A stretch of 43,267 bases of DNA, from contig NZ_AULZ01000029.1 in the NCBI RefSeq assembly GCF_000422545.1, positions 1 through 43,267 on the forward strand, read 5' to 3'. The DNA comes from Desulfocurvibacter africanus subsp. africanus DSM 2603 (lineage in GTDB: Bacteria; Desulfobacterota; Desulfovibrionia; Desulfovibrionales; Desulfovibrionaceae). Positions within the stretch are counted from its first letter, which is position 1. Every line of letters begins with the position of its first letter. This document shows, in pieces, positions 1-43,267 of this stretch. The translations under genes and the position numbers were made by a program. The notes under the pieces are model-generated. The model was not told where the DNA came from and did not search any database. It was given only the letters and a program-made list of their open reading frames with translations.

Positions 1-47
1 CTGGGCCCTTATCTTCATTCATAAACTGCTTTAGTGTGAACAGGCCC
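1..47 (-). mobile_element. End of an IS5-family-like insertion sequence, cut by the window edge
   Basis: Read on the minus strand from position 47, the sequence begins GGGCCTGTTCACACTA. The IS at the right edge of the window begins GGGCCTGTTAACGCTA from 42937, so 14 of 16 bases match, as expected for left and right terminal inverted repeats of one IS family. The transposase gene would lie to the left, outside the window. The IS end abuts CTAG (47-50), which is also the first bases of repeat copy 1. CTAG is likewise present at the outer edge of the right-hand IS, consistent with a CTAG-type target. Confidence 0.6.
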
Positions 48-175
48 TAGAGCATTTTGCTTTTGAAAATGCTCTGCAAGCCATGCGTCGGCATGGCTTG
101 CCGCCGCGCAGGCGTAGGCGCAATTCACTTGCGCCGTCAACGCCGGAGCGGGCGTCTTAAAAGCAATCTGCTTTA
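48..175 (+). repeat. MITE-like interspersed repeat, copy 1
   Basis: This is a 128-bp element flanked by TA on both sides. It holds consecutive inverted repeats: AGAGCATTTT/AAAATGCTCT around a 7-nt loop, GCAAGCCATGC/GCATGGCTTGC around gtcg, GGCGCAA/TTGCGCC, and ACGCC/GGCGT. The ends are imperfect inverted repeats of each other (AGAGCATTTTGCTTTT against AGAGCAGATTGCTTTT in the consensus). This copy has TGCTTTA instead of TGCTCTA at its right end. It lies between the IS end and the truncated recombinase remnant. Confidence 0.9.
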
Positions 176-189
176 GACCATGAATAGAC

Positions 190-557
190 CCTGCCCCGAT
201 GGCAAGAGCCTCTTGAGAGAAAGTGTGACCTTACCCCTTATCTCGGCATTGACCAGCGAGATGAATTGCGGCAGAGCCTTGGTGACTTGTTCTCGGGAAA
301 GCCTGTTGAAGTTTCCGATAGGCAGGCGGGAGCTTCTCTTGAGCTTGCCTTTTCGACAAGGCCGAGGACCTCTTTAAGCACCCCGGTGTGCCGGTTTGCG
401 CCCCGAATGCCGAGACGCCGATGTCATACAGGGATTCGACAAGTAGTCCGTGCGTGTCTTCGTATTTGCAGGATGCTTCGAGTTGTCCTCTGAGTCTATC
501 TCCCTTGAGCTACTGCTCGGTGGACATGCACAGGTACGAAAAAGCCTTGGAAACCAT
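190..557 (-). pseudogene. Decayed serine recombinase (resolvase/invertase family), truncated
   Basis: No intact frame exists, but conceptual translation of the minus strand gives a clear serine-recombinase N-terminus. An ATG at 557-555 follows a good GGAGG ribosome-binding site and opens a frame beginning MVSKAFSYLCMSTEQ. An in-frame TAG at 512-510 follows, and the frame continues through QLEAS and VESLYDIGVSAF. A frameshift then moves to a frame carrying NRLSREQVTKALPQFISLVN, which matches the conserved (D/N)RLSR segment of the family. The usual catalytic serine (YLR-S near residue 10) is present as the S of CMS, although the neighbouring R has become C. The sequence runs out at repeat copy 1, so the rest of the catalytic domain and the DNA-binding part are missing. 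The gene is non-functional. Confidence 0.75.
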
Positions 558-646
558 GCGGTCCTCCGGTAGTCATTTGCAAGGGCACAGCTTTCGTCTT
601 ATCGACGTTTTCAATAGACTACTTTGGCCCCCGGCCCACAGCATTC

Positions 647-687
647 GTGAACGAGATTGAGGCTGTTGCAGCGACAATCTCGTTTAC
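647..687. repeat. Inverted repeat upstream of recD2 and of the recombinase remnant
   Basis: AACGAGATTG (650-659) and CAATCTCGTT (675-684) are perfect inverted repeats around a 15-nt spacer. The arms extend to 13 bp with one mismatch. There is no T-run. It could be an RNA hairpin or a protein-binding site. The rest of 558-821 shows nothing recognisable. Confidence 0.5.
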
Positions 688-821
688 ACCGGCAGCGTAG
701 AATCATCATGAGCCGGCCGGATCCATACACGGGTCCAAGAGGCCGTGCAACCTGGCAGGCTGGGGCTTGGGAGAGCGGAGCCCTTCCCAGCTAAGCACTG
801 CGACATATCAAAGCGGTGGAA

Positions 822-3077
822 ATGAGCGAACAGCAGCAGATGGCTCTTCCTGGCGACGAAGCCGGTTCCGAAACGCTCCAGGTAGCGCTCAGGGCCGAGG
901 TTCGCCAGGTGGTCTACTCGAACGCCGAGAACGGCTACTGCGTGTTGCGCGCCGCCTCGGCCAGCGAGCCCGGCTTGGTCACGGCCGTGGGCATCCTGGG
1001 CCAGGTCACGCCTGGCGAGATGCTGGAGCTGTCCGGCCGCTGGATCGTGCACTCCAAGTTTGGCCGACAGTTCGAGGTGACCTCCTTCCGACAGACCTAT
1101 CCGGCCACGGAACACGGCATCGTGCGCTATCTTTCGTCCGGGCTCATCAAGGGCGTGGGGCCGAAGACGGCCGAGGCTCTGGTGGCGACCTTCGGCACGG
1201 CCGTGCTGGACATCATTGAGAGCGAGCCCGAGCGGCTGCTCGAAGTGGACGGCATCGGCAAGAAGACCCTGGAGCGCATCCGCGAGTCCTGGGGCACCCA
1301 GCGGGACATTCGCACGCTCATGCTCTTTCTGCAGTCCCACGACGTACCCACCACCTACGCGGCCAGGATCTACAAGGCCTTCGGGGCCGAGGCCGTGGAG
1401 CGGCTCAAGGAGAACCCCTACGAGCTGGCCTATCTGGTGCGCGGCATCGGCTTCCGCACGGCCGACGTCATGGCCATGAAGCTGGGCCTGCCGCCCGACA
1501 GCCAAGTGCGCTTGGAGGCCGCGATCGTCTACGCCCTGTTCAGCATGTCCGAGAAGGGCCACTTGTTTTTCCCGGAGGACAAGCTCCTAGACCAGGTGGA
1601 CCGCATGCTGGAGGGCATGGAGTCGGCCAAGCTGCATCAGGCTCTGGCCGGCCTGCTGGAGCGCAAGCGCGTGGTGGTCGAGGAGATCGGCACGGCCGAC
1701 GTGCAACGCGGCGTGTATTTGCAGCACTTCTATCGCTGGGAGCAGGAGACGGCCTCGCGGCTGTACAATCTTGTGAGCCATCCCGCACCCACGGCAACCT
1801 TGGAGAAGGTCGAGCGCGGCCTGCCGGAACTGGAAGCCGAGACCGGCATCAAGCTCTCCCATGAGCAGCGCGAGGCCGTGCTGGGCGCGGTAGCCAACAA
1901 GGCCTTCATTATCACCGGCGGGCCGGGCACGGGCAAGACGACCATCACGCGCATGGTCGTACGCTCGCTCAAGAAAGCCGGGCTCAAGATCAAGCTCGCC
2001 GCGCCCACGGGCCGCGCGGCCAAGCGGCTGTCCGAGGCTTCCGGCGAGTCCGCCTCGACTCTGCACCGGCTGCTGCAGTACTCGCCGGAACAGGGCTTCT
2101 CGATCAACGAGGACTCCAAGCTCAAGGCCGAGGCGGTCATCATCGACGAGGCCAGCATGCTCGACGCGCAGCTTTTCGTCAGTGTGCTGCGTGCGCTTCC
2201 GCTGACCTGCCGGCTCATTCTGGTTGGCGACGTGAACCAGCTTCCGAGCGTGGGGCCGGGTAACATTCTGTCCGACCTGCTCGCCAGCCAGGTCGTGCCG
2301 AGCATGTGCCTTACGCGCATCTACCGCCAAGCTCAGGAGAGCTGGATCGTGACCAACGCCCACCGGGTCAACGACGGTCAGTTCCCCGGCGAAGACAGCA
2401 AGGCCGTGCCGCCCAAGAAGGACTTTTTCTGGGTGCGCCAGGACGAACCGGCCCGCGTGCAGGCGCTCATCCTGCAGCTCGTGTGCGAGCGCATCCCCGA
2501 GATTTACGGCCTGGATCCTAAGCGGGACATCCAGGTGCTCACGCCCATGCACAAGGGCGAGGTGGGCACGCAGGCGCTCAACACCATGCTCCAGGAACGG
2601 CTCAATCCGCTCAGGTCCGGCATGCAGGAGATCGTGCGCGGCCGCACGACCTTCCGTCCCGGCGACCGGGTGCTGCAACTGCGCAACAATTACGAGAAGG
2701 AAATCTATAACGGCGACCTGGGCTGGGTCACCAGCGTGGACCCGGAGGCGGGCGAGGCGCTGGTGGATTTCGAGGGCAGGGGAGTGGCCTTCGAGGCCGC
2801 GGATCTGGACGAGCTGACCCTGGCCTACGCCGTGAGCGTGCACAAGTCCCAGGGCAGCGAGTACCCTGCCGTTGTGGTGCCCATGGTTACGCAACATTAT
2901 ATCATGCTGCAGCGCAACCTGCTCTACACCGCGCTGACCCGCGCCCGGGAGCTGGCCGTGCTCATCGGCAGCGACAAGGCCGTGGGCATCGCCCTGCGCG
3001 CCAACGACGCGGAGAAGCGCTACACGCACCTGAAGGTGAGACTTCAGGAACTGTTCAACCAGACGCAACTTTTTTAG
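822..3077 (+). CDS. recD2: RecD2-type ATP-dependent DNA helicase
   Basis: This is an SF1 5'-3' DNA helicase of the RecD2 family, the stand-alone RecD homologue of bacteria without RecBC association. The N-terminal third carries helix-hairpin-helix-like segments (GVGPKTAEALVATFG, VDGIGKKTLERI, RGIGFRTADVMA). Walker A GGPGTGKTT lies near residues 366-374 and Walker B VIIDEASMLD near 440. The C-terminal helicase motif AVSVHKSQGSEYP is also present. About 750 residues is normal for RecD2. A GTG at 816 is an alternative start; neither has a convincing ribosome-binding site. The TAG stop (3075-3077) is the first three bases of repeat copy 2, so the element defines the C-terminus (ending QTQLF). thiD lies just past that repeat. 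Confidence 0.93.
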   Translation: MSEQQQMALPGDEAGSETLQVALRAEVRQVVYSNAENGYCVLRAASASEPGLVTAVGILGQVTPGEMLELSGRWIVHSKFGRQFEVTSFRQTYPATEHGIVRYLSSGLIKGVGPKTAEALVATFGTAVLDIIESEPERLLEVDGIGKKTLERIRESWGTQRDIRTLMLFLQSHDVPTTYAARIYKAFGAEAVERLKENPYELAYLVRGIGFRTADVMAMKLGLPPDSQVRLEAAIVYALFSMSEKGHLFFPEDKLLDQVDRMLEGMESAKLHQALAGLLERKRVVVEEIGTADVQRGVYLQHFYRWEQETASRLYNLVSHPAPTATLEKVERGLPELEAETGIKLSHEQREAVLGAVANKAFIITGGPGTGKTTITRMVVRSLKKAGLKIKLAAPTGRAAKRLSEASGESASTLHRLLQYSPEQGFSINEDSKLKAEAVIIDEASMLDAQLFVSVLRALPLTCRLILVGDVNQLPSVGPGNILSDLLASQVVPSMCLTRIYRQAQESWIVTNAHRVNDGQFPGEDSKAVPPKKDFFWVRQDEPARVQALILQLVCERIPEIYGLDPKRDIQVLTPMHKGEVGTQALNTMLQERLNPLRSGMQEIVRGRTTFRPGDRVLQLRNNYEKEIYNGDLGWVTSVDPEAGEALVDFEGRGVAFEAADLDELTLAYAVSVHKSQGSEYPAVVVPMVTQHYIMLQRNLLYTALTRARELAVLIGSDKAVGIALRANDAEKRYTHLKVRLQELFNQTQLF

Positions 3078-3201
3078 AGCATTTGCTTTTGAAAATGCTC
3101 TGCAAGCCATGCGTCGGCATGGCTTCCCGCCGCGCAGGCGCAGGCGCAATTCACTTGCGCCGTCAACGCCGGAGCGGGCGTCTTAAAAACAATCTGCTCT
3201 A
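3075..3201 (+). repeat. MITE-like interspersed repeat, copy 2 (supplies the recD2 stop codon)
   Basis: Same element and orientation as copy 1, flanked by TA. One T is missing from the first hairpin (AGAGCATTT), and the last G of the second palindrome is C. It fills essentially the whole recD2-thiD interval: its first TAG is the recD2 stop codon, and its right TA overlaps the AGGGG that serves as the thiD ribosome-binding site. Confidence 0.9.
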
Positions 3202-3210
3202 GGGGTGACA

Positions 3211-4032
3211 GTGCAAGCCATTCCTTCCATCCTGACCATCGCTGGCTCGGACTCCGGCGGCGGGGCCGGCATCCAGGCCGACCTCAAGACCATTCATGCC
3301 CACGGCTGCTACGGCTTGTCGGTCATCACGGCCCTGACGGCCCAGAATACGCGGGGCGTGACCGGCATCCATGCGCCGCCGGCCGAATTCGTGGCCAAGC
3401 AGCTGGAAACGGTACTGGCGGACATCGACGTGGCCGCGGCCAAGACGGGCATGCTCTTCTCGGCCGAGATCATCCGGGCCGTGGCCTGGGGCCTGCGTGA
3501 CGTCGCCTTTCCGCTGGTAGTGGACCCGGTGTGCGTGGCCCAGTCGGGCGACCAGCTTTTGCAGGACTCGGCCGTGTCGGCCATGAAGACGCACATTTTC
3601 CCGCGCGCAACGCTGCTCACGCCGAACATCCCCGAGGCTGAGCTATTCTCGGGCCTGAAGATCGAATCGTCCAAGGACGTTTTCGCGGCCATGCGTGCGC
3701 TGCTCGATCTCGGCCCCAAGGCAGTGCTCATCAAGGGCGGGCACATGCGCGAAGGGGAGCAGGTCACGGACTGGCTGGGCCTGCCGGACGGCAAGATTGT
3801 CAGCCTGCCCATGCCGCGCGTGGGCGGCGAGAGCCGTCACGGCACGGGCTGTACCCTGTCCGCTGCCATTGCGTCCAATTTGGGCCTGGGGCTGTCCATG
3901 GAAGATGCCGTGCGCCGCTCCCAGGAATTCCTCAACGCCGCCATCCGCGAGAGCTTCCCCGTGGGGAAGGGGAGTGGGCCGGTGAATCATCTTGTTGCCG
4001 GCCAATGGGGGCAGCGCATTAAAGCGAGTTGA
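3211..4032 (+). CDS. thiD: Bifunctional hydroxymethylpyrimidine kinase/phosphomethylpyrimidine kinase
   Basis: ThiD phosphorylates hydroxymethylpyrimidine and its monophosphate with ATP to give HMP-PP for thiamine biosynthesis in the cytoplasm. The N-terminus [20 protein letters not shown] is the family signature, and the ribokinase-fold anion-hole motif [12 protein letters not shown] lies near residues 210-221. The length (about 273 residues) is normal. GTG 3211 is preferred because AGGGG at 3201-3205 sits 5 nt upstream; GTG 3205 would overlap that site. AGGGG is formed at the junction with repeat copy 2, so insertion probably reshaped translation initiation. No other thiamine genes are nearby and no TPP riboswitch is seen. 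Confidence 0.92.
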
Positions 4033-4138
4033 CAGGCCGCCCCAAAAAGGCCAAAAAGCCTCCGCTACGCCGGACACTCGGCCCGACGGTTGACGTCAGG
4101 GCCGAAATCGTTTTTCGTGAATGATGGTTGCCGGCCAT

Positions 4139-4222
4139 GCGTGAGTGGCGGAACTGGTAGACGCACCAGACTTAGGATCTGGCGGCTTAGCCATGGGAGT
4201 TCGAGTCTCCCCTCACGCACCA
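4139..4222 (+). tRNA. tRNA-Leu (anticodon UAG)
   Basis: The acceptor stem GCGTGAG (4139-4145) pairs with CTCACGC (4212-4218), followed by an encoded ACCA. The D-arm contains the GGTAGACGC typical of tRNA-Leu. The anticodon arm is CCAGA-CTTAGGA-TCTGG, giving anticodon UAG. A long class II variable arm (GGCGGCTTAGCC region) and the T-loop TTCGAGT follow. The length of 84 nt with CCA fits leucine tRNA. Confidence 0.95.
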
Positions 4223-4232
4223 GTGGCTTATG

Positions 4233-4263
4233 AAAGGGCCGGGCATATCGCCCGGCCCTTTTT
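4233..4263. terminator. Intrinsic terminator, usable in both directions
   Basis: AAAGGGCCGGGC and GCCCGGCCCTTT form a perfect stem followed by a T-run. It lies between the tRNA-Leu gene (plus) and the end of the chemoreceptor gene (minus). The A-run on the left arm gives a T-run on the minus strand too. Confidence 0.9.
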
Positions 4264-4270
4264 GCGTGCT

Positions 4271-6445
4271 TTAGGCCTTGCCCGCGTCCTGCATCTCGGT
4301 GATGAGCCGGTGCAAATCCGTGGACATCTGCGACAAGTTGCGCACGGCGGCGGATGATTGGCTCATGCCGTTCACGGTCTCGGCGATGACGCGGTTGACT
4401 TCCTCCAGGCTGCGGCGGATCTGCTCCGACGCCGCGGACTGCTGCTCCGTTGCCGTGGCTATGCTTTCGGCCTGGCGGGCGCTGTTCTGGGCCAGTCCAA
4501 CAATGTGTTGTAGCGCCTGGCCCGAATTGCGGGCCAGGTCCGTAGCTTCCTCCACAGCCGTGGTCGCGTCGTCCATGCCGCACATATTCTGCTTCGCGGC
4601 GTCCTGAATGGCGCGGATGCTTGCGTCCACCTGCTTGGTGGCTCCCATGGTTTTTTCAGCCAACTTGCGCACTTCGTCGGCTACCACGGCGAAGCCTCGG
4701 CCGGCCTCTCCGGCGCGGGCCGCTTCGATGGCCGCGTTGAGGGCCAGCAGGTTTGTCTGATCGGCGATGTCGCTGATGACGTTCATGATCTTGCCGATGG
4801 ATTCGGTCTGCTGACCAAGGTCGGCCATGTTCTTCTTGAGCCGGGAAGCCTGGGAGCGCACGCGGTCGATGGCGGCAACGGCCTGCTCCACGACATGAGC
4901 GCCCTTTTCGGCTTCGTCACTGGTCGCGTGCGACTGGGATGAGGCTTGGTTGGTGTTACGGGCCACCTCGGCCACGGTTGCATTCATCTGCTCCATGGCT
5001 GTGGCGATTTCGGACACGCGGTCACGCTGTGCTTCGGCTCCGCCACTTACCTGTTCCACCTGCACGGAAAGCTCCTCGGCCGAGGAGGCCACGCGTTCGG
5101 ATATCTGGTCGGCCCTGTCGGCCACTTGGCGCAGCTTGCCAAGAAGCATGCTCACGCGCTCCTCCTGCCGCCGCGCTTCTTCCAAGGCAGCCTGGGCGTT
5201 GTCTGCCTGCTCGGAGGCTTCGTTCCCCTTGGCCTCGGCCTCGGCCATTTTGGCCTTTAGTCGATCCACCATGCGGCTGACTGAAGATTGCAGATTGCCG
5301 ATCTCGGCTTGGTCGTCGATCTCAGCCTTAGCCTGCAGGTCACCTTCAGCAACTCTGGCTGCATAAGCTTGTAGCTTGGCGAAGGGTGACAGCAGCTCCC
5401 GGCGCAGGAACAGGAAGCTGGCCGCTGCGACACCCAATGCGGCGAGTAGGGCGATGCCGGCTGCCGCGAACGTCAGCGAGCGCACAGGTGCAAAGGCCTC
5501 GTTAGCTTCGATTTCCGCCAGCAAAGCCCAGCGTTCACCCAGGACGTCCAAGGGCGCATAGGCCGAAAGCACTCGCCGGCCCTTGAAATCCTCCAGAATC
5601 TCCACGCCGCTTCCGCCCTTCAGCGCCTTGTGGGCGGTCAGACTGTCAATTTTGCCCAGTATTGGATCAGCAAAGGAGGCCTTTACGGAATGGTGCTCCG
5701 GGTCCAGGGGCGAGTCGGAGCGCATGAGCGTGTCGCTGCCCACGAGGTAGCTCTCGCCGGTGGTGCCCATGCCCGAGCGTTGGGCCATGAGGGCGTTGAT
5801 GTCGGTGATGGAGATCTGCAGAACCACGACGCCGGCCGTGCGTGGGCCGGACATGACCGGCGCGGCGATGAACGCCGCGGGTTCGCCTGCCGAAGGTGCG
5901 TATGGCGCGAAATCAGTAAAGGCCAGATTGCCGGTCATTGCCTGCCGCCAAACCTTTGCCAGGCCGCTGTCGCGCAGGGGCCCTTCGGCGAGATCCGCGC
6001 CGAGATCGGATTCCCTTGCTTCGGTGAAGAGCACTCGGCCTTCGGAGGAGATGAGGAAGATGTCATAGTAGCCGAGGTTGGCGACATAGCGCTGAAAAAA
6101 GGAATGATGGCGGGCGTGCAGCCGCTCGTAGTCATCGGAGCGCACGTCCATGCTCATGCCTGGCAGGATGGCGGCGCGGTTGGCGTAGCTTGTCAAACTT
6201 GCGAGCCCGCCGCGCACGTCTTCGCTCTCGCGCAGAACCTCGATGGTGTCGCACCAGCTCTTAACATGCTGCCGCAAGGCATGCAGCTTTATGTCGCGCA
6301 CGGCCTCCAACTCGTTGAAGGCTTGTCTGGAAAGGCTTTTGGATGCGGTGAAAATGCTGAAAACGCCCATGCATAAAAGTGGCGTCAGGCCGATGCTTAG
6401 GGCGAAAATCATCATTTTGGTTCGTAAGGTGATTACTCTGCGCAT
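4271..6445 (-). CDS. Methyl-accepting chemotaxis protein with dCache-like sensor
   Basis: This is a transmembrane chemoreceptor of 724 residues. A first membrane segment ([20 protein letters not shown]) is near residues 11-32. A large periplasmic region resembling dCache domains follows, including [12 protein letters not shown] and a second PAS-like lobe ending in [14 protein letters not shown]. The second membrane segment is [20 protein letters not shown]. Then come a HAMP domain, a coiled-coil region and the signalling hairpin, with [20 protein letters not shown] and [19 protein letters not shown] at the tip that contacts CheA/CheW. No C-terminal CheR-tethering pentapeptide is seen. The start at 6445 is chosen because GGAG lies 8 nt upstream; an in-frame extension to 6523 lacks this. 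The ligand is unknown. The gene stands alone. Confidence 0.92.
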
Positions 6446-6760
6446 GCTGTATCTCCGTACGAGTTGCTGGCCTTCAGGTACCGAACAGGTGTTGGCCTGG
6501 GAGGGGTGTCGTTTTTCTGGCAAACTGACGAATAGGGCGATTGAGCCTGTAACCGAAAGTCGGTGCGCGAAACAGCTGAAAGGAAGAGATGTCGCGAGCC
6601 TGTGTACAGTGCGGTGAAATTCGCCGTGGTTTCAGCCTAACATTGCAAAAGCAGGACAGCTAAAGAGAGTCGCTGGAGTTGTCAATGTGTGACTTTGGTT
6701 AATAGTGGTTTGTACGGCTTGGTTCGTAGGAGCCTTTCGGCTGTCAGAATCTCAACTGGA

Positions 6761-6790
6761 TTGACACATGAGCTGTTTGGCTTCTATAAA
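6761..6790 (+). promoter_or_regulatory. Sigma-70-type promoter for tig
   Basis: TTGACA (6761-6766) is followed after 18 bp by TATAAA (6785-6790), about 100 bp upstream of the tig start. This near-consensus promoter probably drives tig and possibly genes downstream. The rest of the 446-bp region between the chemoreceptor and tig (6446-6891) shows no gene. Confidence 0.75.
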
Positions 6791-6891
6791 AGGCGTTTGC
6801 AAATTATCCCGACCCTATCGTCCAGCTTTTTGGCATGGGGGCATGGGGTTGAAAAAAATAGTAGAATACCAGCGAGGAGAAGGAGAGCCCC

Positions 6892-8211
6892 ATGGAATAC
6901 AAGGTCGAAGAAATTTCCCCAGTGGAGCGCAAGATTCAGGTTTCCGTGCCGGCCGAGGAGGCCACCTCGGCCATTCTGGCCACCACCGCTCTGTACCGCC
7001 GCGATGCCGACGTCAAAGGCTTCCGCAAGGGCAAGGTGCCCACGGATATGGTCGAGGCCAGATACCGCAAACAGATCTTTGATGAAGCGACCACCGATCT
7101 CATCAACCTGCATATCAATCAGATACTTACCGAGCTGAAGCTCGTGCCCATGTCCGGCCTTAAGGTCGATGCCGGTCAGATCGTCAAGGGCGAGGATTTC
7201 AGCTATTCCGTCAGCTTCGAGGTTGCGCCCAGGCTTGATCTGCCCGAGTACAAAGGCCGTAAGATTGAGCAGGAATCCGTAGAGGTCAAGGACGACGAAG
7301 TCCAGGCCGTTGTGGAGCGCATACGCGAAAGCCTGGCCGAAGTGGCCGAGGTGGAAGAGCCGCGCGAGGCCAAGGACGGTGACGTGGTCACCGTAAGCTT
7401 CGCCGCCTTGGCTGGTGGTGAGTTCGAAGGGCTCAAGGCCGACAATTTTCAACTCGAACTGGGCAAAGGCCAGGCTCTTGAGGGCTTCGAGCAACTCATC
7501 ATCGGCCTTAAGCCCGACGAGCAGCGCACCGGCATGATCTCCTTCCCCGCCGATTTCATCAACGAGAAGCTGGCTGGCAAGTCCACCGAAGTGCGCGTGC
7601 ATCTGCACTCCATTAAGGAGAAGCGGCTGCCCGAGATGACCGACGAGCTGGCCAAAAAGGCCGGTAACTTCGAGAGCGTGGACAAGATGCGCGAGGCCAT
7701 TACCGAATCCTACACCAAGAGCCGCACGCAGCTAAACAAGTCCGTGGCCCAGAACAAGCTGATTGACCAGCTTATGGAAGGCATGGAAATTCCGCTGCCG
7801 CCGAGCTTGGTGGAGAAGAACATCGGCTATATGGTGAGCGAGCGCCGCGAGCGGCTGGAGCGCCGTGGCAAGAGCCTGGAGTCTCTGGGCAAGAGCATGG
7901 AGGAGCTTCAGGCCGAGTTCAAGCCCGAAGCCGAGAAGATGGCCCGCACTCAGGTATTTCTGTTGGCCGTGGCCACTAACGAGGGCCTGACCGTGGATCC
8001 CCAGGAAGTGGAAGCTGTCATCCGCCAGGCCGCTGCCCAGTCCGGACAGGAGTATGAGAACCTGCGCGAGTACCACGAGCGCACCGGGCTCATCCATGAC
8101 ATCAAGGATCGCATTTTGGCTGACAAGGCCTCTGAACTCATCTACGAAACCGCGGAAGTTACCGAGGTCCCACCCGCTCAGAGCGCGGGTGGAGCCGAAG
8201 CTTCGGCATAG
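6892..8211 (+). CDS. tig: Trigger factor (ribosome-bound chaperone and peptidyl-prolyl isomerase)
   Basis: Trigger factor binds ribosomal protein L23 at the exit tunnel and shields nascent chains. The N-terminal ribosome-binding loop GFRKGKVP has F-R-K at residues 44-46, the same positions as in E. coli. A middle FKBP-like PPIase domain spans about residues 150-245 (DGDVVTVSFAA ... LHSIKEKRLPEM), and a long helical C-terminal chaperone domain follows. The length of 439 residues is typical. AGGAGA lies a few bases upstream of the ATG. The order tig-clpP-clpX-lon is a conserved proteostasis arrangement. A strong terminator follows, so clpP is likely transcribed mostly from its own promoter. Confidence 0.97.
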   Translation: MEYKVEEISPVERKIQVSVPAEEATSAILATTALYRRDADVKGFRKGKVPTDMVEARYRKQIFDEATTDLINLHINQILTELKLVPMSGLKVDAGQIVKGEDFSYSVSFEVAPRLDLPEYKGRKIEQESVEVKDDEVQAVVERIRESLAEVAEVEEPREAKDGDVVTVSFAALAGGEFEGLKADNFQLELGKGQALEGFEQLIIGLKPDEQRTGMISFPADFINEKLAGKSTEVRVHLHSIKEKRLPEMTDELAKKAGNFESVDKMREAITESYTKSRTQLNKSVAQNKLIDQLMEGMEIPLPPSLVEKNIGYMVSERRERLERRGKSLESLGKSMEELQAEFKPEAEKMARTQVFLLAVATNEGLTVDPQEVEAVIRQAAAQSGQEYENLREYHERTGLIHDIKDRILADKASELIYETAEVTEVPPAQSAGGAEASA

Positions 8212-8220
8212 TTGACGAAC

Positions 8221-8254
8221 GGCCGGCCCGGCTTTCCGGGCCGGCCTTCTAATT
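8221..8254 (+). terminator. Intrinsic terminator after tig
   Basis: GGCCGGCCCGG and CCGGGCCGGCC form an 11-bp stem around a short loop, followed by TTCTAATTTT. It starts 9 nt after the tig stop codon. Confidence 0.85.
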
Positions 8255-8345
8255 TTCAGGGCTTCCGGCAAGGTGGAAAAAAATCATATCACCCCGAAGT
8301 CCAAGGCGGCTAAGCTGCTACTTCACCAACCGGCTCGATACTTGC

Positions 8346-8373
8346 TTGACACTTGCTCAAGCGGCCATAGTTT
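8346..8373 (+). promoter_or_regulatory. Possible clpP promoter
   Basis: TTGACA (8346-8351) is followed after 16 bp by TAGTTT (8368-8373), a poor -10 match. It lies about 145 bp upstream of clpP. A GCCGGCC/GGCCGGC hairpin (8471-8490) lies in the presumed leader just before the clpP ribosome-binding site. No clear heat-shock element was recognised in 8255-8518. Confidence 0.4.
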
Positions 8374-8518
8374 TTCGGCTTGAGATCAAGGTTCGAAATG
8401 GCTAATTGTACGGGTACGGCATAATCGTTCAAGACTCAGTGATGATCCAGCCCGGCGAACCGGCGACTGTGCCGGCCACTTCGGGCCGGCTTCGGCCAAT
8501 CGCGAAAGGAGAAATCGA

Positions 8519-9139
8519 ATGCCCTTTGCGCAAGTTCCCATCGTTATCGAGACCACCGGTCGCACCGAGCGGGCCTACGATATTTACTCCCGCCTGCTCC
8601 GAGACCGCATCATTCTGCTCGGCTACCCAATCGACGATCATATTGCCGGCCTGATCTGCGCCCAGCTCCTGTTCCTGGAGTCCGAGGACCCGGACAAGGA
8701 GATTTACATGTACATCAACTCACCTGGTGGCTCCGTGACCGCGGGAATGGCCATCTACGACACCATGGGCTACATCTCCTGCCCCGTGTCCACGCTATGC
8801 ATCGGCCAGGCCGCCAGCATGGGCGCATTTCTGCTCTCTTCGGGCACCAAGGGCATGCGCTTCTCTCTGCCCAATTCGCGCATCCTCATACACCAGCCCA
8901 TGGGCGGCTTCCAGGGCCAGGCCTCGGATATCGACATCCACGCCCGCGAGATTCTGCGCATGCGCGCCGACCTGAACCGCATCTTGGCCGAGAATACCGG
9001 TAAGGATCTGGCTCAGATCGAGCGAGACACGGATCGCGACTACTTCATGAGCGCTCAGGAAGCCCTTGAATACGGCCTTATCGACAAGATCATGGTTTCC
9101 AGAGGCAAGACGGCTTCCGAAAAAGGGCCAAAAGCTTAA
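8519..9139 (+). CDS. clpP: ATP-dependent Clp protease proteolytic subunit
   Basis: ClpP forms the tetradecameric serine-protease chamber that works with ClpX. The catalytic triad is visible: Ser100 in [11 protein letters not shown], His125 in ILIHQPMGG and Asp174 in [11 protein letters not shown], with spacing equal to the E. coli enzyme. The length of 206 residues is normal, with a short N-terminal extension that may be processed. AAGGAGAAATCGA precedes the ATG. clpX follows after about 200 bp in which nothing else is recognisable. Confidence 0.97.
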
Positions 9140-9343
9140 TGCCCTTGAAGATCAGCTACACGGGCCATGACGATATGGACGGCCTCCGAATGTGAGGCAT
9201 CCAAGAGCGATTGTCGAGCCAAGCTCGATACTGCGCAGTTGGAAGTACAAGGCGGACTCTATCGCCCGTCAGTTTAAGATAACGCTACTCGCGTCAGGAG
9301 CGAGCAAGCAAAGGACGAGCTTCTAAGGAAGATAGGAAAGAAG

Positions 9344-10591
9344 ATGGCCAAGAATTCGCATTTGCCCCCGGATCTCTGCTGCTCCTTCTGCGGCAAGGTC
9401 CAAGAAGAGGTGCAGCGCCTCATCGCCGGACCCGAGGTTTATATCTGCGACGAGTGCGTCTCGCTTTGCAACGAGATCATCGCCCAGGAATCCGTCTCCG
9501 AGGGCCTCGAGGATGGCCGCCTGCTTACCCCGCAGGAGATCAAGGACCAGCTGGATGAGCACGTCATTGGCCAGGAGCAGGCCAAGAAAGTCCTCTCCGT
9601 GGCTGTGCACAACCACTATAAGCGTGTCTACTACGCCGATACCGCCGGCGAGGACGTGGAGATCGACAAGTCCAACATCCTGCTGCTTGGCCCCACGGGC
9701 TGCGGCAAGACTCTGTTGGCCCAGACGCTGGCGCGCGTTCTCAAGGTTCCCTTCGCCATCGCCGACGCCACGACCCTGACCGAGGCGGGCTATGTGGGCG
9801 AGGACGTGGAGAACATCCTGGTTCAGCTCCTGCAGAACGCGGACTATGATATCGAGGCCGCCAGCCGTGGTATCGTCTACATCGACGAAATCGATAAGAT
9901 AGCGCGCAAGGGCGATTCGCCTTCGATCACCCGCGATGTGTCGGGCGAGGGCGTGCAGCAGGCTCTGCTCAAGATCATCGAGGGCACCGATGCCAACATC
10001 CCGCCCAAGGGTGGCCGCAAGCATCCGCAGCAGGAGTTCATCCGCCTGAATACCTCGAACATCCTGTTCATCATGGGCGGAGCGTTCATCGGCCTGGACA
10101 AGATCATCCAGCAGCGCATGCGCGGCGGAGCCATGGGCTTCGGCGCCAAGGTGGAGGGCAAGCGCGAGCTGAGCATAAGCGAGCTCCTGCGCTTCGCGCA
10201 TCCCAACGATCTGGTCAAGTTCGGCATGATTCCGGAGTTCGTGGGCCGCGTGCCCGTGGTGACCTCACTGATCGACCTGGGCGAGGACGATCTGGTGCGT
10301 GTGCTCACCGAGCCCAAGAACGCCCTGGTCAAGCAGTACCAGAAGCTCTTCGAACTGGATAAGGTCAGACTGCGCTTCACGGCCAACGCCCTGCGCGGCA
10401 TTGCCCAACAAGCCATTCTGCGTAAGACCGGCGCCCGAGGCCTGCGCAACGTGATGGAGAGCATCATGCTCGAAATCATGTTCCGTCTGCCGTCCATGAC
10501 CGGGGTCAAGGAGTGCGTCATCAATAAATCGGTGGTGGAAAAGGGCGTGGATCCATTGCTCTTCTATCATCAGGAAGCCAAGTCGGCCTAG
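9344..10591 (+). CDS. clpX: ATP-dependent Clp protease ATP-binding subunit ClpX
   Basis: This is the AAA+ unfoldase partner of ClpP. The N-terminal C4 zinc-binding domain has cysteines at residues 13, 16, 35 and 38 (CSFC and CDEC). Walker A GPTGCGKT lies near residues 116-123 and Walker [12 protein letters not shown] near 180. The ClpP-docking IGF-type loop appears as IGL in [10 protein letters not shown], so the third loop residue is L rather than the usual F. The arginine sensor region [12 protein letters not shown] lies near the C-terminus. The length of 415 residues is typical. A purine-rich ribosome-binding site (GGAAAGAAG) precedes the ATG. Confidence 0.97.
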
Positions 10592-10631
10592 TCGACACAC
10601 ACGCAGCTCGTCCCGCATTTGCGGGATAAAA

Positions 10632-10666
10632 AAGGCCGCCGGTTTGACATATTCACCGGCGGCCTT
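10632..10666 (+). terminator. Terminator-like hairpin between clpX and lon
   Basis: AAGGCCGCCGGT (10632-10643) and ACCGGCGGCCTT (10655-10666) form a perfect 12-bp stem with an 11-nt loop, followed by AATAAT. A smaller hairpin CCCGC/GCGGG (10612-10625) lies just upstream. The A-run to the left would give a T-run on the other strand. Confidence 0.65.
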
Positions 10667-10672
10667 AATAAT
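10644..10672 (+). promoter_or_regulatory. Likely lon promoter overlapping the clpX terminator
   Basis: TTGACA (10644-10649) lies in the loop of the clpX-lon hairpin and is followed after 17 bp by AATAAT (10667-10672). It sits about 70 bp upstream of lon. The promoter and the terminator hairpin therefore share the same bases. Confidence 0.6.
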
Positions 10673-10742
10673 CTGGAATCCCGGCTGCCTGCCGGCCTGC
10701 GGGTTCTCCCTCCCGCCGGTTCCAACGTAATCAGGAGGCGCG

Positions 10743-13205
10743 ATGTCCAAGTTTTTCTCCTTCGGAAACGATCCCTTCCTCGAGCGGATCGAGCTGCCGA
10801 TCATGTCGCTGCGCGAAGTGGTCATGTTTCCCAAGTCCATCGTGCCCTTGTTCGTGGGGCGCGAGGCATCAATCAAGGCCATCGAGAACGCGCTGACCAA
10901 ATACGACAAGAAGATATTTCTGGTCACCCAGAACGTGCCCGAGAAGGAGCGCCCCGAGCCTGGGGATCTTTTCTCCGTCGGCACTGTGAGCAAGATTCTC
11001 CAACTCCTGCGGCTGCCCGATGGCACCATCAAGGTGCTCTTCGAGGGTCTTCAGCGCGCCACCTGGGACAAGGAAACGTACCGTTTCGACCCCGAGCACG
11101 AGTATCCCATTGTCGAGACCGAGCCCATCAGCGATGACGACTCGGATACTCTGGAGGCTCAGGCTCTGGTTCGCGCCACCCACGAGGCCCTGGACAAGTA
11201 CGCCAAGGTCAACAAGAAGCTGGCTCAAGAGACCGTGGCGGCCATGAATTCCCTGAATGCGCCGGGGCGGCTCGCCGATGCCATCATGCCGCACCTCAAG
11301 ACCGAGTATGCCACCAAGCAGAAGGTCCTGGAGGAGTTCGACCCGATCAAGCGCCTGGAGGAGACCTTCGGGCTGCTCAATGCCGAAATTGAGATTTCGT
11401 CCCTGGAGAAGAAGATCAAGGGCCGGGTCAAGTCGCAGATGGAGCAGAATCAGAAGGACTACTACCTGAACGAGCAGCTCAAGGCCATCACCAAGGAGAT
11501 GGGGCGCGAGGAGGATCCGGTCACCGAGATCCTGGAGCTCGAGAAGCGCATGCGCGAGAAGAACATGCCCGAGGAGGCCCGTGAGAAGGGCCTGCGCGAG
11601 TGCAAGAAGCTCAAGCAGATTCCGCCCAGCTCGGCCGAGTACACCGTGGTGCGCAACTACGTGGACTGGATTCTCGACTTGCCCTGGAACGAGCTCAAGG
11701 AAACGCCTCTGGACATGGCCAAGGCGCGGCAGATTCTGAACGAGGATCATTTCGGCCTGGACAAGCCCAAGCAGCGCATCCTGGAGTTTCTGGCCGTGCA
11801 GAGCCTGGTGGGCACTCTCAAGGGTCCCATTCTCTGCTTCGTGGGACCTCCGGGCGTGGGCAAGACCTCGTTGGCCAAGTCCATTGCCAGGTCCACGGAC
11901 CGACCCTTCGTGCGCCTGTCCCTGGGCGGCGTGCGCGACGAGGCGGAGATCCGCGGTCATCGCCGGACCTACGTTGGTGCGTTGCCCGGCAAGATTATTC
12001 AGTCCCTGAAGCGGGTGAAGTACAACAACCCGGTGTTCATCCTGGACGAGGTGGACAAGATGAGCATGGACTTCCGCGGCGACCCTTCGGCCGCGCTGCT
12101 GGAGGTCCTGGATCCGGAGCAAAACAACGCCTTTGGTGACCACTATCTCGATCTGGATTACGATCTGTCCAAGATCTTCTTCATCACCACGGCCAACAGC
12201 CTGCACTCCATCCCGGCGCCTCTGCGCGATCGCATGGAGATCATCGAGCTGCCCGGCTATCTGGAAACCGAGAAGCGCCAGATCGCGCGCAGCTTCCTGC
12301 TGCCCAAGCAGATCAAGCAGCACGGGCTTACAGAAGAAAACCTTTCTCTGTCCGACGACGCAATGCTGGAAGTCATCCGTCGCTATACCAAAGAGGCGGG
12401 TGTGCGCAGCCTGGAGCGCGAACTGGCCAGCGTCTGCCGCAAGACGGCTATGAAGCTCGTTGAGGAAGGTAACAAGGAGATGGCCGTGCAGATTACGGCC
12501 CAGAATCTCCAATCCATCCTGGGCGTGCCCAAGTTCCGCTACGGCGAAAAGGAAGAAACGCCCCAGGTCGGCATGACCATGGGCTTGGCTTACACCGAAC
12601 TGGGCGGCGAATTGCTTACGGTGGAGACCGCGCTCATGCCCGGCTCGGGCAAGGTGGAAATCACCGGCAAGCTGGGTGATGTCATGCAGGAGTCGGCTCG
12701 CGCGGCCATATCCTACGTGCGCTCGCGCTCGGACATGTTTGGCCTCAAGCCCGACTTCTACAAGAGCGTGGACATCCATATCCATGTGCCGGAAGGCGCG
12801 GTGCCCAAGGACGGCCCCAGCGCCGGCGTGACCCTTGCCACCTCCGTGGTCTCGGCGCTGGTCAACCTGCCCGTGCGCAACGACCTGGCTATGACCGGCG
12901 AGATCACCTTGCGCGGGCGCGTGCTGCCTATCGGCGGTCTGCGCGAGAAGCTCCTGGCGGCGCATCGCGGCCTCATCACCACGGTGCTCATTCCTAAGGA
13001 CAACGCCAAGGACCTCAAGGATGTGCCCGAGGAGATCCTCAAGGACCTTGAGATCATCCAGGTGGAGAACATGGATGACGTCCTGGACAAGGCTCTCGCC
13101 TGCGGCGAGAGTTCCCCGCGCGCCATGTTCTGCGCCACCGAGGATGTGCAACCCATCGCCAGCACGCTCCTGAAAGATGGAGTGCAGGCGCGGCGAGCGC
13201 ATTAG
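10743..13205 (+). CDS. lon: ATP-dependent Lon protease
   Basis: Lon is a hexameric cytoplasmic AAA+ serine protease that degrades misfolded and regulatory proteins. An N-terminal substrate-binding LAN domain ([19 protein letters not shown]) is followed by a coiled coil, then Walker A GPPGVGKT at about residues 368-375 and Walker [11 protein letters not shown]. The C-terminal protease domain has catalytic Ser693 in [10 protein letters not shown] and Lys736 in [10 protein letters not shown]. The 43-residue gap matches E. coli S679/K722. The length is 820 residues. AGGAGG precedes the ATG. The TAG stop (13203-13205) is the first three bases of repeat copy 3, so the last residues (RRAH) run up to the inserted element. 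Confidence 0.97.
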
Positions 13206-13331
13206 AGCATTTTGCTTTTGAAAATGCTCTGCAAGTCATGCATCGGCATGGCTTGCCGCTAGCTTCGGCGTAGGCGCAATTCACTTGCGCCGACAACGCC
13301 GGAGCGGGCGTCTTAAAAGCAATCTGCTCTA
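13203..13331 (+). repeat. MITE-like interspersed repeat, copy 3 (supplies the lon stop codon)
   Basis: Plus orientation, flanked by TA. The left TAG is the lon stop codon. This copy belongs to a variant with CCGCTAGCTTCGGCGTAGG in the middle instead of CCGCCGCGCAGGCGTAGG; copy 4 shares the variant. In the second palindrome a C-to-T change (GCAAGTCATGC) keeps pairing as a wobble. Confidence 0.9.
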
Positions 13332-13342
13332 GGAAAAGAAAA

Positions 13343-13403
13343 CTGGAGAGGGACGCTGTCCCTCTCCAGACCTCACCCTGCCAGGGAGATAATCTCCCTG
13401 GAC
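13343..13403 (+). repeat. GC-rich double-hairpin intergenic repeat, copy A
   Basis: CTGGAGAGGGA/TCCCTCTCCAG (13343-13369) and CCAGGGAGA/TCTCCCTGG (13381-13401) are two perfect hairpins joined by a linker containing CCTCACCCTG. A related, more degenerate arrangement with linker CCCCACCCGCC occurs at about 16800-16875. It may be a second small repeat family or a tandem hairpin downstream of genes. Confidence 0.5.
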
Positions 13404-13420
13404 CCATCGTTTCAAAATAG

Positions 13421-13456
13421 AAAGGCCGGAAGCCCTAGGGCTTCCGGCCTTTTTTA
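13421..13456. terminator. Intrinsic terminator between lon and the cyclophilin gene
   Basis: AAAGGCCGGAAGCCC and GGGCTTCCGGCCTTT form a 15-bp stem with a 1- to 3-nt loop and a T-run. It lies between the convergent lon (plus) and cyclophilin (minus) genes and has an A-run on its left side, so it can serve both. Confidence 0.92.
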
Positions 13457-13480
13457 CGGCCTGGGAAAGCAGCCGGTGGG

Positions 13481-14071
13481 CTACTTCTTGTCTTCGACCA
13501 CGGTGGCCTTGTTGATGACCACAGGCATGAGCGGCACGTCCTGATGGTAGCCGCGGTTGCCCGTGGGCACGGCCTTGATGGCGTCCACCACTTCCTTGCC
13601 TTCGACCACCTTGCCGAACACGGCGTAGCCCCAGCCCTGGGCGGACTTGGACTTGTGGTTCAGGAAGCTGTTGTCCTTGACGTTGATGAAAAACTGCGCC
13701 GTGGCCGAGTGCGGATCGTTGGTGCGGGCCATGGCCACGGTGTAGGCCTCGTTCTTCAGGCCGTTGTCGGCCTCGTTTTCGATGGGCTCATGGCCGGGCT
13801 TCTCGCTCATGTTCTTGTCCATGCCGCCGCCCTGGACCATGAAGTTGTTTATGACCCGGTGGAAGATGGTTCCATCGTAGTGGCCCTCGCGCACGTAGCG
13901 CAGAAAATTTTCCGTGGTCTTGGGGGCCTTCTCGGCATCCAGTTCCAGGACGATGTCGCCCATGCTCGTCTCAAGCTTCACCATGGGGTGGCTCCTTTTT
14001 TCCGCCGCTGACGCCGGGCCGGCCAGCAGGACGGCGAGCAGCGCGAGCGCGATCAGGTATGCAAGGCGCAT
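13481..14071 (-). CDS. Exported cyclophilin-type peptidyl-prolyl cis-trans isomerase
   Basis: This cyclophilin catalyses proline isomerisation, probably in the periplasm. A signal peptide is evident at residues 1-22 ([22 protein letters not shown]). The mature part contains the family signatures [14 protein letters not shown] (with the catalytic Arg) and [12 protein letters not shown], and ends with [17 protein letters not shown]. The length is 196 residues. The start at 14071 is chosen because GAGGAG lies just upstream and the signal peptide begins there; an extension to 14125 lacks both. It follows the YchJ-family gene by about 40 bp, likely co-transcribed. Confidence 0.92.
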
Positions 14072-14112
14072 TGAGGCTCCTCGCGGTTGATGGTTAACCT
14101 GCGGCAGGTTCG

Positions 14113-14595
14113 CTAGCCGCAGCATTTCTTATACTTCTTGCCGCTGCCGCAGGGGCAGGGATCGTTGCGGCCGATCTTGGGCGACTCACGACGGTAGGTG
14201 GTCTGGCCTCTGACTTCGCCGTCAACGTAGTACCAGAGCCCCTGCTGCTTTTGGAAAATGGCCTTTTCCTCAAATTCCTGGGGCTTTCCGTTTACTGTAT
14301 AGCGGGCGATGAAATGCACAACGCCGCTTTCGCCGTCCGCCGCGAGTTCCGAAGTGACTATCTCGACGCCCGGCCACTGCGCTGCCTGGGCCCATTGGCG
14401 CACGGCCTGCTCGTCGAAATCCTGGCGAGTGCCGGGCATAAGCGACTCGCGCAGGAAATCGATATCCTGCACGGCAAAGGCAGTGTAGCGAGCGCGCATG
14501 AGCGCCTCGGGACCTCCAGCCTTGGCCTGGTCTTTGATAATGGGTTCGCAACACTCGCTGAAATTCTTACCTGATGCGCAGGGACAAAGGCTCAT
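14113..14595 (-). CDS. YchJ-family protein with two SEC-C motifs
   Basis: This 160-residue protein has a zinc-binding SEC-C motif at each end: [16 protein letters not shown] at the start and [16 protein letters not shown] at the end. Between them is the YchJ/UPF0225 middle domain ([18 protein letters not shown] ... GVVHFIARY). SEC-C motifs bind zinc, in SecA for SecB contact; the function of YchJ itself is not established. The start at 14595 is preferred because GGAG lies 8 nt upstream and the motif begins at residue 1; an upstream frame to 14691 adds a low-complexity proline/glutamine segment. It precedes the cyclophilin gene on the same strand. Confidence 0.88.
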
Positions 14596-14696
14596 GTCAT
14601 GCTCCGTGGCCGCGGCCCTGGGGGGCGGCTGTTGCGGTTGAAGTTCCCCTACAAGGAATGAGTCTGTATCGCCTTGGGCAGCGGCAGTCAAATACG

Positions 14697-15380
14697 TTAC
14701 TGCGTTGCCGGGGGTACAAGCTTGCGCTGGCGTTCGTTGAGGCCCTGCACATCCAGGCCGCGGCCGGCGTCGTAGACTCCCACCACGTCATCGATGCGCA
14801 CGGCCCCATGGGCGCGGCGAAAATAGCGGCGGAAATTCAGGAAGTCCGATTCATAACCGCCCTCGTTGTCCCAGCCCCGACAGCGTTCCACCACGAGGTC
14901 ACGGGACAGGCACAGGCAGAGCGGGTCGATGTTTCCCTGGCGCAAAGCCGCTTCGGCGCTGCCGGTTTCATCGGGGCGTGGCAGGTGAGGAATGTCAAAA
15001 GCCAGTGACGTGTCGATGCGCGCGACGATGAATTCGTTTTGCAGATGCGGGTGGTAGGCGGCAAATGCTCCCGGAAGAAGCGCGTTGTCGTCATCCACGA
15101 AAAGCACGTGCCGGCCACGGGCTGCGCGAAGCAGGTGATGTCGTATGTGGTTGCCGAAATTGCCCTGACGCGGGAAGTCTATGAAACTGGTTGGGAGCAG
15201 CGTCTTTGGCCGCGTGCCGCCTTGGCCGTCGAAGCCTACCAAGTGTTCCACCTGCTCACGGTGCAGCAGGTTCAGCCGTTCGGCCTCAAGAGCGGCCGCC
15301 TCGACGCTGCTGACGGCGTGGGCCAGTGCCAAGGGCCGATCCACACGGCTTGGGGTGATGACTGAGAAGAGAATATCCAT
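14697..15380 (-). CDS. Glycosyltransferase family 2-like protein
   Basis: This 227-residue protein has a GT-A-like fold pattern. It begins [20 protein letters not shown], typical of nucleotide-sugar-binding GT2 enzymes, and has [16 protein letters not shown], where DDD fits the metal-binding DXD motif. The later segment [19 protein letters not shown] resembles the acceptor-side region of these enzymes. It has no membrane segment. The donor and acceptor are unknown. The start at 15380 is chosen because GGGAG precedes it; an extension to 15419 lacks this. The gene lies upstream of the YchJ-family gene with about 100 bp between, so it may be in one transcript with it. Confidence 0.78.
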
Positions 15381-15514
15381 GACCGCTCCCGGTGCGAATT
15401 GCTTCATTCGCAGCAGCAATACCGATGCCAGTGGCGAGTTGGAAAGTAAACCAGATGAAGGGCGTTTTGTCTGGATTCAGCGTATGAAGATCGGCTCGGG
15501 GCAGGTCATGCTGC

Positions 15515-15637
15515 TAGAGCAGATTGCTTTTAAGACGCCCGCTCCGGCGTTTACGGCGCAAGTGAATTGCGCCTACGCCGAAGCTAGCGGCAAGCCATGC
15601 CGCCGCATGGCTTGCAGAGCATTTTCAAAATGCTCTA
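15515..15637 (-). repeat. MITE-like interspersed repeat, copy 4 (inverted)
   Basis: Opposite orientation to the other five copies, flanked by TA on both sides. It belongs to the copy 3 variant (shares the GCTAGCTTCGGCGTAGG core). It is about 5 bp shorter because the loop of the terminal hairpin is reduced to one base, while the 10-bp stem AGAGCATTTT/AAAATGCTCT is intact. It lies between the glycosyltransferase and argF, upstream of both. Confidence 0.9.
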
Positions 15638-15765
15638 ATCGCCGTACCATCCGGACTGGCGGCGGCCATCATCTCCGGCGCAGGCTCTGCACGCGTTCAC
15701 GGACGGACTTGTGCACGTAAAAGGCTTTACATCCGCTTATCCCGCGGCTAAGTTTCATCTTTTCA

Positions 15766-15785
15766 TGATGCGCATAGGCGCATCA
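15766..15785. promoter_or_regulatory. Palindrome upstream of argF, possible operator
   Basis: TGATGCGC-atag-GCGCATCA is a perfect 8-bp inverted repeat with a 4-bp spacer, centred about 36 bp before the argF ATG. It could be a repressor site or a leader hairpin. It does not match the classical ARG-box pattern well. Nothing else was recognised in 15638-15811. Confidence 0.4.
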
Positions 15786-15811
15786 CGTCATTTTCGCCCC
15801 TGGAGCGCGCC

Positions 15812-16789
15812 ATGCCCAACAAGTGGAAGCACTTTCTCGACATTCTCGACATGCCTAGATCTCAATCCTGGGCCCTTGTCACACGGGCCAAGGAGATGAA
15901 GGACACCGACCACAGGAGCCAAATTCTGGCCGGCAAGGTGCTGGTCATGATTTTCGAAAAGGCTTCCACCCGCACACGTCTGTCTTTCGAGATGGCCGTG
16001 CGTCACCTGGGCGGCGACACCATCTTCATGACCCCCCATGAGTCCCAGCTCGGCCGTAGCGAGCCCCTCAAGGACACGGCCCGCGTCATTTCGCGCTACT
16101 GCGCGGGCATGATCGTGCGCACGTTCGGACAGGAAAAACTCGAAGAGTTGGCCGAGTACGCCAGCGTGCCGGTGGTCAACGCCTTGTCCGACCTCCACCA
16201 TCCTTGCCAGGTGCTCAGCGACCTGCTGACCATGTACGAGCGCACCCCGTCCTTCAAGGATCTCAAGGTGGCTTGGATAGGCGACGGCAACAACATGGCC
16301 CATTCGTGGATCAATGCGGCCATATACTTCCCGTTTTACCTGTCCTTGGCCGTACCCAAGGGTTTCGAGCCCGATGCCCGCATCCTGAACAAGGCCGTGC
16401 AGCTCGGAGCGCGGATTCATGTTTCCCATGAGCCCAAGCTGGCCATGGATGGCGCGCACTACGTGAACACCGACGTGTGGGCATCAATGGGCCAGGAGAG
16501 CGAGCAGGGCGCACGGTCCAAGCCCTTTGCCAACTTCCAGGTCAATGACGAGCTGCTCAAGCTGGCCGATCCCGAGGTCAAGGTCATGCATTGCCTGCCG
16601 GCCCACCGAGGCGAGGAGATCACGGACGAAGTCATGGAAGGCCCGGCCTCCATTGTCTGGGATCAGGCCGAAAACCGCCTGCACATGCAGAAGGCTATCC
16701 TGGAATGGGTCTTCGGCCATGCTCCAGAGTCCACGGCCAGGGAGTTCGCGGACGACCGCCCCGGCCCGAAGCCGTTTCATACGATCTAG
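15812..16789 (+). CDS. argF: Ornithine carbamoyltransferase
   Basis: The enzyme transfers the carbamoyl group from carbamoyl phosphate to ornithine, making citrulline in arginine biosynthesis. The carbamoyl-phosphate motif STRTR is at residues 52-56, HHPCQVLSDLLT near 129-140, and the ornithine-binding HCLPAHRGEEI begins at His260. The length of 325 is slightly longer than the usual 300-310 because of a charged C-terminal tail. TGGAG lies upstream of the ATG. argG follows after one intervening acetyltransferase gene, and argH is 5 kb further on. Confidence 0.96.
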   Translation: MPNKWKHFLDILDMPRSQSWALVTRAKEMKDTDHRSQILAGKVLVMIFEKASTRTRLSFEMAVRHLGGDTIFMTPHESQLGRSEPLKDTARVISRYCAGMIVRTFGQEKLEELAEYASVPVVNALSDLHHPCQVLSDLLTMYERTPSFKDLKVAWIGDGNNMAHSWINAAIYFPFYLSLAVPKGFEPDARILNKAVQLGARIHVSHEPKLAMDGAHYVNTDVWASMGQESEQGARSKPFANFQVNDELLKLADPEVKVMHCLPAHRGEEITDEVMEGPASIVWDQAENRLHMQKAILEWVFGHAPESTAREFADDRPGPKPFHTI

Positions 16790-16799
16790 ATGTGAATAG

Positions 16800-16875
16800 G
16801 GGAGGGCGTTGCCTGCCAGAGCGGCTCGCTCCTCCCCGAACCCCACCCGCCAGGGGATGTGGTCCCTTTAGTCAT
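16800..16875 (+). repeat. GC-rich double-hairpin intergenic repeat, copy B (degenerate)
   Basis: GGGGAGG (about 16799-16805) pairs with CCTCCCC (16832-16838). A linker with CCCCACCCGCC and a second AGGGG/CCCTT hairpin follow. This resembles the arrangement at 13343-13403. It lies just after argF, in the place of a terminator. Confidence 0.4.
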
Positions 16876-16921
16876 GAGGACCGCGAGGCTTGGGGGCAAT
16901 GAAGTTATTTAAGGACTCGCC

Positions 16922-17431
16922 ATGGTCATTAGAAGAGAAACAGAAGCAGAGTTCCCTCAAATATACGACCTGGTCAAAGTCGCGTTTCAGACCGCGAAAG
17001 TTTCCAATGGCAAGGAGCAGGATTTCGTCAACCAACTACGCAGCGGCGGCAACTATATTCCCGAATTGGCCCTGGTTGCCGAGGAAAATGGCCAGCTTGT
17101 TGGGCACATCATGCTGACCAAGGCCCATGTCGTTGATGGCGAGACCAAGTTCGAAACGCTTCTTTTGGCGCCCATTTCGGTGGCCCTGGAGTACAGGAAC
17201 CGGGGGATAGGCTCCGCGCTGATCAAGGAGAGTTTCAGATTGGCCAAGGCCAGAGGCTACACGTCGGTGCTCCTTGTCGGCGACCCCGCTTACTACCATC
17301 GCTACGGCTTTAGGACGGCCGCCGGTTTCGGCATCAAACCCACGCATCCGATTCCCGACGAAAATGTGATGGCCTGCGAGTTGGCCCCGAATGCGTTGCG
17401 TGGGGTCAGTGGAACGACGGATTGCTTTTGA
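16922..17431 (+). CDS. GNAT-family N-acetyltransferase (YhbS-like)
   Basis: This 169-residue GCN5-related acetyltransferase has an N-terminal strand and helix MVIRRETEAEFPQIYDLV. The acetyl-CoA-binding motif A is YRNRGIGSALIKESFRLAKA (Q/R-x-x-G-x-G/A). The later YYHRYGFRTA segment is typical of the YhbS/PF13527-like subgroup. The substrate is unknown. AAGGA lies 7 nt upstream of the ATG. Its place between argF and argG is suggestive, but the residues do not identify it as an arginine-pathway N-acetylglutamate synthase, so no pathway role is assigned. Confidence 0.85.
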   Translation: MVIRRETEAEFPQIYDLVKVAFQTAKVSNGKEQDFVNQLRSGGNYIPELALVAEENGQLVGHIMLTKAHVVDGETKFETLLLAPISVALEYRNRGIGSALIKESFRLAKARGYTSVLLVGDPAYYHRYGFRTAAGFGIKPTHPIPDENVMACELAPNALRGVSGTTDCF

Positions 17432-17541
17432 ACCATTTACATGTGTAATTAGGATTGCTTCGCGCAGCTTACCGAGCGAACGCTGGAAGCTGAGAAATAT
17501 TGTAAGTCTGTAAGCCACACATTCAGTTCACGAGGTTCGAT

Positions 17542-18738
17542 ATGAGCGATATCCGGAAAGTCGTCCTGGCCTACTCCGGAGGCCTGGACACCTCCATCAT
17601 CCTCAAGTGGATTAAGATGACCTACGACTGCGAGGTCGTCACCTTCACGGCCGATCTGGGTCAGGAAGAGGAATTGGACGGCCTGGAGGACAAGGCCAAA
17701 AAAACCGGCGCGTCCAAGGCCTATGTCGAGGACCTGCAGGAGGAGTTCGCCCGCGATTTCATCTTCCCCATGATGCGCGCCGGAGCCCTGTACGAGGGAC
17801 GCTACCTGCTGGGCACGTCCATCGCCCGGCCGCTCATCGCCAAGCGCATGGTCGAGATCGCCTTGGCCGAAGGCGCTCAGGCCGTGGCCCACGGCGCCAC
17901 GGGCAAGGGCAACGACCAGGTGCGCTTCGAGTTGACCTCCATGGCGCTGGCCCCGCAGATCACGACCATCGCGCCCTGGCGCGAGTGGACGTTCAAGTCG
18001 CGCACCGACTTGGTCAATTTCGCCACGGAGCACGGCATCCCGGTGCCCGTGACCAAGGAGAAGCCCTACAGTTGCGACCGCAACTTGCTGCACCTGTCCT
18101 TTGAGGGCGGCGAGCTGGAAGATCCCTGGCTGGAGGCTGGCCCGGCCTCGTATCTGCTCAGCGTGCCCCCGGAGAAGGCCCCGGATCAGGCCGAGGTCAT
18201 CGAGCTCGGCTTCGAGGCAGGCAATCCCGTAAGCATCAACGGCGAGCAGCTCTCGCCTGCCGCGATCATCAAGAAGCTCAACAAGCTGGGTGGCAAGCAC
18301 GGCGTTGGCCGCCTGGACATGGTCGAAAACCGCTTCGTGGGCATGAAGTCCCGCGGTGTGTACGAGACGCCCGGCGGAACCATTATCCACGCCGCGCACC
18401 GTGACCTGGAAAGCCTGACCCTGGACCGCGAGGTCATGCACATGCGCGATTCGCTCATTCCGCGCTATGCCGAGATGGTCTACTACGGCTTCTGGTTCTC
18501 GCCCGAGCGCGAAACCCTGCAGGTCATGATCGACAAGACCCAGGAGAAGGTCACCGGAACAGTACGCGTTAAGCTCTACAAGGGCGGCGTGTACCCCGTA
18601 GCTCGCAAGTCTCCGTATTCGCTTTACAATATGGATCTGGCCACCTTCGAAGCCGACAAGGTTTACGACCAGAAGGACGCCGCCGGCTTCATCCGGCTGC
18701 AAGGCCTGCGCGTGCGTGGGTTCAAGGCCAAGAAGTAG
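17542..18738 (+). CDS. argG: Argininosuccinate synthase
   Basis: ArgG condenses citrulline and aspartate with ATP to form argininosuccinate. The P-loop-like pyrophosphatase motif [14 protein letters not shown] lies near residues 10-23, and [15 protein letters not shown] near 114-128 is the family signature. The length of 398 residues is typical of type 1 ArgG. It follows argF and an acetyltransferase in the same direction. Terminator-like hairpins follow the stop codon. Confidence 0.97.
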
Positions 18739-18752
18739 AACATTTGGACGCC

Positions 18753-18771
18753 CGGCGGAGCCTCTCCGCCG
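18753..18771 (+). terminator. Hairpin after argG
   Basis: CGGCGGAG-cct-CTCCGCCG is a perfect 8-bp stem 15 nt after the argG stop, followed by ATTTCATACTT. A second, longer hairpin at 18788-18826 (GGCGATCGGC with GCCGGTCGCC, one wobble) may act from the other side. Confidence 0.55.
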
Positions 18772-18885
18772 ATTTCATACTTCGTGCGGCGATCGGCTCC
18801 ATTCCAAAGTGGAAGGGCCGGTCGCCATTTGCATCTGGGAACGATGCTACCGGCGGCTCCTCCGGAAGCGCACGTGGCGGCCTCA

Positions 18886-21630
18886 TCAGGACATAGCGCG
18901 TTTATTTTGGCTTCTCTTCCGAAGCACGCACTTTCTGAGTTCGTCGGCCAAAGGGAGCAAAGGGATCAGCACTGCTAGAACGATCCAATCACGAGCCGCA
19001 AACGGAGCTGTGCCGAAGATGCCCTGCAAGAACGGAACGTGGACCACGAGGATCATGACGGCAAGCTCCGTCGCGATGCTGGGCCACAGGAGACGGTTGC
19101 CTCCCAGGGGGATGCGGAAGGCGGAGCGCGAGCCGGCCCTTTGCACAAAGAGGTTGCCTATCTGGGTGACCACCACGGCCGCGAAGGTCAGGGCCGTGGC
19201 CGAGGCATAGACAGGACCTTCTGACGGCAGATCCAGCCATTGCCCTGCGTAGCCGTTGGTCCAGTAGTAATAGTAGAAGACGGCCATGCAGGCCATTCCT
19301 TGGATGAGCCCCAGGAACAGGAATGAGTGTCGCAGCAATGCAGGCGTGATAAGGCGCTCTCGCCGGTCGCGCGGCGGGACCTTCATGATTCCTGGTTCGG
19401 CCGGCTCGGCCCCCAGGGCGATGGCGGGCAGCATGTCGGTGCCCAGGTCCACCGCCAGGATGAGCATTATGCCCAGGGCGAGCGGGATGCGGCCAAGACT
19501 CATGACGAAAAGAAAGAAGGGAATTGCTTCAGGGATATTGCTCGTGAAGATGTAGGTGATGAATTTTTTGATGTTGACGAATACGGCCCGGCCTTCTTCG
19601 ATGGCGCGAACGATGGAGGCAAAGTTGTCGTCGGCCAGGATCATGTCCGCGGCCTCCTTGGCCGCGTCGGTGCCGGACCGGCCCATGGCCACTCCGATGT
19701 CGGCGCGCTTGAGGGCCGGAGCGTCGTTGACGCCGTCGCCGGTCATGGCCACCACCTCACCATGCTGCTGGAGCGTCTCGACGATGCGCAGCTTGATTTC
19801 GGGTGAGACGCGCGCAAATACGACATCTCCCCGCAGTCTGTCGGACAGGCTTTGGTCGTCCATGCGCTCAAGATCAGAGCCCGAAACGACCACGGCCTGC
19901 GGACCTCGGAGAATATCGAGGCGGCGAGCAATGCTCTCGGCCGTGAGGGGATTGTCGCCCGTGATCATGATGATGCGGATGCCGGCGGCGTGGCAACAGT
20001 CCACGGCCTCCAGCACTCCCGGCCTCGGCGGGTCTAGCATGGCGGCAAGCCCCAGGAAGTCCAGGTCAGTCTCCACGGTCTCCTGGGGCAGCAGGTCCGG
20101 ATTGTCGGGGAGAGTGAAGGAACGGGGCAGCTCCCTCCGCGCTAGGGCCAGGACGCGGTAGCCGGCGCGGGCATATGTGTCGTTGGCCGCGATGATCTCG
20201 TCGCGCGCCGTAGCGGATATGGGTTCCATGTCGCCGTTTCTGGACAGGCGGCTGCTGAGGGCGAGGATGCTGTCCGGAGCGCCCTTGACATAGGCTGTTT
20301 TCAGGCCGTCCTCCTCGATGATGACGGACATGCGTTTGCGCTCCGACTCGAAAGGTATTTCGTGGAGTTTCCTGAAGCGCGAGCGGAAGGCGTCCGGATC
20401 CAGGCCCGCTTTGGCAGCGGCCACGAGGAGAGCGATTTCAGTGGGATCGCCCAGAGGCTTGGGTGTGAGCGTCGCGGTGTTGCACAGACAGCCCGCCTGG
20501 AGCGCGAGCCTGGCGGCATCGTCCATGTGTTCGATTTGGCCGGACGCGGAATACCCCGTGCCTGTCACATGCCGCTGGCGGACGGGAGTCCAGAGGGAAA
20601 CGACTGTCATTTCGTTTTCGGTCAGCGTGCCGGTCTTGTCAGTGCAGATGACTGTGGCGCAGCCGAGGGTCTCGACGGACGAGAGGCGTTTGATGAGCGC
20701 GTTGTTCGCGGCCATGCGGCGGACTCCCATGGCCAGGGAAAGGGTGACCGTCGGCAGAAGTCCCTCAGGAACAAAGGCCACGATCATGCCAAGGGCAAAA
20801 ATGAAGCTTTCGGCCGGCCGCACGCCGACGAACAGGGCGGCCAACAGGAAAAAGACGAGGCCTACGCCCAGGGCGATGAAGGTCACGCTGCGTGTGACCC
20901 GCCTGAGTTCCTGTTGCAGCGGGCTGGGCTCCTCTCGCACAGCCTGAGCCTCGCCAGCGATGCGCCCGAAGAGCGTGTCCATGCCCGTGGCGATAATCAA
21001 TGCCTTGGCTTCACCGGCGGACACCGTGGTGCCAGCGAAGACGAGGTTGGCGGCATCGATTCCTTTGTTCTCGACGATGGCGGCGGTTTTGGAGGCTGGT
21101 ATCGACTCGCCTGTCAAGGTCGATTGGTCCACGCGCAGGCGGTATTCCTCGATGACCCGTCCGTCGGCCGGCACACGGTCGCCCTCGGTCAGGATGACCA
21201 CGTCGCCGGGTACGATCCCGGCACTGCCGGCTTTCATGACGATTCCGTCCCGCATGACCGTAACGGACTCCGGCATCAGGCGAAGCAAGGCTTTCATGGC
21301 CTTCTCTGCCTTGTATTCCATCCAGAAGCCGAAGGCTCCGTTGATGATATTGACGAGCCAGATGGACACGCCGAGTTGTGGCAAGCGGGCCGCGAAGGCT
21401 ATGCCGCCACCGGCCCAGAGAAGCACGGCCATCAAATGCGTGAATTGGTCCAAAAAACGCAATGCCAGTGGCTTGCCGCGGGAATGGCTTATGTTGTTCT
21501 CGCCCAGGCGCTCAAGCCTTGCCTGGACCTCGGGCAGAGAGAGGCCGCCAGGCCCGACGCCGAAGCCGGCCATGATGGCCTCGACGCTTTGAGCAGGGAT
21601 ACGCCCCATATCCAAGTCGGGTCTTGCCAT
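18886..21630 (-). CDS. Cation-transporting P-type ATPase, resembling the Na,K-ATPase alpha-subunit (type IIC-like)
   Basis: This 914-residue P2-type ATPase has the actuator motif DQSTLTGES, the phosphorylation motif DKTGTLT near residue 330 and the hinge TGDGVNDAPALKRADIG. The membrane motifs resemble animal Na,K/H,K-ATPase more than SERCA: M4 VPEGLLPTVTLS, M5 FTSNIPEAIPFF, M6 DLGTDMLPAIALGAE, then a PRxxRxxRLI loop, and a C-terminus with DELRKCVLRKR. The M5 S-N...E, M6 D...D and M4 E positions that bind cations in Na,K-ATPase are all present. The M8 segment reads QIGN where Na,K-ATPase has QWAD. No beta-subunit-like gene is adjacent. The transported ion cannot be decided from sequence. TGGAG precedes the ATG. 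It lies opposite-strand between argG and argH. Confidence 0.88.
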   Translation of the reverse strand: MARPDLDMGRIPAQSVEAIMAGFGVGPGGLSLPEVQARLERLGENNISHSRGKPLALRFLDQFTHLMAVLLWAGGGIAFAARLPQLGVSIWLVNIINGAFGFWMEYKAEKAMKALLRLMPESVTVMRDGIVMKAGSAGIVPGDVVILTEGDRVPADGRVIEEYRLRVDQSTLTGESIPASKTAAIVENKGIDAANLVFAGTTVSAGEAKALIIATGMDTLFGRIAGEAQAVREEPSPLQQELRRVTRSVTFIALGVGLVFFLLAALFVGVRPAESFIFALGMIVAFVPEGLLPTVTLSLAMGVRRMAANNALIKRLSSVETLGCATVICTDKTGTLTENEMTVVSLWTPVRQRHVTGTGYSASGQIEHMDDAARLALQAGCLCNTATLTPKPLGDPTEIALLVAAAKAGLDPDAFRSRFRKLHEIPFESERKRMSVIIEEDGLKTAYVKGAPDSILALSSRLSRNGDMEPISATARDEIIAANDTYARAGYRVLALARRELPRSFTLPDNPDLLPQETVETDLDFLGLAAMLDPPRPGVLEAVDCCHAAGIRIIMITGDNPLTAESIARRLDILRGPQAVVVSGSDLERMDDQSLSDRLRGDVVFARVSPEIKLRIVETLQQHGEVVAMTGDGVNDAPALKRADIGVAMGRSGTDAAKEAADMILADDNFASIVRAIEEGRAVFVNIKKFITYIFTSNIPEAIPFFLFVMSLGRIPLALGIMLILAVDLGTDMLPAIALGAEPAEPGIMKVPPRDRRERLITPALLRHSFLFLGLIQGMACMAVFYYYYWTNGYAGQWLDLPSEGPVYASATALTFAAVVVTQIGNLFVQRAGSRSAFRIPLGGNRLLWPSIATELAVMILVVHVPFLQGIFGTAPFAARDWIVLAVLIPLLPLADELRKCVLRKRSQNKRAMS

Positions 21631-21993
21631 GTCGTCTCCAGCTGAAGACCTGTGCCCACATTAATGGAAGCATAGCCTGAGTGGGCAGAGACAGACCAGC
21701 TGAACAGACTGCGCGACAAGTTATCGGCTTCTGGATGGCGCTCGACAACAATCCGTCGATGATCCGCGCGAGGCCTGAGATGCGGCTTGTCCGGAAATCG
21801 CGGGTGGGTTTTGAAGCAAGGCCCTGCCGAATTTTGTGGATGAGACGCTGCCGCTCTTCGCCATCTATTTGCTTTTTGCAAAATAAAGCCTTTAGCCGCG
21901 CAGCTTGCGCGCCTAAGGCAATGATAGTATTCGCCTGCTTTTCCAGATTTCATCGGAACGGACACTAGTGTCCGGACCGGACAGGAGGCGCGC
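21631..21993. other. Divergent intergenic region between the P-type ATPase and argH
   Basis: About 360 bp without a gene. It must hold the promoters of the two divergent genes, but no clear -35/-10 pair or known operator was recognised. The part near 21861-21910 is locally AT-rich. Confidence 0.4.
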
Positions 21994-23388
21994 ATGGCGG
22001 ACAAAAAACTCTGGGGCGGACGGTTCACGGGCGGCACGGATGCGCTGGTGGAGGCCTATACCGAGTCCGTATCCTTTGATCGACATTTGTGGGCCGAGGA
22101 TATAGCGGGCTCCAAGGCGCACGCGCGCATGCTGGCCCGGCAGAGCGTGATTCCTGCCGAGGACGCCCAGGCTATCGTGGCCGGGTTGGAGGCCATACAG
22201 GCCGAGGTAGAGCAGGGCGAGTTCTCCTGGCGCACGGACCGCGAGGACGTACACATGAACATCGAGGCCCGGCTGACCGAACTCATCGGCGACGCGGGCA
22301 AGCGGCTGCACACGGGCCGAAGCCGCAACGACCAGGTGGCCCTTGATTTCCGGCTGCACGTCTCGCGGCGGCTGGCACTGTGGGGCGAGCTGGTGGCGCG
22401 GCTGGTGGGAGTGCTGTGCGAACGCGCGGAGGAGCACGCGGATACGCTGCTGCCCGGCCATACGCACATGCAGCCTGCCCAGCCTGTGAGCCTGGGTCAT
22501 CACCTGCTGGCTTATGCCCAGATGTTGCGCCGCGACCATGAGCGCATCATGGATTGCTTGGTGCGCGTGCGCGTTTCGCCCTTGGGCGCGGCGGCCCTGG
22601 CCGGGACTACCTATCCACTGGACCCCGCGTCCGTAGCCGAGGATGTCGGCTTCCCTGCCACCTTTCGCAACAGCATGGACGCCGTGTGCGACCGCGATTT
22701 CGCGGCCGAGGCCCTGTTCTGCGGCAGCCTGATCATGGCTCACCTGAGCCGCCTGTGCGAGGAGATCATCATCTGGGCCAACCCGGCCTTCGGCTTCGTG
22801 CGTCTGCCCGATGGCTACGCCACTGGCAGCAGCATCATGCCCCAGAAGAAGAATCCCGACGTGGCCGAGATCATGCGCGGCAAGACAGGCAGGGTCTATG
22901 GCAGTCTGATCGGCCTGCTGACCACGCTCAAGGGCCTGCCGCTCACGTACAACCGCGACCTCCAGGAGGACAAGGAACCCTTCTTCGACACGGACAAGAC
23001 CGTGCGCCTGTCCCTGGATTGCATGTCCGGCATGCTGGCTGAGATGGCCTTTGTACCCGAGGCCATGCGTGCGGCTTTGGGGCGCGGATTCCTCAATGCC
23101 ACTGAACTGGCCGACTACCTGGTGGGCAAGGGGTTGCCGTTCCGCGAGGCGCACCATGTCACCGGCAGGGCCGTGGCCTGGTGCGAAAAGCATGGCAAGC
23201 GCCTGGAGGACTTGAGCCTGGATGAGCTGCGGGGCTTCTCGGAATTGATAGGCGAGGACGTGTTCCAGATTCTGGCCTACGAGTCCGCCGTGGCACGGCG
23301 CACCATCCCTGGCGGCACCGCGCCCGTGCGCGTGCGCGAGCAGCTCGCCGAGATGCTCGAGTGGTTGGCGCGGGCCATGCCTGCTTGA
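21994..23388 (+). CDS. argH: Argininosuccinate lyase
   Basis: ArgH splits argininosuccinate into arginine and fumarate, the last step of arginine synthesis. It belongs to the fumarase/aspartase superfamily: the flexible-loop signature [20 protein letters not shown] carries the catalytic serine near residues 279-298. The N-terminus [18 protein letters not shown] and the [16 protein letters not shown] block are ArgH-specific. The length of 464 is normal. AGGAGG precedes the ATG. It is separated from argG by the oppositely oriented P-type ATPase, so it is transcribed on its own. Confidence 0.96.
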
Positions 23389-23463
23389 GTCCGCTAGGGT
23401 TCTTGCTTCCTGCACAACGCCCGACACAAGCGGACTGCATTAAAGTATAAGATATATAAGACA

Positions 23464-23501
23464 AAAGCCCCGGCTGCTCTTTCGGAGACAGCCGGGGCTT
23501 T
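23464..23501. terminator. Intrinsic terminator between argH and the S1-domain gene
   Basis: AAAGCCCCGGCTG and CAGCCGGGGCTTT form a perfect 13-bp stem with a 12-nt loop. It lies between convergent genes and has A/T runs on both sides, so it can act in both directions. Confidence 0.9.
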
Positions 23502-23528
23502 CCATTGCCAAGAGAAGAGGCGGTACGC

Positions 23529-24998
23529 CTACTTTTTCTTTTTCATGGCCTCCTGGAGCTTCTGCCCCAGGGTGCTGAAGCCGGAGCTTGGCGCGCTTGC
23601 CGCAGGGGCCGCCGCCGGCTTGCTGAACTTCTTCCAGTCCTCGGCTCCGCGATCCTCGCCGGTGCCAAGAGTGATCTTGCGCTCGGTGGGATTGATCTCG
23701 TCCACGGTGATCTGAACCGTGTCGCCGGGCTTGAGGGCCTCGAAGCTGGCCGGCTTCTGAGACTTGGAGATGCGGGACCTGGGCAGCAGTCCGGTCACGC
23801 CCGGTTCCAGCTGGATGAAGATGCCGAAGGCTTCCTGCTTCTCCACCACGCCGGAATAGGCTTGGCCAATCTTGAACTTCTCGGGCACCTGCTCCCACGG
23901 GTCACCGGCGGTGTCGCGCAGGGACAGGGAGATGCGCCTGTTGGCCAAGTCCACATCCTTGATCTTCACCGAGATTTCCTGACCGGGATTGACCACATCG
24001 CTGGGCTTGGAGATGCGCCGGGTATAGCTCATCTCGCTTACGTGCACGAGGCCTTCGATGCCTGGGGCGATCTCCACGAAGGCGCCGAAGTCGGCCAAGC
24101 GGATTACCTTGCCCTGCACCGTGTCGCCAGCCTGGAAACGGTCGCCGAGGGTAGTCCAGGGGTCGGCCTCGGTCTGCTTCAGGGACAGGGAAATCTTGAG
24201 GCGACCTTCCTTCTTGCCCGGCTCCACGGCGAGCACTTTGGCCTTGACCCGCTGTCCGGGCTGCACCGCGGCCGAAGGATCATCGACCCGCGACCAGGAG
24301 AGTTCGGAAATGTGCGCCATGCCTTCCAGACCAGGCATGAGCTCCACGAAGGCGCCATAGGGCATGAGTTTGCTCACGGTGCCTTCGATGATGGCGCCGG
24401 GCTTGATCTCGGCCTGGAACTTCGCTGCGGATTCTTTCTGAGCCTGGGCCAGCAGTTCGCGGCGAGACAGGACGACGTTGCGGCCGTTCTGCTCGAATTT
24501 GATGATCATGAACTCGTAGGTGTTATCCACGTAGACCGAGGGGTCCTCGACGTACTGGATATCCATCTGGCTCACTGGGCAGAAAGCCCGCTTGCGCATG
24601 ACCTCTACGCTGAAGCCGCCCTTGACGGCCTCCTTGACCTTGCCTTCCACAGGCACACGGCTTTCGTAAGCGCCGCGCAGGGCCTCCATGCTGCCTGCCC
24701 CGGATAGGGCGCGGGCGAGCTTGACCTGTCCGCCGGAGACATCCACAACATAAAGTTGCAACACGTCCCCTTCGGCGAAGGGGATTACGCCTTCCTCGTT
24801 CTTGAGCTCGTCGGCGGCGACCACTCCGTCCGCCTTGGCTCCTGTATCCACGAAAACGGCATCGGCACCGATGGAGACGATCTTACATTCGACCTTGTCT
24901 CCGACCTTGAGGCCTTCGCCTCTGCCCTGTTCGTAATCGTGGAGAAGATCGGCGAAGGACTCTTCCGGCCCGGCCGCTTTTTTGCCTTCCTCAACCAT
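23529..24998 (-). CDS. S1 RNA-binding domain protein, ribosomal protein S1-like (five S1 repeats)
   Basis: This 489-residue protein consists of five tandem S1/OB-fold domains. Their beginnings read GLKVGDKVECKIVS, VPVEGKVKEAVKGGFSVEV, KPGAIIEGTVSKLMPYGAFV, FQAGDTVQGKVIRLADFGAFV and FKIGQAYSGVVEKQEAFGIFI, followed by a lysine-rich tail. Canonical S1 of proteobacteria has six domains and about 555 residues, so this may be a second S1-like translation or RNA-binding protein beside the true RpsA. The start at 24998 has AAGGAG 8 nt upstream; the same frame is open further upstream to 25349 without a ribosome-binding site. It is divergent from the EF-G paralogue, suggesting a shared link to translation. 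Confidence 0.88.
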   Translation of the reverse strand: MVEEGKKAAGPEESFADLLHDYEQGRGEGLKVGDKVECKIVSIGADAVFVDTGAKADGVVAADELKNEEGVIPFAEGDVLQLYVVDVSGGQVKLARALSGAGSMEALRGAYESRVPVEGKVKEAVKGGFSVEVMRKRAFCPVSQMDIQYVEDPSVYVDNTYEFMIIKFEQNGRNVVLSRRELLAQAQKESAAKFQAEIKPGAIIEGTVSKLMPYGAFVELMPGLEGMAHISELSWSRVDDPSAAVQPGQRVKAKVLAVEPGKKEGRLKISLSLKQTEADPWTTLGDRFQAGDTVQGKVIRLADFGAFVEIAPGIEGLVHVSEMSYTRRISKPSDVVNPGQEISVKIKDVDLANRRISLSLRDTAGDPWEQVPEKFKIGQAYSGVVEKQEAFGIFIQLEPGVTGLLPRSRISKSQKPASFEALKPGDTVQITVDEINPTERKITLGTGEDRGAEDWKKFSKPAAAPAASAPSSGFSTLGQKLQEAMKKKK

Positions 24999-25307
24999 AT
25001 GATTCTCCTTGACGCATTCGTTCTCTGCAAGACCGGTCCTTGATAGAGAAGAATGTCTCCGGCTACAAGGGCCATATGTGCCTATTTTTTGTGACCGCAG
25101 GCGAGGAATCCGTGTGGAGGATCGCATGGGCATCGGAACATGGCTTGGGGAGCCATTAAAGCACTTTCGATCGGGTCTATAAACGAGGCTTAGCCGCGTT
25201 AAAAAAACGGGCAGGACGCAAGCAGCGGATAGTCCATGGCAGGGCAAACCCACTCGGAGGCCATTAGCCAGATCCAAAAGGCGCTTTGCCGGGCCTTGTC
25301 CCTTGAC

Positions 25308-25337
25308 TTGACAACCTCGCAGTCCGCTTCCTATAGC
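25308..25337 (+). promoter_or_regulatory. Sigma-70-type promoter for the EF-G paralogue
   Basis: TTGACA (25308-25313) and TATAGC (25332-25337) are 18 bp apart, about 90 bp upstream of the EF-G-like start. The remainder of the 436-bp divergent region (24999-25434) shows no gene; it must also contain the promoter of the S1-domain gene. Confidence 0.65.
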
Positions 25338-25434
25338 TGGTAGTATCATTAAACCAAAACCCGGAGAAAATTACACTTTCCATATCGGTTCAAGTTTCAG
25401 CTCATGGCAATAACTTCAGGGAAGGGAGATGCGC

Positions 25435-27492
25435 ATGCTGGAGAAACAAAGGACCTACGCCTTGATCGGCCACGGGGGCAGCGGCAAGACCTCCGTGGCC
25501 GAGATGCTGCTCCATAGCGCCGGGGCAGTGAACCGCCTCGGTAAGATCGAAGAGGGCACAACGGTTCTTGATTACGAACCAGAGGAAACCAAACGGCGCG
25601 GGTCCATTCAGCCCGGCTTCTTCCGCTACCTGTGGAATAAAAACCCGCATTATCTCATCGATACTCCCGGCGATAATAACTACATCGGCGACATTTCCTA
25701 TCTCCTCTCGGCTGCGGATAGCGCGGTGCTCGTTATCGATGCGGTGGACGGAGTCAAACCGCTCACGCGCAAGATATGGAATGAGGCCAAGTCCCGCAGG
25801 CTGCCCGGCATGGTCGTCATCACCAAGCTCGACCGCGACAGGGCCAACTTCGACATGGCTTTCCAAGACCTAAAGGACAAGCTCGGCATACGTCCCGTTC
25901 TCCTGTACATGCCCATTGGCCAGCAGCAAGATTTCAAGGGCCTAGTGGACGTGTTGGCCGGCAAGGCCGTCATGTTCGACGGCTCGGGCGGAATGAGCGA
26001 TGCCGTTATCCCGGCCGACCTGGCCGACGAGGCCCAGGCCCTGCGCGAGACCATGATCGAGAACATCGCCGAGAGCGATGAGGAGCTCATGGAGAAATAC
26101 CTTGAGGTGGGCAGTCTGAGTCCCGAGGAGATCACCCGCGGCCTGTCCAAGGGTGTAGCTTCGGGCGAGCTGGTGCCCGTCTCGGTCTGCTCCGGCCTGG
26201 AGAACAAGGGTGGACGACAGATTCTGGATATCATCCAGGATCTGCTGCCGCCGCCGACCGCCCATGCGCCCTGGATTTCGGCCAAAGGCGAGCAGCGCTC
26301 CTCGACCCCGGACGCGCCTTTCGCGGCCTTCGTGTTCAAGACCCTGGCTGATCCTTTCGCGGGCCAGCTTTCGGTCATGCGCATCCTCTCCGGCACCCTG
26401 GCGCCCGGCAGCACTCCGACCCTGGCCAACCCCGAACGAGGGAACTCAGAGCGCATCGGGCAACCGCTTTTTCTGCAAGGCAAGGAGCAGACACCGGCCA
26501 AGGAGCCCATTGGCCCCGGAGCCATCGTGGCCGTGGCCAAGCTCAAGGACACACACACCGGTGATACCCTGTGCGACGAAAAAGCGCCTTTCGTGCTTGA
26601 GAAGCCCCAGCTTCCCGCAAGGCTCATCACTTTCGCCTTGGCCGCCAAGGAAAAAGGCGAGGAAGATAAGGTCTTCCAGGCCGTGAACAAGCTTTTGGAC
26701 GAGGACATCACGCTGCATCTGTTCCGCGACGAAGAGTCGAGCGATATCCTGCTCTCGGGCATGGGCCAGATGCACATTGAGACGGCAGTGGAGAAGGCCA
26801 GGCGCCGCTACAAAGTCGATGTCGTGCTCAAGACGCCCAAGGTGCCCTACCGCGAGACCCTCAAGGGTAAGGCCGAGGTCCAGGGTCGACATAAGAAGCA
26901 GTCCGGCGGCCGCGGTCAGTTCGGCGACTGCCACGTGCGCTTCGCTCCCTTGCCGCAGGGCGCCGGCTATGATTTTGAGGACAAAATTGTTGGCGGCGCC
27001 ATTCCGCGCCAGTATATTCCGGCCGTGGACAAAGGCATCCAAGAAGCCGCCCAGCGAGGCCCGCTTACGGGCAATCCGGTGGTGGACTTCAAGGCGGAGC
27101 TGTTCGACGGCAGCTATCACAACGTGGACTCCTCTGAAATGGCCTTCAAGGTGGCTGGTTCGTTGGCCTTCAAGGCGGCCTGCGAGAAGGCCGGCCTTAA
27201 GCTGCTGGAACCCATAATGCTCATTAGCGTGTTCGTGCCCGACGAGTTCATGGGCGATGTCATCGGCGACCTGTCCAGCCGACGCGGCAAGGTGCTCGGC
27301 TCGGACTCCCAGGGTGGAGTGACCGAGATCAAGGCCCACGTGCCCATGGCCGAGGTGCTGCGCTACGCCCCGGATCTGCGCTCCATGACCGGAGGGCAGG
27401 GCACCTTCACCATGGAGTTCGACCATTATGAGGAGTGCCCTCCGCCCGTAGCTGAAAAAGTCATTGCGGAAAGCAGGAAACAGGCCGAGTAA
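25435..27492 (+). CDS. Elongation factor G paralogue (EF-G2-like GTPase)
   Basis: This 685-residue translational GTPase has the EF-G domain order. G1 is GHGGSGKTSVAEML near residue 12, switch II DTPGDNNYIGD, and G4 TKLD in place of the usual NKMD. Switch I reads DYEPEETKRRGSI where canonical EF-G has ERGITI. Domain IV contains GGRGQFGDCHVRFAPL and the C-terminal EF-G domain V ends in TMEFDHYEECPP. These deviations place it with EF-G2/FusA2-like paralogues, whose role in translocation or recycling is unsettled. ATG 25435 is preferred over ATG 25429 because GGGAG lies 6 nt before it. No ribosomal protein operon (rpsL-rpsG-tuf) is adjacent, as would be expected for the main fusA. Confidence 0.9.
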   Translation: MLEKQRTYALIGHGGSGKTSVAEMLLHSAGAVNRLGKIEEGTTVLDYEPEETKRRGSIQPGFFRYLWNKNPHYLIDTPGDNNYIGDISYLLSAADSAVLVIDAVDGVKPLTRKIWNEAKSRRLPGMVVITKLDRDRANFDMAFQDLKDKLGIRPVLLYMPIGQQQDFKGLVDVLAGKAVMFDGSGGMSDAVIPADLADEAQALRETMIENIAESDEELMEKYLEVGSLSPEEITRGLSKGVASGELVPVSVCSGLENKGGRQILDIIQDLLPPPTAHAPWISAKGEQRSSTPDAPFAAFVFKTLADPFAGQLSVMRILSGTLAPGSTPTLANPERGNSERIGQPLFLQGKEQTPAKEPIGPGAIVAVAKLKDTHTGDTLCDEKAPFVLEKPQLPARLITFALAAKEKGEEDKVFQAVNKLLDEDITLHLFRDEESSDILLSGMGQMHIETAVEKARRRYKVDVVLKTPKVPYRETLKGKAEVQGRHKKQSGGRGQFGDCHVRFAPLPQGAGYDFEDKIVGGAIPRQYIPAVDKGIQEAAQRGPLTGNPVVDFKAELFDGSYHNVDSSEMAFKVAGSLAFKAACEKAGLKLLEPIMLISVFVPDEFMGDVIGDLSSRRGKVLGSDSQGGVTEIKAHVPMAEVLRYAPDLRSMTGGQGTFTMEFDHYEECPPPVAEKVIAESRKQAE

Positions 27493-27499
27493 ACGGATC

Positions 27500-27530
27500 A
27501 GGGCGGCTTTCACGGCCGCCCTTTACTTTT
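27500..27530 (+). terminator. Intrinsic terminator after the EF-G paralogue
   Basis: AGGGCGGC (27500-27507) pairs with GCCGCCCT (27515-27522), followed by TTACTTTT, 7 nt after the stop codon. Confidence 0.85.
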
Positions 27531-27562
27531 GCCTGCCACAATAACGTCTTAAGGAGAGCTGA

Positions 27563-28087
27563 ATGGCCTTTCCCCATGAGATTGAAACCCCCCGGCTGCG
27601 TTTGGTGGCCGGAACGCCGGCCTTGGCCCAGGCCGCCCTTCAGAGCCCCAACCGCTTCGCCGCCCTCCTGGGCGCCTACCCCGATCCGGGCTGGCCCACA
27701 CCCATCATCGGCGGAGCTTTGACCTATTTCGCCGACACGCTGGCCTCCCATCCGGAACGAACCGGGTGGCTCATCTGGTACGTCATCCGCAAATCCGACC
27801 CGGCCGGCGGTCGCGTCATCGGCTCCACCGGCTTCAACGGCATGCCCGACGAGGATGGTTCGGTACGCGTGGGCTTCTCCATCGTAGATGCCCACCGCGG
27901 TCACGGCTACGCCACGGAGGCGGTCAAGGCCATGATGGACTGGGCTTTTGCCCATGGCGCCAAGCGTTGCTACTCGCAGACGTTTTCCGAGAATGTCTCG
28001 GCCATTCGGGTCTTGGAGAAGTGTGGCATGACCTTCGCCGGGGAACTGGAGGAGGGGATGGTGATATACGAGAAGGTAAAGGCATGA
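27563..28087 (+). CDS. GNAT-family N-acetyltransferase (RimJ/RimL-like)
   Basis: This 174-residue acetyltransferase begins IETPRLRLV, the characteristic first strand of the RimJ/RimL group (Acetyltransf_3-like). The acetyl-CoA motif is HRGHGYATEAVKAMMDWAF, followed by the typical NVSAIRVLEKCGMTFAGE end. The substrate may be a protein N-terminus or a small molecule; it cannot be told from sequence. AAGGAGAGCTGA precedes the ATG. The gene is monocistronic between a terminator and a pseudogene. Confidence 0.87.
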   Translation: MAFPHEIETPRLRLVAGTPALAQAALQSPNRFAALLGAYPDPGWPTPIIGGALTYFADTLASHPERTGWLIWYVIRKSDPAGGRVIGSTGFNGMPDEDGSVRVGFSIVDAHRGHGYATEAVKAMMDWAFAHGAKRCYSQTFSENVSAIRVLEKCGMTFAGELEEGMVIYEKVKA

Positions 28088-28199
28088 TCCGCTACTGTAC
28101 TCGGCCGGGCCGGCAATGGCCCGGCTGGGATTCTTGACCGTATCGCCCGACCCTGCCCGAAAACCGCCGCTAAAGCGCACTACACAAAGGCTGGGGAAA

Positions 28200-28481
28200 T
28201 CTTACCTTCCTTAGCCCTCTTCTATATGGGCCATTCCATTATGTCCTTTGCGGGCATATTCGCCGGCCTGGGTTGAGCGTTTCCCAGGGCTCCCAGGCGC
28301 TTCGGTCATGGTTGCAGGCGTCTTTGCCGGTTTCTGCCTCTGGTGGCTGCTGCTGTCCGGCGGCACCAGCCTATTCGGCTCGGTCCTGGCCGACAAGGCC
28401 CGCTGGATCGACTTGGCTTCCTGTTTCGTATTGGCTGTTTTTGGACTGGCCGCAGTGGGTTCCATCTTAGGTGGACTGTAG
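28200..28481 (+). pseudogene. LysE-family exporter remnant (C-terminal part)
   Basis: Two adjacent frames together give the C-terminal half of a LysE/RhtB-type amino-acid exporter. One frame (about 28205-28276) reads SIMSFAGIFAGLG and then stops. The next frame (about 28285-28481) reads VAGVFAGFCLWWLLLSGG and ARWIDLASCFVLAVFGLAAV. These match the family pattern TILSFAAIFAGLG...GVFLGSALWWLLLS...RW. The N-terminal membrane segments are absent and a frameshift separates the two parts, so this is a decayed gene. The 260 bp that follow (28482-28745) show nothing recognisable apart from the acyltransferase ribosome-binding site. Confidence 0.65.
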
Positions 28482-28745
28482 CCAGCGAGTTCCAGGTTCA
28501 GGTTTCACCCGGCAATTTATGCAACAAAAGTAGGTGGAGAGCCTGCAAATTGCCTGCGCGATCTTACGTCGTATCAAGGCCGCCGGGGATTGGACCGAAC
28601 TCTGACTTGGAAGATTGTATGCTCCTTCCATTCAGAGATAAGCTTCTTCTATCTCGTCAAAACCGCACCGGATTTCATTTTCCGCCTTGTTCCTTGCCCC
28701 CTTTTGGGTTAGGTGTGTGAACACTTGCGCGGAGAAAGTAATCGC

Positions 28746-29465
28746 ATGCTTCGAACCATCATTTTCTTTACCTTCTATCCTCTGGTGACTGTCGTCTCTA
28801 GCACTCTGTGCATCCTCTTCGGCAGATCCTTCGCCAACAAACCCGCCGACCTCAGTCAGCGCATCTGGGCCAAGGCCTGTCTGGCCCTAGCCGGGATCAA
28901 GGTCGAAGCGGACTTCTCGGCTCTGGCCCCTGGGCAGACCTACGTATTCATGGCCAACCACCAGAGCAATTTCGATATTCCCCTTCTTACCGCTTGCCTC
29001 GACCAATGGTCAGTGCGCATGGTGGCCAAGGATAGTTTGTTCAAGATTCCCGTATTCGGCTGGGCCTTGCGCCGCGTGGGCCACATCTCCATTGATCGGG
29101 CCAAGATGCGCAAGGCCATGCAGGCCATCCAGGAAGCCGTTGAGATCGCCAACTCCGGGATCAGCATAGTCATCTTTCCCGAAGGCACTCGCAGCCGGGA
29201 CTTCTCCCAGCTCCAGGAGTTCAAGGCCGGCGGGTTCATTCTGGCCATCAAGACCGGCCTGCCCGTGGCTCCTGTAGTCATGTCCGGAAGCGGAGAGATC
29301 ATGCCCAAGGGCCACTGGTTCATCCGGCCGGGTACGGTTAGGATCAAGGCCTTGCCGCCTGTGGCTCCCGGCAGCTATAGTCTTAAAGAGCGGGAACAGT
29401 TCAAGGAAAACCTGCAGCAGGCCATGAGCAGAGCCTACCTGGAGATGCATAGGCATGGCGGATAG
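28746..29465 (+). CDS. plsC: 1-acyl-sn-glycerol-3-phosphate acyltransferase
   Basis: This is a membrane-associated acyltransferase making phosphatidic acid. The catalytic HX4D motif is NHQSNFD (His72, Asp77), and the glycerol-phosphate-binding FPEGTRS lies near residue 143. A hydrophobic N-terminal segment (TIIFFTFYPLVTVVSSTLCI) anchors it at the inner membrane. The length of 239 residues is typical. ATG 28746 is preferred over an upstream in-frame GTG (28713) because GGAGAAAG lies upstream and the membrane segment starts here. The last 11 bases overlap the start of the RNase J gene, which indicates translational coupling. Confidence 0.9.
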   Translation: MLRTIIFFTFYPLVTVVSSTLCILFGRSFANKPADLSQRIWAKACLALAGIKVEADFSALAPGQTYVFMANHQSNFDIPLLTACLDQWSVRMVAKDSLFKIPVFGWALRRVGHISIDRAKMRKAMQAIQEAVEIANSGISIVIFPEGTRSRDFSQLQEFKAGGFILAIKTGLPVAPVVMSGSGEIMPKGHWFIRPGTVRIKALPPVAPGSYSLKEREQFKENLQQAMSRAYLEMHRHGG

Positions 29466-31119
29466 CCGCAAGAATTTCACACTCTCCCCCCTAGGCGGGC
29501 TGGGAGAAATCGGCCTCAATTGCATGGTCCTGGAGTGCGGGGATTCCATGATCATGATCGATTGCGGAATCATGTTTCCAGAGGATTATCTTTTCGGCAT
29601 CGACATCGTCATCCCACGTTTCGATTTCGTGCTTGCTCGCAAGGACAAGCTCAAGGGCATCATCATTACCCACGGCCACGAGGATCACATCGGCGCTTTG
29701 CCCTGGCTGCTGCCCTATGTGGATGCCCCGATCTACAGTTCGCGTTTCACGCTGGCGCTCATCGAGTCCAGGCTCAGGGAGCACGACTTAGACCGATATG
29801 TGGACTTGCGTCCGGTCGAGGGCCGACAACGCGTGGATTTTGGCGATATTGCCGTGAATTTTTTCCGTGTGTGCCACTCCATTATCGAGGGCTTCGGCCT
29901 GGGCATCGAGACGCCCACGGGCCGCATCGTGCACACCGGCGATTTCAAGATCGACCGCACGCCACTGGATGACACCAACGTCACGGACCTGGAGGGCTTC
30001 GCCGAGTTCTCGGCCCCCGGCGTACAGCTCATGCTCTCGGACTCCACGAACGTGGAGCGCGACGGCTATGCCCTCACCGAGCGCGAGATCAAGCAGTCGC
30101 TGTCGGATATCTTCGCCAAGGCCACGGGCCGCATCCTTGTCACGCTCTTTTCCAGCCATATCCAGCGCATGCAGGAGATCATCGATCTGGCCGAGACATA
30201 CGGCCGCAAAGTGGCCATCAGCGGCCGGTCCATCCAGAACAACATTGATTTGTCCCGGAACCTTGGCTACCTGCGAGCCAGCGAGTCCATATTCGTGCCC
30301 ATGGACAGCGTATCGAACTATCGCGACGACCAGATAGTTTTGCTGCTCACGGGCTCTCAGGGCGAACCCTTGTCCTCGCTGACGCGTCTGGCCATGAGCG
30401 AACACCGCCAGATGCGCATCAAAGAAGGCGATCTCGTGCTTATGAGTTCGCGCTTCATCCCAGGCAATACGCGGGCCATCACCAAGGTTATCAACCGGCT
30501 CTACAAGCTGGGAGCCGAAGTGCTCTACGAGCGGGTCTCCGGCATTCACGCTTCGGGCCATGCCCACCGCGAAGAGCTGTGCCAGATGCTGCGCACCGTG
30601 AAACCCAAGTTTTTCGTCCCGGTTCATGGCGAGTACCGCCATCTGGTCAAGCATTCACGCTTGGCCGTGGAGTGCGGCGTGGCCAAGGAACGCTCCCTGA
30701 TCCTGGAGGACGGCCAGCCCTTGCGCCTCTTCGAGGACAACACCATGCGCCTGCTGGACCGCATCACCGTGGAGCACATCTACGTGGACGGCAAGGGCGT
30801 GGGCGACGTGGGCTCCAGTGTGCTCAAGGAGCGTCAGCTCTTGGCCGGCGAAGGGCTGGTCATTGTCAACTTGGTCATCGACGAGAAGTCCGGCGAGATC
30901 GCCCTTGGGCCGGAAATCACCTCCAAGGGCTTCGTCTTCGAGCAGCACTATGCGCATCTGCTGGAAGACGCCAAATGTATCGTGCTGGACATTTTTGAGA
31001 ACATCCCGCCCGGCGAGATACAGAAGCTCAAGGACAGAATACGCGGCAGCCTGCGGCGGTTCTTCCGCAAGGTGCTCGACCGCGACCCGGTGGTTATACC
31101 GGTGGTGATTTCACTGTAG
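29455..31119 (+). CDS. rnj: Ribonuclease J
   Basis: This is a metallo-beta-lactamase/beta-CASP ribonuclease that acts as a 5'-3' exonuclease and endonuclease in mRNA turnover and rRNA processing. The zinc-binding motif HGHEDH is at residues 73-78. The N-terminus FTLSPLGGLGEIGLN and the beta-CASP region SGSQGEPLSSLTR-like segment (TGSQGEPLSSL) are characteristic, and the motif SGHAHREEL and the C-terminal dimerisation domain follow. The length of 554 residues is standard. It overlaps plsC by 11 bp and has GGAG about 12 nt upstream of the ATG inside plsC. Confidence 0.95.
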   Translation: MADSRKNFTLSPLGGLGEIGLNCMVLECGDSMIMIDCGIMFPEDYLFGIDIVIPRFDFVLARKDKLKGIIITHGHEDHIGALPWLLPYVDAPIYSSRFTLALIESRLREHDLDRYVDLRPVEGRQRVDFGDIAVNFFRVCHSIIEGFGLGIETPTGRIVHTGDFKIDRTPLDDTNVTDLEGFAEFSAPGVQLMLSDSTNVERDGYALTEREIKQSLSDIFAKATGRILVTLFSSHIQRMQEIIDLAETYGRKVAISGRSIQNNIDLSRNLGYLRASESIFVPMDSVSNYRDDQIVLLLTGSQGEPLSSLTRLAMSEHRQMRIKEGDLVLMSSRFIPGNTRAITKVINRLYKLGAEVLYERVSGIHASGHAHREELCQMLRTVKPKFFVPVHGEYRHLVKHSRLAVECGVAKERSLILEDGQPLRLFEDNTMRLLDRITVEHIYVDGKGVGDVGSSVLKERQLLAGEGLVIVNLVIDEKSGEIALGPEITSKGFVFEQHYAHLLEDAKCIVLDIFENIPPGEIQKLKDRIRGSLRRFFRKVLDRDPVVIPVVISL

Positions 31120-31214
31120 ATTATCTGCCATCCAGAGAGGCACCGCCTCCTGCGACTCTGCTTCCGTCAGCGCGCACTTCGCTCTCGCGCGGACAAGATA
31201 TCCCAGGCTCACAA

Positions 31215-31243
31215 AAAAGGGAGAGGCTCTGCCTCTCCCTTTT
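31215..31243. terminator. Intrinsic terminator between RNase J and the LpoB-like gene
   Basis: AAAAGGGAGAGGC and GCCTCTCCCTTTT form a perfect 13-bp stem with a 3-nt loop. The A/T runs on both sides make it bidirectional between convergent genes. Confidence 0.92.
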
Positions 31244-31265
31244 GCATTATGAACGGTTTGCTGGT

Positions 31266-31880
31266 CTACCAGGCTACGGACTTGGCGTTGCCGCGTTTGA
31301 TTATGGGCGTCTCGTTTTCCCAGATGGCCAGACCCGTGGTCAGGTCTGTCAGGGAGAGCATGAAGTAGTACTCGACCTGTTGGGTCTTCTTGTCCAGGCG
31401 ATGGTTCATCTGGATGATCTTGCCCGACAAGCTCAAGTCCGGGGCCACGATGGTGCCCTGGCCGGCCACTGTGGACTGCTTGACCTCCTGGGACTGCCGC
31501 AGTTCGCGAGCCTTGGCCACCATGGGGTCCTCGGGCGCGTCCAGGCCCACGGCCGTGGTGGTGACGACCTTGCCGCTGTTGAGCAGCTCCACGCGAATCT
31601 TCTTGGTCAACTGCTCGGTGTCGATGCGCTGCATGGTGTCGTTGGTCACGCGCGAAACGACCATGACATAGCGGCCTCCGCCGGGCTTGCTGACAACGCC
31701 CGAAGCAATCAACTTGGCGATGGAATCGCCGGCGGCAGCCTCGAAGTCGCGGTAGTCGAGTCCCAGCACGCGCGGAGCGGCATCGGCGCGAGTGTCCACG
31801 ACCTGGACGCCCTTGCTGGCGCAGCCAGCGGAAAGGACCAGAACAAGGGATAAGGCCAGTAAAATAATACGTGCGCGCAT
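31266..31880 (-). CDS. lpoB: LpoB-like outer-membrane lipoprotein (penicillin-binding protein activator family)
   Basis: This 204-residue lipoprotein has a signal peptide ending in the lipobox LSAGC (Cys near residue 20). The mature part fits the LpoB/PF13036 family: VVSRVTNDTMQRIDTEQLTKKI, then GQGTIVAPDLSLSGKIIQM and YYFMLSLTDLTTGLAIWENE. In E. coli LpoB crosses the periplasm to activate the peptidoglycan synthase PBP1b; here the role is inferred by family and by its neighbours. GGAGG lies 8 nt before ATG 31880; a GTG at 31889 is less well placed. It is the last gene of a three-lipoprotein operon, 18 nt after the YcfL-like gene. Confidence 0.85.
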   Translation of the reverse strand: MRARIILLALSLVLVLSAGCASKGVQVVDTRADAAPRVLGLDYRDFEAAAGDSIAKLIASGVVSKPGGGRYVMVVSRVTNDTMQRIDTEQLTKKIRVELLNSGKVVTTTAVGLDAPEDPMVAKARELRQSQEVKQSTVAGQGTIVAPDLSLSGKIIQMNHRLDKKTQQVEYYFMLSLTDLTTGLAIWENETPIIKRGNAKSVAW

Positions 31881-31898
31881 ATTTGCCACCTCCGGGTG

Positions 31899-32279
31899 TT
31901 ACTTAAGATCGTGTTTGAACATGAGACGCCAAGTCTTGGCCTTGGGGCGCGATGAGATTTCGGTGAAGACGAAGGGCACCTGGCCCTGCACCGTGACTTT
32001 CTTCCAGCGCGACTGGAAGGAATCCAGCAGCAGGCCCTGGGCGTCGAACCACTCCAGCTTGTAGTAGAAGTCGCTGGCGCTCGAGGACGTATTGCGGCCC
32101 GTGATCTGGAGCATGAGGAAACCGTCGTCGCGCGGGTGTTCGCCGACGGCCAGATCCGTTATGTTCCGCAGCCCTTGTCCTTTAATGATGCGCGGATCGG
32201 GCTTCGCGCAGCCTAAGGCCAGCGTCAACATGAACACGGCCGCCAGTATGATCGTCACGCATGATGGAATCCTGGGCAT
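31899..32279 (-). CDS. YcfL-like lipoprotein
   Basis: This 126-residue lipoprotein has a hydrophobic signal sequence (CVTIILAAVFMLTLALGC), the last residue being the lipidated cysteine near residue 24. The mature domain (LQITGRNTSSSASDFYYKLEWFDAQG) has the immunoglobulin-like pattern of the YcfL/DUF1425 family. That family is regularly encoded next to LpoB in other proteobacteria, as here. Its function is unknown. The start at 32279 lies immediately after the stop codon of the upstream gene, with AGGAGG inside the end of that gene. A longer frame to 32318 is possible but lacks a site. Confidence 0.8.
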   Translation of the reverse strand: MPRIPSCVTIILAAVFMLTLALGCAKPDPRIIKGQGLRNITDLAVGEHPRDDGFLMLQITGRNTSSSASDFYYKLEWFDAQGLLLDSFQSRWKKVTVQGQVPFVFTEISSRPKAKTWRLMFKHDLK

Positions 32280-32281
32280 AC

Positions 32282-33784
32282 TCAGTTGAGAACCTCCTGA
32301 AAGGGGATGATGGCGCAAGCCGGCTCGGCTCCCGCCGTAGGCATGCGCACGTGGATGAGACAGAAGCGGGCCTCGGGCAGCGTAAGCGTGCGCAGGACCC
32401 GTCCTTCCGTGGTTGTAATGGCTAGGCGGCCGTCAGCAGGCCTAGACAGCCTGGCGAACTGCGCGTCCGTGGGCAGAGACGTCCATGAGCGGGTGTCGGC
32501 CGTGGTGGTCACTGCTGTGTACAGGGCCATGATCGCGCTGGCGGCTTGGCCCGCGGCGGTGTCCTTGCCGCCGCCAGCCTGCTGCGCGCCGTACTGGAGC
32601 ATGGCCTTGGACGCAGCGGACAAGGCGGCCATGGTCAGCTCATAGGGCAGTCGGACCTTGTACTCGGCGCCCACCACACGGCCAACATCGGCCAGAGGCG
32701 CTGTCTCGGCTATAGGCACACCGCCACTTGCCAAGCCCAAGCTCGACAGGGCAGGCCGTCCAGGCTGCAGCGCGGGGAAAGCCACGGCGAAATACTTGAC
32801 CGGCATGCGCGCATTGACCACGAACAGCGGCAGATTGAAGCGCGCCTGGGCCAAATCCGGGGCCAGACCGTTTTCAAAGATCACCCAAACTGTGGGCTCG
32901 GTGGTTCGGCGGTTGCCGCTTCCGTCGATCCAGGCCTCAGCCAGGGCGATGTCCTGCTCCAGGTACGGATTATCCCCGACCATGCCGCGCACACGACGCA
33001 AGCTGTTCAACGCCTTATCCAGATCCCCGGAATCCTGCCCGGCCAGCAGGAAAAAGAGGCCGTTCAGGTAAGTGGCAAAGGGGTTCACATAATCCGGGTA
33101 GGGCTTCCAATGCTCTTCGTCGGCCATGCGCTCGGCTTGGGCGCGGCTGGCCTGGGCGATCCGTTGCGTATCCAGGGATGAGTTGGGGGAGGAACCGGCT
33201 TGCCTGCGTGCCCCTGCGTCGCGAGCCTTGGCTATCTCGGCCTCAAAGAATTCGACGGCCCGACGCTGGCGATCGAAGGCCCGGTTGAGCTCCACGCGAG
33301 CATTGTCTACGTCTCCCATGGCCAGGAAGGCCAGGGCCTTATAGGAGTTCATGAAGATGCGGTCGTACTGCCGGGGCTCATAGCCGAGCACGTTGCGATT
33401 AAGGAGGATCTCCGCCGCCGTTCCGCCAGTCTTGGAGAGGGCGCCTTCCAGGTCCGCATCCCCGGAGAGTGCTTCCGCCCGATCCAGGAGATCCACGGCT
33501 CGCCTGTACTCGCCAGCGGCCAGGGCGGCCGAGGCCGCGTTGAGGCACAGGAGCAGCCCGTCGCCGCCTTCTATCTCGCTAAGCTCCTGCTTGGAGTCCA
33601 TGGCGGCTTTCTCGGCCTCCAGGTACAGCCCCCGGGCATAGAGCGAAGAGAAGTTGCCCAGTTGACTGGTTGTGGAAAGACCGCAGCCGGTCAGCAGGAG
33701 CAGACTGACGAGCATGACCGCCGCCAGGCGTGCGGGGCAGACCGGCTTTCGCCGGTACGCGGCCGAAGAGATAGAGCTGGACAT
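32282..33784 (-). CDS. COG3014-like TPR lipoprotein
   Basis: This 500-residue predicted lipoprotein has a signal peptide with lipobox LLTGC (Cys near residue 33). TPR-like helices follow (SLYARGLYLEAEKAAMDS, AALAAGEYRRAVDLLDRAEAL, MNSYKALAFLAMGDVDNARVELNRAFDRQ). The C-terminal half is beta-rich (PTVWVIFENGLAPDLAQARF ... VKYFAVAFPALQPG). The order COG3014-YcfL-LpoB is known from other proteobacterial genomes and suggests a cell-envelope function linked to peptidoglycan synthesis. The start at 33784 is chosen for the signal peptide; the ribosome-binding site (GGCGGAT) is weak. An in-frame extension to 33961 is open but unlikely. It is the first gene of the operon. Confidence 0.8.
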   Translation of the reverse strand: MSSSISSAAYRRKPVCPARLAAVMLVSLLLLTGCGLSTTSQLGNFSSLYARGLYLEAEKAAMDSKQELSEIEGGDGLLLCLNAASAALAAGEYRRAVDLLDRAEALSGDADLEGALSKTGGTAAEILLNRNVLGYEPRQYDRIFMNSYKALAFLAMGDVDNARVELNRAFDRQRRAVEFFEAEIAKARDAGARRQAGSSPNSSLDTQRIAQASRAQAERMADEEHWKPYPDYVNPFATYLNGLFFLLAGQDSGDLDKALNSLRRVRGMVGDNPYLEQDIALAEAWIDGSGNRRTTEPTVWVIFENGLAPDLAQARFNLPLFVVNARMPVKYFAVAFPALQPGRPALSSLGLASGGVPIAETAPLADVGRVVGAEYKVRLPYELTMAALSAASKAMLQYGAQQAGGGKDTAAGQAASAIMALYTAVTTTADTRSWTSLPTDAQFARLSRPADGRLAITTTEGRVLRTLTLPEARFCLIHVRMPTAGAEPACAIIPFQEVLN

Positions 33785-34281
33785 TTCGATCCGCCGTAAG
33801 CTGGCTTGGTGCATGCTGGCGGTATTCGCCGCCGGTTCGAGTGGGTTGTTATTCGGGTCAGCGCAATGATCGTTTGCGACCCTTCCATACAGGAGAGAAT
33901 ATGGTGCAGGCAAGACTATGCTGCAAGGATACGAGCCGGCTTGGCTTCGTTGTTCGACCACTGACTGCCGTCTTCATTTCACCAAGGGGAGATCGAGAAT
34001 AAAAGCGACTACTCCGAAGCTGGAATGCTGAAAAGGCAAAGTCGCATGGCGTGGCTAGGTACTTGTAATCAGCCGGATTGTTAACAAGGACTCCTGGATC
34101 GCGGCGTGGCAGCCTGCATCCATTTCCATAAGCCTTCAAACAAACGTTTACCTTTCAAGCAGTACTGCCTGCACGAAGGCAATCAAAGCCACTGGCGTAG
34201 AAGCCCTGGGCACGCGTGTGCAGGTCCGTTCGCCAAATGGCATCTGATTAACTATAGTGAAAGCCGACTTATTGGGTGACA
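33785..34281. other. Gene-free interval upstream of the lipoprotein operon
   Basis: About 500 bp in which no gene, RNA or repeat could be supported. An open frame on the minus strand (33858-34139) has no family resemblance and no ribosome-binding site. The interval must contain the promoter of the lipoprotein operon. It marks the change to the region of small, unrecognised genes. Confidence 0.4.
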
Positions 34282-34521
34282 TCAAAGTCGCTTCACGCTG
34301 AGCTTGTCTTCGAAATGGGCGCGCACCTGGTACTGCTTGTCCCCGGAGTTGAATGTGTAGTCCGTGTCCGGGAAGAGTTGGATCGTCGGGGTGAACGCGT
34401 CACCGATGAAAACATCCTTAGCCTCTCCATTCGCTTCGAAGCGTATGGTTTCTCCAGCGCCAAGACGCACTGAATCCTCGTGATGTAGCTCGATCGGGAG
34501 ATCGTTTTCCTTGAATTCCAT
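34282..34521 (-). CDS. Small hypothetical protein, 79 residues
   Basis: Not recognised. The protein is acidic, has no cysteine and no membrane segment, and has a pattern of alternating polar and hydrophobic residues (ETIRFEANGEAKDVFIGD, DYTFNSGDKQYQVRAHFEDK) that suggests a small all-beta domain. CAGGAG lies 6 nt before the ATG, which supports a real gene. It may be the second gene of a pair with the minus-strand frame at 34536-34745. Confidence 0.65.
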   Translation of the reverse strand: MEFKENDLPIELHHEDSVRLGAGETIRFEANGEAKDVFIGDAFTPTIQLFPDTDYTFNSGDKQYQVRAHFEDKLSVKRL

Positions 34522-34535
34522 GGCGCACTCCTGGT

Positions 34536-34745
34536 TTATGGTTTGCCTTCAGCCTCTTCTACCATTTTTGCGGCTGGCCACGCCGGTCTTTGTTTTTTCA
34601 TACTCCTTTCTGCAACGAATACAATGAGCCATCTTACACGTTCTGCTTTCGTATTTTGTTTCATCTGGTCGGCAATGTGTACTGAAAAGGTGGAGATTGA
34701 CTTAGCAATGAGCATGAAACCTTTATATTTTACGCCTGATTTCAT
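34536..34745 (-). CDS. Possible small hypothetical protein, 69 residues
   Basis: Not recognised. It begins MKSGVKYKGFMLIAKSISTF and is basic in its second half. It ends 14 nt before the start of the 79-residue gene, which fits a two-gene transcript. There is no clear ribosome-binding site and the local sequence is more AT-rich than the surroundings. The opposite strand is also open over this stretch (34543-34779), so the call is uncertain. Confidence 0.3.
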   Translation of the reverse strand: MKSGVKYKGFMLIAKSISTFSVHIADQMKQNTKAERVRWLIVFVAERSMKKQRPAWPAAKMVEEAEGKP

Positions 34746-34832
34746 AGTTTTGTTTTCTTTGACTGCTATCTTGAAATAGTCGATATTGAAATAGGATTAG
34801 TGTATAAATGCCAAAAATAGGAGGTTTTAGAC

Positions 34833-35183
34833 GTGGTTAACATGGACTACCCAGGCGTATGTCTCGCTTGTACTGATGAGAATTGCAATGTTGAGTATGC
34901 TGATGTTGATGCTGCTAGAGCCCGTGTACATGAAACTCCCCTGACAGGTTATACCAAGACAATTGTTAAAAATCTGCAAAGCACGTTTCCAGAAAAGTTT
35001 CCCACTGAGGAAGACGCCTATCTGACGTTGGATGTCATGAAGGCCATCATCGCCATGGGCCTGAATAATGATGATGCAGTCGATATCCAAGGTCTGGGGA
35101 CATTCAAGACCAAGCAGGAAGGCGACCGCAAGGTCGTGACATTCTCTCCCGAAACAGCCTTGGTCGAAGCCATCAGCAAGTAG
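34833..35183 (+). CDS. Divergent HU/IHF-like protein with N-terminal cysteine motif
   Basis: This 116-residue protein has a C-terminal half that follows the HU/IHF pattern: a helix YLTLDVMKAIIAMGLNNDD, the conserved turn VDIQGLGTFKTK (compare GFGTF in HU), and the end VTFSPETALVEAIS (compare the FKPGKALKDAV end of HU). The DNA-intercalating beta-arm with RNPxTG is missing; only about seven residues link the two conserved strands. The N-terminus has CLAC plus another Cys at 10, 13 and 18, absent from HU. It may be a bacteriophage- or chromosome-type HU relative or a protein-binding derivative. GTG is chosen because AGGAGG lies 8 nt upstream. Base composition is lower in GC than its neighbours. 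Confidence 0.7.
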   Translation: MVNMDYPGVCLACTDENCNVEYADVDAARARVHETPLTGYTKTIVKNLQSTFPEKFPTEEDAYLTLDVMKAIIAMGLNNDDAVDIQGLGTFKTKQEGDRKVVTFSPETALVEAISK

Positions 35184-35188
35184 GTCCC

Positions 35189-35215
35189 GGCTTCGGCTCG
35201 AACAGAGCCGAAGCC
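35189..35215 (+). terminator. Hairpin after the HU-like gene
   Basis: GGCTTCGGCTC (35189-35199) and GAGCCGAAGCC (35205-35215) form a perfect 11-bp stem with a 5-nt loop, starting 5 nt after the stop codon. The following AAATGTTT is a weak T-tract. Confidence 0.55.
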
Positions 35216-35253
35216 AAATGTTTAGAGGCAAAGTAACTGCATGTGTGGCAGCC

Positions 35254-35529
35254 ATGAAGAAGCGTTACATGCTCCTTAAATGTGGCAGTGATGGATGCAC
35301 GGAACCCATTGACTGCATTACTGCCAGTTGCATGGATGAGGCCAAGGAGGCGCTCGAGTGGATGAGGACGCATCATCCGGAGCGGCCTGATTTGAGTCTG
35401 GAATCCGGTGAGTTCTTTGAAATTCTGGATGAGGAACATTGCTCGCTCGAGGAGTGGAAGGCAGGCCTGGACAAGCTTGAACTTAAAAGAGTTGTACACC
35501 CGTGCAAAGCTACGGATGGTAAACCTTGA
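35254..35529 (+). CDS. Small hypothetical protein, 91 residues
   Basis: Not recognised. The frame MKKRYMLLKCGSDGCTEPID... has several cysteines (near residues 10, 15, 21, 26) and an acidic helical middle (SCMDEAKEALEWMRTHHP). An in-frame ATG at 35218 lies within 3 nt of a hairpin and has no ribosome-binding site; the one at 35254 also has a weak site. Codon use is like that of the neighbours. It lies between the HU-like gene and a universal stress protein gene, all in the same direction. Confidence 0.55.
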   Translation: MKKRYMLLKCGSDGCTEPIDCITASCMDEAKEALEWMRTHHPERPDLSLESGEFFEILDEEHCSLEEWKAGLDKLELKRVVHPCKATDGKP

Positions 35530-35635
35530 GCCTTCGGTACGCATCAAGGACATTCGGATATGAGGAACTGACCCGGACGGCTGTACGGGCTTTGGGAACA
35601 TGCCAGCGTAACGATTCCGTAAAGGAGGAGATGCC

Positions 35636-36055
35636 ATGAAGATTCTGGCTGCTATCGACCAATCAGCCTATGCGGAGAAGGTGCTGGCCAAAGCCATTGA
35701 CTTGGCCAAGCGCGAGGAGGCCGAGCTCACAATCTTAAGTGTGGTTGAACCCAACTTCGCTGATGCGGCGGAGATTGGCGCCCAACAGGTTATCTTCGAG
35801 CAGTTCCGGAAAAATGCCGAGGATCTCGTCAATCAGGCCCAGCAGAAAGCCAAGAACCAGGGCGTGGCCGCGAAGACCTTGGTGCTGGAGGGAACTTCCG
35901 TGGCCAGCAGGATCGTCCAGCATGCCGAGCAGCATGGCGTGGACCTGATAGTCATGGGGCATAAGGGCCGCTCGGCGATCGAACGCTTTCTGGTAGGTAG
36001 CGTGGCGAGTCGGGTCGTAGCCTACGCGCCGTGTTCGGTGCTCGTGGTGCGTTGA
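35636..36055 (+). CDS. Universal stress protein (UspA family)
   Basis: This 139-residue single-domain Usp begins MKILAAIDQSAYAEKVLAKA. The ATP-binding signature G-x2-G-x9-G-S appears as GHKGRSAIERFLVGSVAS near residues 109-126, so an ATP-binding member is likely. The protein ends VVAYAPCSVLVVR, typical of the family. AAGGAGGAGATGCC precedes the ATG. It sits among small stress-type genes (RidA, hemerythrin). Confidence 0.93.
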   Translation: MKILAAIDQSAYAEKVLAKAIDLAKREEAELTILSVVEPNFADAAEIGAQQVIFEQFRKNAEDLVNQAQQKAKNQGVAAKTLVLEGTSVASRIVQHAEQHGVDLIVMGHKGRSAIERFLVGSVASRVVAYAPCSVLVVR

Positions 36056-36183
36056 TACGGACAGGAAATCCTGGACTTGAGTCAGCCGGTTCATGCTACA
36101 GCATGTACAGGACTACTTTGCTTGGCGTACACGCCGAACAGGGACGGCAACCATCGGCAAGCACATGCCGGGAGGGCAGGATC

Positions 36184-36762
36184 ATGGCTGAAGGCAAGAA
36201 CACGGCTAAAGGCACGCAGGACCAGGAGCGCACCACTACCTATCTCGATCTCAGCGTATTGCGAAACACCAAGGATACGGCCCTTGCGGCTCTTGCTGTG
36301 GCGATAGTCGCGGTCATTTTCTGCGGTGGGCTGGCCGCCTACACGCACAATGCGCTCCAGAAGATGGGCGCAACGGACAGCCGCTCTCAGGGGCAGGCGG
36401 CAATCCTGTCCGAGCAGATGACCTCCCGGATGGATGAGCTGGGCGCCACCATGGACCAGCGCCTGTCAGCCCTGCGGTCCGATGTCGATCAGCAGCTCTC
36501 CAGTCGTGACAACGTTGTCGATCAACACTTTGCGGCTCTTGAACAATCCATGCTCTCCAAGTTGCGGTCATTGGAATCCAAGGCCGTGAGCCCCAAGCAG
36601 GTCACGCAACAGATCAATTCGCAGCAGGCGCGCACGGCACTTCGCGAAGTCTCTGGTCAGGCCGAGGCCCTTGGAGGCCGGATCGACAATCCAGAGCTTC
36701 AGGCGAAGCTTGCCCAGGTCCGAAAACTGTTGAATGAGCTGGAGCAGGGTGTACGGCAGTAA
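36184..36762 (+). CDS. Membrane-anchored coiled-coil protein of unknown function
   Basis: This 192-residue protein has one membrane segment near residues 32-54 (TALAALAVAIVAVIFCGGLAAYT) after a hydrophilic N-terminus (no signal peptide cleavage expected). A long region of heptad-like helices follows (ILSEQMTSRMDELGATMDQRL ... DQQLSSRDNVVDQHFAALEQ). It is probably anchored in the inner membrane with the coiled coil in the periplasm. No family was recognised. The start at 36184 is supported by GGGAGG and AGGA just upstream; the frame is open to 36031 but overlaps the Usp gene. Confidence 0.72.
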   Translation: MAEGKNTAKGTQDQERTTTYLDLSVLRNTKDTALAALAVAIVAVIFCGGLAAYTHNALQKMGATDSRSQGQAAILSEQMTSRMDELGATMDQRLSALRSDVDQQLSSRDNVVDQHFAALEQSMLSKLRSLESKAVSPKQVTQQINSQQARTALREVSGQAEALGGRIDNPELQAKLAQVRKLLNELEQGVRQ

Positions 36763-36973
36763 CGCGTTCGGATTCCAAGACAGGACCGTCGCGGTGCAGA
36801 CGCGCCTGTAGTGTGAAGTGTGGAATTGCAAATGCGTTTAGCTTGGCTTGTTCAGTAAAGTCAGCTAGTTTTGTGTTTCCGGCTGATTGGCGCATAGGCC
36901 GTATGATCTCTGCGTCGTCGGCTTGCAATCCAGCACAGGCGCTACGCCAGAGCGCGCGGCGCACGAGGGAAAC

Positions 36974-37366
36974 ATGACCAAGCAGCGCATCAGCACGCCC
37001 AAGGCCCCGGCGGCCCTTGGACCCTACTCGCAGGGTGTGGCGAGCGGCAATCTCCTGTTCGTCTCCGGGCAGACCCCCATAGACCCGGCCACGGGCGCGC
37101 TCGTAGCCGGCGATATCGAAGCGGCCACCCGACAGGTCATCAAAAACATTCAAGCTATTCTGCAGGCTGCCGGTGCAGACCTGGAGCACGTGCTCAAGAC
37201 CACGGTCTTTCTGACCGACATGGGCAACTTCAAGCGCATGAATGCGGTCTATGCTGAGTACTTCACGGGCACCCCCCCGGCCCGCTCGACCATCCAGGTC
37301 TCGGCTTTGCCCATGAGTGCGGAGGTGGAGATCGAGGCTATCGCCAGGTTGCCGGAAAAGGCTTAA
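36974..37366 (+). CDS. RidA-family enamine/imine deaminase
   Basis: RidA proteins hydrolyse reactive enamines and imines made by PLP enzymes such as threonine dehydratase. The 130-residue protein contains GPYSQGVASGNLLFVSGQ, LKTTVFLTDMGNFKRMN and PARSTIQVSALP. The Arg of PARST is the conserved carboxylate-binding residue of active RidA. GAGGGAAAC lies directly upstream of the ATG. It is followed by a strong terminator and probably monocistronic. Confidence 0.93.
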   Translation: MTKQRISTPKAPAALGPYSQGVASGNLLFVSGQTPIDPATGALVAGDIEAATRQVIKNIQAILQAAGADLEHVLKTTVFLTDMGNFKRMNAVYAEYFTGTPPARSTIQVSALPMSAEVEIEAIARLPEKA

Positions 37367-37502
37367 CCGGCAGAAGCATACGTCAGTCACACGGACGTTC
37401 GGCCTATATGCGCATGTCGATTGGCCGTACCGGTGTTCATCCCAGAGTTAATTGATGGTTGGGGCTGTGCATCCATGAGAAATGGTGAAATGGCACAAGG
37501 CC

Positions 37503-37537
37503 AAAGGCCCGGACTGCTTCGAGAGCCGGGCCTTTTT
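37503..37537 (+). terminator. Intrinsic terminator after the RidA gene
   Basis: AAAGGCCCGG (37503-37512) and CCGGGCCTTT pair, followed by a T-run (TTTTTCTT). It lies about 135 bp after the RidA stop codon. Confidence 0.85.
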
Positions 37538-37685
37538 CTTGCCATATTTCCTACACGCCGATTCTCGCTCCTCCGACAGCGTTTCGTTGGCATTGAGGCT
37601 ATCAAGATAGAAGTCGTCATGCCGTATTTCGGCTGATCGCGGCGGGACCAAAGACACCAGAAGGTTAAACCAGGAGGAACACGAG

Positions 37686-38144
37686 ATGGCGCAGCACAAG
37701 CTACTCAAGCATCTCCATCAGGAACACCAGGAAGTGAAGAGCATCCTGCGCAAGCTGGTCAAGGCATCCGAGTCGGACCGTCAGCAGTGGCTTGATCAAC
37801 TCCGTGAGAACCTCGTTCCTCATATGGAAGCCGAGGAGAAGCATATCTATCCGGCCTTGCGTCAGCAGGGTGGAGAGGTCAAGGAGACAGCCTTAGAGGG
37901 CATCGAGGAGCATTCCGCAGCGAAATACGTCTGTAAGCAGCTTTTCGATGTTGGTACCTCGGACGAGACCTTCAAGGCCAAGGCCCAGGTACTTATGGAG
38001 TTGATCCAGCACCATATCCAGGAAGAAGAGAGCGAAATCTTCGATGATATCGAGGATTCCTTCTCGGCTCAGGAGCTGGACAACATGTTTAGCAAGTTCG
38101 AGCAGGAAGAGCAGAGCCAGAAGAAGAAGGCCAAGGCGGCTTGA
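37686..38144 (+). CDS. Hemerythrin-domain (HHE) protein
   Basis: This 152-residue protein is a four-helix hemerythrin-like protein binding a di-iron centre. Candidate ligands are visible: His14 (HQEHQEV), His46 and Glu50 (HMEAEEKHIYPAL), His76 (EEHSAAK), and His109/110 with Glu114 (HHIQEEESEIF). The lysine-rich C-terminal tail (QKKKAKAA) is not part of the fold. In anaerobes such proteins commonly handle oxygen, iron or oxidative/nitrosative stress; the exact role is unknown. AGGAGG lies upstream of the ATG. A hairpin terminator and repeat copy 5 follow. Confidence 0.9.
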   Translation: MAQHKLLKHLHQEHQEVKSILRKLVKASESDRQQWLDQLRENLVPHMEAEEKHIYPALRQQGGEVKETALEGIEEHSAAKYVCKQLFDVGTSDETFKAKAQVLMELIQHHIQEEESEIFDDIEDSFSAQELDNMFSKFEQEEQSQKKKAKAA

Positions 38145-38162
38145 GCTCTGTTTGAAGCTGTT

Positions 38163-38192
38163 CGGCGCGCCCAAGGGCGCGCCGTTCATTCT
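38163..38192 (+). terminator. Hairpin terminator after the hemerythrin gene
   Basis: CGGCGCGCC and GGCGCGCCG (38163-38184) form a GC-only stem around a short loop, followed by TTCATTCT. Repeat copy 5 begins at the next base. Confidence 0.75.
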
Positions 38193-38320
38193 TAGGGCAT
38201 TTTGCTTTTGAAAATGCTCTGCAAGCCATGCGTCGGCATGGCTTGTCGCCGCGTAGGCGTAGGCGCAATTCACTTGCGCCGTCAACGCCGGAGCAGGCGT
38301 CTTAAAAGCAATCTGCTCTA
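38193..38320 (+). repeat. MITE-like interspersed repeat, copy 5
   Basis: Plus orientation, flanked by TA. The left end reads TAGGGCA instead of TAGAGCA, so the first stem has one mismatch. The middle has the CCGCGTAGGCGTAGG form shared with copy 6. It sits immediately after the hemerythrin terminator. Confidence 0.9.
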
Positions 38321-38564
38321 GGACCTCGTGACCCGGCCAAAGATTGCGCCTGCCAAGTTCGACAGACAACCACTATCTATAGATACATTCAATCTAGGCA
38401 GTTGCTTGCTTGAGCCAAGTAACGTCAGCTCTGACCATGCAGCTAATGCTGGCTTGCTTCCTTAATCTTTGCCAGGTTGCATCCGCGACGCTATGTAAGC
38501 TTTGCCATTACTTTTATGTCGAATCTCGGCAGAGCAGACCAATAAACTACAAAGATTTGCGCAT
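38321..38564. other. 244-bp gene-free segment between two direct copies of the repeat
   Basis: No gene or structured RNA recognised. The segment is bracketed by repeat copies 5 and 6 in the same orientation, about 372 bp apart start to start. Confidence 0.5.
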
Positions 38565-38692
38565 TAGAGCATTTTGCTTTTGAAAATGCTCTGCAAGCCA
38601 TGCGTCGGCATGGCGTGCCGCCGCGTAGGCGTAGGCGCAATTCACTTGCGCCGTCAACGCCGGAGCGGGCGTCTTAAAAGCAATCTGCTCTA
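38565..38692 (+). repeat. MITE-like interspersed repeat, copy 6
   Basis: Plus orientation, 128 bp, flanked by TA. Nearly identical to copy 5 (both have the CCGCGTAGGCGTAGG core). The second palindrome has one change (GCATGGCGTGC). Confidence 0.9.
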
Positions 38693-38949
38693 AAGGGAAA
38701 TACGTTGCAGAGTGATGCTTTCGCGCCAGGGTGTGACCCAGGGAACGTGAGAGCACTGCCCGGCGCGCTCGCTTAAATTCCCTTGAATGCACTGCCGTCT
38801 ATGGAAAAAGGAATAGTCTGGGAGCTCGTCCACTTATGCTGGAGTCATGACACATGGAGGTCAATGCCGAAGGCGGTCGGAAGCGCGGTATGGAAATTGA
38901 ATAGTGTATGGGCACAAGGGATTATCGCTGTCGAAGTCAGGAGGAACTC

Positions 38950-39108
38950 ATGAATACGCAACTCGCGCTTATGATCCTTGCCACGCTCGTAGTTGTGGTG
39001 TTGGTCGTTTCGGAACTGTTGCCCATGCTGGTAGGAGGCAATCGAGCGATCAATGACTATAACTTCACTAGGGCTAAGCGTAACGAAAAGCATCGCGGAA
39101 TGTACTAG
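38950..39108 (+). CDS. Small single-pass membrane protein, 52 residues
   Basis: Not recognised by family. After MNTQLAL there is one strongly hydrophobic segment (LMILATLVVVVLVVSELLPML, about residues 7-27) and a basic tail (NFTRAKRNEKHRGMY). AGGAGG lies 7 nt before the ATG, strong evidence that it is translated. It stands alone, about 260 bp after repeat copy 6. Confidence 0.7.
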   Translation: MNTQLALMILATLVVVVLVVSELLPMLVGGNRAINDYNFTRAKRNEKHRGMY

Positions 39109-39555
39109 CGCTGCATCCATTTGATTCTCGGTGTACATGTCGCTGGTTTTCAGCCGGCAACAGTATGCTTGGGGTTATTGATTTCATGGCCGCGTGTCAT
39201 TAAGGACCATTTTTATGAATGTGTACAGCGCCCAGGGTCCTTCCCCGTTAAGGCTTGCATGCTTTTCATGTTAAGATAATATTTTAGTCTTAATTTGCGA
39301 TGCCTTATGGCTGTGTAGAATAAGAATTGTCCTGTCTTTCAACAGGTTGCAATTGTTGAGCAAACAGCGGCATTGCGTGCGCATGGATCGTATCCAGTCG
39401 GCCTTCTTGGTCCGTTCAGCTCGTTTTGCCACTATCAAACCAGCCAACCTGGACTTGTTGCCATGGCCGGAAGATGGGCTTGAGCCTTAAACGACAACCT
39501 CGTATTCAGCCAAAGCCAAGCCTGCCAGACAGCATGCTCTTCCACAGGAGACGTC
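39109..39555. other. Gene-free, AT-richer interval
   Basis: About 450 bp with no gene supported. It is lower in GC than the surroundings around 39240-39340 and contains TAATAT-like sequences that could be -10 elements, but no matching -35 was found. It precedes the 185-residue hypothetical gene. Confidence 0.4.
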
Positions 39556-40113
39556 ATGCCCCTGAACGATTATTCCGCACTGCTGGAACGCCTGCAGCGC
39601 GCCCTGGCGCTGGCTTTCGATCAATCCGGCGAGTTCCTGAACAGGCCGGGCTCGTCTTCGGCCTTCAAGATCGATCCTGATTTCTACCTGGCCATCTTGC
39701 CCCAATTCGCTGAAGACCTCTCATTCCTGACAGGTATCTTGACCGAAACCGTGATTGAAACGCTCGTTCTCACGGGAAATCTGGCGACCTATGGGCCGGA
39801 ACGAATATGCTCGTTGCGTCTGGATGTGCATTTATCGCGTTCGGGAAGTCCCCGTCCTTTGCAGGTCGGATTCCTGCAGGCCGGTTTCGTGGACGGAGCG
39901 CTCAAGCTCTACGGAGGCCGGCGTTCTGGTTTGCCGTTGTCGGATGTGCGTTTGAACGCCGCCCAGCGACCTTTGGTCGAAAGGTTCCTGGCAGGCAGAC
40001 CTGTGCCCGCCTCCATCTCCTATGCCGGCGAAATGCCGCCTGCGCGTCCAGGTTTATCGACCAGCGCCAAAGCGCAAGCAGCCGCCAAGCCTGGGGCTCG
40101 GATTCGGCGCTAA
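39556..40113 (+). CDS. Hypothetical protein, 185 residues
   Basis: Not recognised. The protein is soluble with no signal peptide. The N-terminal half is helical (LNDYSALLERLQRALALAFD, FYLAILPQFAEDLSFLTGIL), the middle is beta-rich (ICSLRLDVHLSRSGSPRPLQ), and the C-terminal tail is low-complexity (TSAKAQAAAKPGARIRR). ACAGGAG lies 7 nt upstream of the ATG, and the GC-rich codon use matches the genome, so it is probably real. It is separate from both neighbours. Confidence 0.62.
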   Translation: MPLNDYSALLERLQRALALAFDQSGEFLNRPGSSSAFKIDPDFYLAILPQFAEDLSFLTGILTETVIETLVLTGNLATYGPERICSLRLDVHLSRSGSPRPLQVGFLQAGFVDGALKLYGGRRSGLPLSDVRLNAAQRPLVERFLAGRPVPASISYAGEMPPARPGLSTSAKAQAAAKPGARIRR

Positions 40114-40306
40114 GTATCTCTTCCTTTTTCCGTGCTAAACGAGTGGTTCAGCGCTTACAGCATCCTTAAGCTTCAGTAGCTCTTGCTCCTGCGCGACTTG
40201 ATCCGAATCCGGCTTCAGTCTGAAGCGATGAGAGCCCCTAAGTCCTCCCAAGTTCCCGCCACGTTCCCACATCCCATAAACGCCGAGCGACAATGGCTCG
40301 GAGCTG

Positions 40307-40720
40307 TCAGATGCTTTTGAAAACCTTGGCTAGGGAGTCCCCGGCCACGTGGAGCTTCCACTCGTTCAGATAGCCGAAGGGTGTCTCGCCCACGCTGTAG
40401 CCAGTGTTCTCCAGCCGTTGGCGTACCTCTGCGACTAGCTCGCGCACGAATTCCGGGTCAGCTTTGCTTTCCGAGAGGTGCCCGAAAGAGTGCAGTACAA
40501 CCTGCTTGGTGTTGAATTTTCCTCCCAGCCATTTGATGTTCTTCAGCATCTTGGACAGGACGCTACTCCGGCGGTCATGGTCCTCGGCTTCGCCATGGTA
40601 GAAAACGACTACCGCATCGCGGGCCATTGCACCGGTCGGCTCGGCTTCCGGGGCTTCGGGCAGAGTCTTTTGGAAGGGCTTGTGCCAGAATTCGGGAGCA
40701 TAAAACATGAGCAATTTCAT
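40307..40720 (-). CDS. Free-standing threonyl-tRNA synthetase editing-domain protein
   Basis: This 137-residue protein matches the archaeal ThrRS N-terminal editing domain (tRNA-Thr_ED, a D-aminoacyl-tRNA deacylase-like fold) rather than a bacterial synthetase. It has an N-terminal MKLLMFYAPEFWHKP strand, then DAVVVFYHGEAED, QVVLHSFGHLSESKADPEFV (compare the LYPxAHLSS pattern of the family) and GYSVGETPFGYLNEWKLHV (compare APFGWYKxFxL). In archaea this domain removes serine mischarged on tRNA-Thr; here it stands alone, so its substrate is open. GAGG precedes the ATG. Its start overlaps the stop of the upstream gene by 4 nt (ATGA), so the two are translationally coupled. Confidence 0.75.
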   Translation of the reverse strand: MKLLMFYAPEFWHKPFQKTLPEAPEAEPTGAMARDAVVVFYHGEAEDHDRRSSVLSKMLKNIKWLGGKFNTKQVVLHSFGHLSESKADPEFVRELVAEVRQRLENTGYSVGETPFGYLNEWKLHVAGDSLAKVFKSI

Positions 40721-41289
40721 GACGTGCCTCGGTTGCACGGTCCCAGGCAGCCCGCGCGCAGGCTGCAACCTGCGCATCCATCTTGGTGAGAGGAGAGGGA
40801 TCCGTGGCTATCGAAGGTGAGCACGGCATAGCGGCGCGCGAGGTGTCCGTCATCGGTGGCCAGACCGTTGAGTAATAAGGCGCGAGCCAGTGTCGGATCG
40901 ATCTCGGGCAGGGGCGCGCAGCTGCGTTCGGCGAGATCGGGCCGCAGGTCGGCCAGTGCAGCCATGACCAGTCGCGCTGCCAGACGGTGCAGCAGCAGAC
41001 CCAGGGCCGGCTCTTCGCTCAGAGTACGCTCTACTTCGGCTTCTATTTCAGCCGGAAGCCATAGAGCCAGAATCGGGCCGCCAGCGGATTCCAGCCGGGC
41101 CGTTCGCAGGCATGCCGCCCAAAGCGACATGCAGCGGGCCAGCGATGGGGCATAGCGCGTGCGCCCAGGAGCAGGCAGGTCCGCCAGCACCGGCCCGAGG
41201 ATATTCTGTGGTGCAAGCGTTTTGGCCCCTATCTCATAGGGTGCAGAGGGCAAAGGGGCTTCCGGGTGTGGATGGGAATCGTAAGGCAT
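40717..41289 (-). CDS. Unknown protein with C-terminal cysteine cluster, coupled to the editing-domain gene
   Basis: Not recognised. The 190-residue protein is helical (AEIEAEVERTLSEEPALGLLL, LARALLLNGLA) and ends in a cysteine cluster CAGCSLRAGCLGPC (C-x2-C-x5-C-x3-C), which could bind zinc or an iron-sulfur cluster. It overlaps the following editing-domain gene by 4 nt (ATGA), so they are an operon. The start at 41289 has AAGGA about 10 nt upstream; the frame is open to 41364 without a site. Its role is likely linked to tRNA or amino-acid quality control only by this association. Confidence 0.65.
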   Translation of the reverse strand: MPYDSHPHPEAPLPSAPYEIGAKTLAPQNILGPVLADLPAPGRTRYAPSLARCMSLWAACLRTARLESAGGPILALWLPAEIEAEVERTLSEEPALGLLLHRLAARLVMAALADLRPDLAERSCAPLPEIDPTLARALLLNGLATDDGHLARRYAVLTFDSHGSLSSHQDGCAGCSLRAGCLGPCNRGTS

Positions 41290-41657
41290 GGTCGCTGTTC
41301 CTTGGTGCCTGTCCCGCTGGCGTGACCGTAAATGACGCTTTACGCGTTCGCTGGAGGTCACCATAGAATGGCCTTCCGGTCAATGGATGGGACCTCGGAG
41401 GAGTCCCGGCAAGTGCTAGGATAAAGCATCCTGCAGCCTTTCTCGCCTTACGCAATCCCGGCGAGTGTCACAAATGCAAGTGAGTAATCGCCGGATATCC
41501 CTTGATGGTCCGGTACACTGCTTGCGTCCGTTATCTCCTCGCCCTATGATGCAGTTTCAGCACGATAAAGAATGAGGCTATCCCCGGAGTCTAGCATGCA
41601 GGGCCTGTCATACTGTGAGTTTTGTCCCGTTCGTGCTTGGTGGATGCGGAGTGCGGC
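41290..41657. other. Divergent intergenic region before the HD-GYP gene
   Basis: About 370 bp without a gene. It must hold the promoters of the cysteine-cluster gene (minus) and the HD-GYP gene (plus). No clear promoter or operator was recognised. Confidence 0.35.
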
Positions 41658-42731
41658 ATGCAGGATGCGCTTCATTCCATGACAACTCCCACCGATTCCG
41701 CCCAGGCAGGCAATGGCGGTAAGAATTCTCTAAGCGAAGATCGGCGACGCATTCTTGAATTATGGAGTCGCATCCGGCCGATGTCGGAGGTGGTGCCGTT
41801 CCAGGAGGAAGTCGAGGCGGCCGACGCTGTCTTAACCGGAGCGGTGGAGTACACGCGGCACTTCATGGACGAGGTGCGCCGTGGCAAGATCGTGGACTGT
41901 CGGGAGGCCTTGCCTCTCGTGGACCAGCTCATCGCCAGCGCAACCCGCAACCAGTCCGCCGTGATCAGCCTGGCCAAATTGAAGGTCCATGACGAATACA
42001 CCTTCCACCACAGCATCAATGTGGCCATGTTCTCGATCATTTTTGGCCGGAGCTTGGGCTTGCCCCTGGAAGCGCAGAGGGTGCTCGGCCTCGCCGGCAT
42101 CTACCACGACGTGGGCAAGGCGCGCATTCCCGAGGATATCCTCAAGAAGCCCGAGCAACTGAATGACGAGGAATACTCTCTAATCAAGCGTCACGCCGTG
42201 GAGGGCTACCGGGTCATGCGCGACTCGGCGGTGTTGCACCGTGACGTGCTCCTGGCCATCATGCAGCACCACGAACGCCATGATGGCCAGGGCTATCCCC
42301 GCGGCTTGGCGGGTCAGGCCATAAGCCCGCTGGCCCGCATCATCAGCTTGGTGGACGTGTACGATGCCCTGACCAGCAACCGTTGCTACCGCAAGGCGAG
42401 CACGCCGACCACGGCCCTTGGCCACATCTACCACCAGCAGGGCGCACATTTCTTCCCCACCTATGTAGAGCGCTTCATCAAGTGCATCGGCGTCTTTCCT
42501 CCCGGCAGCCTGGTGCGGCTGACGGATGGGAGCATCGCCGTGGTGCGTAGCGTCAACCCTGATTACAGCCTCCTGCCCACGGTAAGCGTATATCTCGACC
42601 AGCGGCTTCGCCGCTGTCAGCCCAGGATCATCGATCTGGCCCAGGCCCAGGCCGACGGGCTGAATCTGGGTATTCTGGGCTGTGTGGACCCGCGCCCCCT
42701 GCGCATTGATCCCGCCTTGCTCCTGCGTTGA
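41658..42731 (+). CDS. HD-GYP domain protein (probable cyclic-di-GMP phosphodiesterase)
   Basis: This 357-residue protein has an N-terminal helical region with no recognised sensor domain, then a complete HD-GYP domain. The metal-binding HD is in IYHDVGK (His150, Asp151), the second histidine pair and GYP motif are HHERHDGQGYP (from His204), and SLVDVYDALTSNRCYR follows. HD-GYP enzymes hydrolyse c-di-GMP to GMP or pGpG, linking to motility and biofilm control. A C-terminal region of about 80 residues (from FPPGSLVRLTDGSIAVV) is a small beta domain often found in this subgroup. ATG 41658 is preferred because GGAG lies 8 nt before it; a TTG at 41622 is possible. Confidence 0.92.
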   Translation: MQDALHSMTTPTDSAQAGNGGKNSLSEDRRRILELWSRIRPMSEVVPFQEEVEAADAVLTGAVEYTRHFMDEVRRGKIVDCREALPLVDQLIASATRNQSAVISLAKLKVHDEYTFHHSINVAMFSIIFGRSLGLPLEAQRVLGLAGIYHDVGKARIPEDILKKPEQLNDEEYSLIKRHAVEGYRVMRDSAVLHRDVLLAIMQHHERHDGQGYPRGLAGQAISPLARIISLVDVYDALTSNRCYRKASTPTTALGHIYHQQGAHFFPTYVERFIKCIGVFPPGSLVRLTDGSIAVVRSVNPDYSLLPTVSVYLDQRLRRCQPRIIDLAQAQADGLNLGILGCVDPRPLRIDPALLLR

Positions 42732-42936
42732 TCTTTATAGTCGGAAGGCAAGCCTGCCCGACATGTTCAATCTTGCACAGGCTGCGCAGGGCTTGCGCTT
42801 CGCTTGCAGATACTCTGTGTTCTTCACGGTTGGCTGGCCCCCGCCCAGGCAGTTTTTTAGAGTCCGTACGCGGTTGACTGGTTGCGAGTGGCTTTATTTG
42901 CTGGCTTGACCAGAGAAAGCCTCGCGGTTCCAACTA

Positions 42937-43267
42937 GGGCCTGTTAACGCTATCTGAGCGCCTCTACAATTAGTGCCAAGGTGAGAAAGCCAAGGTACAT
43001 GACATCGAGCTTGTCGTAGCGGGTAAAAATGCGCCTGTAACCTTTGAGTCGTCTGAATAGACGCTCTATCTCATTGCGCTTTTTGTACAGCTCCTTGTCA
43101 TATTCCCAGGGTTCCAAGCGATTGGGGTTTGGAGGAACCACGGGAACAAAACCCAAATCTCGGCTCAGAGTTCTTGTTTCATTGCCCTCATAGGCTCCAT
43201 CCATGAGCAAGGGGCATGAGTCAGTCGGCGGGCCGCCCAGCATTGTCAGCAGACGCCGGCCTTGCGG
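42937..43267 (-). mobile_element. IS5-family insertion sequence, right end, cut by the window edge
   Basis: The element begins GGGCCTGTTAACGCTA, matching 14 of 16 bases with the reverse complement of the IS end at 32-47. It is preceded by CTAG (42934-42937), and the transposase ends 13 bp inside. The rest of the element lies beyond the window. Confidence 0.8.
42950..43267 (-). CDS. IS5-family transposase, C-terminal part (incomplete)
   Basis: A DDE transposase fragment of about 105 residues, open at the window edge. The segment LLMDGAYEGNETR carries the second catalytic Asp. The Y-(2)-R-(3)-E-(6)-K signature is visible in YKKRNEIERLFRRLKGYRRI, with the catalytic Glu. It ends RYDKLDVMYLGFLTLALIVE, typical of the IS5/IS427 group. 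Many members of this group are split into two frames; whether this one is cannot be seen here. Confidence 0.88.
   Translation of the reverse strand, partial: PQGRRLLTMLGGPPTDSCPLLMDGAYEGNETRTLSRDLGFVPVVPPNPNRLEPWEYDKELYKKRNEIERLFRRLKGYRRIFTRYDKLDVMYLGFLTLALIVEALR

Follow-up and report, generated by a model that had tools for sequence, protein, structure and literature searches.

A free-standing tRNA-Thr editing-domain protein with a rebuilt pocket in a bacterium, and the four-cysteine protein gene that it overlaps

A bacterial editing-domain protein without a synthetase

Desulfocurvibacter africanus subsp. africanus DSM 2603 encodes a free-standing protein, here called ED (P0001), that is a real and well-conserved bacterial variant of the known tRNA-Thr editing-domain family. 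Our preferred reading, with a probability of roughly 0.6, is that ED is a trans-acting aminoacyl-tRNA deacylase with a changed or widened substrate, acting apart from P0002, the four-cysteine protein whose gene it overlaps. We observed directly the fold, the subfamily and its patchy distribution, the overlap of the two genes and, in the host itself, a ThrRS editing domain and a DTD. ED has the archaeal ThrRS editing-domain (DTD-like) fold, belongs to a bacterial subfamily spread patchily across the host phylum, Nitrospirota and a few further lineages, and lies downstream of a family-typical copy of P0002. In the mechanism that we propose, ED would have been acquired horizontally and would hydrolyse mischarged tRNA in trans, with a substrate that may differ from, or be wider than, Ser-tRNAThr. 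The gene overlap would give co-expression and not a two-protein enzyme, and P0002 would act alone; it may carry a metal cluster and have a MetH-activation-domain-like fold.

The window, meaning the whole stretch of 43,267 nucleotides that was analysed (contig NZ_AULZ01000029.1), comes from a host genome of 4.40 Mb in 40 contigs. Its features are listed in Table 1.

Table 1. Positions of the features in the window
Feature	Position	Strand	Basis or remark
ED (P0001), free-standing tRNA-Thr_ED protein, 137 aa	40307..40720	-	Pfam, phmmer, AlphaFold, Foldseek
ED His81 (P. abyssi H83), His in 67/67 distinct bacterial rows	40478..40480	-	Alignment
ED Leu118-Asn119, replacing P. abyssi Tyr120-Lys121	40364..40369	-	Alignment; residue roles from PMC4491819, in part
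ED Lys132, replacing P. abyssi Glu134	40325..40327	-	Alignment
Overlap of P0002 stop and ED start, ATGA	40717..40720	-	Sequence; same overlap in L048
GAGG, Shine-Dalgarno-like, 6 bases before ED start, within P0002	40727..40730	-	Sequence
P0002, four-cysteine protein, 190 aa	40717..41289	-	Family homologues in 133/149; no Pfam/NCBIfam match
P0002 C124 (GCAPLP motif), invariant 24/24	40918..40920	-	Family alignment
P0002 C172, C175, C181 (C-x2-C-x5-C), invariant 24/24	40747..40776	-	Family alignment
HD-domain (HD_5) gene, divergent	41622..42731	+	Pfam
Unnamed gene, convergent	39556..40113	+	Without Pfam match; in genomes that lack PF08915, homologues lie close to P0002-family genes
Partial transposase-like ORF, runs off window end	42950-43267	-	Recognised by eye
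Dispersed repeat of about 130 bases, six window copies	38192-38320, 38564-38692, 48-176, 3071-3203, 13202-13334, 15514-15630

A preliminary description of the window had proposed an isolated tRNA-Thr editing-domain protein in a bacterium, and this holds: in a Pfam scan, PF08915 matched ED over residues 1-137 of 137 (E 9.4e-42; 142.8 bits, the cut-off being 30.2), with no synthetase attached. The best solved sequence relatives found by phmmer were archaeal ThrRS editing domains. Structure prediction, which the same description had named as a check, recovered the editing-domain fold. The AlphaFold model, built from a 46-sequence alignment, had a mean pLDDT of 88.8 and a pTM of 0.85, and Foldseek ranks 1-23 were archaeal ThrRS editing domains (TM 0.80-0.87 by query length; 20-24% identity); DTD chains started at rank 24, with a TM of about 0.6. 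Foreign origin is not clearly signalled by GC content, which is 0.563 in ED, 0.651 in P0002 and 0.597 in the window.

A rebuilt pocket in the bacterial subfamily

We compared the pocket in an alignment of 75 bacterial ED rows, 67 of them distinct, with the P. abyssi chain as reference. Forty-seven rows came from the window, L003 and 45 of the 50 named-record loci (the partial L078, L079, L080, L082 and L083 were excluded), and 28 came from the 29 new phylum loci, the archaeal-type L094 being set aside; 14 further places without a locus were not aligned. The place of Tyr120 is taken by Leu in 61 distinct rows, Phe in 3, Gln in 2 and Val in 1 (Tyr 0/67), that of Lys121 by Asn in 63, Leu in 2, His in 1 and Cys in 1 (Lys 0/67), and that of Glu134 by Lys in 64 and Arg in 3 (Glu 0/67). 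At the lysine site stands an L-N-E-W set that is equally conserved in the bacterial subfamily. The PFGY loop, which in archaeal domains lies close to the terminal adenosine (PMC4491819, in part), is kept in at least 60 of the 67 rows at each position.

Because every member of the subfamily has lost the polar residues that in archaea touch the serine or hold the water in place, the substrate of ED would be changed or wider, and it is probably not plain Ser-tRNAThr. The three replacements differ in weight. Tyr120 and Glu134 contact the serine, yet Ala replacement of either costs no activity, and two of the three replacements therefore need not alter the substrate (PMC4491819, in part). According to the same part of that source, only Lys121 matters strongly: the K121M change, like the matching change in two other archaeal domains, severely impairs activity because the catalytic water moves, while Asn at this place is not among the tests found there. 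A caveat on the pocket argument is that the archaeal-type L094 is also without Glu134.

The alternative that fares best is that ED is an ordinary editor of Ser-tRNAThr in trans, as the archaeal trans-editing ThrRS-ED proteins are, backing up the host ThrRS. It departs from our preferred reading only in the substrate, and is favoured by the full-length PF08915 match and by the fact that the nearest solved structures are Ser-tRNAThr editing domains. However, the lysine whose replacement by Met severely impairs three archaeal domains (PMC4491819, in part) is found in none of the 67 bacterial rows, and the host ThrRS already has a tRNA_SAD domain, which together make a plain editor unlikely. Replacement of the polar pocket residues would also fit a protein that keeps the fold and has given up deacylation for another role, for example tRNA or nucleotide binding, and no consistent translation-related neighbour of ED was noticed. 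Against such a loss, the equivalent of His83 is kept in every row and each position of the PFGY loop in most, so we regard it as improbable. The alternatives partly overlap, and their probabilities need not sum to one. Returning to a deacylase with a changed or wider substrate, so uniformly rebuilt a pocket in a host already equipped with the usual editors suggests a kind of mischarged tRNA perhaps not yet listed.

The bacterial subfamily is patchily spread over the host phylum, Nitrospirota and one Poribacteria record, and no description of it was found in the open-access literature searched, including the available parts of PMC8762117, PMC5424206, PMC4491819 and PMC3532385. In a tree of 76 ED rows, from which we claim no donor lineage, the window row was not placed with support; horizontal acquisition of ED is thus inferred from patchiness alone. 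One further PF08915 match, at G415:C43:91486-91875, has an internal TAA stop and is either a decayed gene or an assembly error.

Host editors and known relatives

The host has a ThrRS of 666 aa with its own tRNA_SAD editing domain, whose H-x3-H and C-x3-H stretches we take to be the editing-domain motif, and a separate DTD. ED shares its full-length fold, His83 and the PFG loop with the N-terminal editing domains of archaeal ThrRS (P. abyssi, M. jannaschii, A. pernix), from which it differs in having no attached synthetase and in the replacement of Y120, K121 and E134 across the aligned bacterial rows. The trans-editing archaeal ThrRS-ED and the SepCysS-linked or SepRS-fused tRNA-Thr-ED resemble ED in standing apart from a ThrRS catalytic domain, but the A. 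pernix domain retains Tyr115, Lys116 and Glu129 (PMC4491819, in part), and the SepRS-fused form is said to retain the serine motif (PMC8762117, in part). In the parts of the literature available, accounts of relatives of the archaeal ThrRS editing domain that do not belong to a ThrRS deal with archaea or with fusions to bacterial SepRS. With DTD (PF02580), which has Met at the place of K121 (PMC4491819, in part), ED has the general fold in common; PF02580 gave no match to ED at E up to 1. A link of the host ED to SepRS was considered and rejected, as no SepRS reaches the family cut-off: the sepS profile gave 26.9 bits in the host against a cut-off of 380.65, and in controls 13 of 14 genomes also gave a signal, two of them above the cut-off.

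Another genome of the same phylum, G179, carries archaeal-type domains that keep Tyr120 and Lys121 (L094 and L135). At L134:2087-4045 (+), a single protein of 652 aa combines an editing domain of archaeal type (PF08915, E 4.2e-41) with a whole cysteinyl-tRNA synthetase (TIGR00435, 558 bits vs 340); no fusion of this kind was found in the available parts of PMC8762117 and PMC5424206. At L135:841-2022 and 2228-2950 (+), a SepCysS gene precedes a gene for a SepRS-like protein that carries an editing domain at its beginning, and ED-SepRS fusions have been described (PMC8762117, in part).

Junction of the ED and P0002 genes

As the preliminary description had it, ED starts within the ATGA that closes P0002. 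The GAGG that precedes the ED start by 6 bases lies inside P0002, which makes coupled translation of the two genes plausible. The same gene order, with a divergent HD gene, a P0002-like gene and ED, and the same 4-base overlap, were found at L048 of Desulfovibrio sp. UBA6079 (Desulfovibrionaceae; genome G031, whose loci L002 and L005 are letter-identical to parts of L048). Since both genes have homologues and the overlap recurs in L048, the arrangement is more than chance. Each of the two genera that carry the ATGA-coupled pair is represented by one genome. HD-domain homologues lie divergently beside the pair in L118 and L048 (shared sequence cluster; the L118 gene was Pfam-scanned). Cluster members of the convergent gene were found in 10 of 28 P0002 loci of other genomes, all without PF08915. 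We do not claim a simple insertion of ED at an orthologous 'empty site': in the tree the closest partner of the window P0002 is the L048 copy and not the P0002 genes of those loci, and L118 is without the convergent gene.

ED and P0002 across genomes

Joint function had been read from the overlap, and the two proteins had been proposed as a possible trans-acting proofreading pair; their distribution across genomes does not support such a pair. Because handles and totals match, the PF08915 and P0002 counts are taken as coming from the same genome samples (149 of the host family; 395 of the phylum). P0002 homologues occur in 133 of the 149 family genomes and PF08915 in three (G000, G031 and G070); these three have both, leaving 130 of the 133 P0002-bearing genomes without PF08915. 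Among the 395 phylum genomes, PF08915 was found in 42 and the P0002 profile in 17, all 17 of the host family, and the host alone had both. One of the 42, G179, carries archaeal-type copies and is therefore not counted for the bacterial subfamily. None of the 378 genomes from other families matched the P0002 profile, and 41 of these carry PF08915; as at most eight candidates per genome were scored after a first look, the negative result for other families carries less certainty than the matches inside the host family. The plasmid records matched neither ED nor P0002.

Gene neighbourhoods give the same picture. A P0002-like ORF was found at one of 50 ED loci from named records, L048, and the ATGA-coupled pair recurs in one other genome. 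In G070, ED and the P0002 homologue sit on separate contigs. We listed the ORFs upstream of ED for 48 of the 50 loci (L082 and L083 left out; some loci end near the gene), and in nine of the 48 an upstream ORF of at least 60 aa runs 4 bases into the start of ED. The overlapping ORF is thioesterase-like in six loci (L034, L035, L036, L050, L070 and L071), P0002 in L048, another gene in L047 and a probable false frame in L077. The L036 ORF matched 4HBT at E 1.1e-17 in a Pfam scan, and the other thioesterase-like ORFs were assigned by sequence cluster. In L060 and L072 a thioesterase-like ORF lies 18 bases upstream of ED, so that a thioesterase-like neighbour is present in 8 of 48 loci overall. 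Since ED overlaps thioesterase-like or other genes elsewhere, overlap is a habit of the ED gene in several lineages and not of the pair, and the ATGA overlap by itself says little about joint function. As a general rule, ED and P0002 as a conserved unit can be dismissed on these co-occurrence counts and the neighbours of the outside loci; with the P0002 family usually occurring without ED, a dedicated proofreading pair is unlikely.

The P0002 family

P0002 was unrecognised in the preliminary description and remains so: neither Pfam nor NCBIfam gave a match at E up to 1, the family members that were scanned are likewise unnamed, and the PDB sequences gave a single weak match (E 0.11). Twelve columns are invariant in 24 aligned members, and four of these are cysteines. 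The C-x2-C-x5-C-x3-C ending reported earlier is present with this spacing at residues 172-185, but its last cysteine is not conserved in the family; the invariant set is the C-x2-C-x5-C part together with C124. A distant Cys plus C-x2-C-x5-C occurs in some [4Fe-4S] proteins.

Both pair-bearing genomes, the host and G031, have a second copy of P0002 elsewhere. In the host, the second copy scored 193.7 bits with the family profile and the window copy 146.7 bits. A tree of 44 P0002 rows joins the two ED-linked copies as sisters (100/92) and places the second copies of both genomes elsewhere, within the main clade. Because the branch of the window row is long (1.43) and the L048 row is odd in composition, the sister relation is only a hint. 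The next relatives of the ED-linked copies are L030 (G122) and L022 (G110).

These sister copies, and the pair shared by two genera, leave room for an ED-P0002 link as a hint. A two-part system limited to the few pair-bearing genomes, in which P0002 would bind tRNA or carry a metal centre while ED hydrolyses, could draw on that sister grouping and on the identical ATGA overlap and divergent HD gene in the two genera, but G070 of the same family keeps the two genes on different contigs, nearly all P0002-bearing family genomes are without PF08915, EDs elsewhere have other neighbours, G122 and G110 are both without PF08915, and catalysis in the editing-domain fold is argued to need no side chain (PMC4491819, in part), all of which make such a system very improbable.

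The P0002 family, an unnamed four-cysteine protein found in most genomes of the host family, has a weak fold match to the MetH activation domain. The P0002 model (pLDDT 68.5) was built from two sequences. Its first 14 VIA-align rows were MetH activation domains (stand-alone form, e.g. TM0269) at Z 5.3-7.3, with the next row at Z 4.8, all below Z 8, where chance is warned of. Foldseek rank 1 was also a MetH activation domain, 1j6r, at E 0.058, with no match at 0.001 or better. Like P0002, the stand-alone PF02965 proteins of the phylum have a C-x2-C-x4/5-C end, in 15 of 15 extracted from 17 loci examined. By sequence, PF02965 matched none of 24 P0002 members at E up to 1 and was absent from all 39 host-family genomes searched. 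Comparison of the P0002 family with PF02965 proteins by hhalign gave a probability of 1.4% (P 0.036) over a part that excludes the cysteines, against 0.1 (P 0.51) for the sole control, the ED alignment. D. vulgaris MetH is without the standard activation domain, and its reactivation involves a RamA-like protein (PMC5764234, in part), which lessens the need for P0002 as a MetH activator. Taken together, the fold resemblance between the P0002 model and the MetH activation domain stands, sequence homology is not established, and the relation is best treated as an idea.

Joining these strands, the bacterial ED subfamily might be a separate trans-acting tRNA deacylase with its own substrate other than Ser-tRNAThr, marked by PFGY-L-N-E-W-K versus archaeal PFG(Y/W)-Y-K, and in the host lineage might be co-translated with a specialised copy of the four-cysteine protein P0002, which resembles the activation domain of a corrinoid enzyme. 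We offer this fuller version tentatively, as one that may well fail in some of its parts.

A dispersed repeat in the window

Besides its six window copies (Table 1), three further copies of the dispersed repeat turned up when a few other host stretches were compared, all in two of these. The nine copies align with 85% mean column identity, and the repeat has inverted ends (TTAGAGCA...TGCTCTA). No Rfam match was obtained for it. One copy has a far better fold than its shuffled versions, with z -7.6 on one strand and -5.7 on the other, and the repeat is MITE- or REP-like.
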